A stretch of DNA of 64,000 bases from Candidatus Peregrinibacteria bacterium (GTDB lineage: Bacteria; Patescibacteriota; Gracilibacteria; UM-FILTER-43-11), in contig JAFGCT010000007.1 in assembly GCA_016932505.1 (NCBI GenBank), positions 48,625 to 112,624 on the forward strand. The letters run 5' to 3'. Shown piece after piece: positions 1 through 64,000 of this stretch (the first letter of the stretch is position 1; each line of letters begins with the position of its first letter). Both the position numbers and the translations under genes were made by a program. The notes beneath the pieces are model-generated. The model was given only the letters and a program-made list of their open reading frames with translations. It was not told the origin of the DNA and did not search any database.

Positions 1-144
1 TATGACCCAGCATACGCTAAAAAAATAAAAGAAGGTGGTAAAAAAGCTGAAAAAATCAGAGAAAAAGCCACCCGTCATCACAAAACAATAGATGTACCGA
101 AAGCCGAAGAAGATCTATTAAAGGACTTGGAAGAACTCAAATAG
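1..144 (+). CDS. C-terminal fragment of an unidentified protein (…YDPAYAKKIKEGGKKAEKIREKATRHHKTIDVPKAEEDLLKDLEELK*), cut by window edge
   Basis: Open frame from base 1 to TAG at 142-144; lysine-rich C-terminus, somewhat reminiscent of an aminoacyl-tRNA synthetase tail but not diagnostic. Confidence 0.5.
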   Translation, partial: YDPAYAKKIKEGGKKAEKIREKATRHHKTIDVPKAEEDLLKDLEELK

Positions 145-195
145 AAATTGATATTGTAATAACTAATCTTGTAATAACTAATCTTGTAATAAATT

Positions 196-468
196 ATGAC
201 TGATATCGAAAAACAAATAATCGATTTGATTGAAAACAATCATCATCTCTCCGAGGATTTGAAGAAGCGTTATATTCTGGCGCTATTTCTTATGGAAACT
301 GGTGAGCAAGTCGAATATTTACGATTATTTCAGGCCTTTACGTATCGCTGTAACGCAGTAGAAAGAGGCATTTATATTGTGCGCGATGATGAAAAAGCAA
401 AGGTAATGCGTACATTTGAGGATGTTAAGAAAGATATCCTCGATAAAATACATTCTAACAACCAATAA
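196..468 (+). CDS. Small helical protein of unknown function
   Basis: ORF of 90 aa, first of a tight co-directional series to 7190. Confidence 0.7.
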   Translation: MTDIEKQIIDLIENNHHLSEDLKKRYILALFLMETGEQVEYLRLFQAFTYRCNAVERGIYIVRDDEKAKVMRTFEDVKKDILDKIHSNNQ

Positions 469-471
469 ACA

Positions 472-1659
472 ATGTTTAATTTAAAAGAAGCAATCTACGG
501 TCCGAAAGAAAATGAGAAGAGTCCTCTTTCCGAAGCAAAATCACTACTTGCAGGACTTACAATGGGTAAAGTTCACACAAGTGCAGAACTTGATATAACA
601 AGAGCAAGACTGGTTAAAGAAATGCAAAGGGCAAAGCTTGGTGAAGTTGCAAAAGGTGCAAGAGACGAACTTCGCGCTACACCAGAACAACAAACTATTC
701 TCGCAAATATAATGCTGACTGTTGAAAATGATTTTATAGAAAAGGACATAAAAAAAGACCTAGGCATTAAAGACCCACAGAAAATTTCAGAATACCGTAA
801 ATTATTCCGTGAATATTTCAGAGAAAAAATGAGCAATGAAATGCTACTTGAAATATACGCAAGTCAGGAATGGGAACAGCTAAATGTTCATGTAAATGAA
901 ATGGCAAAATACGCAAAACTAGATGAAATAATCGCTACATGTAAAATTGAAGGAAACTCTGGGGCGTGGAAAGTGTTTGCGGAAAAACATCCTATGCTTG
1001 CAACCGCTGGTTCATGGATTATTAGCTGGTACATTGGCGATAAAAAAGAAAAGGACATGTCTCAATTCGACAAAAAACTTGCTTCAATAGCATCAATTTT
1101 AAGTGGCGAAGAACCAAAGAAAGAAGAAGGTGGAGATAAAAAAGCAAAAAACGGTGAAGAAACATCAGAAGCAGTTGCGGAAGCTGATAAAGTAAAATTG
1201 GAAGACCTTGATGAGAATTTAAGGGCAACAATTAAACCATTAACAGACGCAGGTTTCCCTATAGATTTGGATTCACTAGAAACTGATGTAAAAGAACTTA
1301 AGGAACAAGCAGGTTATGATGATGAAAAATTAAAAGAGCTTGCAGAAACAGGGGCAAGCAGCGAAAGTCAATTCTTTAAAGTCGCTGGTGCAATGCAGGA
1401 AAGAATGGGAGTTAAAACTCTTGAATATAAATTAAGCGACGTTCATGTAATTGAAGGATTAACAGAAGATCAGACAAATTCAATTATTGAAATAATTAAA
1501 AAAGTAGATAAAAGCCCTGAAGAAATGAAAAAGGCGCTAACAAGAATTAGGGCAGTAAAACCAAATGAAGATAGTGCCGAAATAGCTCGTCATATGGAAA
1601 TTGCACCAGAATCACAAACAGCAGACGCTTCTCCGGAAACAACTGCAGATTTAGGATAA
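472..1659 (+). CDS. Hypothetical charged protein, 395 aa
   Basis: ORF 3 nt after the previous gene; low-complexity acidic/basic middle and C-term. Confidence 0.75.
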   Translation: MFNLKEAIYGPKENEKSPLSEAKSLLAGLTMGKVHTSAELDITRARLVKEMQRAKLGEVAKGARDELRATPEQQTILANIMLTVENDFIEKDIKKDLGIKDPQKISEYRKLFREYFREKMSNEMLLEIYASQEWEQLNVHVNEMAKYAKLDEIIATCKIEGNSGAWKVFAEKHPMLATAGSWIISWYIGDKKEKDMSQFDKKLASIASILSGEEPKKEEGGDKKAKNGEETSEAVAEADKVKLEDLDENLRATIKPLTDAGFPIDLDSLETDVKELKEQAGYDDEKLKELAETGASSESQFFKVAGAMQERMGVKTLEYKLSDVHVIEGLTEDQTNSIIEIIKKVDKSPEEMKKALTRIRAVKPNEDSAEIARHMEIAPESQTADASPETTADLG

Positions 1660-1672
1660 TAATATAATTTCA

Positions 1673-2164
1673 ATGCCAATAAACAACGTAAAAATCACAG
1701 ATCAAGAACTCATCGAACAGATAGTCAAAAGTCATCTGCAGGAAAACCAAAAAACAGAACTTAAAAGTCTTGTTAAAAAAATGACTACGAATGAAAGAAA
1801 CGAGCTAGTCGCTTTAATCAAAGAAGCAAACGAAGGCGCAGAAATGACTAAAGAAGAAAAAGAACAGATGAATGCAATTAATAAAAAATATGCAGATAAG
1901 CTTGAAGCAGCAGCTCGCGAAGAATCAAATTATGTAAGAACTGAATTTGAAAAATTTGATAAAGAGCAGGACGAAGGAGAATTTAAGGAGCTAGAAACTG
2001 AAATGACAAACGGAACTGCAATATCTAATCCCCCACCTTCAAATGAAATGGGAAGAAAAACAGTGATAAAAAATCAGAAACACACAATGAGAAACATTAC
2101 ACTTGTTACATTTGCACTGATTATATTAATCGGCGGACTTGTAGCACTAATAAACATCTTATAA
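1673..2164 (+). CDS. Hypothetical protein with C-terminal TM anchor
   Basis: C-term MRNITLVTFALIILIGGLVALINIL; coiled/charged N-terminus. Confidence 0.75.
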   Translation: MPINNVKITDQELIEQIVKSHLQENQKTELKSLVKKMTTNERNELVALIKEANEGAEMTKEEKEQMNAINKKYADKLEAAAREESNYVRTEFEKFDKEQDEGEFKELETEMTNGTAISNPPPSNEMGRKTVIKNQKHTMRNITLVTFALIILIGGLVALINIL

Positions 2165-2166
2165 AA

Positions 2167-4629
2167 ATGAACATATTAACTGAAAATTACAGGGAATTTG
2201 AAAACAAAAGGTTTTTGTATTTAGGTGCAACAGAAAATGCACCAGTAGCAGAAGCAGTTGAAGCTCCAGAAACAAATAAAAGCCCAGAAAGCACAGAAAA
2301 GCCCGAACCAACAATTGATGAACTTGTACAAGGACATAAAGAAAAAATTAATGAAGAAATTGGAAAAATAGAAAAAACCTATGATCTTGTCGATGACAAA
2401 GGAGAACCATTAGACGATTCAAAGTTAGATGATAAACAAAAGGAAGCAAAAGCAAAACTTGAAGCGTTAAAAAAAGAAGCTCATACAGCAATAGAACAAA
2501 TTGGTAAAGAGTGGGAAGAAGCTAAAGAACCAATCGCCGAAGATGCTGTTAATCCTAAAATTGACGATTTTGTAAGAAGGATTCAGGAGTTAAATCCTCA
2601 AACAGACACGCCAGATGCAACTGAAGCCACAGAAACAACAACCGAAGCAACTGAAGCCACAGAAAAAACCGAAACAATAACCGGATTAGATAAAGGTAAA
2701 GAAAAAGCCTTTGTAGCGGTTATTAAAAAAATGGTACAAAGCAACATAATACCATTACCAGATGGTGCTGATTTAAATAACATCAATACAGAGCAAGTAC
2801 AGGCAATGATTGGAAAAGCAAAAGTAAGTGCTCAAATCAAAGCGTTAATAGATTTTGTAAATCAACGTACTCCGGAAGAAATCACAAAAATGGAAAACGG
2901 AGATTTTGAATTAGGTGTTGATGCAGAAGATGAACTTGCAAAGATATTTGTTGCGAGCGCAAAAGAAACATATGGAAGCAATATCGAAGATGCGGATAAA
3001 AATGAAATGCAATTGATTAGAAATTTAAAACTTACAATAAATGGCAATGAAACAACGCTCGGCAATGTATTCGGCAACCATTTATTTTTCAACCTTTCAC
3101 AAACCTGCAAAATTGAAGCAGGAAGTGATGGAAAGATAAAAATAACCAGTAACAAAGGAGGTCAACAAGAAGAAGTTGACGTACAAGGGCTTGCAAAGTA
3201 TGTTTCAGACTCAGCTACATTTACAAAAATTGTAAAAGGTGAATTAAGTGGTGATGCATTAACTAAAGCTCAAGATGACTTCAATACTAATTCAAGAAAC
3301 ATAAATGGAATGCTAAAAGGAATTCAAAGTGGTGACCCAGATGCTGTTTTTGAAGCAATGACAAATGGTGTACCGGAAGCTATGAAGAAATTCGGTATTA
3401 TGGATTTAATCGCATTATTCCAAATGATTAGCGAAGCTCTTCAATCCGACCCGCCTGATCTTTCAATACTTGGTGATATAGCGATGGATATTCAAAATGG
3501 TAAATCACCCTTAGAAAACATTAAAGCGGCAAAAAAAGATTTTGAAAAAGGAGTTGACCGTATTACGGATACGACGCAGTTGCTTTCTCTTTGTAACGAT
3601 GCAAACGGAGCAACGGCAAACGCTTTATTCCCTAAACAGACAAGATACCGCTCTGCACTTAGAGTGATTGCCCGAACAAAACTCGCAAAAGAACTTGGAG
3701 TAAATGTAGACACATACGAAGTAATGGGTGAATCAGCAAAAATCACAGTAAGTGGAGTCGAAGGCTCAGAGGTACTCCTATTAAGCAAAGAAACAAATGG
3801 TGGCCTTTCCGTATCACGCTACTCAATAGAAACAGATGATAAAGGTAAAGAAAAAATAACTTATCAAGTAGGTGAAAAAAATAAAAGAGAGAATGTCGCC
3901 GGAAAAAGCATGGAAGATTTAAAGTTTGCTTTAAAACTTTCAGGTGAAGCACCTGAACCAACTGAACCTACAACTGAAACAACAGAAACTACAACTGCAG
4001 AAACCGATGCTACAACTCCAGAGGGTACTGAAAAAAATAAAGCAAATGCAGAGATGGTAAGACTAGCTCTTGAAAAAACTCCAGATGAAGATATGAAAAA
4101 AATAATGGAAAATCTTGCAAAAGAAACCAAAGAAAGTGATCAATTATTAGAAAGAACAAGGCAAAATATCGCAGAATTAAAAGGAAAACCAGAAAATGTA
4201 AACGAACGAGGAAATCTTAACGACAAAGGACAAAAGGAACTGGATAACTTAAGAAGAATTTCTATAGCTAATGGAGTAAAGTCCGGTGCATTTACAATTG
4301 ACCAGGTCAGAAATGCAGGAGTTAATATTCTGGAAACTGAAAAAATAACTGAGCCTGAAACAGAAGTAGCTGAAGCAACTCCTGAAAATAATTTTGACAA
4401 AGAAGCTGGTGAAATGTTAGCAAAAGCAACACCTTCAAAAGTTTTATACCTAATAACTCAAATACCAGTAAAAGGTAATTCTAATGTTCTAACAAATCTT
4501 ATGGCAACCGTAAGAGAAGGAATAGATAAAGAGGGCTTTAAAATAACAGAAGACCTGGCAAAGAAAATTATTGAAGTAATTAAACTGAGTAAAAAAGATT
4601 TAAACTTCATAAAAGAACAACTGGCATAA
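2167..4629 (+). CDS. Large acidic hypothetical protein, 820 aa, Thr/Glu/Pro-rich linkers
   Basis: ORF; N-term MNILTENYREFENKRFLY shared with the VirB4-like protein at 16729. Confidence 0.75.
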   Translation: MNILTENYREFENKRFLYLGATENAPVAEAVEAPETNKSPESTEKPEPTIDELVQGHKEKINEEIGKIEKTYDLVDDKGEPLDDSKLDDKQKEAKAKLEALKKEAHTAIEQIGKEWEEAKEPIAEDAVNPKIDDFVRRIQELNPQTDTPDATEATETTTEATEATEKTETITGLDKGKEKAFVAVIKKMVQSNIIPLPDGADLNNINTEQVQAMIGKAKVSAQIKALIDFVNQRTPEEITKMENGDFELGVDAEDELAKIFVASAKETYGSNIEDADKNEMQLIRNLKLTINGNETTLGNVFGNHLFFNLSQTCKIEAGSDGKIKITSNKGGQQEEVDVQGLAKYVSDSATFTKIVKGELSGDALTKAQDDFNTNSRNINGMLKGIQSGDPDAVFEAMTNGVPEAMKKFGIMDLIALFQMISEALQSDPPDLSILGDIAMDIQNGKSPLENIKAAKKDFEKGVDRITDTTQLLSLCNDANGATANALFPKQTRYRSALRVIARTKLAKELGVNVDTYEVMGESAKITVSGVEGSEVLLLSKETNGGLSVSRYSIETDDKGKEKITYQVGEKNKRENVAGKSMEDLKFALKLSGEAPEPTEPTTETTETTTAETDATTPEGTEKNKANAEMVRLALEKTPDEDMKKIMENLAKETKESDQLLERTRQNIAELKGKPENVNERGNLNDKGQKELDNLRRISIANGVKSGAFTIDQVRNAGVNILETEKITEPETEVAEATPENNFDKEAGEMLAKATPSKVLYLITQIPVKGNSNVLTNLMATVREGIDKEGFKITEDLAKKIIEVIKLSKKDLNFIKEQLA

Positions 4630-4632
4630 ACA

Positions 4633-6045
4633 ATGGCAGATAATAACCCGTCAACATCGGATAAAGGTAAAGATATTGTGGACATTGGATCTACCGATTT
4701 TAGTGCTGAAAGTAATTTTGACAGCTTAAAGAGTAGTGTAAATGCAGGAATGTCTATTGAAACTGACACGAAGGTCGGACTAGAAACAGTAAAAACTCAG
4801 GTAGGTTTAAATTCAATTAAGGATGAACTGTCATCCGTTTTTAAAGACCCTGAATCTAGGACTGCGATAATAAGTGCAGTTGGAATAGGTATGCTTGCGT
4901 ATATATTTAAAAGCGACGAAGACAACAGAGAAGTTGTAGAAGATGACGAAGAAATTCAGGAAGAAGTTAAGGATATGGAAAATAAAGGATTGGCTGAGAA
5001 TGAACCAAAGGCAGCACAGCCAAAAGAAGGAGCTGAAAAACTAGAACCCAAAATAGAAAATGCAGATAAATACTATGAAGCCTATTTAGAATCATTAAAA
5101 GCAGGATACCCAAACATAGATGTTGAAAGTCAGTTTAAAAATAAAAATGATGAATTCAAAAAAATATTCGAAAAAGTTCTTGAGGAAGAAAAATCATTCG
5201 ACCCCTACGACATAAAAGCATGGGAAGAACAATTCAGAAACCTATATGAAAAAGGACTATTGGAAAAAGATGAGCTCCTTGCAATTTATCCATTCGCATT
5301 AAACATAGATGTAGCAACTGATTTTCAGCTAATTGCAATTCAGCTTAAAGCTGCGATGAATAAAAGAAATACAGGAGAATTAAAAGATATGGGAATTAAT
5401 TTTCCAAAAGGAGCAAAAAAACTCTCTGCAATTTCAATGTTCAGAGAAGGTATCGGTAGTTACGATTCATTTAAAAAAACACTAATAGCAAAACTGCAAC
5501 CAGAAGCTGAGCAAAAAAATGCTGTAAATAATGTCGCTGCTATTTTAGAAAGATGTGCACTTGGTAAATATCAAATACTTCCAAAACATCATTTTAAAAG
5601 ACTTGGATGGCCAACAAAAGGTGAAGCAGGTTTAAGGAAAATGCATGAATATTTAAAAAGTCCAAACATGCAAGTGGAACTAAACCTTGCAATTCTAAGA
5701 AGTATGAAAGAAACCTATGGAGGTATTCCAGAAGCAATGGCAGCAGCATATTACGCAGGACCAGAAGCTGGTAAGGGTATGTTTAGTTATCAAAAAGCAT
5801 TAAGAGCTAACGTAGATATTAACAGCCCTGAATGGTTAACAAGAAAACAGACTTTTGGATTTGGAAGTATTATGTACTATGCGAGTAAGGTAGGAGAATA
5901 CTATAAAAAAGAAACTGGAGGAAAAACAGTAGTAAAAACTGAAGAAGATTTAAAAGCATATCAACGTGCTATTGAGAAAAAAGAAACTGGATTCTTAAAA
6001 GGCAAAAAAGCTGCAGCAAAAACTGCAAGTATAGAATCAAACTAA
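4633..6045 (+). CDS. Lytic-transglycosylase-like protein
   Basis: C-terminal region with CALGKYQILPKHHF…MAAAYYAGPEAG, resembling SLT-fold G-x-x-Q and A-x-A-Y-x-x-G motifs. Confidence 0.6.
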   Translation: MADNNPSTSDKGKDIVDIGSTDFSAESNFDSLKSSVNAGMSIETDTKVGLETVKTQVGLNSIKDELSSVFKDPESRTAIISAVGIGMLAYIFKSDEDNREVVEDDEEIQEEVKDMENKGLAENEPKAAQPKEGAEKLEPKIENADKYYEAYLESLKAGYPNIDVESQFKNKNDEFKKIFEKVLEEEKSFDPYDIKAWEEQFRNLYEKGLLEKDELLAIYPFALNIDVATDFQLIAIQLKAAMNKRNTGELKDMGINFPKGAKKLSAISMFREGIGSYDSFKKTLIAKLQPEAEQKNAVNNVAAILERCALGKYQILPKHHFKRLGWPTKGEAGLRKMHEYLKSPNMQVELNLAILRSMKETYGGIPEAMAAAYYAGPEAGKGMFSYQKALRANVDINSPEWLTRKQTFGFGSIMYYASKVGEYYKKETGGKTVVKTEEDLKAYQRAIEKKETGFLKGKKAAAKTASIESN

Positions 6046-6053
6046 ATTATTAA

Positions 6054-7190
6054 ATGGCCAATATTAGTAGTCTTCGTTCATCGGGAGTTGAAAATTCTTC
6101 AGAAAAATCAGCAAAAACTGATGAAGCTTTATTAGCTTCAAATAAATACCTGACCTCTCTTGAGAAAGCGAAAAGAAAAGCTACGAGAGAAGCAAAAAGA
6201 AGATACAGAGAACTAAAAGAAAAAACAGACAGAACAATCAGAAGAACTACAAAGAGGGCAAAAGAACTTTACAAAAAAGCGGAAAAAATTGTCAAAGATC
6301 CAAAAAACAAAGAACTAATCAAAGTAGTTGTAGACTTGTATGACGACTACATGGAAAAGAGAGAAAAAGAAAGAGAAAGAGATAGAGATGAAATAGCTTC
6401 GAAAACAAACAAAAATTTGGAAAATTATACTTTTGAAGGAGTTCGAGATGCTGAAATAGGTGAAGTTATGACCTCTTGTCAGATAATCTGCGTTAACACT
6501 CATGCGATTGTTCTTGATTTAGAAAAAACCAATAAAAAAGGTGAAACATATTTAGCAACCAACGGTCTTGGAGATCACCTGAAAGAACTAGGAATAGTTC
6601 CGAATATATTAAGCGGTTCAACATCATTATTTAAAAACGGTGTTGGTGATTTTGAATCTTTTAAAGAGGACATCAAAATATTGGATTCTGAAGGAGATCT
6701 TGATAATGCGGCTGAAGTGTTAGCTTGCAGTGCAATAGGTAAATATCAAATTGTCCCTTTTTATCATTTTGATAGAGTGAAGGGGTGGAAAACCGGAGAC
6801 ACTGAATTTAAATTAAAAATGATGTACTTATATTTAAGGAGTGAAAGCCATCAAAATGCATTGGCTAAAAAAATCATTGAATATAAAAACAAAAAATATA
6901 ACGGTAATGCTCTTGTTATGGCAGCCTCATATTATGGCGGACCTGGCGGAGCGATTAAAATGAAAAAGTATTTAAAAGCCAAAAAAAACGGTGAAATTAC
7001 CGACACTACATCTCTCGAAAAAGAACAATCACACGGGTATAAAAGCATTATGGATTATTCAGAACTTGTAGTTAAATATCAAAAAGAATATCAGAGAAAA
7101 CATCCAGAACTATCTTTTACCGAAACTTTTCAAATGGCAATCGCAAAAAAGGAAAGTGGTTACTTGAGGAATAAGAAGGTGAAAATTTAA
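6054..7190 (+). CDS. Lytic-transglycosylase-like protein, tandem paralog of the preceding gene
   Basis: CSAIGKYQIVPFYHF…MAASYYGGPGGAIK…HGYKSIMDYSELVVKYQ parallels the upstream protein. Confidence 0.6.
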   Translation: MANISSLRSSGVENSSEKSAKTDEALLASNKYLTSLEKAKRKATREAKRRYRELKEKTDRTIRRTTKRAKELYKKAEKIVKDPKNKELIKVVVDLYDDYMEKREKERERDRDEIASKTNKNLENYTFEGVRDAEIGEVMTSCQIICVNTHAIVLDLEKTNKKGETYLATNGLGDHLKELGIVPNILSGSTSLFKNGVGDFESFKEDIKILDSEGDLDNAAEVLACSAIGKYQIVPFYHFDRVKGWKTGDTEFKLKMMYLYLRSESHQNALAKKIIEYKNKKYNGNALVMAASYYGGPGGAIKMKKYLKAKKNGEITDTTSLEKEQSHGYKSIMDYSELVVKYQKEYQRKHPELSFTETFQMAIAKKESGYLRNKKVKI

Positions 7191-7192
7191 TT

Positions 7193-7270
7193 TGAGATTT
7201 GAGATTTGAGATTTAAGGATTAATTTTGATAAAAAAATCACAAATCAAAATTCACAAATCACAAATAATT
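7193..7270. repeat. Heptamer tandem repeat (GAGATTT) facing AAATCAC-type heptamers, forming an imperfect AT-rich hairpin between convergent genes
   Basis: tttgagatttgagatttgagattt…aaatcacaaatcaaaattcacaaatcacaaat. Confidence 0.7.
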
Positions 7271-8442
7271 TAAATTATTTTCGCAAACTTCCTTTTTCCT
7301 ACCTGAATTATCATATCTTTTTCAAGATGGACAACTTGTCCTATATCAGTGACTTTTTCGCTATCTATCTTTACTCCGCCTTCTTTTATCAAGCGTTTTG
7401 CATCAGAACGACTTTCAACAAGACCACATAATTCGAGTAAATCGATAATATTTCTTTCACCATTCATTTTAAATTCAGGCATATCATCCGGTATTCCTCC
7501 TTTTTTAAAAATATTCGCGAATTCTTCTTCAGCCTTTGTAGCCAGAGTTTTATCGTGATAAAGAGTTACAATTTCACGCGCTAGCCTTGCCTTTGCGTCT
7601 CGTGGGTTATCCCCTGCCTTAAGAGCCTTATCAATTTCATCAATTTCTTTTAAAGAAACATCTGTGCAAAGCAAAAAGTATTTGATAATTAATTCATCAG
7701 ACATAGACATTACCTTACCAAACATATCACCCGGTTCATCCATAATATCAATAGTATTCCCATAACTTTTACTCATCTTTCTACCATCAAGCCCTTCAAT
7801 TAAAGGTGTGCATAAAACATGCTTTTCTTTATCCTTATATGCCTTAAGTAATGTACGACCTGCAAGCATATTAAATAACTGATCGTTTCCACCTATTTCC
7901 AAATCCACTTCCATATGTACGGAATCATAACCCTGCATAAGTGGATATAAGAACTCGTGTAATCCAATAGGCTTTCCTGCATCAATTCTTTTCTGATACA
8001 TATCACGCTCAATCATCTGTTGAACGGTAAAATGCTGAGCAAGTTCCACAATATTCTGAAAACTAAGATTAGAAAGCCAATCACCGTTATATACAATTTT
8101 AGCTCTGGAAAAATCAAGTATTTTAGAAGCCTGTTCTTTATATGTATGAAAATTAGTCTCTATTTCCTCTAAAGTCATCGGCTTCCTCATTGCATCTTTA
8201 TCAGATGTATCCCCTATTAAAGCTGTAAAACTACCGACCAAAAAAATCACCTCATGACCGGCATTCTGAAAATCCCTTAATTTACGAAGGGGTACAGCAT
8301 TACCAAGACTTATTTTTGAAGAAGTAGGATCAAACCCAAGATAAACCTTTAATTTCTTTCCTGATTTGATTTTGTCCTGAAGTCCTTTCTCGGGAACAAT
8401 TCGTTCAACCGCTCTGGTTAATAATTCTTTATCGTCTAGCAT
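7270..8442 (-). CDS. tyrS: Tyrosyl-tRNA synthetase
   Basis: YLGFDPTSSKISLGNAVPLRKLRDFQ, EGLDGRKMSKSYGN (KMSKS), C-terminal S4-like domain. Confidence 0.95.
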   Translation of the reverse strand: MLDDKELLTRAVERIVPEKGLQDKIKSGKKLKVYLGFDPTSSKISLGNAVPLRKLRDFQNAGHEVIFLVGSFTALIGDTSDKDAMRKPMTLEEIETNFHTYKEQASKILDFSRAKIVYNGDWLSNLSFQNIVELAQHFTVQQMIERDMYQKRIDAGKPIGLHEFLYPLMQGYDSVHMEVDLEIGGNDQLFNMLAGRTLLKAYKDKEKHVLCTPLIEGLDGRKMSKSYGNTIDIMDEPGDMFGKVMSMSDELIIKYFLLCTDVSLKEIDEIDKALKAGDNPRDAKARLAREIVTLYHDKTLATKAEEEFANIFKKGGIPDDMPEFKMNGERNIIDLLELCGLVESRSDAKRLIKEGGVKIDSEKVTDIGQVVHLEKDMIIQVGKRKFAKII

Positions 8443-8540
8443 TTTTTATTAAGAGATTAGTTATTACAAAACTTTAAAATTACATTTAATAGAATACTAC
8501 AAAAAATAATCTTGTAATAGATAATCTTGTAATCTTGTAA

Positions 8541-9407
8541 TCAATATAACTTTTCAACCTTTCCTCCCCACCCAAGCTTTTGCCTAAGAGTCTGAAAATA
8601 ATTTTCATTAGGCAACCTGATAAATTCTACCGAAGAACCTAGTTTAACATGAACTATATCATCATTTTTTAAAAGCAAGCTCTGCTGTCCATCAATGGTT
8701 AAGTTAATAGTTTCATAATCACTGGCAACCAAGATGCTTACTTTTTTATTATCTGGTATTACTATCGGCTTCTGATTAAAGCTATGAGGGCATATTGGAG
8801 TTATAATTATGGCTTTCATGGTCGGATAAACAATTGGACCTCCTGCAGAAAGATTATAAGCAGTAGAACCAGTAGGAGTAGAAACTATTAGACCATCTGA
8901 CCTATAATTTGCTAATTTCTTTCCATTCACTTTTGCTTTTAAAGTAATCAAACGAGACAAAGTACCCTGAGTAATACTAACCTCATTTAATGCATGGAAT
9001 TTATTGATTTTCTTTTTATCTCTTTCTAAATTAATCTGAAGCATCATCCTTTTATCAATTGTATAGTGACCGGCAAAAATACGCCCTAGAGACTTTGTAA
9101 TCTGCACAGGTGGGATTTCAGATAAAAATCCCAAATGCCCCATATTAATACCAAAAAATTTTGTATTAATATCTTTCATTTTATTTACAACTCTCAAAAT
9201 AGTACCATCACCACCTAAAACAAGAACGAGATCAACCTCAGTTTCACCAGGAATAAATTCATTATATTTCTTTATTTTCATCAAATCAGCCACCCGCTTT
9301 TCCAAAAAAAGTTCTTTTTTTTCCTTCTTTAAATACCTCACTATACTATGAAAAGTTTTTTCATGTTTTTCCAGATGTAACCTACTTGCAATAGCAACCC
9401 TCTTCAT
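8541..9407 (-). CDS. nadK: NAD kinase
   Basis: LVLGGDGTILRVV, GxxGFL, RSDGLIVSTPTGSTAYNLSAGGPIV. Confidence 0.95.
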   Translation of the reverse strand: MKRVAIASRLHLEKHEKTFHSIVRYLKKEKKELFLEKRVADLMKIKKYNEFIPGETEVDLVLVLGGDGTILRVVNKMKDINTKFFGINMGHLGFLSEIPPVQITKSLGRIFAGHYTIDKRMMLQINLERDKKKINKFHALNEVSITQGTLSRLITLKAKVNGKKLANYRSDGLIVSTPTGSTAYNLSAGGPIVYPTMKAIIITPICPHSFNQKPIVIPDNKKVSILVASDYETINLTIDGQQSLLLKNDDIVHVKLGSSVEFIRLPNENYFQTLRQKLGWGGKVEKLY

Positions 9408-9440
9408 AAACTATAAATAAAAAATATAAAATGAAACTAA

Positions 9441-9509
9441 ATGATAATTGATAATTGATAATTGTTAAATGATAATTGATAATTGATAATTGATAATTGA
9501 TAATTGATA
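9441..9509. repeat. GATAATT heptanucleotide tandem repeat (about 9 copies in two blocks)
   Basis: gataattgataattgataattgttaaatgataattgataattgataatt…. Confidence 0.9.
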
Positions 9510-9510
9510 T

Positions 9511-10623
9511 TTAGCTTTTTATAGCTTCCAATATTAAATTAGCAGTTCTTCCCCAACTATATTTCTTAATCTGCTGAAACCCCTTCTCTCTAAGACTCTT
9601 GCAATATTCTTCATTATCAAGGAGCTGTGTAATTCCATCGGCAATATCAACAGGTTCATGAGGATCAGCATAATGAATGGCATCAACTCCAAGTTCTGGT
9701 ATTGAAGAAACGCGAGAAGCAAGTACAGGGACTCCATTCGCCATTGCTTCTAATATAGGTAAACCAAAACCTTCATAAAAAGACGGGAATAAGAATATTC
9801 TTGCACCTTGCATAAGAACAGCCAAATCCTCATCGGGTATATATTCCAAAAACTTCACACGACCTACAAGTTTTAAATCCTTAACCTTCTGAAAGATCTT
9901 CTTATAATACCAACCTTTTTTACCGGCAATCACAAACCTATAACGTTGTTGATTAAATGGACTTATAAGACTATAAGCCTCAAGCGCTCCTGTAATATTT
10001 TTACGAGGTTCAAGAGTTCCAGCCATCATCATATAATCAGGATCAAGATTATAGCGCCTTTGAACTTCAATTATTCTATTAGGGTCTACTTTACGCAAAA
10101 ATGCATCACGAATACCTGCATAAACAACGGTGATTTTTTCTGAAAGACGAAATTTTGGATATTTCTCAACCAAATCTTTCTTTGTATATTCAGAAACCGT
10201 AAAAATCCACTTAGACTTTTTTACTGCACCCTTTAAAGTCAATTTTTCAATAAAAGTAGCTCTTTTTTGGTGTTTAGCGGGGCTCTTAAAAGCAACAAGA
10301 TCATGAACAACTAATGCAACCTTTAATTTTTCAACATTATGAATATAAGGAACAATATAACTTTCGGTGGCAATAAGAACATCGACTTTATTCTTAATCA
10401 TGGACATATAGAACCTCCAGTGCCAATATGGCCCCTTTCCCCATATGCGAACAACAAAAACATTGGGCAAATGCCTATACTTATTTTCCCAATCCTTGTT
10501 GGTAAATAGGTAGTATTCATTCTCGCGATCATTATTCAGAATACTTTTCAAAACATTAGCAGTCCAAATTCCTTTTCCACCTCTATCTCCTTCAATACCT
10601 CTGATGTCAAAAGCTATCCTCAT
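9511..10623 (-). CDS. Glycosyltransferase family 4
   Basis: MRIAFDIRGIEGDRGGKGIWT start; VAGKKGW, FLFPSFYEGFGLPILEAMANGVPVLAS motif. Confidence 0.9.
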   Translation of the reverse strand: MRIAFDIRGIEGDRGGKGIWTANVLKSILNNDRENEYYLFTNKDWENKYRHLPNVFVVRIWGKGPYWHWRFYMSMIKNKVDVLIATESYIVPYIHNVEKLKVALVVHDLVAFKSPAKHQKRATFIEKLTLKGAVKKSKWIFTVSEYTKKDLVEKYPKFRLSEKITVVYAGIRDAFLRKVDPNRIIEVQRRYNLDPDYMMMAGTLEPRKNITGALEAYSLISPFNQQRYRFVIAGKKGWYYKKIFQKVKDLKLVGRVKFLEYIPDEDLAVLMQGARIFLFPSFYEGFGLPILEAMANGVPVLASRVSSIPELGVDAIHYADPHEPVDIADGITQLLDNEEYCKSLREKGFQQIKKYSWGRTANLILEAIKS

Positions 10624-10765
10624 TTTTTGGAACTTTGTAACGAAATAACGATACAACGATACAACAATTACTGACTAACAAGCAATAAAAAGTCATCTTG
10701 TCATTTCGTTGTTTCGTTGTTTCGTTTATGGTAAAGTATTTTCAGTTAATATTAAAAATAAAATC

Positions 10766-11614
10766 ATGAGTCTACGTCGCATTAAACATATGTTTTTACG
10801 CCTAAGCGCTGAAGAAAAAGTAATAGGTGCAGGTGGTCTTTTAGTAATAATGGGGGCATTTATGCCATGGTTCTATATCATTCTCTTTGACCAAAGCACA
10901 GTTTATAATGGTTTTGGAGGTGATTTAGGAGTTATAGGTTTTGTAATATTCATTTTAGTATTACTCGCAATCTTAAACCTCATTGCCGAACATCTGCATA
11001 TAAGCTTTCCTCAATTCGGATACACCAAAGAGCAAGTTTTATTTTTTTTGATGGGGCAAAGTGCATTCCTTACCCTTCTTACAATTGCCATATACACAAA
11101 AAGATCACTAGATTATACAACCTCCGAATTACGCTTCGGAATTTACTTTGCACTAGTTGGCTCTTTTCTGGGTGCATTTGCGGCATTTGCCCAAATACAA
11201 AAACTTAAAAAAAAGGAAGTTAGTGATTTCTTTGAGCATGAAGAGGAAGAACATATAAAGAAACCTCGTAATTCATATAATTACGAAAAAGAAGATGAAG
11301 AAAATCAGAAACCTGAAGAGGAACAGATGTTATTTGAAGAAGAAGTTGAACAGGAACCTGAGCTTATTCAAGAAGATGAAATGATAGAGGAAATTGAAGA
11401 ATTAATAAGAGAACCAAAAACTAATAATGACGATGATCAAGGTAGGTATTTTAGTAGAGAAGCAGGTATTAATAGTGAAGCTGATAATGAAATAGATGAT
11501 TTCGCCGAAGATCAAACCGAACCTGAAGAAATTGAAGAAGAATCAGATAAATCAGATGAAACAAATGACAAAAAAAATCCGGGACTATCAATGAATTTCT
11601 ACGAAGATAATTAA
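10766..11614 (+). CDS. Multi-pass membrane protein with highly acidic cytoplasmic tail
   Basis: Several hydrophobic segments then Glu/Asp-rich tail; ATG at 10766 preferred over the longer ORF start. Confidence 0.7.
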   Translation: MSLRRIKHMFLRLSAEEKVIGAGGLLVIMGAFMPWFYIILFDQSTVYNGFGGDLGVIGFVIFILVLLAILNLIAEHLHISFPQFGYTKEQVLFFLMGQSAFLTLLTIAIYTKRSLDYTTSELRFGIYFALVGSFLGAFAAFAQIQKLKKKEVSDFFEHEEEEHIKKPRNSYNYEKEDEENQKPEEEQMLFEEEVEQEPELIQEDEMIEEIEELIREPKTNNDDDQGRYFSREAGINSEADNEIDDFAEDQTEPEEIEEESDKSDETNDKKNPGLSMNFYEDN

Positions 11615-11745
11615 AATTTGTGAATTGAAATTTTTCAAAAAAGGCTCACAAATTATAAATCGCAAATACTAAAAAATAACATTTTCAAGTTTTGTAATTA
11701 AAATTTGGTTGTCATAATCAGAAAAATAACATAACTTAACACCTC

Positions 11746-12066
11746 ATGACAGAAATTGAAGAACATAAAGGGTATTCCGACAATCTTCCTGGCAAACCAG
11801 GTCATACAGATAAAGAATATGTAGATATTATAAAATCCGATGTTGAAACTGAAGCTAAATATACAAACGATACTGGAGAGCCTGCTAAAATCATATATTA
11901 TTGTAGAGATTGCGAAAAATTAGTTAAACCTAAGCGTGTTGGTAAAAAGCTAAGATTCACCTGTGAAGAGTGCAAAGGAAGCAATGTTGCATTTGGTAGC
12001 GAACAATCAATCGCAAACTTCTATCGCATAAAAAACATCAAAGAAAAGGAAGCTGAAAAAAAATAA
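11746..12066 (+). CDS. Small zinc-ribbon protein
   Basis: YYCRDCEKLVKPKRVGKKLRFTCEECKGSNVAF: two CxxC knuckles. Confidence 0.75.
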   Translation: MTEIEEHKGYSDNLPGKPGHTDKEYVDIIKSDVETEAKYTNDTGEPAKIIYYCRDCEKLVKPKRVGKKLRFTCEECKGSNVAFGSEQSIANFYRIKNIKEKEAEKK

Positions 12067-12128
12067 AAACAAAATTGATACCAATAATATAGTTATATTT
12101 AATTTTGTAATTTTTTAATTTGCACACC

Positions 12129-12728
12129 ATGAAAAAGCTAGCTTTTATTTTCCTGATATTATTTATTTTAGTTATTGCAACAGGATGCAGTGCTCGTAGA
12201 AATACAGTTCACTTCGACCCAAATGTCGATAAATTATCAGCCGATATTACTGAAATAGGAACAGAAGATTCTAATAATGAAGATGCAATTATAGGTGAGA
12301 CAACAACAGTTGAAGAATTAAAAGGTCCTGATTTTTCTATTGATGAGCCAATTTTAGAAAACAATAAACTGAATACAAATACCGGATATCATGTTATTAA
12401 AGGAAAAACACCTAAAAATACTGACGCTATTACCGTGAATGACTACAGACTCACCAAATATATTCCTGGTCAAACTGAATGGAGCTATATTGCATCTGAT
12501 TCAATTGGAACACTTTCAGAAGGAGATAACCAATTCTCAATAAGATCTTTTGATAAAGAAGGGAACGAAATTGGAGCAAGAGAATTTACAATTTCATACA
12601 CACCTGCAGAAATTCCTGCACTTCCTTCAGTTGGATTAAATAGTTGGTTAGTACTAATATATTCTATTGTATTTTCTGGCTTATATTTTACTCTTAAAAG
12701 ATTACGAAAAGTATTTATAAAAAAATAA
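12129..12728 (+). CDS. Putative lipoprotein with C-terminal TM
   Basis: MKKLAFIFLILFILVIATGC lipobox; C-terminal hydrophobic segment. Confidence 0.7.
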   Translation: MKKLAFIFLILFILVIATGCSARRNTVHFDPNVDKLSADITEIGTEDSNNEDAIIGETTTVEELKGPDFSIDEPILENNKLNTNTGYHVIKGKTPKNTDAITVNDYRLTKYIPGQTEWSYIASDSIGTLSEGDNQFSIRSFDKEGNEIGAREFTISYTPAEIPALPSVGLNSWLVLIYSIVFSGLYFTLKRLRKVFIKK

Positions 12729-12763
12729 AGGCATTTTGTCTATCTCTAGTTTTTAGCTTAATA

Positions 12764-12796
12764 AAAAGGTTTCGACATGTTCGAGACCTTTTTTAG
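12764..12796 (+). terminator. Rho-independent terminator
   Basis: aaaaaggtttcgacatgttcgagacctttttt stem-loop plus T tract. Confidence 0.85.
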
Positions 12797-12817
12797 TAGC
12801 TATATTTAAAAAATTGA

Positions 12818-12847
12818 TTGACTAGGTGAACACCTGTTCACTATAAT
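12818..12847 (+). promoter_or_regulatory. recA promoter with embedded LexA/SOS-type box GAACACCTGTTC
   Basis: TTGACT (12818-12823), 18-bp spacer, TATAAT (12842-12847); GAAC-N4-GTTC at 12828-12839. Confidence 0.8.
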
Positions 12848-12890
12848 CAAATCAACAACAAAAAGTTTAATTTTTAATTTTAATAAGTTC

Positions 12891-13910
12891 ATGACAAAAG
12901 ATAACGATTCAAAGAAAAACGATGCCATCAAAAATGCATTAGCTCAGATTGAAAAGAATTTCGGTCAGGGTACTATTATGAAACTTGGAGACAATACAAA
13001 TAGGAAAGTCGAATGTATATCAACAAGTTCAATCTCCTTAGATAAAGCGCTAGGGGGAGGAATCCCAAAAGGAAGAATAGTCGAAATTTATGGCCCTGAA
13101 TCTTCAGGTAAAACCACACTTGCGCTTCACACAATTGCAGAATGTCAAAAAAATGGTGGCACAGCTGCCTTTATAGATGCGGAACACGCTCTTGATCCAG
13201 AATATGCAAAAAGAATTGGTGTAAATACAGAAGATTTACTTATTTCACAGCCTGATAACGGAGAACAGGCACTAGAAATAGTAGAAACATTAACCAGATC
13301 CGGAGGAATAGATATTATAGTTATCGACTCTGTAGCCGCCCTTACTCCAAAAGCAGAAATAGAAGGTATGATGGGAGATTCACATATGGGTCTTCAGGCA
13401 AGACTTATGAGTCAGGCATTAAGAAAATTAACATCAATTATATCAAAAACAGGTACAACTGTTATTTTCCTTAATCAACTTCGTATGAAAATTGGAGTTA
13501 TGTTTGGAAATCCGGAAACTACAACAGGGGGAAATGCTCTAAAATTCTATACCTCAGTAAGATTAGATATACGAGCAATTGATAAAATTAATGGAGCAAC
13601 TGATGATGGAAAAGAAATCACAGGACGTCGTGTACGAGTAAAAGTTGTTAAAAACAAAGTAGCTCCACCTTTTAAACAAGCCGAATTCGATATTATGTTC
13701 AATGAAGGTATAAGCAAATGTGGCGATTTACTTGATACAGCAGTAGAAAAAAAGTTAATAAATAAAGCTGGTGCATTCTATACATACAAGGTTACTAAAA
13801 TAGGTCAGGGAAGAGAAAACGCAAAATTATTCCTAAAGAATGACAGTAAAATGTACAATGAAATTCAAAATAAATTGATGGCTGGAGAAATTAAACCAGA
13901 AACAAAATAA
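12891..13910 (+). CDS. recA: Recombinase RecA
   Basis: [13 protein letters not shown], full-length RecA sequence. Confidence 0.98.
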
Positions 13911-13932
13911 AAACATTTGTTGACATAAGCTC

Positions 13933-13960
13933 AAAATCCCGATTTAAATCGGGATTTTTT
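13933..13960 (+). terminator. Rho-independent terminator after recA
   Basis: aaatcccgatttaaatcgggatttttt. Confidence 0.9.
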
Positions 13961-14046
13961 GTAATTTCGTTCTTGCAAATATCATTCAAAAAATATAAAC
14001 TTAAAATCCAAAAACAAATATAAAAAATGATGCGGTATAACATTAG

Positions 14047-14078
14047 TTATTTCGTCATCTCGTTATTTCGTCATCTCG
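14047..14078. repeat. Perfect 16-bp x2 tandem repeat immediately upstream of dnaB
   Basis: ttatttcgtcatctcg x2. Confidence 0.9.
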
Positions 14079-14085
14079 TTTTAAT

Positions 14086-15450
14086 ATGGCTGAAGCAGGT
14101 AAAATTCCACCACATAACAAAGAGGCTGAACAATCAGTACTCGGCTCTATTCTTATAGATAAGGATGGTATTATTAAAATTGTAGACTTAATAAACTCTG
14201 AAGATTTTTATTATGACACTCATAAAATGATTTATGAGGCGATGGTAGACTTATACAACAGACACGACCCAATTGACCTACTTACGCTAGCCAACCTACT
14301 TGAAGAACGAAAGCATATCGATACAATTGGTGGACCTGCTTATTTAGCAGAACTAACTTCACTAGTACCAACTGCAACACATATATTCAAATATGCACAA
14401 ATCGTAAAAAACAAATCTACGCTAAGAAAAATGGTAAAGGCTGGAAGCATGATTGCAGCATGTGGCTATAGTGAAGATGAAGAAATTAGTAGTCTGCTTG
14501 AAAAGGCTGAAAAAGAAGTTTTTAGTATTTCACAAACATTCCTAAAAGACAGATTTGTACACGTAAGAGACGTATTAAACGACCGTTTCGAAGAATTTTC
14601 TACACTACACACCGCAGATGAAGCAGATAAAGTAAAAGGAATACCAACTGGTTATAAAACTTTAGATAGAGTACTTTCAGGAATGCAACCTTCGGATTTA
14701 ATTATTCTAGCCGCACGTCCAAGTATGGGTAAAACTGCGCTAGCTCTTTCAATCGTTCAAAAAATTTGTATAGAAGCCAGTAAAAAGAAAACTGTTGGAA
14801 TATTTTCATTAGAAATGTCAAAAGAACAATTGGTCGATCGTTTATTTTGCTCAATATTAGGGGTGGATTCATGGAAATTACAACACGGGAAACTAGACGA
14901 TAAGGACTTTCAGAATATGGGTTCAGTAATGGACACTTTGAATAAAGCTCCAATATTTATTGATGATTCTGTTGGAACATCTGTATCAGAACTAAGAGCA
15001 AAAGCCCGAAGGCTTCAAATGGAACACGGTTTAGATTTAATCGTTGTTGACTACCTACAGTTAATGTCTACAGGTAATGCAGCATATCAAGCAAACAGAG
15101 TACAGGAAATATCCGAAATATCACGCTCGTTAAAAAGCTTAGGACGCGAACTACATATTCCTATAATTGCTCTATCTCAGTTATCCCGTGCTGTGGAATT
15201 AAGAAATCCTAAAATTCCTCAGCTGGCAGATCTACGTGACTCAGGTTCTATTGAGCAAGATGCGGATATTGTTATGATGTTATACAGAAAAGATTATTAC
15301 GAAGAAAATCTTACAGAAGAAGAAAAAGGAATTACTGAAGTATTCATAAGAAAACATCGTAATGGACCAATAGGAAAAGCTGAACTAAAATTCGATAGAA
15401 CTCAAATGAGATTCTATGATGTTGACCGAGCACATTCATACTCAGAATAA
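14086..15450 (+). CDS. dnaB: Replicative DNA helicase DnaB
   Basis: ARPSMGKTALALS, DLRDSGSIEQDADIVMMLYR. Confidence 0.97.
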   Translation: MAEAGKIPPHNKEAEQSVLGSILIDKDGIIKIVDLINSEDFYYDTHKMIYEAMVDLYNRHDPIDLLTLANLLEERKHIDTIGGPAYLAELTSLVPTATHIFKYAQIVKNKSTLRKMVKAGSMIAACGYSEDEEISSLLEKAEKEVFSISQTFLKDRFVHVRDVLNDRFEEFSTLHTADEADKVKGIPTGYKTLDRVLSGMQPSDLIILAARPSMGKTALALSIVQKICIEASKKKTVGIFSLEMSKEQLVDRLFCSILGVDSWKLQHGKLDDKDFQNMGSVMDTLNKAPIFIDDSVGTSVSELRAKARRLQMEHGLDLIVVDYLQLMSTGNAAYQANRVQEISEISRSLKSLGRELHIPIIALSQLSRAVELRNPKIPQLADLRDSGSIEQDADIVMMLYRKDYYEENLTEEEKGITEVFIRKHRNGPIGKAELKFDRTQMRFYDVDRAHSYSE

Positions 15451-15526
15451 GAGCTATAAACTCTAATCACTTAGCTGGTAATACCAAACGCCATTAAGCA
15501 CTTTTGTACTATTAAGAACTTAAATA

Positions 15527-16579
15527 ATGGAACATATCCCAAATCTTTTCTCTATTTTTGGTTGGTCAACAATAGCTTTTCTAGTTACTTTGACGCTTAC
15601 CCCCCTGTATCTAAAATTAGTAAAAAAATTCAAATTAGGAAAACAAATTAGGGAAACCACTATGAGTGGAGAAAAAGCGTCATATTTTAGCGAAATGCAT
15701 GCCAAAAAAACAGGTACCCCTACAATGGGAGGAGTAATAATGTGGGGAGGAGTTATAATTGTGGTATTAATTTCTCGTTTATTAGCACTCTTTGGGCTTC
15801 TTCCTCAATCATTATTACAAAGAGGTCAGGTTTATCTTCCTTTATTTACACTAATTGCAGTTGGAATTCTTGGTGCAGTTGATGACTGGTTTAATATAAA
15901 GCAAATTGGTGGAGTAAAAGGAATTAAAGCAAGACCAAAATTTCTTCTTCTTACATTATTTGCAATTCTAGGGGCGTGGTGGTTTTATTACAAATTGGGA
16001 TTTTCCAGTATACATATACCAAGCATTGGAGATTTTGAAATAGGCTTATGGTATATACCATTATTCATGCTTGTAATACTTTCTACGGCAAATGCGGTTA
16101 ATATTACCGATGGACTGGATGGACTAGCCGGAGGACTTTTAATTATTGCTTTTATGGTTTTTGGTGTCATAGCCTATGCAAAAGGATTAATTATTCTGGC
16201 TGTATTTTGTGGGGTAATAATTGGAACATTACTTGCTTTTCTATGGAATAATATACCTCCTGCATTGTTTTATATGGGGGATACAGGATCACTATCTTAT
16301 GGAGCAACACTAGGTGTAATAGCTATGATGACTAATTCAGTAGTTGTTTTACTATTTGTTGGTGGAGTTTTTATAATTGAAACATTATCAGTAATTATTC
16401 AACTAACTTCAAAGAAATTTTTTAAAAAAAAGGTCTTTTTAATTGCTCCTCTTCATCATCATTATGAAAAAAAGGGTATGAATGAAGCAAAAATCACAAT
16501 GCGATTCTGGATTATAGGAGGATTATTTGGCTCTATAGGACTTATAATAGGCCTTCTTGGAATGGGAAATGGAGTTTAA
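15527..16579 (+). CDS. mraY: Phospho-N-acetylmuramoyl-pentapeptide-transferase
   Basis: KKTGTPTMGG, DDWFNIK, NITDGLDGLAGG, APLHHHYEKKG. Confidence 0.96.
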   Translation: MEHIPNLFSIFGWSTIAFLVTLTLTPLYLKLVKKFKLGKQIRETTMSGEKASYFSEMHAKKTGTPTMGGVIMWGGVIIVVLISRLLALFGLLPQSLLQRGQVYLPLFTLIAVGILGAVDDWFNIKQIGGVKGIKARPKFLLLTLFAILGAWWFYYKLGFSSIHIPSIGDFEIGLWYIPLFMLVILSTANAVNITDGLDGLAGGLLIIAFMVFGVIAYAKGLIILAVFCGVIIGTLLAFLWNNIPPALFYMGDTGSLSYGATLGVIAMMTNSVVVLLFVGGVFIIETLSVIIQLTSKKFFKKKVFLIAPLHHHYEKKGMNEAKITMRFWIIGGLFGSIGLIIGLLGMGNGV

Positions 16580-16728
16580 TTTGAAATTTGTAAATTTCGA
16601 TTTGTGATTCATTTTAAAATTACAAAACGGAAATCACAATTCTCAAATCACAATTCTCAAATATACCGCTTATAACCTTGATTTTTAAGCATTTTTTTGG
16701 TATAATAAGTAGATAAAAACAAATAAAT

Positions 16729-18981
16729 ATGGATATTCTGAAATCAATGTATAGGGAATTTGGCAACAAAAAGCCTTTTATATATGAAAATGCAGTAGCT
16801 GTAGAACCTTCTGCACAATCTGAAAAAACGCAGGAACCACCGAAACCCGGTATTCCAGAACATTTGAAAGAAAAAAAGGCAAATGAAGAACAAGGAGGGG
16901 AAAGTGTAGTTTTTGATAGTAAAACTAAAGAAGAAGCTAAAAAAATGTCATTTTTTCAGAAACTTTCAGCTACATTGTTTCCTGCAAAAAAACCTACACC
17001 AAAGCAAACGACACCAGAAATAGGTGCAGTAAAATCAAATGTAAGCGACCCCAGCGTAAAAGGAGTGGTAAAAGAAGATGAAAAAGTTGATGTAAGAGAT
17101 ATTAAAGAGGCAGAAAAAATATATAAAGAAGGAATTTCTACCATTAAAGACCTAATGGCTCCTTCTTCAATGGAATTCATGTATGACAAAATGAAAGTCA
17201 GTGGAGTATTGGCAAAAACTTTTTTCGTCTATGCATACCCAAGATACATTGAAGTTAACTGGCTTTCACCTGTAATAAATTTTGATATAAGCATGGATAT
17301 TTCTATGTTTATATACCCTGAAAGTAGTGCGAAAATGATGAAATATTTAAAAAACAAAGTAGCACAAATACAATCATCAATGCGTATTGAACAGGAGAAA
17401 GGAATGGTTGCTGACCCTGCCTTGGAAACAGCATTACAAGATGCAGAAGAATTACGTAGAAATATTCAACGTGGTGAAGAAAAGTTCTTTCAAATGGGAC
17501 TCTATATAACAATTTATGCAGAAGATGAAGAAAAACTTAAGAAAAATCAAACCAAACTGGAAAGTGCGCTCGGTGGAAAATTAGTTCTGACAAAAAGTGC
17601 TGACTTACAAATGGAACACGGATTTAATTCATGTATACCTATTGCTACGGATGAGCTAGAAGTTACCCGAAACATGAATACTAATCCCCTATCAACTACA
17701 TTTCCTTTTAGTTCTGCAGACTTAACATCCAGCGAAGGAATATTATATGGAATTAACAGGCATAATGATGGTCTTATAATATTCGACAGATTCAATCTTG
17801 AAAATGCAAATTCTGTTGTATTTGCAAAGTCTGGTGCCGGTAAATCATATGCTGTTAAACTTGAAGTTTTGCGCTCATTAATGATGGGAACAGACGTAAT
17901 TATTATAGATCCCGAAAATGAATATGAAGAACTTGCTAATACAGTTGATGGAACATATTTAAGAGTGTCACTTAATTCTGACCAACGTATAAACCCTTTT
18001 GACCTTCCAAGTCCAATTAATGAAGAAGATGAAAAACCGGGAGATCTACTAAGAACAAATATAATTACACTACATGGACTAATTAATCTGATGTTAGGAA
18101 AACTAACACCAGAAGAAGAAGGATTGATGGATAAAGCCTTAATAGATACATATGCCTTAAAGGGTATAACAATGGAAACTCCAAACCCAGCATCTGTTGA
18201 GCCTCCAACAATGGAAGATCTATATGATATTTTAAGCAACATGAAAGGGACTGAAAACCTCGCTCAGCGTTTGCAGAAATATACAGTAGGAACATTCGCC
18301 GGATTATTCAATATGCCTACTAATGTTGACTTAAAATCAGGGTTACTTGTTTTTTGTATAAGAGACTTGGAAGATATGCTTCGCCCTATAGCGATGTATA
18401 TAATCTTAAATTTTATCTGGAATACGGTTAGATCTTCACTAAAACGCAGGTTACTTATAATTGATGAAGCCTGGTCTATGATGCAATACGAAGATAGTGC
18501 CAGATTTTTATATGGACTTGTAAAAAGAGCACGTAAATACTACTTAGGTATTACAACTATTACTCAGGATGTGGAAGATTTCGTTGCATCAAACTATGGA
18601 AGACCAATTATTACGAACTCATCCATGCAGCTACTTCTAAAACAATCACCAAGTGCAATGGATAAACTTACTGAAATATTTAATCTGACTGAAGGCGAAA
18701 AATATTTACTTCTTAATGCAAATGTTGGCCAGGGATTATTTTTTGCAGGATTGAAACACGTTGCGATACAAATAATTGCTAGTTACAACGAAGATAAAAT
18801 AATTACAACAAATCCTGAAGCAGTTCTTGCTCAACAAGTAGAAAGAGAACGTGAGTTTCAAGAGTCACAACCTAATGAAGAAGCTCCTACCGATCAACAA
18901 GAAATTACAACTCCAGCACCAGAACCTACACAAACTCAGACGCCACCTGAACCAGGTCCACTAGCAGAACCGAATGTATAA
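16729..18981 (+). CDS. VirB4/TraC-like ATPase with N-terminal extension
   Basis: FAKSGAGKSYAVKLEVLRS, IIDPENEYEEL, LLIIDEAWSMMQ, TITQDVEDF. Confidence 0.9.
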   Translation: MDILKSMYREFGNKKPFIYENAVAVEPSAQSEKTQEPPKPGIPEHLKEKKANEEQGGESVVFDSKTKEEAKKMSFFQKLSATLFPAKKPTPKQTTPEIGAVKSNVSDPSVKGVVKEDEKVDVRDIKEAEKIYKEGISTIKDLMAPSSMEFMYDKMKVSGVLAKTFFVYAYPRYIEVNWLSPVINFDISMDISMFIYPESSAKMMKYLKNKVAQIQSSMRIEQEKGMVADPALETALQDAEELRRNIQRGEEKFFQMGLYITIYAEDEEKLKKNQTKLESALGGKLVLTKSADLQMEHGFNSCIPIATDELEVTRNMNTNPLSTTFPFSSADLTSSEGILYGINRHNDGLIIFDRFNLENANSVVFAKSGAGKSYAVKLEVLRSLMMGTDVIIIDPENEYEELANTVDGTYLRVSLNSDQRINPFDLPSPINEEDEKPGDLLRTNIITLHGLINLMLGKLTPEEEGLMDKALIDTYALKGITMETPNPASVEPPTMEDLYDILSNMKGTENLAQRLQKYTVGTFAGLFNMPTNVDLKSGLLVFCIRDLEDMLRPIAMYIILNFIWNTVRSSLKRRLLIIDEAWSMMQYEDSARFLYGLVKRARKYYLGITTITQDVEDFVASNYGRPIITNSSMQLLLKQSPSAMDKLTEIFNLTEGEKYLLLNANVGQGLFFAGLKHVAIQIIASYNEDKIITTNPEAVLAQQVEREREFQESQPNEEAPTDQQEITTPAPEPTQTQTPPEPGPLAEPNV

Positions 18982-19023
18982 TCGTGATATAATTGTGTTT
19001 GAATTATAGTAAGTTTTTTTGAT

Positions 19024-19533
19024 ATGCGATTATTTCTTTCAATAAATATTCCTCGAAATCTTCATCAATACTGTAAACAATTACAAAATCAATACCCTGA
19101 TTTAAAAAAATCAGATCAATTTCATACTACTTTGCAATTTCTAGGTGATGATATAGAATCGGCAAACCGAATTATTGATGAATTAAACAAAATTACATTC
19201 ACATCTTTTGAAATTGAGATGGGCAACGTAGAACCTTTTGGTCATACGAATAACATAAGAGGGGTATGGATAAACTGCAAAAACAATGATGCTCTTAATA
19301 AATTATCAGATAATATAAGAAGAGTGATGGGAAATCTAGGATATATATCAGACTACCCTTTCACCCCTCATATAACACTTGGTCGTTATAAAAATCCACC
19401 AACAAAAAAACCTGATTTATTAAAAGGTGAACCTTATAAATTTTCAGTCGATAATTTTTATCTAATGCAAAGTACGCTTACTGCGCTTGGTCCAAACTAC
19501 AAAATTATTGAAAGCTTTTCGGCAAAAAACTAA
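19024..19533 (+). CDS. thpR: RNA 2',3'-cyclic phosphodiesterase / 2'-5' RNA ligase family
   Basis: Two HxT motifs: HTTLQFLGD and HITLGRYK. Confidence 0.85.
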   Translation: MRLFLSINIPRNLHQYCKQLQNQYPDLKKSDQFHTTLQFLGDDIESANRIIDELNKITFTSFEIEMGNVEPFGHTNNIRGVWINCKNNDALNKLSDNIRRVMGNLGYISDYPFTPHITLGRYKNPPTKKPDLLKGEPYKFSVDNFYLMQSTLTALGPNYKIIESFSAKN

Positions 19534-27941: not shown

Positions 27942-27993
27942 TAATAAAGTATAGATTATTGAATTTTTAGCTTATTCATGCTATAATAATTAG

Positions 27994-28254
27994 ATGAAAA
28001 TATCTGAAAATTCAATTAGGAGAATAAAAAAAGAAATTAATCCTATTAGCAATGAATCTATTCATTCAATTAGAAATAGTGTAAAAAGGGTTCTTAAGCC
28101 AATGGGAAAAGTAGCGGGTACTGCATTATTATTAAGTAGCTTACTTGGTACAGTTGCAAGTAGCAAAGCAGATGATTCACCAATAAAAGGATCTCAGAGA
28201 GAAGTTATTACAAATCCAACTGAAAATCTAAAAAGAGAAAAAAGAAATAATTAG
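27994..28254 (+). CDS. Small hypothetical protein, possibly exported
   Basis: Basic N-term then hydrophobic VAGTALLLSSLLGTVASSKAD. Confidence 0.55.
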   Translation: MKISENSIRRIKKEINPISNESIHSIRNSVKRVLKPMGKVAGTALLLSSLLGTVASSKADDSPIKGSQREVITNPTENLKREKRNN

Positions 28255-29171
28255 AATAATCCGGATAAATCCTTTTTCATAGACATTGCAGCATTCCTAG
28301 CAGCTTCAGCATAAGCTTCACCCGGCTGATTATCTTTTTCATAAGCAAAAATAATCCCGCGTGATGAATTAACGATTGCACCAGTGCCATTTTCATGAAA
28401 ACACGGCCTCACATCTTCCGCACCTCCCCCCTGAGCACCATAGCCAGGAACCAAGAATATTTGATTTGGCATTACATTACGAAGCACTCGTGCCTCTTCA
28501 GGGTAAGTGGCGCCTACAACAGCACCAACTGAAGAAAAACCATTATCTCCAATTAAATCGCGTCCCCAACCTTCCACAAGGTTAGCAACATGTTCATCCA
28601 TTAAATAATCACCAAGTGGCTGACTCTGAATTTCATCAGAAGAAGGATTTGATGTGCGAACTAAAACAAAAATCCCCTTCCCCTGTTCCGCACATACTTT
28701 AGTAAATGGCAAAATACCATCTGAGCCTAAATAAGGAGTTACGGTAAGAGCATCAGTATTAATAGATGGTATCGATTCACCAAATAAATCGACTAAACCA
28801 AGATGGCCTTCGGCATACGCTTTTGCAGTTGACCCAATATCATTCCTTTTTGCATCACCTATAACAAGCATCCCTTTTTCCTGAGCGTATTTAGTTGTCT
28901 CTTCATAAGCCCATAATCCATAATGACCATAACATTCATAAAATGCGATTTGTGGTTTTACAGCAGGAACGATGTCAGATATTGCATCTATTATACCTTT
29001 ATTAAATTCAAGAATAGCATTAGCTGCAGCTTCAAAAGTTTCACCAAATTCATCAATAGCATCTTCAGTAATAAACTCAGGTATTTGACTAAGGCGCGGA
29101 TCAAGCCCCACAACAGTTGGATTAGCTAAATCACTAATACGATTTGTAAGTCTGTCAGCAAAATTAATCAT
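28251..29171 (-). CDS. pyrF: Orotidine 5'-phosphate decarboxylase
   Basis: VVGLDPRL, GMLVIGDAKRNDIGSTAKAYAEG, FLVPGYGAQGGG; internal ATG chosen as start. Confidence 0.93.
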   Translation of the reverse strand: MINFADRLTNRISDLANPTVVGLDPRLSQIPEFITEDAIDEFGETFEAAANAILEFNKGIIDAISDIVPAVKPQIAFYECYGHYGLWAYEETTKYAQEKGMLVIGDAKRNDIGSTAKAYAEGHLGLVDLFGESIPSINTDALTVTPYLGSDGILPFTKVCAEQGKGIFVLVRTSNPSSDEIQSQPLGDYLMDEHVANLVEGWGRDLIGDNGFSSVGAVVGATYPEEARVLRNVMPNQIFLVPGYGAQGGGAEDVRPCFHENGTGAIVNSSRGIIFAYEKDNQPGEAYAEAARNAAMSMKKDLSGLF

Positions 29172-29242
29172 AATAATAACAAAATAACAAAATAACGGTA
29201 TAAAGATACTACAATCCACAAAACTTGAAAACTGAAAACTTG

Positions 29243-30046
29243 TTAGCTATTTGCAAAAAAGTTTTCACTTTCTTTAATTTTAAGTCGCAAATCGCCAGCT
29301 CTATTTTTTGCCAATTCATTATATGGCTCAATTGTAAGGATTCGCTCGTAAGTAAAAAGTGCATTATCCAAATCTTCATCATAACTACAGGAATCTGCAA
29401 GTAAAAAAAGGTAATCCACAGATCTTGGTTTTAATTCCGCAGCACGACGAAAGCATTCTGCAGCCAATGAATAACGCATCATAAGATGATAAAGTCTACC
29501 AAGAGCTATAAATTTCTGATCATCCTTTTCATCAAGCTCTACTGCGTGGACATAAGCCTGAATTGCTTCTTTGTATCTTCGTTTTTTTGTAAAAATCTTC
29601 CCTAAATTCTCATAAATCTCCGGATTCTCAGCATCTGTTTCTAGTAATCGTTTATATAAAGTTTCAGCTTTTCTAAAATCACCGCTTTCCATATATACCT
29701 TGGCAAGTTTAATAGAAGGTATCATTTCGTCTTTTGCAACCGCACTTGCTTGGATTAAGTATCTTTTAGCATCTTTCCATTGTTTTTTTGCAATTGCCAA
29801 ATCAGCTTTTCTCATCTCCTCCTTAAACTTAACAAAATCAAATTTTTGCTCTCCCTGCCCCTTTGCGAGCTCATCTCTAAATCTAACTCGATTTTCAGTT
29901 TGTTCAATTTTCCTGTTTTCTTCCACCTTTGTTGAAACTTCCTTTTTAAACTCTTCCTTTTCCTTACGTTTAAAAATCACATTGCGACGGCTAACAATAA
30001 CAATGATAGCGACTAAAGCCAGAATAAATATATAAAGCTCAAGCAT
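29243..30046 (-). CDS. TPR-repeat protein with N-terminal TM anchor
   Basis: Tandem TPRs (AETLYKRLLETDAENPEIYENLGKIF…). Confidence 0.85.
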   Translation of the reverse strand: MLELYIFILALVAIIVIVSRRNVIFKRKEKEEFKKEVSTKVEENRKIEQTENRVRFRDELAKGQGEQKFDFVKFKEEMRKADLAIAKKQWKDAKRYLIQASAVAKDEMIPSIKLAKVYMESGDFRKAETLYKRLLETDAENPEIYENLGKIFTKKRRYKEAIQAYVHAVELDEKDDQKFIALGRLYHLMMRYSLAAECFRRAAELKPRSVDYLFLLADSCSYDEDLDNALFTYERILTIEPYNELAKNRAGDLRLKIKESENFFANS

Positions 30047-30136
30047 AAACTACAATCTACATGAAACATGAAGTAATTGACCAAATAGTCAAAAATTTAA
30101 TGCTAAATGTTAATAGTTAATAGTAAATGTTTGTTT

Positions 30137-31069
30137 TTATTTTTCTGTTTGAAGAAAGAAGTTTTCTAGTGCTAATTTTTTATTAGTATTTCTATCAATA
30201 AGATAGCGTGTTTTTTCCAAAGATTCAAATAATTCGACTATTTCTTTTAAAGAATAACGTGACTTAAGTGAATTATCCTTTTCTGAAAGGTACACGTAAA
30301 GCTGTTTTCTTAAATATCGTGAAAAAGCATCAAAAAATACTTCCATTTGTTTAGAATCTTTGTCTAATTCGTCAACAAGCATAAACTTCCTAGCTATATC
30401 ATTCTTTTTAAGAAAAAAATCTATTTGGTTATACACATTGCGCTGTTCAGTAAGCAAAACAGGTTTATTCATTAAATTTATTGCAAACCCAGGACGCCCC
30501 TGTGCGATTTGAATTATCTCCTCAATATCTGAATTAGAGCCATATTTTTCCTCTAGATACTGTTTAATTACACTATCTTCAATATTATGAAAAAAATACC
30601 TTCTTGTTCGGGATTTTGTGGTTGGCAAGACTTGATTAACCTGAGTTGAAGTCAAAATAAACACAGTATCACCAGGGGGCTCTTCCAAAATTTTTAAAAA
30701 AGAATTTTGAGCCTCTATGGGCATCCTTTCGATATTTTCAATAAGTATAATACGGCGCTTCCCCTGAGAAGTGAGATTAGTTTTATGTATAAGCTCTCTG
30801 ACTTGATCTATTTTAATTGTTTCACCTTTATCAGCCATAACGATTGTATCAGGATGTGCACCACTTTGAATCAATTTACAATCATCACAATTATGACAAA
30901 AATCATTTGGGCACTGTAAAATATTGGCAAACATCCTTGCAATACGAAATTTACCAACATCTTTAGGTCCGGAAAAAAGATACGCATGCACAATATTCTT
31001 ATCCTGAATTTCTTTTTCAAGCTGAACTAATTGCTTCTGATGGCCTATGGTATCCCACTTATACTTCAT
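30137..31069 (-). CDS. holB: DNA polymerase III delta' subunit
   Basis: HAYLFSGPKDVGKFRIARMFAN, Cys cluster CPNDFCHNCDDCKLI, NSFLKILEEPPGDTVFIL. Confidence 0.88.
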   Translation of the reverse strand: MKYKWDTIGHQKQLVQLEKEIQDKNIVHAYLFSGPKDVGKFRIARMFANILQCPNDFCHNCDDCKLIQSGAHPDTIVMADKGETIKIDQVRELIHKTNLTSQGKRRIILIENIERMPIEAQNSFLKILEEPPGDTVFILTSTQVNQVLPTTKSRTRRYFFHNIEDSVIKQYLEEKYGSNSDIEEIIQIAQGRPGFAINLMNKPVLLTEQRNVYNQIDFFLKKNDIARKFMLVDELDKDSKQMEVFFDAFSRYLRKQLYVYLSEKDNSLKSRYSLKEIVELFESLEKTRYLIDRNTNKKLALENFFLQTEK

Positions 31070-31238
31070 ATTAATTACCATTTATATTGGTAGGTAAACA
31101 TTATACACGAAAACCCGATACTTGAAATTTGAAATTTGATAATTGAAATAAGATTTTCAAGTTTCAAGTATTAAATGTTAAATTTCAAAATAAACTTGTA
31201 TTAAATGTGATTTTTCACTAAAATAACTGGGCTTATGA

Positions 31239-31323
31239 GCCGCGGTGGTGAAATTGGTATACACGAAAGACTTAAAATCTTTTTCCTTCGGGAGTGTGGG
31301 TTCAAGTCCCACCCGCGGCACCA
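31239..31323 (+). tRNA. tRNA-Leu (anticodon TAA), CCA encoded
   Basis: gccgcggtggtgaaattggtatacacgaaagacttaaaatctttttccttcgggagtgtgggttcaagtcccacccgcggcacca. Confidence 0.93.
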
Positions 31324-31484
31324 AAGTAGTGGCGAGAAACGTGGTTTGAGCGAAGCTAGCCCGAAGAAATGAGGGCCTTGCGAAGCGAAAATGAATTCAG
31401 AAAAAATTTACGTAGAAAATTTCAATGAATTCAAATGTTTCCCCATTGCACAACATCTTCACAAAACTCATAAAGATCAATATT

Positions 31485-31964
31485 ATGGAAAAATTAATGA
31501 AAAAACCGGTTAAAAGCTTTATGACAAAAAAAGTAATAGCCGTTAAAGAAAGTGAATCCATAAAGAAATTGTTCAAATTAATGGATAAGCATGATATACT
31601 TGGCGTCCCTGTAATAAATGACAAGAAAGAAATAATTGGAATTGTTACTGAAAGTGACCTAATTAACCACTTTACCACTCTTAAGTCCCCCAGGGGTATA
31701 AACTTACTTGGTAGCATAGTGTATCTAGATGATATTAATAAATTTAATGAGAATCTAAAGGATCACTGTGCAGAAACAGTAAAAGATATTATGACAAAAG
31801 GAGTAAAGACGGCAAATACCGATACAACTTTATTGGAAGCAATCAATCTGATGTCAAAAAACAAAATTACTCGACTACCCGTTGTGAATAAAAGCAAAAA
31901 ATTAATAGGTATAATTACCCGCTCGGATATAGTTCATCAAATTGCCAAATTAAAAAGACCTTAA
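31485..31964 (+). CDS. Two-CBS-domain protein
   Basis: Paired CBS motifs GVPVINDKKEIIGIVTESDL and RLPVVNKSKKLIGIITRSDI. Confidence 0.9.
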   Translation: MEKLMKKPVKSFMTKKVIAVKESESIKKLFKLMDKHDILGVPVINDKKEIIGIVTESDLINHFTTLKSPRGINLLGSIVYLDDINKFNENLKDHCAETVKDIMTKGVKTANTDTTLLEAINLMSKNKITRLPVVNKSKKLIGIITRSDIVHQIAKLKRP

Positions 31965-31991
31965 CACTATAAAACTTAATTATTATATAAA

Positions 31992-32651
31992 ATGGAAAAG
32001 TTCAATCTAGAAGTTACTCAAGGAGTTTATAAAACTGCTAAAGACGCCAGAAATGCTGACCGCATTCCAATGGTTTATTATGGAAAAGGTGTAGAACCAA
32101 TAAATTTCTCTGCCGACTACCAAGATTTCAGACGCTTATATAAAAAAGCAGGTAAAAGCACAGTAATCTCATTAAAAAATGAAGAGGGAAAAGAATTCAA
32201 TGTATTAGTCCACGAAATGCAATATGACCCTGTATCAGACAACATCATACACGTTGATTTGATGGCAGTTGATATGAATAAACCTATTACAACAGAAATT
32301 CCTTTGGAATTTGTTGGTACATCACCTGCAGTAAGAGATGAAAATGGTATTTTTGTAACCAGTAAATATTCAGTAGCTGTTGAATGTCTTCCAAAAGATT
32401 TAGTACATAGCATTGAAGTTGATATAAGCCCTCTTATTGATTTCCATACTGCTATTACAGTAGGAGATATTAAAGCGCCAAATGGAATTACAATTATTGA
32501 TGCAGAAGATATTAATGTAGCTACAGTATCCGCTCCTCGCTTAGAAGAAGAACCTGTTGAAGCTGCTGAAGAAGCAGAAAAGCCAGCTGAAGAAGGTGGT
32601 GAAGAAGGAGAAAAGAAAGAAGAAGGTAGTGAAGAAGAAGGTGAAAAATAA
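31992..32651 (+). CDS. rplY: Ribosomal protein L25 / Ctc family
   Basis: RIPMVYYGKGVEPINFSAD, VLVHEMQYDPVSDNIIHVDLMAVDMNKPITTEIPLEFVG; acidic C-terminal tail. Confidence 0.92.
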   Translation: MEKFNLEVTQGVYKTAKDARNADRIPMVYYGKGVEPINFSADYQDFRRLYKKAGKSTVISLKNEEGKEFNVLVHEMQYDPVSDNIIHVDLMAVDMNKPITTEIPLEFVGTSPAVRDENGIFVTSKYSVAVECLPKDLVHSIEVDISPLIDFHTAITVGDIKAPNGITIIDAEDINVATVSAPRLEEEPVEAAEEAEKPAEEGGEEGEKKEEGSEEEGEK

Positions 32652-32730
32652 TAATACATTTACCAATGACTGATTCCAATTTCCGATTAATTATTGGATA
32701 TTAAGTCATTGGTAATTCTATGAATTAAAT

Positions 32731-33744
32731 ATGCAATTATCTGATTTTGATTATAGTCTTCCAAAAAAATTCATAGCTCAAAAACCACTTGAAAAAAGAG
32801 ACCAATCAAAATTGATGGTATTAAATCGAAAGAAAAAACTAATTTCGCACCATCAATTTTTTGAATTACCTGATTTATTAGATAAAAATACGATCTTGGT
32901 TTTTAATGAATCAAAAGTAATACCAGCAAGACTAAAATTTAAAATTGGAGAAGGAAAGGCTGAAATATTATTAATCAAATCAATCAGTGAAAATATTTGG
33001 GAATGTATGGTTAAACCAGGGCCAAAATTCATTCCACAATCGTATATCAAAATCGATTCAGAATTAAGTTGTAACATAGAAAGCATCACACCTAATGGAT
33101 TAAGGATTATCAAATTTCATTGTGACAATTTTAAAGAATACCTGAAAAAACATGGACATACCCCTCTTCCACCTTATATAAAAGAAGATATTGATAACCC
33201 AGATAAATATCAAACAATATATGCAAAAAATGAAGGTTCTGTAGCAGCGCCAACTGCAGGCTTTCATTTTACGGATAATTTATTTAATAGACTTAAAGAA
33301 AAAGGTATACAAAAAGAATTTATAAATCTTCATGTTGGAATGGGAACTTTCCAACCAGTCAAAACTGATAAAATCGAAGATCATAAAATGCATAGTGAAT
33401 TTTTTGAATTATCAGAAGATACTACCAAAAGATTAAATGAAGCAAAAAATAATGGGAAGAAAATTATCGCTGTAGGCACAACATCTATAAGGGTATTGGA
33501 ATCCTGTTCAAACGAAAAAGGTGAGCTTATAGCAAAAACAGGAGAAACAGATATATTTATATATCCTGGATACAAATGGAAATATATAGATGGAATAATA
33601 ACAAATTTTCATGTTCCAAAAAGCACATTATTAATGCTTATAAGCTCATTTGCATCACGTGAATTTATTCTTAATGCCTATGAAGAAGCAAAACTCAAGA
33701 ACTATAGATTCTTTAGTTTCGGCGATAGTATGTTGATTATTTAA
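32731..33744 (+). CDS. queA: S-adenosylmethionine:tRNA ribosyltransferase-isomerase
   Basis: FDYSLPKKFIAQKPLEKRDQSKLMVLNR, GSVAAPTAGFHFT, NFHVPKSTLLMLISSFA. Confidence 0.96.
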   Translation: MQLSDFDYSLPKKFIAQKPLEKRDQSKLMVLNRKKKLISHHQFFELPDLLDKNTILVFNESKVIPARLKFKIGEGKAEILLIKSISENIWECMVKPGPKFIPQSYIKIDSELSCNIESITPNGLRIIKFHCDNFKEYLKKHGHTPLPPYIKEDIDNPDKYQTIYAKNEGSVAAPTAGFHFTDNLFNRLKEKGIQKEFINLHVGMGTFQPVKTDKIEDHKMHSEFFELSEDTTKRLNEAKNNGKKIIAVGTTSIRVLESCSNEKGELIAKTGETDIFIYPGYKWKYIDGIITNFHVPKSTLLMLISSFASREFILNAYEEAKLKNYRFFSFGDSMLII

Positions 33745-33747
33745 TGC

Positions 33748-36117
33748 CTAAATATTTTTTTGTCTCAAATAAGAAGGAAGATACCTTGGCTCTTTTAATC
33801 CTTTAACCTTTTTGATGATTTCCATATCATTAAGATTAACCTTTCCATAATATATGTTTTTTAGATTTCCTCCATTCTTAATATAATCCAATATCATTTT
33901 ATACCCCTTGAAATAAACAAAGTCCTTTGTAAAAGCACCTGGCTTACTTGTATCTGAAAGCCCTCGCTTCGCTTTTAATGCGACTTGCCATGCGCGCTCA
34001 GCACCAAAATTATATTTCATAATTTCCTCGTAAACATCGGCAAAACCACCCTTCATCGCAGTATGAATTCCAATAACAGATGACGCAGGCCAATATTTTT
34101 TAATAGTCTCACTTGATTCGGTCTGTTCTTGATTATAAACTGCAAGCCCCTCTTCTGTTATTAAATAATCAGCAAGACCTCTTTGAAATATTTTGTAGGG
34201 TTGCAATGCTCCATTCATTGCAGTAAATGCATGAGTTTCAATTTCATGAGCAATGGTTCCTTTAAGTCTATCCTTTGTAAATCTCGCATTCGATCTTATT
34301 AGAATCGTATTCTTTTTTCCTGCAATTGCATCAGATACCATCTCATCTTTAATCTTTACACTCCAGCCCTTTAGTCCATAATCTGATATAGCCTGTTCAA
34401 AAGCCTTCTTTACATCTTTTATAGGCAAAATTTTACCTGGATCGGGAAAACTTTCAGGCATTTGTTTTATTTCCTCTAAAGCCTCATTGTAAAGTGTCTC
34501 ATCAGGAGCACCATAAAGAAGTATTGATTTTGCAGTAAATTCATCTGTTGCACGAACTTCCATAAGCCCAATTTTTCTATAAATTTCATCAGCTTTTTTT
34601 TGCCATAAATTTCCAATTGGAGTATCTGGGAATTCAATTCTCTTTAGCCTATTGTATAAATTATTCGGATCAAAAGATAATTCTTTGTACTCAAACTGAG
34701 GATTATATTTTGGATCAACTAAAAACTTTGTATGCTCTTCTTTTAAGTTTATAGGCTTAAGATGGGAAAGTAATTTAATTTTACTATCTATTTCAAAAAG
34801 CTCCTGATCAATTCTTTCTAATTCACTTGGGGTAAAAGTTTTTGCTATATAAGGAATATTACTAGCTGGTTTTTCGGAAGCTATCGAAGTCATATGCTTA
34901 TTTGGATCAATTAAAAAATTTCTCAAATCACGTTGCCCAATAAGCATTTTATATTTCTGTTCACTAAAATCTTTAGTATCCACAACTGTCGTTACTTTTA
35001 CATTAAGAAGATTAAATTTACATTTACCTGTTGAATCAAGTGAAATTTTCTCAGCAATTTGACTATCTAAAATTGATTTTTCAATATATGGATCCATCTG
35101 AGCAACAATTTTGGCATTGTCCTTTTTACCAATCACCTCAATTCTTTCAAGACTTCCAATCACTACTTTTTCCGGCTCCCTAGAAATCTTTACTTCAACT
35201 TTCTGACCAAAAATATCCTGAGCAATTCTCACACCTTTTTCAGGTGTATTTACTTTTATACCTTGAATTCGCTCAAGACGCTTTCGAAGAGGTGCCATAT
35301 TGGCGATTTGTACAGCAAGACCTGCGCGTGCGTTAATCTCGAGAAGTACAGGTCCCATATTTTTGTCCAATGTTAAATCAATCGCAGCAAAACCAAGATT
35401 GGTTATTTGTTGTACACGTGAAGCAATAAGAAGCATTTCTTCCCAATGAGGAATTTTTATACCCTCTATATCTCCAAAACCAGGAATACCATTAATTTCC
35501 TTATTATATTGAGTTACATGTGTCATATGCCCTTTTGAAATATCCAAGCCAATTCCTATTCCTCCCAAATGGATATTAGCTTTCCCTTGGGATGTTTCAG
35601 TTGGCATTCTAAGCATAGCCATTACAGGAATAAGATTGTGCACCACAATTCGAATATCGGGAAGCCCCTTGAAAGCCATTTTTTTAAATAAATCAGGAGC
35701 TTCAAGCCTTTGTTCAAAAAGAGCTACATCTGACATATCAGCAATCGAATAACGACCATCAAGAATGTCATTAATATGAGATTCCAATTCATCTTGTGTA
35801 AAAATTTCATCACTTTCTTTTATCCAATTACTACCTTTTCTATTTTTTATTATCAGAATTCCCTCACCTCCATAACCAGCATTTGGTTTTACTACAAATG
35901 AATTTGGGAGGCTATCAAAATCAAAATTTTTAAGTTCTTTTTTACTACTAATAGAGTTATACATACGAGCCACAGGAATCCCACGAGCTGAAAGAAAGTT
36001 TTTAGTCTTAATTTTACTATCAGCAAGCATTACAGCTTTTTTGGGGTTATAAGCCTTAATATATAATAGATTTCGCGCGTTGATTCCGAGCAAGCCCGGA
36101 TTATGGAAGAACCACAT
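33748..36117 (-). CDS. Fusion: ATP-grasp (alpha-L-glutamate ligase-like) + retropepsin-like segment + DUF1704-type metallocarboxypeptidase
   Basis: PNAGYGGEGILII, AAIDLTLDKNMGPVLLEINARAGLAVQ; middle VEVIGKKDNAKIVAQMDPYIEKSIL; C-term GTIAHEIETHAFTAMNG. Confidence 0.8.
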   Translation of the reverse strand: MWFFHNPGLLGINARNLLYIKAYNPKKAVMLADSKIKTKNFLSARGIPVARMYNSISSKKELKNFDFDSLPNSFVVKPNAGYGGEGILIIKNRKGSNWIKESDEIFTQDELESHINDILDGRYSIADMSDVALFEQRLEAPDLFKKMAFKGLPDIRIVVHNLIPVMAMLRMPTETSQGKANIHLGGIGIGLDISKGHMTHVTQYNKEINGIPGFGDIEGIKIPHWEEMLLIASRVQQITNLGFAAIDLTLDKNMGPVLLEINARAGLAVQIANMAPLRKRLERIQGIKVNTPEKGVRIAQDIFGQKVEVKISREPEKVVIGSLERIEVIGKKDNAKIVAQMDPYIEKSILDSQIAEKISLDSTGKCKFNLLNVKVTTVVDTKDFSEQKYKMLIGQRDLRNFLIDPNKHMTSIASEKPASNIPYIAKTFTPSELERIDQELFEIDSKIKLLSHLKPINLKEEHTKFLVDPKYNPQFEYKELSFDPNNLYNRLKRIEFPDTPIGNLWQKKADEIYRKIGLMEVRATDEFTAKSILLYGAPDETLYNEALEEIKQMPESFPDPGKILPIKDVKKAFEQAISDYGLKGWSVKIKDEMVSDAIAGKKNTILIRSNARFTKDRLKGTIAHEIETHAFTAMNGALQPYKIFQRGLADYLITEEGLAVYNQEQTESSETIKKYWPASSVIGIHTAMKGGFADVYEEIMKYNFGAERAWQVALKAKRGLSDTSKPGAFTKDFVYFKGYKMILDYIKNGGNLKNIYYGKVNLNDMEIIKKVKGLKEPRYLPSYLRQKNI

Positions 36118-36120
36118 AGA

Positions 36121-36206
36121 TTTTAGATTTTAGATTTTAGATTTGTGATTTATGATTGCTTCGAACTAAAAACTAAATCAAAATTCAAAAATCACAAATC
36201 ACAAAT
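36121..36206. repeat. TAGATTT / AAATCAC heptamer inverted repeat
   Basis: attttagattttagattttagatttgtgattt…aaaaatcacaaatcacaaat. Confidence 0.8.
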
Positions 36207-36211
36207 ATTAT

Positions 36212-37735
36212 TTATTCCTCAGCATGCTTCATTACCTCCCTAAAACGAACATATTCCATTAAACGAAGACCTGTCCATCTACCCAAAGCATAGTTTACAA
36301 GTATCAAAAGAAGAATTATCTCAGGATGACCTAAAATCAGATTCTGAAGATATTGCCACTCAACAACCCAATAGCAAATTAAAGAAACTACAGTTGTTTC
36401 AAACATTAAAAGCAAAGCTGAATAAAAACCTTTTCCTCCAAGTGCACTTACAAATTTTTCCGCAAGTGTTGTCATAATAAGCATAGGGAATACAGCAATG
36501 GTTGCAATTTGACTGATACCCATAAATGCACCAAATGCCAACATCAACAAAATAATTAGTGTTGAAATAGTAAGCACTATTGCAATACGAGGTATGTGTA
36601 ATAATCGAAAACGGTCAAGAGCCTTACGCAATATAGCACCTGTAAAAATAATAATTACAAGAATTACCAATCCAAATTTAAGACCAAGCGCTAAAAATGA
36701 AAGAGTAATAATAGAAGGAGTATATAAACCGAAAGTTGTAATACCAATTACCTGCTTTAAAAATGCAATTATTGTTGCGATTACCGGAAGCATGAGCAAT
36801 AGTACAATTGTATTACTTGGTATCCCTTTGGTAATCATAAAGCTTACCAAATAAGATATTGAATTCCAAATGCCAACACGCCCAGTTTCCTCATTAATAA
36901 TACTGTAGTCAGAAAATCTAGTTTCTAACTTTGAAACAAATTCCTGCATATTCTCTGAAGTAATAAGGTTATTTAGTTCAGTTTGGCGAACAATAACAAT
37001 TTGCTCAGGATTTATTATGTTGTAATTAGCCTGCATAATCCTGGCAAGAGTATTTATATTATCATCTGTTATAACAACAATACTTTTCCCTTTTAAGGAT
37101 TCTTTTATTTTTATCTGCTCATCTTCCGTAGGTTGTTGAATTAAGCGTGTAAGAGCATTAACTCCGCTTCCACGTGATGTCCAAGTTATAATTGGATCTG
37201 CATTGTTCAAAATAGAAACCTGATCAGATAATTTCTTTGAAAGTGATTCTTCAGACATAAAAGCCGTAGTACTTTCATAACTATCAAGAAGAAAAATATA
37301 AATACCATCCTCCTCTGCCTCAGCTTTAAAATTTGCAATACTATCTTTCATTTCAGTCACATCTGTAAGCATTAAAATAAGCTTAGTATAGGCAAATACA
37401 TCACGCTGCACTGATTCAACTTCTTCACCTTGAGTAATAGTAAGAGTAACAAGATAATTACCAGGTTCAGAATAAGTATGAACAGCTTCAATTTCACGAG
37501 AAATACCACTATCATCACCAAAATCCCACATATATTTAATGGGCTCATCATTATCAATTAAAAATGATGAAGAGGCATCAAAAATAATGTTTTTGCCAAC
37601 CTGAACCACCTGATCCGCTGTAATAACTGGACGAATTTTATTTAAATCAAATTCAACTGCATTAGCAGTTTGTGTCATTAATATTGACGGAAGCAAAAGG
37701 AATGCAATCAATATTGAAATAAGTAATTTTTTCAT
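36212..37735 (-). CDS. PKD-domain plus C-terminal 7TM membrane protein
   Basis: Signal peptide; IIFDASSSFLIDNDEPIKYMWDFGDDSG…VHTYSEPGNYLVTLTI; multi-TM C-term matching the 7TM family that pairs with ATP-grasp ligases. Confidence 0.75.
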   Translation of the reverse strand: MKKLLISILIAFLLLPSILMTQTANAVEFDLNKIRPVITADQVVQVGKNIIFDASSSFLIDNDEPIKYMWDFGDDSGISREIEAVHTYSEPGNYLVTLTITQGEEVESVQRDVFAYTKLILMLTDVTEMKDSIANFKAEAEEDGIYIFLLDSYESTTAFMSEESLSKKLSDQVSILNNADPIITWTSRGSGVNALTRLIQQPTEDEQIKIKESLKGKSIVVITDDNINTLARIMQANYNIINPEQIVIVRQTELNNLITSENMQEFVSKLETRFSDYSIINEETGRVGIWNSISYLVSFMITKGIPSNTIVLLLMLPVIATIIAFLKQVIGITTFGLYTPSIITLSFLALGLKFGLVILVIIIFTGAILRKALDRFRLLHIPRIAIVLTISTLIILLMLAFGAFMGISQIATIAVFPMLIMTTLAEKFVSALGGKGFYSALLLMFETTVVSLICYWVVEWQYLQNLILGHPEIILLLILVNYALGRWTGLRLMEYVRFREVMKHAEE

Positions 37736-37759
37736 AATATTTAATTTAATTCGTAATTA

Positions 37760-38662
37760 TCAATTAACATAAGTTAGCCATTTTCTATATTTAGAGTTTC
37801 TTCCTCTTACAACATCCATATAATCATCTTTTAATTTCTTAGTAACCGGTCCTATTGTACCACTTCCAATCTTCTTGTTGTCTAAATAACCAATTGGTGT
37901 TATTTCAGCCGCAGTTCCAGTAAAAAATGCCTCATCTGAATTGTAAATATCTTTTGGCTTAAAATGTTTTTCTATAACTTTGTAGCCAATATCCTTTGAG
38001 ACAGTAATAATTGAATCTCTAGTAAAACCAGCCAAAATATTATCCGAAGGAGGCGTATATAATACACCATTTTTAACAATAAAGATATTCTCACCAGGCC
38101 CCTCTGCGACATTCCCTTTATAATCCAAAAACAAGGCTTCATCGTATCCAGCCTTATGAACTTCCAAGCTAGCCATAATAGAATTAGCATAATGCCCAGT
38201 TATTTTTGCGTTAATATCAGTAGTATTGGGATGGATCCTTATAAATTTAGTTATTCCAACTTTAATTGCATCACCTCCAAGATAAGAAGCAAAACCTAAT
38301 GCAAACATTGATACATTTACTTTTGCGCCAAGTGGACACAAACCCATTTTTCCATAACCATAATATGCAATCGGACGAAGATAACCACTTTTAATCTTAT
38401 TCCTTTTAACCAGCTTAACAGCATCTTCACTCATTTGTTTTTGAGAAAAAGGAATTTTTATTCCAATTGCATTTGCTGAATAAAAAAATCTTTTTATGTG
38501 ATCTTTTAAACGAAAAATAACCGGACCATCTGGAGTATTATATACCCTAAGCCCCTCAAAAACAGCACCACCATAGTGCAAGCTATGAGTAAAAATGTGT
38601 ATCTTAGAATCATTCCACTTCTTAAATTTCCCATCCATCCAAATATATTTAGTTGTATTCAT
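37760..38662 (-). CDS. ilvE: Branched-chain amino acid aminotransferase
   Basis: YIWMDGKFKKWNDSKIHIFTHSLHYGGAVFEGLRVY, GPGENIFIVKNG, EAFFTGTAAEITPI. Confidence 0.93.
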   Translation of the reverse strand: MNTTKYIWMDGKFKKWNDSKIHIFTHSLHYGGAVFEGLRVYNTPDGPVIFRLKDHIKRFFYSANAIGIKIPFSQKQMSEDAVKLVKRNKIKSGYLRPIAYYGYGKMGLCPLGAKVNVSMFALGFASYLGGDAIKVGITKFIRIHPNTTDINAKITGHYANSIMASLEVHKAGYDEALFLDYKGNVAEGPGENIFIVKNGVLYTPPSDNILAGFTRDSIITVSKDIGYKVIEKHFKPKDIYNSDEAFFTGTAAEITPIGYLDNKKIGSGTIGPVTKKLKDDYMDVVRGRNSKYRKWLTYVN

Positions 38663-38737
38663 ATGGTTAATAATTTTCTAGCTTAGTTTAACAAAAAAAG
38701 GCTCAAAACTCAATCATAGAAAATCATTCCTAAAATA

Positions 38738-39313
38738 CTAATAATCAATCCCCTCTATCGCATCTTGCCCATTTTTAAAATAATGTTTGATTTCCTGTAC
38801 ATCGGACACAAGGTCGGCTTTTTCTATCAACCAATCGGGTGCATTACGACCTGTAAGGACTAAATGTGTATTAGAAGGACACTGATTAATAAGGTTCTGA
38901 ACAGATAATTCATCTATTAAATCCAAATTCATGCAATTTATTATTTCGTCACAGACAATAAGAAAATAATTATCCTTATATAAAGTATGAACTTTTTCAA
39001 GAGCAAGACTTGCCTCTTCCTTGTCGTTATAGGTATTTTCAAATCTAAAAGTTTTGGATTGAGCACTGAATCTTTCCAATCCAAAACGAAATATCTCTAT
39101 ATTAAAAAGATTCAATTTTGAATCTTCAAATTTGAATCTTGAATTTGATTTTTTTTCTTGCAAAAATTCGAAAATATTTTGCTCGCCATAATGGCTACCT
39201 CCCTTATCAAAAAAGACTATACCCACCTTCTTTCCCCATCCTAAAGCCCTTAAAGCGGTACCCAAAGCGCTCGTGGTCTTCCCCTTGCCATTTCCTGTTA
39301 TTACTAAAATCAT
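38738..39313 (-). CDS. Corrinoid adenosyltransferase (CobA/CobO/BtuR type)
   Basis: MILVITGNGKGKTTSALGTALRALGWGKKVGIVFF; LVLTGRNAPDWLIEKADLVSDVQEIKH. Confidence 0.93.
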   Translation of the reverse strand: MILVITGNGKGKTTSALGTALRALGWGKKVGIVFFDKGGSHYGEQNIFEFLQEKKSNSRFKFEDSKLNLFNIEIFRFGLERFSAQSKTFRFENTYNDKEEASLALEKVHTLYKDNYFLIVCDEIINCMNLDLIDELSVQNLINQCPSNTHLVLTGRNAPDWLIEKADLVSDVQEIKHYFKNGQDAIEGIDY

Positions 39314-39565
39314 ATGAATATCTATATGTAGTATGTCTAGCGTTATCTTTATACAAGATATGGTGTCCCGTCAAGAATAATTATTTGACTTAGATTTAAC
39401 TCCACGTAAAATGAGGGTTGCTTTCAAAAACAAAAACAGGTCCGCTTAACGGGTCCATTTTTACCCTCTGAAATCTTTAAAACTAGAGACTATCTTGAAC
39501 CCCTCCTCTTACTTCAAGATTAATGTCTTTTTGTTCTCTATTAATTAATTAACCACAAAACAAAT

Positions 39566-42500
39566 ATGCAGACAACGCGCCCAACACACGGCCTTTCGAT
39601 TAGCCGATTTTTTACAACTCCAGGTAAAGATCCTTTAAAAGAGATTGAATATGTTCAACGTGATTGCCGTATTACAAAACAAGACGGTTCAATCGTATTT
39701 GAAATGAAAGGATTTAAAACACCAAAAAGCTGGTCTCAGAATGCAAGCGATATTATGGCATCTAAATATGCCCGTAAAGCAGGAGTCCCTCAAAAAAGCG
39801 AAACTGGTGAAGATATACTAGGACCGGAAAAAGGAGCTGATCAGGTTATTAGCCGTATGACAGGGTGCTGGCGTATGTGGGGAGAAAAGCATGGTTATTT
39901 CGCAAGCAAAGAAGATGCAGATACCTACGAAGCGGAAATGAACCATATGCTAATAAACCAAATGTCTGCTCCAAATTCACCACAATGGTTTAATACAGGT
40001 CTAAATTCAGCTTATGGCATTAATGGTCCTGCACAAGGCCATTATTACGCCGATCCAAAAACAGGTGAAATTAAAAAATCAGAAGATTCTTACACTCACC
40101 CACAACCTCATGCCTGCTTTATTCAATCCGTTAAAGATGATCTTGTTAATGAAGGAGGAATAATGGATTTATGGATGCGTGAAGCTAGATTATTTAAATA
40201 TGGTTCTGGTACAGGTACTAACTTTTCCGCCATACGCGGGGAAGGCGAAACCTTATCAGGAGGAGGCTTTTCTTCAGGCTTAATGTCCTTCCTTAAAATC
40301 GGAGACCGTGCAGCAGGTGCAATTAAATCAGGTGGAACAACTCGCCGTGCAGCTAAGATGGTATGTCTAGATATCGACCACCCGGAAATTGAATCATTTA
40401 TTAACTGGAAAGTAGAAGAAGAAAAGAAAGTAGCGGCTCTTATTGCCGCAGGTTATTCAAACGATTTTAATGGAGATGCATATGCTACTGTCTCAGGTCA
40501 GAATTCAAATAATTCAATTCGTATTTCTAACAAATTTATGAAAGCGGTTGAAAATGATGACGATTTTGACCTTATAAGAAGAACAAACGGAAAATCTTTC
40601 AAATCATTAAGCGCACGCAAACTTTGGAATCAAATAGGATATGCTGCATGGGCTTGTGCAGACCCTGGTTTACAATTCGATTCTACAATCAACGAATGGC
40701 ACACATGTCCAAAAGACGGTCGAATTAATGCTTCTAATCCTTGCAGTGAATACATGTTTCTTGATGACACAGCCTGCAATCTTGCCTCACTCAATCTTGA
40801 AAAATTCATGGATGAGAAAATGGAAAAATTTGATATCAAGGCATACCGACACGCTATCCGCCTATGGACAATAACACTTGAAATAAGTGTTTTAATGGCT
40901 CAATTCCCAAGTTATGAAATTGCAAAAAAAAGTTATGAATATCGAACTCTAGGATTAGGCTATGCAAACCTTGGCACTGTATTAATGCTTCTTGGAATTC
41001 CATATGACAGCGATGAAGGTCGTGGAATTGCAGCAGCTCTTACCTCTATAATCACAGGAGCCGCTTATGAAACATCATCCGAGATGGCAGAAGCATACGG
41101 CCCATTCGTAAGATACGAACATAATAAAACAGATATGCTTCGTGTTATAAGAAATCACAAACGTGCAGCATACAATGCATCTAATAACGAATATGAAGAC
41201 CTTGAAATAAAACCTGTCGGACTTGATAAAAAATATTGCCCTGATTATTTATACGAAGCTTCTTGCAAAGCATGGGATCAGGCACTTGAAAAAGGAAAAG
41301 AGCACGGTTTCAGAAATGCTCAAGTTTCAGTTATTGCTCCAACCGGTACAATCGGATTATTAATGGACTGCGATACTACAGGTGTTGAACCGGATTTCGC
41401 TCTCGTCAAATTCAAGAAACTTTCAGGTGGAGGTTACATGAAAATTGTTAATCAGTCTGTTACTTCAGCACTAAATAAACTTGGATATTCAAAAACCGAA
41501 GCTAAAGAAATAATTGATTATATAATTGGTAAAGGCTCTCTTGTAGATGCACCATTTATTAATTGGAAAACATTAAAAGAAAAAGGATTGAATGAAGAAG
41601 AATTAATAATAATTGAAAAAGGAATCAGAAATGCGTTCAGTATAAATATGGCCTTCAACAAATTCACTATTGGAACAGATGCTCTTGAAAGAATAGGTAT
41701 TGACGCAGATAAATATGAAGATGCTGGATTCGATTTTCTAAAAGAAGTGGGATTTTCAAATGAAGAGATTGAAGCTGCTAACGAATATGCAACAGGAACA
41801 ATGACCATTGAAGGGGCACCGCACCTTAAAGATGAGCACCTAGCAGTATTTGACTGTGCAAATAGATGTGGATCAAAAGGCAAACGTTTTATCTACCACA
41901 CAGGTCACATAAAAATGCTTGCTGCAGTTCAACCTTTCGTCTCAGGATCAATATCAAAAACAATTAACATGCCAAACGAAGTTGAAACAAAAGACGTACT
42001 TCAAGCATATGAAATGAGCTGGAAATTAGGTTTAAAAGCTAACGCTATTTACCGTGACGGATGCAAACTTTCCCAACCTCTTAATACATCTTCAAAAGAA
42101 GCTAAAAAAGCAGATAAAAAGATTGAAATGAGCGAAGTAGAAATAACAAAAAAACCTCTTCGCCGTCGTTTAAGCCCAGAACGCCAATCTATAACTCATA
42201 AATTTGCCATAGCCGGTCACGAAGGATATTTCACAGTTGGATTATACGACGACGGCACACCTGGTGAGTTCTTTATTAAAATGAGTAAAGAGGGTTCTAC
42301 TCTTTCTGGAATTATGGATAGCCTTGCTCTTTCCGTTTCATTAAATCTTCAATATGGCGTACCACTTGAGGTTCTTATCTCTAAATTCACCCACTCTCGC
42401 TTCGAACCATCCGGAATGACATCTAACAACGAAATTCCTATCGTTAAATCAATTATGGATTATATAGGAAGATGGTTAGCTCTTAAATTTCTTACAAAAG

Positions 42501-42847
42501 ATGAAGCGAAAAAGTATCATAATGGTGATTTAATAGAACGCGCATATGGTGAAGGAACCATGTCAGCAAAAGGAGTAATCCCAAATATAAGAAGCACTAT
42601 CACACTTGGCGAACCTAAAGAAAAAGAAGCCGACAAAGAAAAACTTCTTATTAAAGTTCTTGAAAGTGCAAAAATGAAACCAGCCAAAAAAGCTGTTGCT
42701 ATAGGTTCTAAAACAACAACATATACAACACCCGTAGCTTATCAAAACGACGACGCTCCAATGTGTCACAACTGCGGTTCTGTAATGGTTCGCAATGGAA
42801 GCTGTTATAAATGTTTAGATTGCGGTGAAACATCTGGTTGTAGTTAA
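39566..42847 (+). CDS. nrdJ: Vitamin B12-dependent (class II) ribonucleotide reductase
   Basis: GSGTGTNFSAIRGEGE, NPCSEYMFLDDTACNLASLNL, ISVIAPTGTIGLLMDCDTTGVEPD-like motif; C-terminal zinc-binding Cys motif. Confidence 0.96.
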   Translation: MQTTRPTHGLSISRFFTTPGKDPLKEIEYVQRDCRITKQDGSIVFEMKGFKTPKSWSQNASDIMASKYARKAGVPQKSETGEDILGPEKGADQVISRMTGCWRMWGEKHGYFASKEDADTYEAEMNHMLINQMSAPNSPQWFNTGLNSAYGINGPAQGHYYADPKTGEIKKSEDSYTHPQPHACFIQSVKDDLVNEGGIMDLWMREARLFKYGSGTGTNFSAIRGEGETLSGGGFSSGLMSFLKIGDRAAGAIKSGGTTRRAAKMVCLDIDHPEIESFINWKVEEEKKVAALIAAGYSNDFNGDAYATVSGQNSNNSIRISNKFMKAVENDDDFDLIRRTNGKSFKSLSARKLWNQIGYAAWACADPGLQFDSTINEWHTCPKDGRINASNPCSEYMFLDDTACNLASLNLEKFMDEKMEKFDIKAYRHAIRLWTITLEISVLMAQFPSYEIAKKSYEYRTLGLGYANLGTVLMLLGIPYDSDEGRGIAAALTSIITGAAYETSSEMAEAYGPFVRYEHNKTDMLRVIRNHKRAAYNASNNEYEDLEIKPVGLDKKYCPDYLYEASCKAWDQALEKGKEHGFRNAQVSVIAPTGTIGLLMDCDTTGVEPDFALVKFKKLSGGGYMKIVNQSVTSALNKLGYSKTEAKEIIDYIIGKGSLVDAPFINWKTLKEKGLNEEELIIIEKGIRNAFSINMAFNKFTIGTDALERIGIDADKYEDAGFDFLKEVGFSNEEIEAANEYATGTMTIEGAPHLKDEHLAVFDCANRCGSKGKRFIYHTGHIKMLAAVQPFVSGSISKTINMPNEVETKDVLQAYEMSWKLGLKANAIYRDGCKLSQPLNTSSKEAKKADKKIEMSEVEITKKPLRRRLSPERQSITHKFAIAGHEGYFTVGLYDDGTPGEFFIKMSKEGSTLSGIMDSLALSVSLNLQYGVPLEVLISKFTHSRFEPSGMTSNNEIPIVKSIMDYIGRWLALKFLTKDEAKKYHNGDLIERAYGEGTMSAKGVIPNIRSTITLGEPKEKEADKEKLLIKVLESAKMKPAKKAVAIGSKTTTYTTPVAYQNDDAPMCHNCGSVMVRNGSCYKCLDCGETSGCS

Positions 42848-42874
42848 AAAATTAATCGGACTTGCCCATAACTT

Positions 42875-42913
42875 AAAAACACTTTCATCTGATCCCGATG
42901 AAAGTGTTTTTGC
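42875..42913 (+). terminator. Rho-independent terminator after nrdJ
   Basis: aaaacactttcatctgatcccgatgaaagtgtttttgc. Confidence 0.92.
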
Positions 42914-42949
42914 ATACATGCCGAAGGATTGTGATATTATTACGACGAT

Positions 42950-43693
42950 ATGTATAAATCAGAATTCCAAATCACTGACAATATTAGTAATAATTCATTT
43001 TCTTTTTCAAAAAGGAAAACCCCAACTATAACTGTCCCGAAAATTATTGACGGAGAAATTGACGACGTAAAAATCGGAGATAAAATTGTATTTGAAGACT
43101 TTGACGAACACGGTGATCTAAAATCATGCGTCGGTCTTAAAAATTTTATTAGAACAACTCACCCAATCACAAAAAAACCGATAATAATTGTAGATAATCA
43201 TAATCATGTATTTTATTTTTGGTATGAAGCGCGAAAGAATAAACAAGTTAAAGATGGAGGCCTACTTGTCCACATCGACCAGCATAAAGACGTAAGAAAA
43301 CCAGATTCATATTTATTAAAACCTGAATCGGAAGACCTGAAAAAAGTATTCGAGTTCACAAACACTATTCTAAACGTCGGCAATTACATACCATCTGCAA
43401 TGGACGAGGGGTTGATTGGAGATTTGATTTCTATAACAAGTGAAACAGAAATCGCAAATCACAAATCACAAACCTTGCCTACCGGCAGGCAGGTCAAAAA
43501 TCATAAATCGTTAATCGTAAATATTGATTTAGACTTCTGGGCTCCTGAAATGGATTATATTAATAATAAATTAAAAACTGAGTTCACTAAAAAATGGATG
43601 GAAGCAGCGGATATTATTACCATTGCAACCAGTCCATTTTTTATTGATCAAAATCTCGCAATAAAAGTTCTAAAAGAACTTCTATTGTATTAA
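42950..43693 (+). CDS. UPF0489-like protein carrying an in-frame palindromic insert
   Basis: IIIVDNHNHVFYFWYEARKN, GGLLVHIDQHKDVRKPD, LIVNIDLDFWAPEMD. Confidence 0.7.
   Translation: MYKSEFQITDNISNNSFSFSKRKTPTITVPKIIDGEIDDVKIGDKIVFEDFDEHGDLKSCVGLKNFIRTTHPITKKPIIIVDNHNHVFYFWYEARKNKQVKDGGLLVHIDQHKDVRKPDSYLLKPESEDLKKVFEFTNTILNVGNYIPSAMDEGLIGDLISITSETEIANHKSQTLPTGRQVKNHKSLIVNIDLDFWAPEMDYINNKLKTEFTKKWMEAADIITIATSPFFIDQNLAIKVLKELLLY
43473..43494. repeat. GC-rich palindromic mini-insert inside the UPF0489-like CDS
   Basis: ccttgcctaccggcaggcaggt, encoding LPTGRQV. Confidence 0.7.
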
Positions 43694-43694
43694 T

Positions 43695-44468
43695 TTATTT
43701 CTTGAGAGCTTCAGCCATTTCTGCGATAACCTTAAATCCATCATTTGGAATCATCCAAATAGTAGTATTTGATTGATCAGAAGAAAGATCATTAATTGAC
43801 TGAAGTGTTCTTAAGTGAAGTGCTCCTGGTGCTTCTGCAAGAGTAGAAGCAGCTTTTCTCATATTATCTGCAGCAGCAACCTCACCTTCAGCTTTTATGA
43901 TAACAGCTCTCTTTTCACGTTCTGCTTCAGCTTCTTTCGCCATAGTTCTCTTCATATTATCCGGTAGACCAATATCTTTAAGTTCAACTGATTCAACTTT
44001 AATTCCCCAAGGATCACTTGCCTTATCAACAATTAATTGAATTCTACTTGCAATTTCATCTCTATTTCTAAGTAATTCATCTAGCGTAGTTTCACCAACA
44101 GCATTACGCATAGTAGTTTGAGCAAGTTGAGAAACAGCAAAATAAAAATTTTCCACTTCAATTACTGATTTAGCGGCATCACTAACTTTATAATAAATTA
44201 CTGCATTAATACGAATAGATATATTGTCTTTTGTAATTGCCTCTTGATCGGGTACATCAACCACTTTAGTACGAAGATCTACCTTTCTAATACTTTGAAA
44301 AACTGGAATGACAATTCTCCAACCTGGATTTTTCATACCAGTATATTTCCCCAAAGTAAACATAACCCCTCTTTCATATTCGTTAATCTGCTTAATCATT
44401 ATCACTATTAAAATTATTATAGGCACAGCCAAAGTGCTAATAATTGAATAAATTATTGAATCCTCCAT
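43695..44468 (-). CDS. SPFH/stomatin (slipin) family membrane protein
   Basis: YERGVMFTLGKYTGMKNPGWRIVIPVFQSIRKVDLRTKVVDVPDQEAITKDN. Confidence 0.93.
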   Translation of the reverse strand: MEDSIIYSIISTLAVPIIILIVIMIKQINEYERGVMFTLGKYTGMKNPGWRIVIPVFQSIRKVDLRTKVVDVPDQEAITKDNISIRINAVIYYKVSDAAKSVIEVENFYFAVSQLAQTTMRNAVGETTLDELLRNRDEIASRIQLIVDKASDPWGIKVESVELKDIGLPDNMKRTMAKEAEAEREKRAVIIKAEGEVAAADNMRKAASTLAEAPGALHLRTLQSINDLSSDQSNTTIWMIPNDGFKVIAEMAEALKK

Positions 44469-44582
44469 AATTTTTAAATTATTTAATAAAACAATTCCAA
44501 GTATAAATCAAAAATCATGAATTTGTAATTAAAAATTCCATTACTCTTGCCTTTGCCCTTGCCTTTGCCTTATGCTTAACAT

Positions 44583-46313
44583 GTGAACTTCACCCCAACC
44601 CCACAAAACATAGGCCAAACTGATTTACTTCTAATCAATCCTGACTTTTCAAAAAATGAATTGGGAGCATATTCAGCACCGGAAAATCATTTAGGCTTGA
44701 ATAGATTAGCGGGATATTTAGATAATGTTGGACATAGTTGCTCGATTATAGACACTACAGGTCGCAAAAGCGGGACAAAGGGTCCTGAAGAACTTGGAAA
44801 ATGGATTTTGGATAATGTAAACAGCTTCAAAACAATCGGTTTTCATACAAATTCATGGAATATTAATCACATTTTGAGGATTTTAGATGTTTGCAAAACC
44901 TCACTTATAAACAAAAAAATACTATTTGGCGGTCCGCTTGCAAGTTCTGAACCTAAGAAGATGACAGAATTATTTGTTGAGTCAGGACTCCAAAACATCG
45001 GCCTAGTTCAGGGCATGGGAGAAGAAATAACAGACAAAATCTTAACAAAAGAGCGTTTATCGGATGTAGAAGGGCTTTGGGTATACGAAAACGGACGGTT
45101 TATTGAAGGAAAACAAATAACGCTAAGCCAAGAAAAATATGAAAACACTCCATTTCTCAACTTAAATTACAACACCTTTTATCAGAATTATTACAAACCT
45201 GTAATTGAAAGCGGAGATTTGGATGATTATAGTCTGGAACTTATTTTTGGTTCACAAGGTTTGGATGTAAACAGAGGGTGTCCATTTAACTGCACTTATT
45301 GTTCAGTACCTCAGTACGAGCAAAAAATGGTTACCTACACACCAAAAAGAGTTGTTGATGAACTAGAATATCTAGCAAAGGAAGCTGGTTTTTTTATGTT
45401 CACTTTCACAAATTCGAACATAATGTTTTATGACGAGATGTGGATTACAGAGTTTTGTCAGGAAATTATCGGAAGAGGTATGAACGAATATATCAATTGG
45501 ACCGCATATCACCATCCAAGTATTATTGCTAAATTACCGAGCTCAACTTTTAACCTTATGAAAAAGGCGGGCTCAGACACAATTGTCTTTGGAATTCAGA
45601 GTTTTGATGAAAAGATTTTAAAAACATTTCTTAGGCCGATTAATACCAAAGAATTAACAGAAATAATTAGGGATAAAACAATACACTCAGGGCAATATTT
45701 AGTTGTTGATTATATTACAGGAGTTCCAGGAGAAGACTTAGATATAATAGAAAAAGCATTTAATTATTTTATTGATAATGACATTGAATGTAGAAATTAT
45801 CAGCTAAAATTTTATCCAAACACCAAACTACCATTAATGAATCTTGATTTATCAGATTATGATCTAGTGCCAATAACTGGTGAACTCGCCCCAGAGCTTA
45901 ATGCCTACGCAATAGTATCAAAACATCCTAACCCACGTTCTGCTAAATTAGATGGGCTTCTTAGAGAAGCCAATACAGAACTAATAAAGAAAAAACCGCC
46001 AAGATTTGGAAAATACATTGTAGATTCCGCAGAAAAAGCAAAAGAATTATATGAAAAAGAAATTCCTGATAATCCTAATATTCCCGATAAAGTTAAACGA
46101 GCTATGAGAGTGGCATTACATGAAATGTTATATCCAAAACAACGCGAGCAGAATCTAGATAAAATGGACCCTGTTGAGATGATGAGAAAAGTAATTTTAG
46201 CAGACAATGATGCACCACCAATGCTAAAAGCTATGCAGGCAAAATTAAAAAATGAATTAGGAGAAGATAAATTCAACGAAATAAAGGATAAATACGAAAA
46301 CGGAAATTTGTAA
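44583..46313 (+). CDS. B12-binding-domain radical SAM protein
   Basis: N-terminal cobalamin-binding-like region; DVNRGCPFNCTYCSVPQYEQ (CxxxCxxC). Confidence 0.9.
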   Translation: MNFTPTPQNIGQTDLLLINPDFSKNELGAYSAPENHLGLNRLAGYLDNVGHSCSIIDTTGRKSGTKGPEELGKWILDNVNSFKTIGFHTNSWNINHILRILDVCKTSLINKKILFGGPLASSEPKKMTELFVESGLQNIGLVQGMGEEITDKILTKERLSDVEGLWVYENGRFIEGKQITLSQEKYENTPFLNLNYNTFYQNYYKPVIESGDLDDYSLELIFGSQGLDVNRGCPFNCTYCSVPQYEQKMVTYTPKRVVDELEYLAKEAGFFMFTFTNSNIMFYDEMWITEFCQEIIGRGMNEYINWTAYHHPSIIAKLPSSTFNLMKKAGSDTIVFGIQSFDEKILKTFLRPINTKELTEIIRDKTIHSGQYLVVDYITGVPGEDLDIIEKAFNYFIDNDIECRNYQLKFYPNTKLPLMNLDLSDYDLVPITGELAPELNAYAIVSKHPNPRSAKLDGLLREANTELIKKKPPRFGKYIVDSAEKAKELYEKEIPDNPNIPDKVKRAMRVALHEMLYPKQREQNLDKMDPVEMMRKVILADNDAPPMLKAMQAKLKNELGEDKFNEIKDKYENGNL

Positions 46314-46374
46314 AAAGCATAATTTGGAGCTAAACTAAATCTTGATAATAATAATTCATAATTAATAATTCGAA

Positions 46375-48288
46375 ATGATTATTCCAAAAATCGGTGAATC
46401 TTTAAACGAGGAACAGGTTAATTTTTTAAAGGTGTTAAGTAAAAGCTGTCGTAATTCCATTGTAGCAATGGTAACAAATGCACAGTCTGGTCACCCAGGA
46501 GGAGCTTGCTCATCAATTGATTATCTGGCAATTCTTTACGCTTTTATTATTAGTCAAAGCGGTGAAGATTTAGTAGTAAGTAATGGTCATATATCCGCAG
46601 GTGTTTATTCGATTCTTGCAGAGATGGGATATATTCCAAGAGAAGAAGTAATTCAAGACTTCAGAAAAATCGGAAAAATTTATGAAGGACATATAACTAG
46701 ACACGTTAAAGGTATTAATTACGGAACAGGCCCTCTTGGGGTTGGAACTTCGGTTGCATGCGGTTTTGCAATAAAGGAAAAACTAGAAAAAACCAATAAC
46801 AGAGTATTTGCTATTGCGGGTGACGGAGAATGCGACGAAGGACAAATATATGAAATGATGAATTTTGCAAATAAATATAAGTTATCAAACCTGACTCTTT
46901 TTATTGATTATAACGACGTTCAGCTTACTGATAAATTAGAGATAACAATGCCTATAAACCTAAAAGGTACTTTTGAATCAGCTAATTGGAATGTATTGGA
47001 ATGCAATGGACATGATTATCAATCAATCTGGAATGCTATAAGTGAAAGTTATAATTCAGATAAACCTACTGTGATAATAGGTAAAACCATAATGGGTAAA
47101 GGAGTTACATTTATGGAACCGGATGGTGCAGAATATAAATCAACTTGGCATGGAATACCACCAAAGCCAGAACAAGCCGAAATTGAGCTTAATGGTCCTT
47201 TAAAAATTTCCGATGAAGAAAGAAGTATTCTTGATAACTTTATAAAAAATAGTGTGAAATGGCAGCCTGCAGTTCCACAGATAACAAAACAGCTTTCTAT
47301 AATGCCAAATGTAGATAGTGGAAAACCTAATATTCTAGAAGCAGGAACAAAATCCGATTGTCGCGGAGCTTATGGTAAAGCACTATTAGACCTCGCAAAA
47401 TTAAACCCTAATATTGTTGCAATGACTGCGGATTTGGGAGGCTCTGTAAAAACAGCGGTAATGGAAAAGGAATTTCCTGAACGCGTTTTTGAGGTTGGAA
47501 TTGCAGAACAACATATGGTTAGTTTTGCAGGTGGATTAAGTATAAAAAATTATATTCCATTTGCATCCACATTTGGTGTTTTTATGACCAGTCGTGCAAA
47601 AGATCAAGCCAGATTAAATGATATAAATGCCACAAATGTAAAAATGGTTTCAACACACTGTGGACTTTCAGTTGGAGAAGATGGTCCAACTCATCAGACC
47701 GTAGATGATATGGGCTCATTTCTTGGATTTTTTAATACCTATATACTTGAACCAGCAGACGCAAATCAAACAGACCATATAATCAGATATATCGCTTCTC
47801 ATTATGGAAATTTTTATGTAAGAATGGGGCGCCATAAGTTTGAAGTAATACTAAAAGAAGATGGAACTCCATTTTATGACGAAAATTATAAATTTGAATA
47901 TGGCAAAGCCGACAAATTAAGGACAGGAGATAAAATTACTGTAATTGCAGGTGGTTCAACTGTTAATATTGCAGTCAACATTGCTGACAAAATGAAAAAT
48001 GAATTATCTGTTGAAGTAATTGCCGTAAGCTCATTAAAGAATATTGATATGAGCATTATTAAGCCTTCACTTGAAAAAACAGGTAAACTTATAACTATAG
48101 AAGATCACAATCCACATAGCGGACTTGCTAGTCAAATTAACAATGCTATAGCGAAAGAAGGTCTTTCGGTAAAGATTGAAAATCTGGCAGTACGAGAATA
48201 TCAACTTTCAGGAAAACCATTGGAATTATACGCATCAGCAGGAATTGGCTCAGAAAACCTTGAGGAAGCAATTAAAAAAATAATTTAA
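46375..48288 (+). CDS. tkt: Transketolase (single-chain)
   Basis: QSGHPGGACSSID, AGDGECDEGQIYE, EVGIAEQHMVSFAGGLS, GPTHQTVDDM. Confidence 0.93.
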   Translation: MIIPKIGESLNEEQVNFLKVLSKSCRNSIVAMVTNAQSGHPGGACSSIDYLAILYAFIISQSGEDLVVSNGHISAGVYSILAEMGYIPREEVIQDFRKIGKIYEGHITRHVKGINYGTGPLGVGTSVACGFAIKEKLEKTNNRVFAIAGDGECDEGQIYEMMNFANKYKLSNLTLFIDYNDVQLTDKLEITMPINLKGTFESANWNVLECNGHDYQSIWNAISESYNSDKPTVIIGKTIMGKGVTFMEPDGAEYKSTWHGIPPKPEQAEIELNGPLKISDEERSILDNFIKNSVKWQPAVPQITKQLSIMPNVDSGKPNILEAGTKSDCRGAYGKALLDLAKLNPNIVAMTADLGGSVKTAVMEKEFPERVFEVGIAEQHMVSFAGGLSIKNYIPFASTFGVFMTSRAKDQARLNDINATNVKMVSTHCGLSVGEDGPTHQTVDDMGSFLGFFNTYILEPADANQTDHIIRYIASHYGNFYVRMGRHKFEVILKEDGTPFYDENYKFEYGKADKLRTGDKITVIAGGSTVNIAVNIADKMKNELSVEVIAVSSLKNIDMSIIKPSLEKTGKLITIEDHNPHSGLASQINNAIAKEGLSVKIENLAVREYQLSGKPLELYASAGIGSENLEEAIKKII

Positions 48289-48290
48289 TT

Positions 48291-48935
48291 ATGAAAAAAA
48301 TTAAAATACCTAAAGAGATAAATGTAGAACATTTTCGAGTAACAATCTTCGGTTCTGCAAGAATAAAAGAAGATGACTTACGCTATAAACAAATATATTC
48401 CCTTGCAAGAATGATAGCAGAGGAAGGATTGGATATTGTAACTGGTGGCGGACCGGGAATAATGGAAGCGGCAAACAAAGGACACAAAGAAGGCAGGAAG
48501 AATAACAAAGTACACTCTTTCGGCTTAAATATTAAGCTACCAATGGAACAAAAGGAAAATAAGCATTTAGATATTAATAAGGAATTTGAGAGATTTTCTG
48601 AAAGACTGGATTATTTTATGTATCTTTCAAATGTAGTAGTTGTTGCACCGGGTGGAATAGGAACATTGCTAGAACTTTTTTACACTTGGCAACTTGTACA
48701 GGTTAAGCATACATGTAGCATTCCGATTATTTTACTTGGACCTATGTGGCCAAAATTAATTAAATGGATGGAAAAATGGCAAGTGGACAAAAAATTGATA
48801 AGCCCGGAAGATATGCATACTATTTTTTTGGCAGATAACTGTAGAGAGGCAATGAAAGTAATAAAAACAACATATAAAGAATTCAATAATGGAAATCCCG
48901 ATTTTTGTAAAATATATAAAAAATATAAAATTTAA
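48291..48935 (+). CDS. LOG/lysine-decarboxylase-like Rossmann protein
   Basis: VTGGGPGIMEAANKGHKEG and PGGIGTLLELFYTWQL. Confidence 0.9.
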   Translation: MKKIKIPKEINVEHFRVTIFGSARIKEDDLRYKQIYSLARMIAEEGLDIVTGGGPGIMEAANKGHKEGRKNNKVHSFGLNIKLPMEQKENKHLDINKEFERFSERLDYFMYLSNVVVVAPGGIGTLLELFYTWQLVQVKHTCSIPIILLGPMWPKLIKWMEKWQVDKKLISPEDMHTIFLADNCREAMKVIKTTYKEFNNGNPDFCKIYKKYKI

Positions 48936-48956
48936 TATTATTTAATATATTAAAAA

Positions 48957-49268
48957 ATGCCTAAAACAAAACCTAAAAAATGTGATAATTGTGAATTGTC
49001 ATTACGTGATTATTTAGCTGCACACAGAACAGCACTTGCTAATAACAGAACCTGGATGGGAAACGTGAGAACCTCATTAGCACTTTTTGTTGCTGGCATT
49101 TCATTTATCAAATTCTTTGAATCAGAAATATTAGGTATTATTGGATTGATTTTTGTTCCTTTGGCATTATTTAATGCTATAACAGGATATATTAGGTATA
49201 GAAAAAGAAAGAGAATAATTCACAGTATCCCGAAAAATAATGATATAGAAGAACATTTTGACGAATAA
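48957..49268 (+). CDS. DUF202-type small membrane protein
   Basis: LAAHRTALANNRTWMGNVRTSLALFVAGISFIKFF. Confidence 0.8.
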   Translation: MPKTKPKKCDNCELSLRDYLAAHRTALANNRTWMGNVRTSLALFVAGISFIKFFESEILGIIGLIFVPLALFNAITGYIRYRKRKRIIHSIPKNNDIEEHFDE

Positions 49269-49277
49269 AACACTAAT

Positions 49278-49595
49278 ATGACAGATCAGACATTTAGAAA
49301 AATATTTGTTTCACTTTCTGCGCTTGGAATTATTGTATTCCTGGTTTTAATAGTAAGCCTATTGACCAATATCGAATTAAATTCATTGGAGCTGTGGATA
49401 GGAATTACAATAATATATTCAACAATTGTTTGTTTTTATACATTTCCATTATATGGAAAAATAATTACTCTATTTTTATCTACTTTTGCCTTCTCAGCAT
49501 TTTTATTTTTAGCTTTTAGTTGGCCAATTAGTTTCAGCATTATATTTTCATTCATACCAATAGTAATAGTTTTTGGACTCTTTGCCTTACTTTGA
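49278..49595 (+). CDS. Small integral membrane protein
   Basis: Three or four hydrophobic segments. Confidence 0.65.
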   Translation: MTDQTFRKIFVSLSALGIIVFLVLIVSLLTNIELNSLELWIGITIIYSTIVCFYTFPLYGKIITLFLSTFAFSAFLFLAFSWPISFSIIFSFIPIVIVFGLFALL

Positions 49596-49599
49596 AACA

Positions 49600-50070
49600 C
49601 AAAAAACCCCCTTTATCTCGACAGGCGGGATAAGGGGGTCTTTTGTCTAGTTCCGATATTGTGTGAATCGTGCGATACATTTATTTCGTATCGAGATTTA
49701 CTCAGAACCAAACAATTTTTAATGACTAGTTAAAAATAAAACTAAGCTGTATTTTGGTTTTTGTTTTCGTCCGTCCAAGACGTGTCCTTGGGTGTCATCT
49801 TTGTTTTTATTTTTGTTTTAAAAATAGATAACAGAACATAAGTGGGTTGAGTTCTCGCTAGTCAGGCAGAACTACATCATAAAGCCTAGAGAAGATTAGG
49901 CAAGAAGTTGAAAATTTTTATTTTGTTTTTGTTTTTCACTTATTACCTACGTAATCTTCTCAGGGCTTTATATCTTATATGAATGTAAAGGATCTAATGA
50001 GAGATTTCTGCTTTGGACTGTCCGGATCATTTTAATTTGAATTTTGTCCGCGTTCCAAAACTGTTGAAAT
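49600..50070 (-). ncRNA. Orphan structured RNA, about 470 nt, own promoter and terminator
   Basis: Minus-strand TTGCAA (50104-50099), 16-bp spacer, TATAAT (50082-50077); long hairpin, pseudoknot candidate, several smaller stems, A/C-rich linkers; terminator at 49605-49641; no coding frame. Confidence 0.65.
49601..49645. terminator. Bidirectional Rho-independent terminator
   Basis: aaaaaaccccctttatctcgacaggcgggataagggggtctttt. Confidence 0.85.
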
Positions 50071-50209
50071 CAAAGTATTATACCAAGCGTAATTTTATTT
50101 GCAAGTTTTTTATATTTACTAAAAAAGTAAATGATTGTGAAATAACAATTTACATAAAATAATTTGGCTTAAATAAGCCAAGTCAAAAAAATCATAATTA
50201 TACTAATTT

Positions 50210-51376
50210 TTATTGCTCTTGAGCTGCCTTTTGTTGTAATTCCTTCAATATCTCGAGCATTTCAGTATATTCAGCACATCTAAATGAACAACCGTTATCG
50301 GAATCAAAATACCATCTACCTATACAATCCGGAAAACCAGGACGAGGGCCAATAGAAAGTTCATTGGCTAAATTGTAATCACAACATTCATCCCTATCCT
50401 GCTGACTAGTAAAATTTGCGCACAAAATAATTGAGGGATTGTTATTATTATCATCATCACCTCCAAAATAATCATCAAGTTCATCTTCATTAAAACAATT
50501 ATATTCGCAAATACGAGTTGAATTATTAAACTCCCATCTACCAATACACTGAGATGTATCTTCACTTATATTTTCATAAGCACAACAATTATCTCTGACT
50601 GACTGTGAACCTATACTACAGTCCTGTTCATCGCCCTCATCAACTTGTTCATCTTCACTCTCTTCACATATAAATTCGCATTCTCTAAATACATTATTAA
50701 AAATATAATACCCATAACCATCACATGCTGGCTGGTTTAAATCGCTACCCAATGTCTCCTCGCAGCAATAATTTCTAATTGCTTGCGACCCCACACTACA
50801 AACTGGAGGTATATATTCATTTCCTGTTTCAGCTTCTTCATCGCCTTCACCACCACTCTGATTAAGAGATTCCCAGCTATTAGTATCCCAAATAACAGGG
50901 TCTGACACACTTTCAATAGAAACAGATCCATCCTCCATTGTTACAGAGGTTACTAAATTTGTATCAACAAGGAATGACTTTGAGTCTCCAACTAGTGTAT
51001 CTTCATTAGATTTTTTTAAAATAACATCTACTTTATTGCCAGTTCTTATATCCAATAATGTCCCTTCTGGAACAGTAATTGTACCACTTAAAGACTGCCA
51101 TTCATCAGAAAAAGTAAATCCGGACTTGTTATCTTTTGTAACAAAAAAACTGATTTTATCAATGTCACTTTTATTTCCTTTAATATCTGCAGTAATTTTA
51201 TCAGTTTTTCCAGTGACGATTTTTATATTTGAATTATCAAAATTATCCAAAATAAATGAACCTGTTTTTGCGTCTATAGAATTATTAAATTCTGCTTGAG
51301 CAAAAAACAACTTAAAATAAGCAGCACCAAGAAGTAAGAATATGATTGCCAAAGCAACTAAATAAGTGTTTTTCAT
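50210..51376 (-). CDS. Secreted protein with three Cys-rich repeats
   Basis: N-terminal signal/TM; repeats CSVGSQAIRNYCC…, CSIGSQSVRDNCC…, CANFTSQQDRDECC…. Confidence 0.8.
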   Translation of the reverse strand: MKNTYLVALAIIFLLLGAAYFKLFFAQAEFNNSIDAKTGSFILDNFDNSNIKIVTGKTDKITADIKGNKSDIDKISFFVTKDNKSGFTFSDEWQSLSGTITVPEGTLLDIRTGNKVDVILKKSNEDTLVGDSKSFLVDTNLVTSVTMEDGSVSIESVSDPVIWDTNSWESLNQSGGEGDEEAETGNEYIPPVCSVGSQAIRNYCCEETLGSDLNQPACDGYGYYIFNNVFRECEFICEESEDEQVDEGDEQDCSIGSQSVRDNCCAYENISEDTSQCIGRWEFNNSTRICEYNCFNEDELDDYFGGDDDNNNNPSIILCANFTSQQDRDECCDYNLANELSIGPRPGFPDCIGRWYFDSDNGCSFRCAEYTEMLEILKELQQKAAQEQ

Positions 51377-51534
51377 TTTTATTATTTGTTATCTGATAAT
51401 CAGTTTTGTTGAATAAAAAATTATGCTTTCGTTGAAATTTTACCATTCATCACAAAATCTTTCAATCAAGCCGAAAAGTATTGATTTATATTCTATTTTG
51501 TGGTAAAATAATGAGATAACATAATAAAAATCAT

Positions 51535-52614
51535 ATGGAAACAGATATTAATAAAATTATTAGCCTAGCCATAAACCGCAATGCTTCGGATGTACATATG
51601 CAAGCCGGACAAAAACCCATTATTAGAATTAATGGGAAATTATTCATAGTAGAAGATGGTGAAATATTCCAATCATCTGAGCCAAGTGATGAATTTCGCA
51701 GCTATATGAACGAAGATCAGTTAAATTATTTTAATAAACATGGTAGTACTGACTTTGCATTTTCTTATGACAACGAATACCGCGTTAGAGGAAACATATT
51801 CAGACAACAAACTGGTCTTTCAATTAGCTTACGTATAATTCGAAATCATATATTAAGCTTTGAACAGCTAGGTTTACCAAAAATATTTCACGAAATATCA
51901 AATGACTACAGACAAGGATTCTTTTTAATTGTAGGTCCAACAGGACAAGGTAAGACAACAAGTATGGCTGCAGTACTAAATTATATAAACCAAAACAGAG
52001 AGGAACATATAATTACTATTGAGGATCCAATTGAATATGTTGTCCGAAATCAAAAAAGTATAATTGAACAACGTGAAATTGGAACACATACATCCTCTTT
52101 CCAAAATGCACTTCGTGCCTCAATGCGTCAGGATCCAGATATAATCATTATCGGTGAGATGCGTGACCACGAAACTATGCAGGCAGCTCTTACGCTTTCT
52201 GAAACAGGTCATTTGGTATTTTCAACAATGCATACAAACAATGCACCTCAAACAATCGATAGAATTATTGATGCATTTCCTGAGCAAAAGCAGAAGCAAA
52301 TCAGAATACAGCTTGCAAGCACCCTAACAGGTATAATTTCACAAAGGTTAGTACCTGGGCTAGAGGGAGAATTGGTATTTGCATACGAGCAATTGCTTGT
52401 TAACGACGCAGTAAGAAACATTATTAGAACCGAAAAAGTAGAGCAAATATACAACGCTCTTCAAAGTGAAGAAGAAAGCGGATTTGTCAGGCTTGAAAAA
52501 TGTCTGGCTCAATTAGTAAACGAAAAAAAGATATCAAAAGAAACAGCACTATCATACGCAATGAACAGAGACTTGATTGATATGTTCATGGAATATGAAT
52601 CCGTTACTGCTTAA
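51535..52614 (+). CDS. pilT: Type IV pilus retraction ATPase PilT-like
   Basis: GPTGQGKTTSMAAVLNYIN, ITIEDPIEYV, ASMRQDPDIIIIGEMRD, TGHLVFSTMHTNNA. Confidence 0.95.
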   Translation: METDINKIISLAINRNASDVHMQAGQKPIIRINGKLFIVEDGEIFQSSEPSDEFRSYMNEDQLNYFNKHGSTDFAFSYDNEYRVRGNIFRQQTGLSISLRIIRNHILSFEQLGLPKIFHEISNDYRQGFFLIVGPTGQGKTTSMAAVLNYINQNREEHIITIEDPIEYVVRNQKSIIEQREIGTHTSSFQNALRASMRQDPDIIIIGEMRDHETMQAALTLSETGHLVFSTMHTNNAPQTIDRIIDAFPEQKQKQIRIQLASTLTGIISQRLVPGLEGELVFAYEQLLVNDAVRNIIRTEKVEQIYNALQSEEESGFVRLEKCLAQLVNEKKISKETALSYAMNRDLIDMFMEYESVTA

Positions 52615-52650
52615 ATAATAATAACTAACAAATATCTCACTAAAAAAATA

Positions 52651-53328
52651 ATGGAAACAATTAAAATTTCATCAAAACTAAAAAATATTCTATTTGTTGA
52701 TAGCGACATAAGCCTCACTCAAGAGATTAGAGAAATTCTCAATCGTGATAAAACCGGAAACAGTTATGGTTTAAATATTACATTTGCAAAAGATGCAAGA
52801 GAGGCAATGAAAAAAATGTCTGAACTAAAAATTGATTTAATTGTAATGGAAATTGTTCTACCTCTAATAAATGGATATTTTTTATTAAACAAAACAATAA
52901 AGGAAAAAATACCAACTGTTATATATACAAAACTTAAGGAATCACAAGATATAGCTAAAATGGCAGCATCCGGTGTAGATAACATCTTTATAAAAGAATT
53001 AACTAAACCAATTGAATTGATAGAAAAGCTTAGCAAAGAAACATCGCTTAAAATTGATTTAAATAAAATGGCCCCGGAATTACAGAGTCAGATTATGATG
53101 GCCTCAGGCGATGAAACGCACTCAAAAATAAAAATTATGCAATGTCCTAGATGTAATAGCGTCCTCGCTCCTGATTCTAGATTTTGTAATAATTGCGGTC
53201 AAAAAATATCAGTGAACCTGAAAGTAGTAGGAGCAAAAACTGAAGAAAATAATAATGAAAATGAAGAAAAAGAAAAGACAACGGAAGAAAAAATTACAGA
53301 AGAAAACAATAAGCCAGCAGAACAATAA
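52651..53328 (+). CDS. Degenerate receiver-domain protein with C-terminal zinc ribbon
   Basis: ILFVDSDISL…LIVMEIVLPLINGYFLL (Glu at expected phospho-Asp); CPRCNSVLAPDSRFCNNCGQ. Confidence 0.85.
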   Translation: METIKISSKLKNILFVDSDISLTQEIREILNRDKTGNSYGLNITFAKDAREAMKKMSELKIDLIVMEIVLPLINGYFLLNKTIKEKIPTVIYTKLKESQDIAKMAASGVDNIFIKELTKPIELIEKLSKETSLKIDLNKMAPELQSQIMMASGDETHSKIKIMQCPRCNSVLAPDSRFCNNCGQKISVNLKVVGAKTEENNNENEEKEKTTEEKITEENNKPAEQ

Positions 53329-53367
53329 ATAAACTTTCAACAAAAAAACCAAGATAAAAAAAATAAT

Positions 53368-55131
53368 ATGAAAATCGATCAAAAAAAATTAATCAAAGGA
53401 CTTACTTTCCATAAGGTTGACCCAAATGATATTAAGTCAATGATTGAACAATCCACAACAACAAAAACTCCACTTTACGATATTGTTGCGAAAAAACATG
53501 TTCTTTCTGATGAAGAACTTGGAAGATTGGTTGCAGAAATTATAGAATACCCATTTGTAAATTTAACTAAAGTTGAAATCCCAAATGAGATATTAGAATT
53601 GATTCCGGAAAATATCGCACTTAAACAAGGATTCATTACATTTGGAATTGATGATGAAAAAAACACAATAAAAGTTGCTACCATTGATCCTTTTGATATA
53701 GAAATGATTAATGATATTAAAAATAAAACAGGGCGTGAAGCTGAAGTGTATTATACTACTTTAAATAATATCAAAAATATTATTGGTAAATATCATCAGG
53801 AATTAAAAAATATATTCCTAGATATGATTCCAAGTCATTTAAGATATGGGCAAAAAGACAAATTAATAAAAGACACAACACAAAACGAAGAAATTACTGA
53901 AGAAGAAATTCCAATTGTGAAAATATTTGATGCAATTCTTTTGCATGCATATAGACATCACGCATCTGATATTCATATAGAAACAACAAAAAATAATACT
54001 GTAATAAGATACCGAATGGATGGTGTATTACACAAAGTTGTTGAATATCCAAAAGAAATACACGACCCACTTCTTACAAGATGTAAGATTCTTGCAGGAC
54101 TAAGAATTGATGAAACACGTGCCGCTCAAGATGGAAGAATATCTTTAAAACTTGATGGTGATAACGTGGCATTTCGTGTTTCAATTCTACCTACTCACTT
54201 TGGAGAGAAGGTGGTAATGCGTTTATTAGTTGATCTTGAGGAATCAACAAGCCTTTCGGAATGTGGACTAAGTGATAAAAGCTATAAAACAATAATTACA
54301 AATTCTACAAAACCATATGGAATGATGATTGTGGTTGGTCCAACAGGTTCAGGAAAAACAACCACCCTATATAATATAATAAAACTACTTAATTCGGAGG
54401 AAATAAATATTGCTACTATTGAAGATCCTATTGAATATGGTATCGATGGAATAAATCAGGTTCAGGTAAATCATGCTACGAATTTAACCTTTGCAAATGG
54501 ATTAAGAGCACTATTAAGACAAGACCCTGATAGTATACTTGTAGGAGAAATACGTGACCAAGATACAGCTCAGATTGCAATTGAATCATCAATGACCGGT
54601 CATATGGTATTTTCAACATTACATGCAAATTCAACAGCAGTTGGAATTCCTCGTTTAATTGAGATGGGAATTGAACCTTTTCTTCTTACGGCAGCAATAA
54701 ATTGTCTTGTTGCTCAAAGATTAGTTAGAAGACTTTGTACCAATTGTATTCAATCACACGTATATACAAGTGAAACCCTTTCTTTAATACATAAAGAAAG
54801 AAACATTGTAGAATTAATAAATAAAATTTATGCCAGAAACTATTCAAAAGAAGAACTGGAAGAACTTGATATAAAAAACGAATACATACTTTATAAAAGC
54901 AAGGGGTGTAAATCATGCGGTTTTACAGGTTATAAAGGACGTATTGGACTTTATGAAATCATGGAACTTGATGATCAGATTAAAACTGCAATTCTTGAAG
55001 GAAAAAGCTCAGATGATATTGAAGATGTAGCAGTAAACAATGGTATGACTATAATGCTTGAAGATGGTATTGAAAAAGCGCTTTCAGGCATAACATCTCT
55101 TGAAGAAATAATTCGTGTAATCAAAGCATAA
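53368..55131 (+). CDS. pilB: Type IV pilus assembly ATPase PilB/GspE-like
   Basis: GPTGSGKTTTLYNIIKLLNS, IEDPIEYGIDGINQVQVN, CxxC zinc motifs near C-term. Confidence 0.96.
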   Translation: MKIDQKKLIKGLTFHKVDPNDIKSMIEQSTTTKTPLYDIVAKKHVLSDEELGRLVAEIIEYPFVNLTKVEIPNEILELIPENIALKQGFITFGIDDEKNTIKVATIDPFDIEMINDIKNKTGREAEVYYTTLNNIKNIIGKYHQELKNIFLDMIPSHLRYGQKDKLIKDTTQNEEITEEEIPIVKIFDAILLHAYRHHASDIHIETTKNNTVIRYRMDGVLHKVVEYPKEIHDPLLTRCKILAGLRIDETRAAQDGRISLKLDGDNVAFRVSILPTHFGEKVVMRLLVDLEESTSLSECGLSDKSYKTIITNSTKPYGMMIVVGPTGSGKTTTLYNIIKLLNSEEINIATIEDPIEYGIDGINQVQVNHATNLTFANGLRALLRQDPDSILVGEIRDQDTAQIAIESSMTGHMVFSTLHANSTAVGIPRLIEMGIEPFLLTAAINCLVAQRLVRRLCTNCIQSHVYTSETLSLIHKERNIVELINKIYARNYSKEELEELDIKNEYILYKSKGCKSCGFTGYKGRIGLYEIMELDDQIKTAILEGKSSDDIEDVAVNNGMTIMLEDGIEKALSGITSLEEIIRVIKA

Positions 55132-55133
55132 AT

Positions 55134-56390
55134 ATGCCAAATAATGTAGACATAAACACAGAAGAAAAAACAATTTCGGCAACTACCGAAGAAACAACCA
55201 TACCTACTAATATGGGTATGCAGGTATTGCCAAAAGAACAGGACAGGCCGAAAACAAAAGATACAGATAAATTTGTGATCGCTGATGAAAAGAAAAAGAA
55301 ACTTAGCAGAAAAAATAAAAAAAGTTGGATAAAAAGACTTGGTGAAATAGGTACAATTGACCAAAAAGATGTAGTTGAATTCACCAGACATCTTTCAGTT
55401 ATGTTAAGTGCTGGAGTTACAATTTTTGAAGCAATTACTTTCCTTAAAGAACAATCAAGAAACAAGGTATTCGCAAATAAGCTTGAAAGCATAATAGATA
55501 GCCTTAACAACGGACAATCCTTATCTGCATCAATGAGCAGGTTCCCTAAAGTTTTCCCGAAGATTTATACAAGTATTATTGCCGTAGGAGAACAATCCGG
55601 ATCTTTACCAGAAACAATGCTGGATTTGTCGAATCACTTGGAAGAAAATGAAAGATTCAAAAACAAAGTTAAAGGTGCACTTATATATCCTAAAATTATT
55701 TTAAGTGTAATGGGTGCATTCCTATTAGTGTTATTTTTATTCGTAATGCCAAGAATTCTTACTGTATTTGAAAGCTTGAAAGCCGATATTCCTGCAACAA
55801 CAAAATTCATAATTGCACTAACAGATTTCATTCAAAATAATATTTTTCTTTTAATAATAGTAGTTGTTGGAACAATAATAGCCACAAAACTATTATTAAG
55901 AAATGAGAAAATGAAAAAAATGAAAGATTTATTCTATATAAAAGTACCTCTAGTTGGACATATAGTATTAAATTACAACACTACTCAAACAGCACAACAT
56001 TTTGGTGCATTGTTTGCAAGCGGTCTAACAATTGTAAAATGTCTGGAAATTACAGAAAATGTTGTCGCCAACAGAGTCTTCAAAGAAGAAATAAGATATA
56101 TGATTGAAAAGATTAAAAACGGTTCATCTTTTTCACAAAGTTTTAAAGAAAATTCTCATTTTCCACCAATGTTTGTTAAATTGATACGAGTAGGAGAAAG
56201 AACAGGTAAATTACCGCAAGTTGTAGAATATATGAGAAATTATTACAAAGGTCTTGTTGATGCTGATGTAAAAAATATTAGTACAATTATTGAACCTGCG
56301 ATTATGGTGATATTAGGTCTTATGGTCGCAGGACTCGTTATAACAGTTATAGGTCCAATTTACCAATTAATATCTAATGTTGGACAATAG
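55134..56390 (+). CDS. pilC: Type IV pilus inner-membrane platform protein PilC/GspF-like
   Basis: FTRHLSVMLSAGVTIFEAITFL; duplicated T2SSF-type domains. Confidence 0.95.
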   Translation: MPNNVDINTEEKTISATTEETTIPTNMGMQVLPKEQDRPKTKDTDKFVIADEKKKKLSRKNKKSWIKRLGEIGTIDQKDVVEFTRHLSVMLSAGVTIFEAITFLKEQSRNKVFANKLESIIDSLNNGQSLSASMSRFPKVFPKIYTSIIAVGEQSGSLPETMLDLSNHLEENERFKNKVKGALIYPKIILSVMGAFLLVLFLFVMPRILTVFESLKADIPATTKFIIALTDFIQNNIFLLIIVVVGTIIATKLLLRNEKMKKMKDLFYIKVPLVGHIVLNYNTTQTAQHFGALFASGLTIVKCLEITENVVANRVFKEEIRYMIEKIKNGSSFSQSFKENSHFPPMFVKLIRVGERTGKLPQVVEYMRNYYKGLVDADVKNISTIIEPAIMVILGLMVAGLVITVIGPIYQLISNVGQ

Positions 56391-56419
56391 TCCTGTTGCT
56401 GAGAAAAAACAAAAAAAAT

Positions 56420-56875
56420 ATGATAAAAAATAAAGCATTTTCATTCGCAGAAGTTATAATAACTGTTTCACTATTTTTTATAATAGCTGGTGTTGGAATT
56501 GGTGCTTATTTTGAATATTACAAATCATCATTAATAAAAACAGACATTAGTAATACTTTTGAAATTATTAAAAATACTAGATATAAAGCACTTAAAAATC
56601 CTACAAATTCAGATTATGGGATTTATATAGATCCACTCACCAGAACACTTACAAGCTTCAAAGATATATATAATCCTGCAAACCCTGAGAATGTAACATT
56701 TAAAATGGAGCAACTTGATATTACCGATTTAAATATTTATCCAAATTTAGGGGTTACAAATGAAATTATATTTGAGGCACAAACTGCAAAAACCCTTAAT
56801 TACGGAAGTTTTACCATTAGCAATGGTTCATATTCAAATAATATATATATAACCTCACAAGGTGTTGTTGAATAA
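56420..56875 (+). CDS. Pseudopilin
   Basis: MIKNKAFSFAEVIITVSLFFIIAGVGIG: class III-like prepilin N-terminus. Confidence 0.8.
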   Translation: MIKNKAFSFAEVIITVSLFFIIAGVGIGAYFEYYKSSLIKTDISNTFEIIKNTRYKALKNPTNSDYGIYIDPLTRTLTSFKDIYNPANPENVTFKMEQLDITDLNIYPNLGVTNEIIFEAQTAKTLNYGSFTISNGSYSNNIYITSQGVVE

Positions 56876-57380
56876 AAATAAAAAAATAAACAACAAAGGA
56901 TTAAGTATTGTGGAGCTGATTATTGTCACTGTTCTGTTTGCTATTTTAATTCCTGCTTCAGTTTCAATATTCATAGGTGCCAGAAAAATTACTGGTCAGG
57001 CTTATATTCAGCATTCAGCAGCAATAACATTAGGAGAAACAAATGATATATTGCGATATATGAGAAATCAGGGGTATAGCTTACTTGTGGACGGATCTTT
57101 CTATTTAATTAGAAATCCCGGAACAGGTTCATGGTTAGTAAAAAATGATTTACCGGATTTGGATACATTCGAAAGATATATAACTGTTTCAAATGCTCTG
57201 CGTCATACTGATACAAATGATTTATATTTTGATGGTGATTTCGGACCCTCTTATGAAGATCCTGACACGAAAAAAATTGTAATTAATATTTTGTGGGAAC
57301 CTGACTACATACCATCAGAATTGATTTCCCAAATTTTTTATATATCAAATTGGCAACAGCCAATAACATATGATTTATAA
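56862..57380 (+). CDS. Pseudopilin
   Basis: NNKGLSIVELIIVTVLFAILIPASVSIF prepilin signal. Confidence 0.85.
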   Translation: MLLNKNKKINNKGLSIVELIIVTVLFAILIPASVSIFIGARKITGQAYIQHSAAITLGETNDILRYMRNQGYSLLVDGSFYLIRNPGTGSWLVKNDLPDLDTFERYITVSNALRHTDTNDLYFDGDFGPSYEDPDTKKIVINILWEPDYIPSELISQIFYISNWQQPITYDL

Positions 57381-57381
57381 C

Positions 57382-64000: not shown

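Follow-up and report, generated by a model that had tools for sequence, protein, structure and literature searches.

Classes of large structured RNA are rare; several of the known ones have proved to run central processes. The 6S RNA changes structure during its own cycle. Closest in kind to the RNA described here are the large bacterial RNAs OLE, ROOL and GOLLD, which assemble into homo-oligomers by way of kissing loops and A-minor contacts (PMC12286853). We analysed a stretch of 64,000 nucleotides from a Candidatus Peregrinibacteria bacterium (the whole stretch is called the window below) and found on its minus strand, at positions 50104-49601, the gene of a stand-alone RNA, complete with promoter, predicted transcript of ~470 nt and intrinsic terminator. 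It resembles OLE, ROOL and GOLLD as a large bacterial RNA that stands alone and contains kissing loops, a pseudoknot and A-rich linkers (PMC12286853). It differs from them in being smaller, in having no sequence or covariance-model match to them and in being found in one CPR class, as one copy or two in the vicinity of housekeeping genes. In kind the RNA belongs with the large ornate RNAs, and it is a new family without a detectable relative, absent from Rfam; the literature that we searched contained no report of an RNA of this kind.

Promoter, terminator and gene neighbourhood

An earlier note on this DNA had proposed an orphan structured RNA of ~470 nt with its own promoter and terminator, and these signals are as it described. 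The -35 box TTGCAA (50099..50104, minus strand) is separated by a 16-nt spacer from the -10 box TATAAT (50077..50082, minus strand), and the terminator (49601..49638, minus strand) consists of a GC-rich hairpin (49638-49607) and then T6 (49606-49601). We infer a start of transcription near 50070 and, likewise, both transcript ends; the promoter-to-terminator span places the RNA gene at 49601..50071 of the minus strand, where homologs in the family and throughout the class support it. In the 19 aligned family copies the promoter reads TTGnnn-16/17-TATAAT without exception (TACAAT in one), 85-312 nt 5' of the core, and the terminator has the same position in every copy, directly 3' of ...ACAAAA. 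The RNA is probably constitutively transcribed, and in being a stand-alone, constitutive-looking RNA gene it resembles 6S RNA (RF00013). The absence of a plausible gene from the gap was also borne out, the only open reading frames being short antisense or edge ones of 42-54 aa.

The preceding gene (50210-51376, minus strand) shares the strand of the RNA and ends ~100 nt from its promoter. Its product is a protein of 388 aa with an N-terminal hydrophobic segment and repeated cysteine-rich modules (C.iGSQ.iRdnCC...C.G.w.f....r.C.y.C), for which no Pfam match was found; homologs of this protein adjoin the RNA in five other genomes of the family. The next downstream gene (49278-49595, plus strand) is convergent with the RNA gene, and therefore the RNA stops at its own terminator.

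Within the family of the window, the RNA has a recG, transketolase, LOG-type protein or phosphoribosyltransferase gene nearby. Several distant families have an F420-ligase gene (PF01996) beside the RNA, often together with a formyltransferase gene (PF00551), and the second copy in genome G004 has the same setting (loci L054, L170, L171, L174, L177, L178 and L187 for the F420-ligase gene). This is the probable ancestral setting of the RNA, and its recurrence in distant families and at the second copy suggests one ancestral locus with subsequent duplication or move and vertical inheritance of the RNA gene. No gene accompanies the RNA in every lineage compared, which argues for action in trans, and no co-inherited protein partner was identified. 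The convergent or divergent neighbours vary from lineage to lineage, so that the RNA does not serve a single gene as its leader. A cis-regulatory leader, either a riboswitch or an attenuator with alternating structures, would fit the mutually exclusive pairings described below and the terminator at the 3' end. This reading is hardly tenable, however, since the RNA is followed by its own terminator in the window as well as in the checked relatives and at the F420-ligase loci, the next gene is often convergent and the downstream genes differ among relatives.

Relation to known RNAs and distribution

The window was searched with cmscan against the 4227 families of Rfam 15, taking a score above the curated gathering threshold as the mark of membership, and only two tRNAs were found; at the RNA locus no family exceeded its threshold, and a permissive scan (E<=10) gave a best chance match of E=0.3. 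The 37 homologous loci did not match Rfam 15 either, and the scans of the locus and its homologs gave no match to OLE, ROOL or GOLLD, assuming that these families are in Rfam. The earlier note had failed to recognise tmRNA, RNase P RNA, SRP RNA or 6S RNA by eye and had looked to Rfam and to covariation for a verdict. The Rfam scans are empty at the locus, with no significant match among the 4227 families, and the covariation is strong.

The RNA shares with tmRNA (RF00023) and RNase P RNA (RF00010) a pseudoknot-rich structure of a few hundred nucleotides, but neither covariance model matches the locus and ARAGORN finds no tmRNA there. Both RNAs, and 6S RNA as well, are encoded away from the locus in the genome of the window (G000): RNase P RNA on contig C6, tmRNA on C38 and 6S RNA on C9 (49 bits), the last having the form of a single long hairpin that is bulged at its centre. 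These separate copies argue against the RNA being any of the three. SRP RNA (RF00169/RF01854) would be an expected housekeeping RNA, and its models gave no match when run on this genome and on 12 near-complete ones of the class, although they also failed to match the B. subtilis control. That apparent gap is what would favour a strongly diverged known housekeeping RNA, such as SRP or 6S RNA. We regard this as very improbable given the copies of RNase P RNA, tmRNA and 6S RNA elsewhere in the genome, the lack, on inspection by eye, of an SRP domain IV signature, and the 5' and 3' ends, which are not paired with each other. The SRP protein genes, moreover, are reported to be absent from many CPR bacteria (PMC8080830), and a replacement of SRP RNA was set aside on the grounds of the missing domain IV signature and the reportedly missing proteins.

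Of the 19 genomes of the family, 17 gave a blastn match to the RNA, as did one genome of a sister family, with no convincing place in the remainder of the 101 genomes searched; class-level matches of 20-39 nt were A/C-rich and were taken as chance. A pattern of the most conserved stretch occurred at 17 places in 15 species-level GTDB genomes, all titled Peregrinibacteria, Gracilibacteria or unassigned Patescibacteria/bacterium (taxonomy was taken from record titles). Covariance models, the E-values of which are rough, were then iterated through three rounds. R1, built from family sequences, found four very diverged homologs in other families, and R2, with three of these four in training, found the RNA in 52 genomes and raised the score of the left-out fourth from 29.0 to 48.9 bits. 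With R3, at least 97 of 361 class genomes had the RNA at E<=0.01 and at least 87 at E<=1e-5; the large searches scored only a handful of candidates per genome, and other families may still hold it. Outside the class, one match (E=2e-5) was obtained among ~355 genomes of a 389-genome phylum sample, and this match (L155 in G543) was judged false as it appears to overlap a pseudopilin-like ORF.

The RNA was probably inherited vertically throughout the Peregrinibacteria/Gracilibacteria class. In several families there are two copies. On G274:C13 and G082:C7 the copies lie close together, ~0.5 and 2.5 kb apart, which suggests tandem duplication. A copy near-identical in type to those of the window's family was seen in a genome of another family (L085, G307:C23) and is probably a misbinned contig, because G307 has its own diverged copy.

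A fold conserved by complementarity

The family test comprised 18 aligned cores and 66 named pairs in ten helices: H1 (mid segment with downstream arm), H2, H3a, H3b, a CGUC/GACG hairpin, a UUGG/CCAA pseudoknot, H5, H6, H7 and the contact between the loops of H2 and H5. Of all cells, 95.3% were paired, and 37 of the 66 pairs showed double-sided change. None of 500 shuffles equalled the structure on any measure, and slid partners paired in only 30-41%. Among 27 highly diverged sequences of the class, double-sided change was found in 28 of 32 pairs, with 209 double-changed cells compared to 68 in shuffles; fitting the class alignment to the structure inflates its paired fraction and leaves the complementarity tests of the kissing loop and mid segment unaffected. 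The covariation thus goes beyond both the shuffled and the slid controls. Two stems that had been read by eye, GUUCU/AGAAC and CGAUAC/GUAUCG, proved to be real as helices 2 and 10 of the family test.

From the 5' end (all positions on the minus strand), the RNA begins with hairpin P0 (50012..50059), in which UUUGGA (50059-50054) pairs with UCCAAA (50017-50012) and the inner CGGA (50050-50047) with UCCG (50026-50023). The outer helix, noted earlier as a 5' stem, is real, and its sequence is replaced in relatives by other complementary pairs such as CUGGGCC/GGCCCAG, UUGAA/UUCAA and AUCUC/GAGAU. Further 3', between the two strands of P1, lies the variable distal hairpin P1b (UGAGAAGAUUA...UAAUCUUCU, 49890..49962), which has an A/C-rich loop and varies widely in length among relatives. 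A short, conserved and unpaired-looking motif 5' of the mid segment, UCnUUUACA in the family and nUUUGAAAA in other families, is possibly a binding site. Hairpin H2 (49850..49873) is formed by AGUUC (49873-49869) and GAACU (49854-49850), with four of five pairs co-varying. H3 (49784..49837) joins GUUCU (49837-49833) to AGGAC (49788-49784) and GUUAUCU (49832-49826) to AGAUGAC (49800-49794); its apical linker is A-rich and 9 of its 12 pairs show double-sided change.

An H-type pseudoknot follows (49754..49782), composed of the hairpin CGUC (49782-49779)/GACG (49771-49768), the linker AAAACAAAAA and the pairing of loop UUGG (49778-49775) with CCAA (49757-49754). The pseudoknot is 100% paired with little variation in the family, and distant homologs have other complementary versions of the pseudoknot, e.g., UUGGC/GCCAA. 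The CCAAG/CUUGG stem of the earlier note conflicts with this conserved hairpin and pseudoknot, is broken in at least six family members and has to be given up. The same is true of its 7-bp pseudoknot between AUAAGUG and CACUUAU, which exists in this sequence only, the loop being changed or absent in relatives. Hairpin H5 (49716..49737) has co-variation in six of six stem pairs, and in the 3' domain (49645..49713) H6 pairs GUUUGGUUCUGA (49713-49702) with UCGGAACUAGAC (49656-49645) and H7 pairs CGAUACG (49693-49687) with UGUAUCG (49679-49673), with double-sided change in 12 of the 19 pairs of H6 and H7. A hairpin with an internal loop, YUCAG...GAUAG, is conserved 3' of the core in most distant families (e.g., L122 and L127) and is not evident in the family of the window.

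The pseudoknotted core also contains invariant unpaired nucleotides, namely an AAAAC linker and CCAAAG. Such a core would suit a catalytic RNA, either a ribozyme or the RNA component of a processing enzyme, but this seems quite improbable, as known ribozyme families do not match and no genomic target, intron or mobile context is seen.

The loop of H2 (GACUAG, 49863-49858) and that of H5 (CUAGUC, 49729-49724) form a kissing contact that is conserved by complementarity rather than by sequence, with GACUAG/CUAGUC, GACCG/CGGUC and UCAUC/GAUGA as different versions. In the family, GACUAG has become AACU.. in three sequences, and the partner C has changed to U in all three; in a fourth, G has become U alongside an identical C to U change in the partner, and this position is unpaired. 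The loops of the class change jointly (GACCA/UGGUC, UCAUC/GAUGA and AACUA/UAGUU), and GACCG/CGGUC can be seen by eye in L094, where the automatic alignment misses the pair. The contact is absent from every covariance model. The longest loop complement averages 5.48 nt, compared to 4.17 (sd 0.20) when loops are swapped between sequences, and none of 2000 swaps reached this value. The kissing loop, the UUGG/CCAA pseudoknot and the exclusive pairings of the CUAGGCUUUAU segment are features additional to those of the earlier note.

A conserved kissing pair looks the same whether it is intra- or intermolecular. The RNA might be a homo-oligomer, with an intermolecular kissing loop and the exchange of the mid segment between its upstream and downstream arms as a domain swap between chains. 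The A/C-rich linkers agree with this, as does the assembly of GOLLD, ROOL and OLE homo-oligomers through kissing loops and A-minor contacts (PMC12286853). The RNA is, however, shorter than the 577-nt OLE and nothing in the sequence separates the two kinds of contact, and we consider this reading unlikely.

One segment with two exclusive partners

The mid segment CUAGGCUUUAUG (49878..49889, minus strand; 11-12 nt) is a partner common to two arms. With the upstream arm AUAAAGCC (49964..49971, minus strand), the 5' strand of P1a, it forms P1, and with the downstream arm AUACAGCUUAG (49742..49752, minus strand), the 3' strand of H1, it forms H1. Because the same nucleotides of the mid segment are used, P1 and H1 are mutually exclusive. 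In 18 family members, 96.5% of cells retain the upstream pairing, compared to at most 95.1% in 1000 shuffles, and 98.3% retain the downstream pairing, compared to at most 96.7%. The long hairpin AUAAAGCC/GGCUUUAU of the earlier note is hence real, with a pairing above all shuffles. At up3/mid11/down152 the three columns change together, being G-C-G in 9 and A-U-A in 6 of the 18 sequences. The shuffle test of P1 is weakened by kinship among the sequences, and the distant ones give stronger support. In distant families the mid segment reads CUCUGCU, CUUCACU, UCAGGCU, UUAAGCU or UUUUGCU, and the downstream arm follows throughout. It is the downstream pairing that is conserved class-wide, with double-sided change in 8 of 10 pairs. 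A duplex-energy test of complementarity to the upstream arm over 300 nt was noisy, with some downstream anchors misplaced, and was superseded.

In 27 of the 28 homologs folded by default, the mid segment is predicted to pair with an upstream arm. For the RNA of the window, the nested-structure energy is -120.7 kcal/mol with P1 versus -107.7 with H1 forced, so that P1 is ~13 kcal/mol better in an isolated nested model and tertiary contacts or a partner would be required for H1. It may be that P1 is just a folding intermediate. On that reading P1, as an intermediate or by-product, plays no part in switching and H1 is the sole functional state, which agrees with P1 being local and forming first and with the better conservation of H1 over the class. 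We think it somewhat unlikely, since P1 exceeds all shuffles in the family and is predicted in nearly all homologs in spite of their differing mid sequences.

On balance we favour a new family of large trans-acting structured RNA that would carry a strand-exchange switch and form the core of a ribonucleoprotein or RNA assembly with a housekeeping role. During transcription, the mid segment would first pair with the upstream arm next to it (P1). When synthesis has gone past the downstream arm, the pseudoknot and the kissing hairpin, branch migration could move the mid segment to the downstream arm (H1), and this exchange would close the conserved core and release the upstream arm. A protein, a ligand or a partner RNA may drive the exchange as an on/off switch, the direction of which is our reading of the pairings. 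The work of the RNA is almost certainly important, because the fold is kept class-wide despite great sequence change. More tentatively, it may be a class-wide and possibly essential RNA machine, regulated through strand exchange of one conserved segment between two mutually exclusive and selected partners and locked by the kissing loop and the pseudoknot.

The RNA is inherited throughout a class of uncultured, ultrasmall and probably host-dependent bacteria, and its shape outlasts a very extensive replacement of its sequence. It makes testable whether genomes so reduced possess RNA-based machinery peculiar to them. With both of its alternative pairings conserved, the RNA also offers an unusually clean evolutionary example of a probable strand-exchange switch in an RNA that stands alone.
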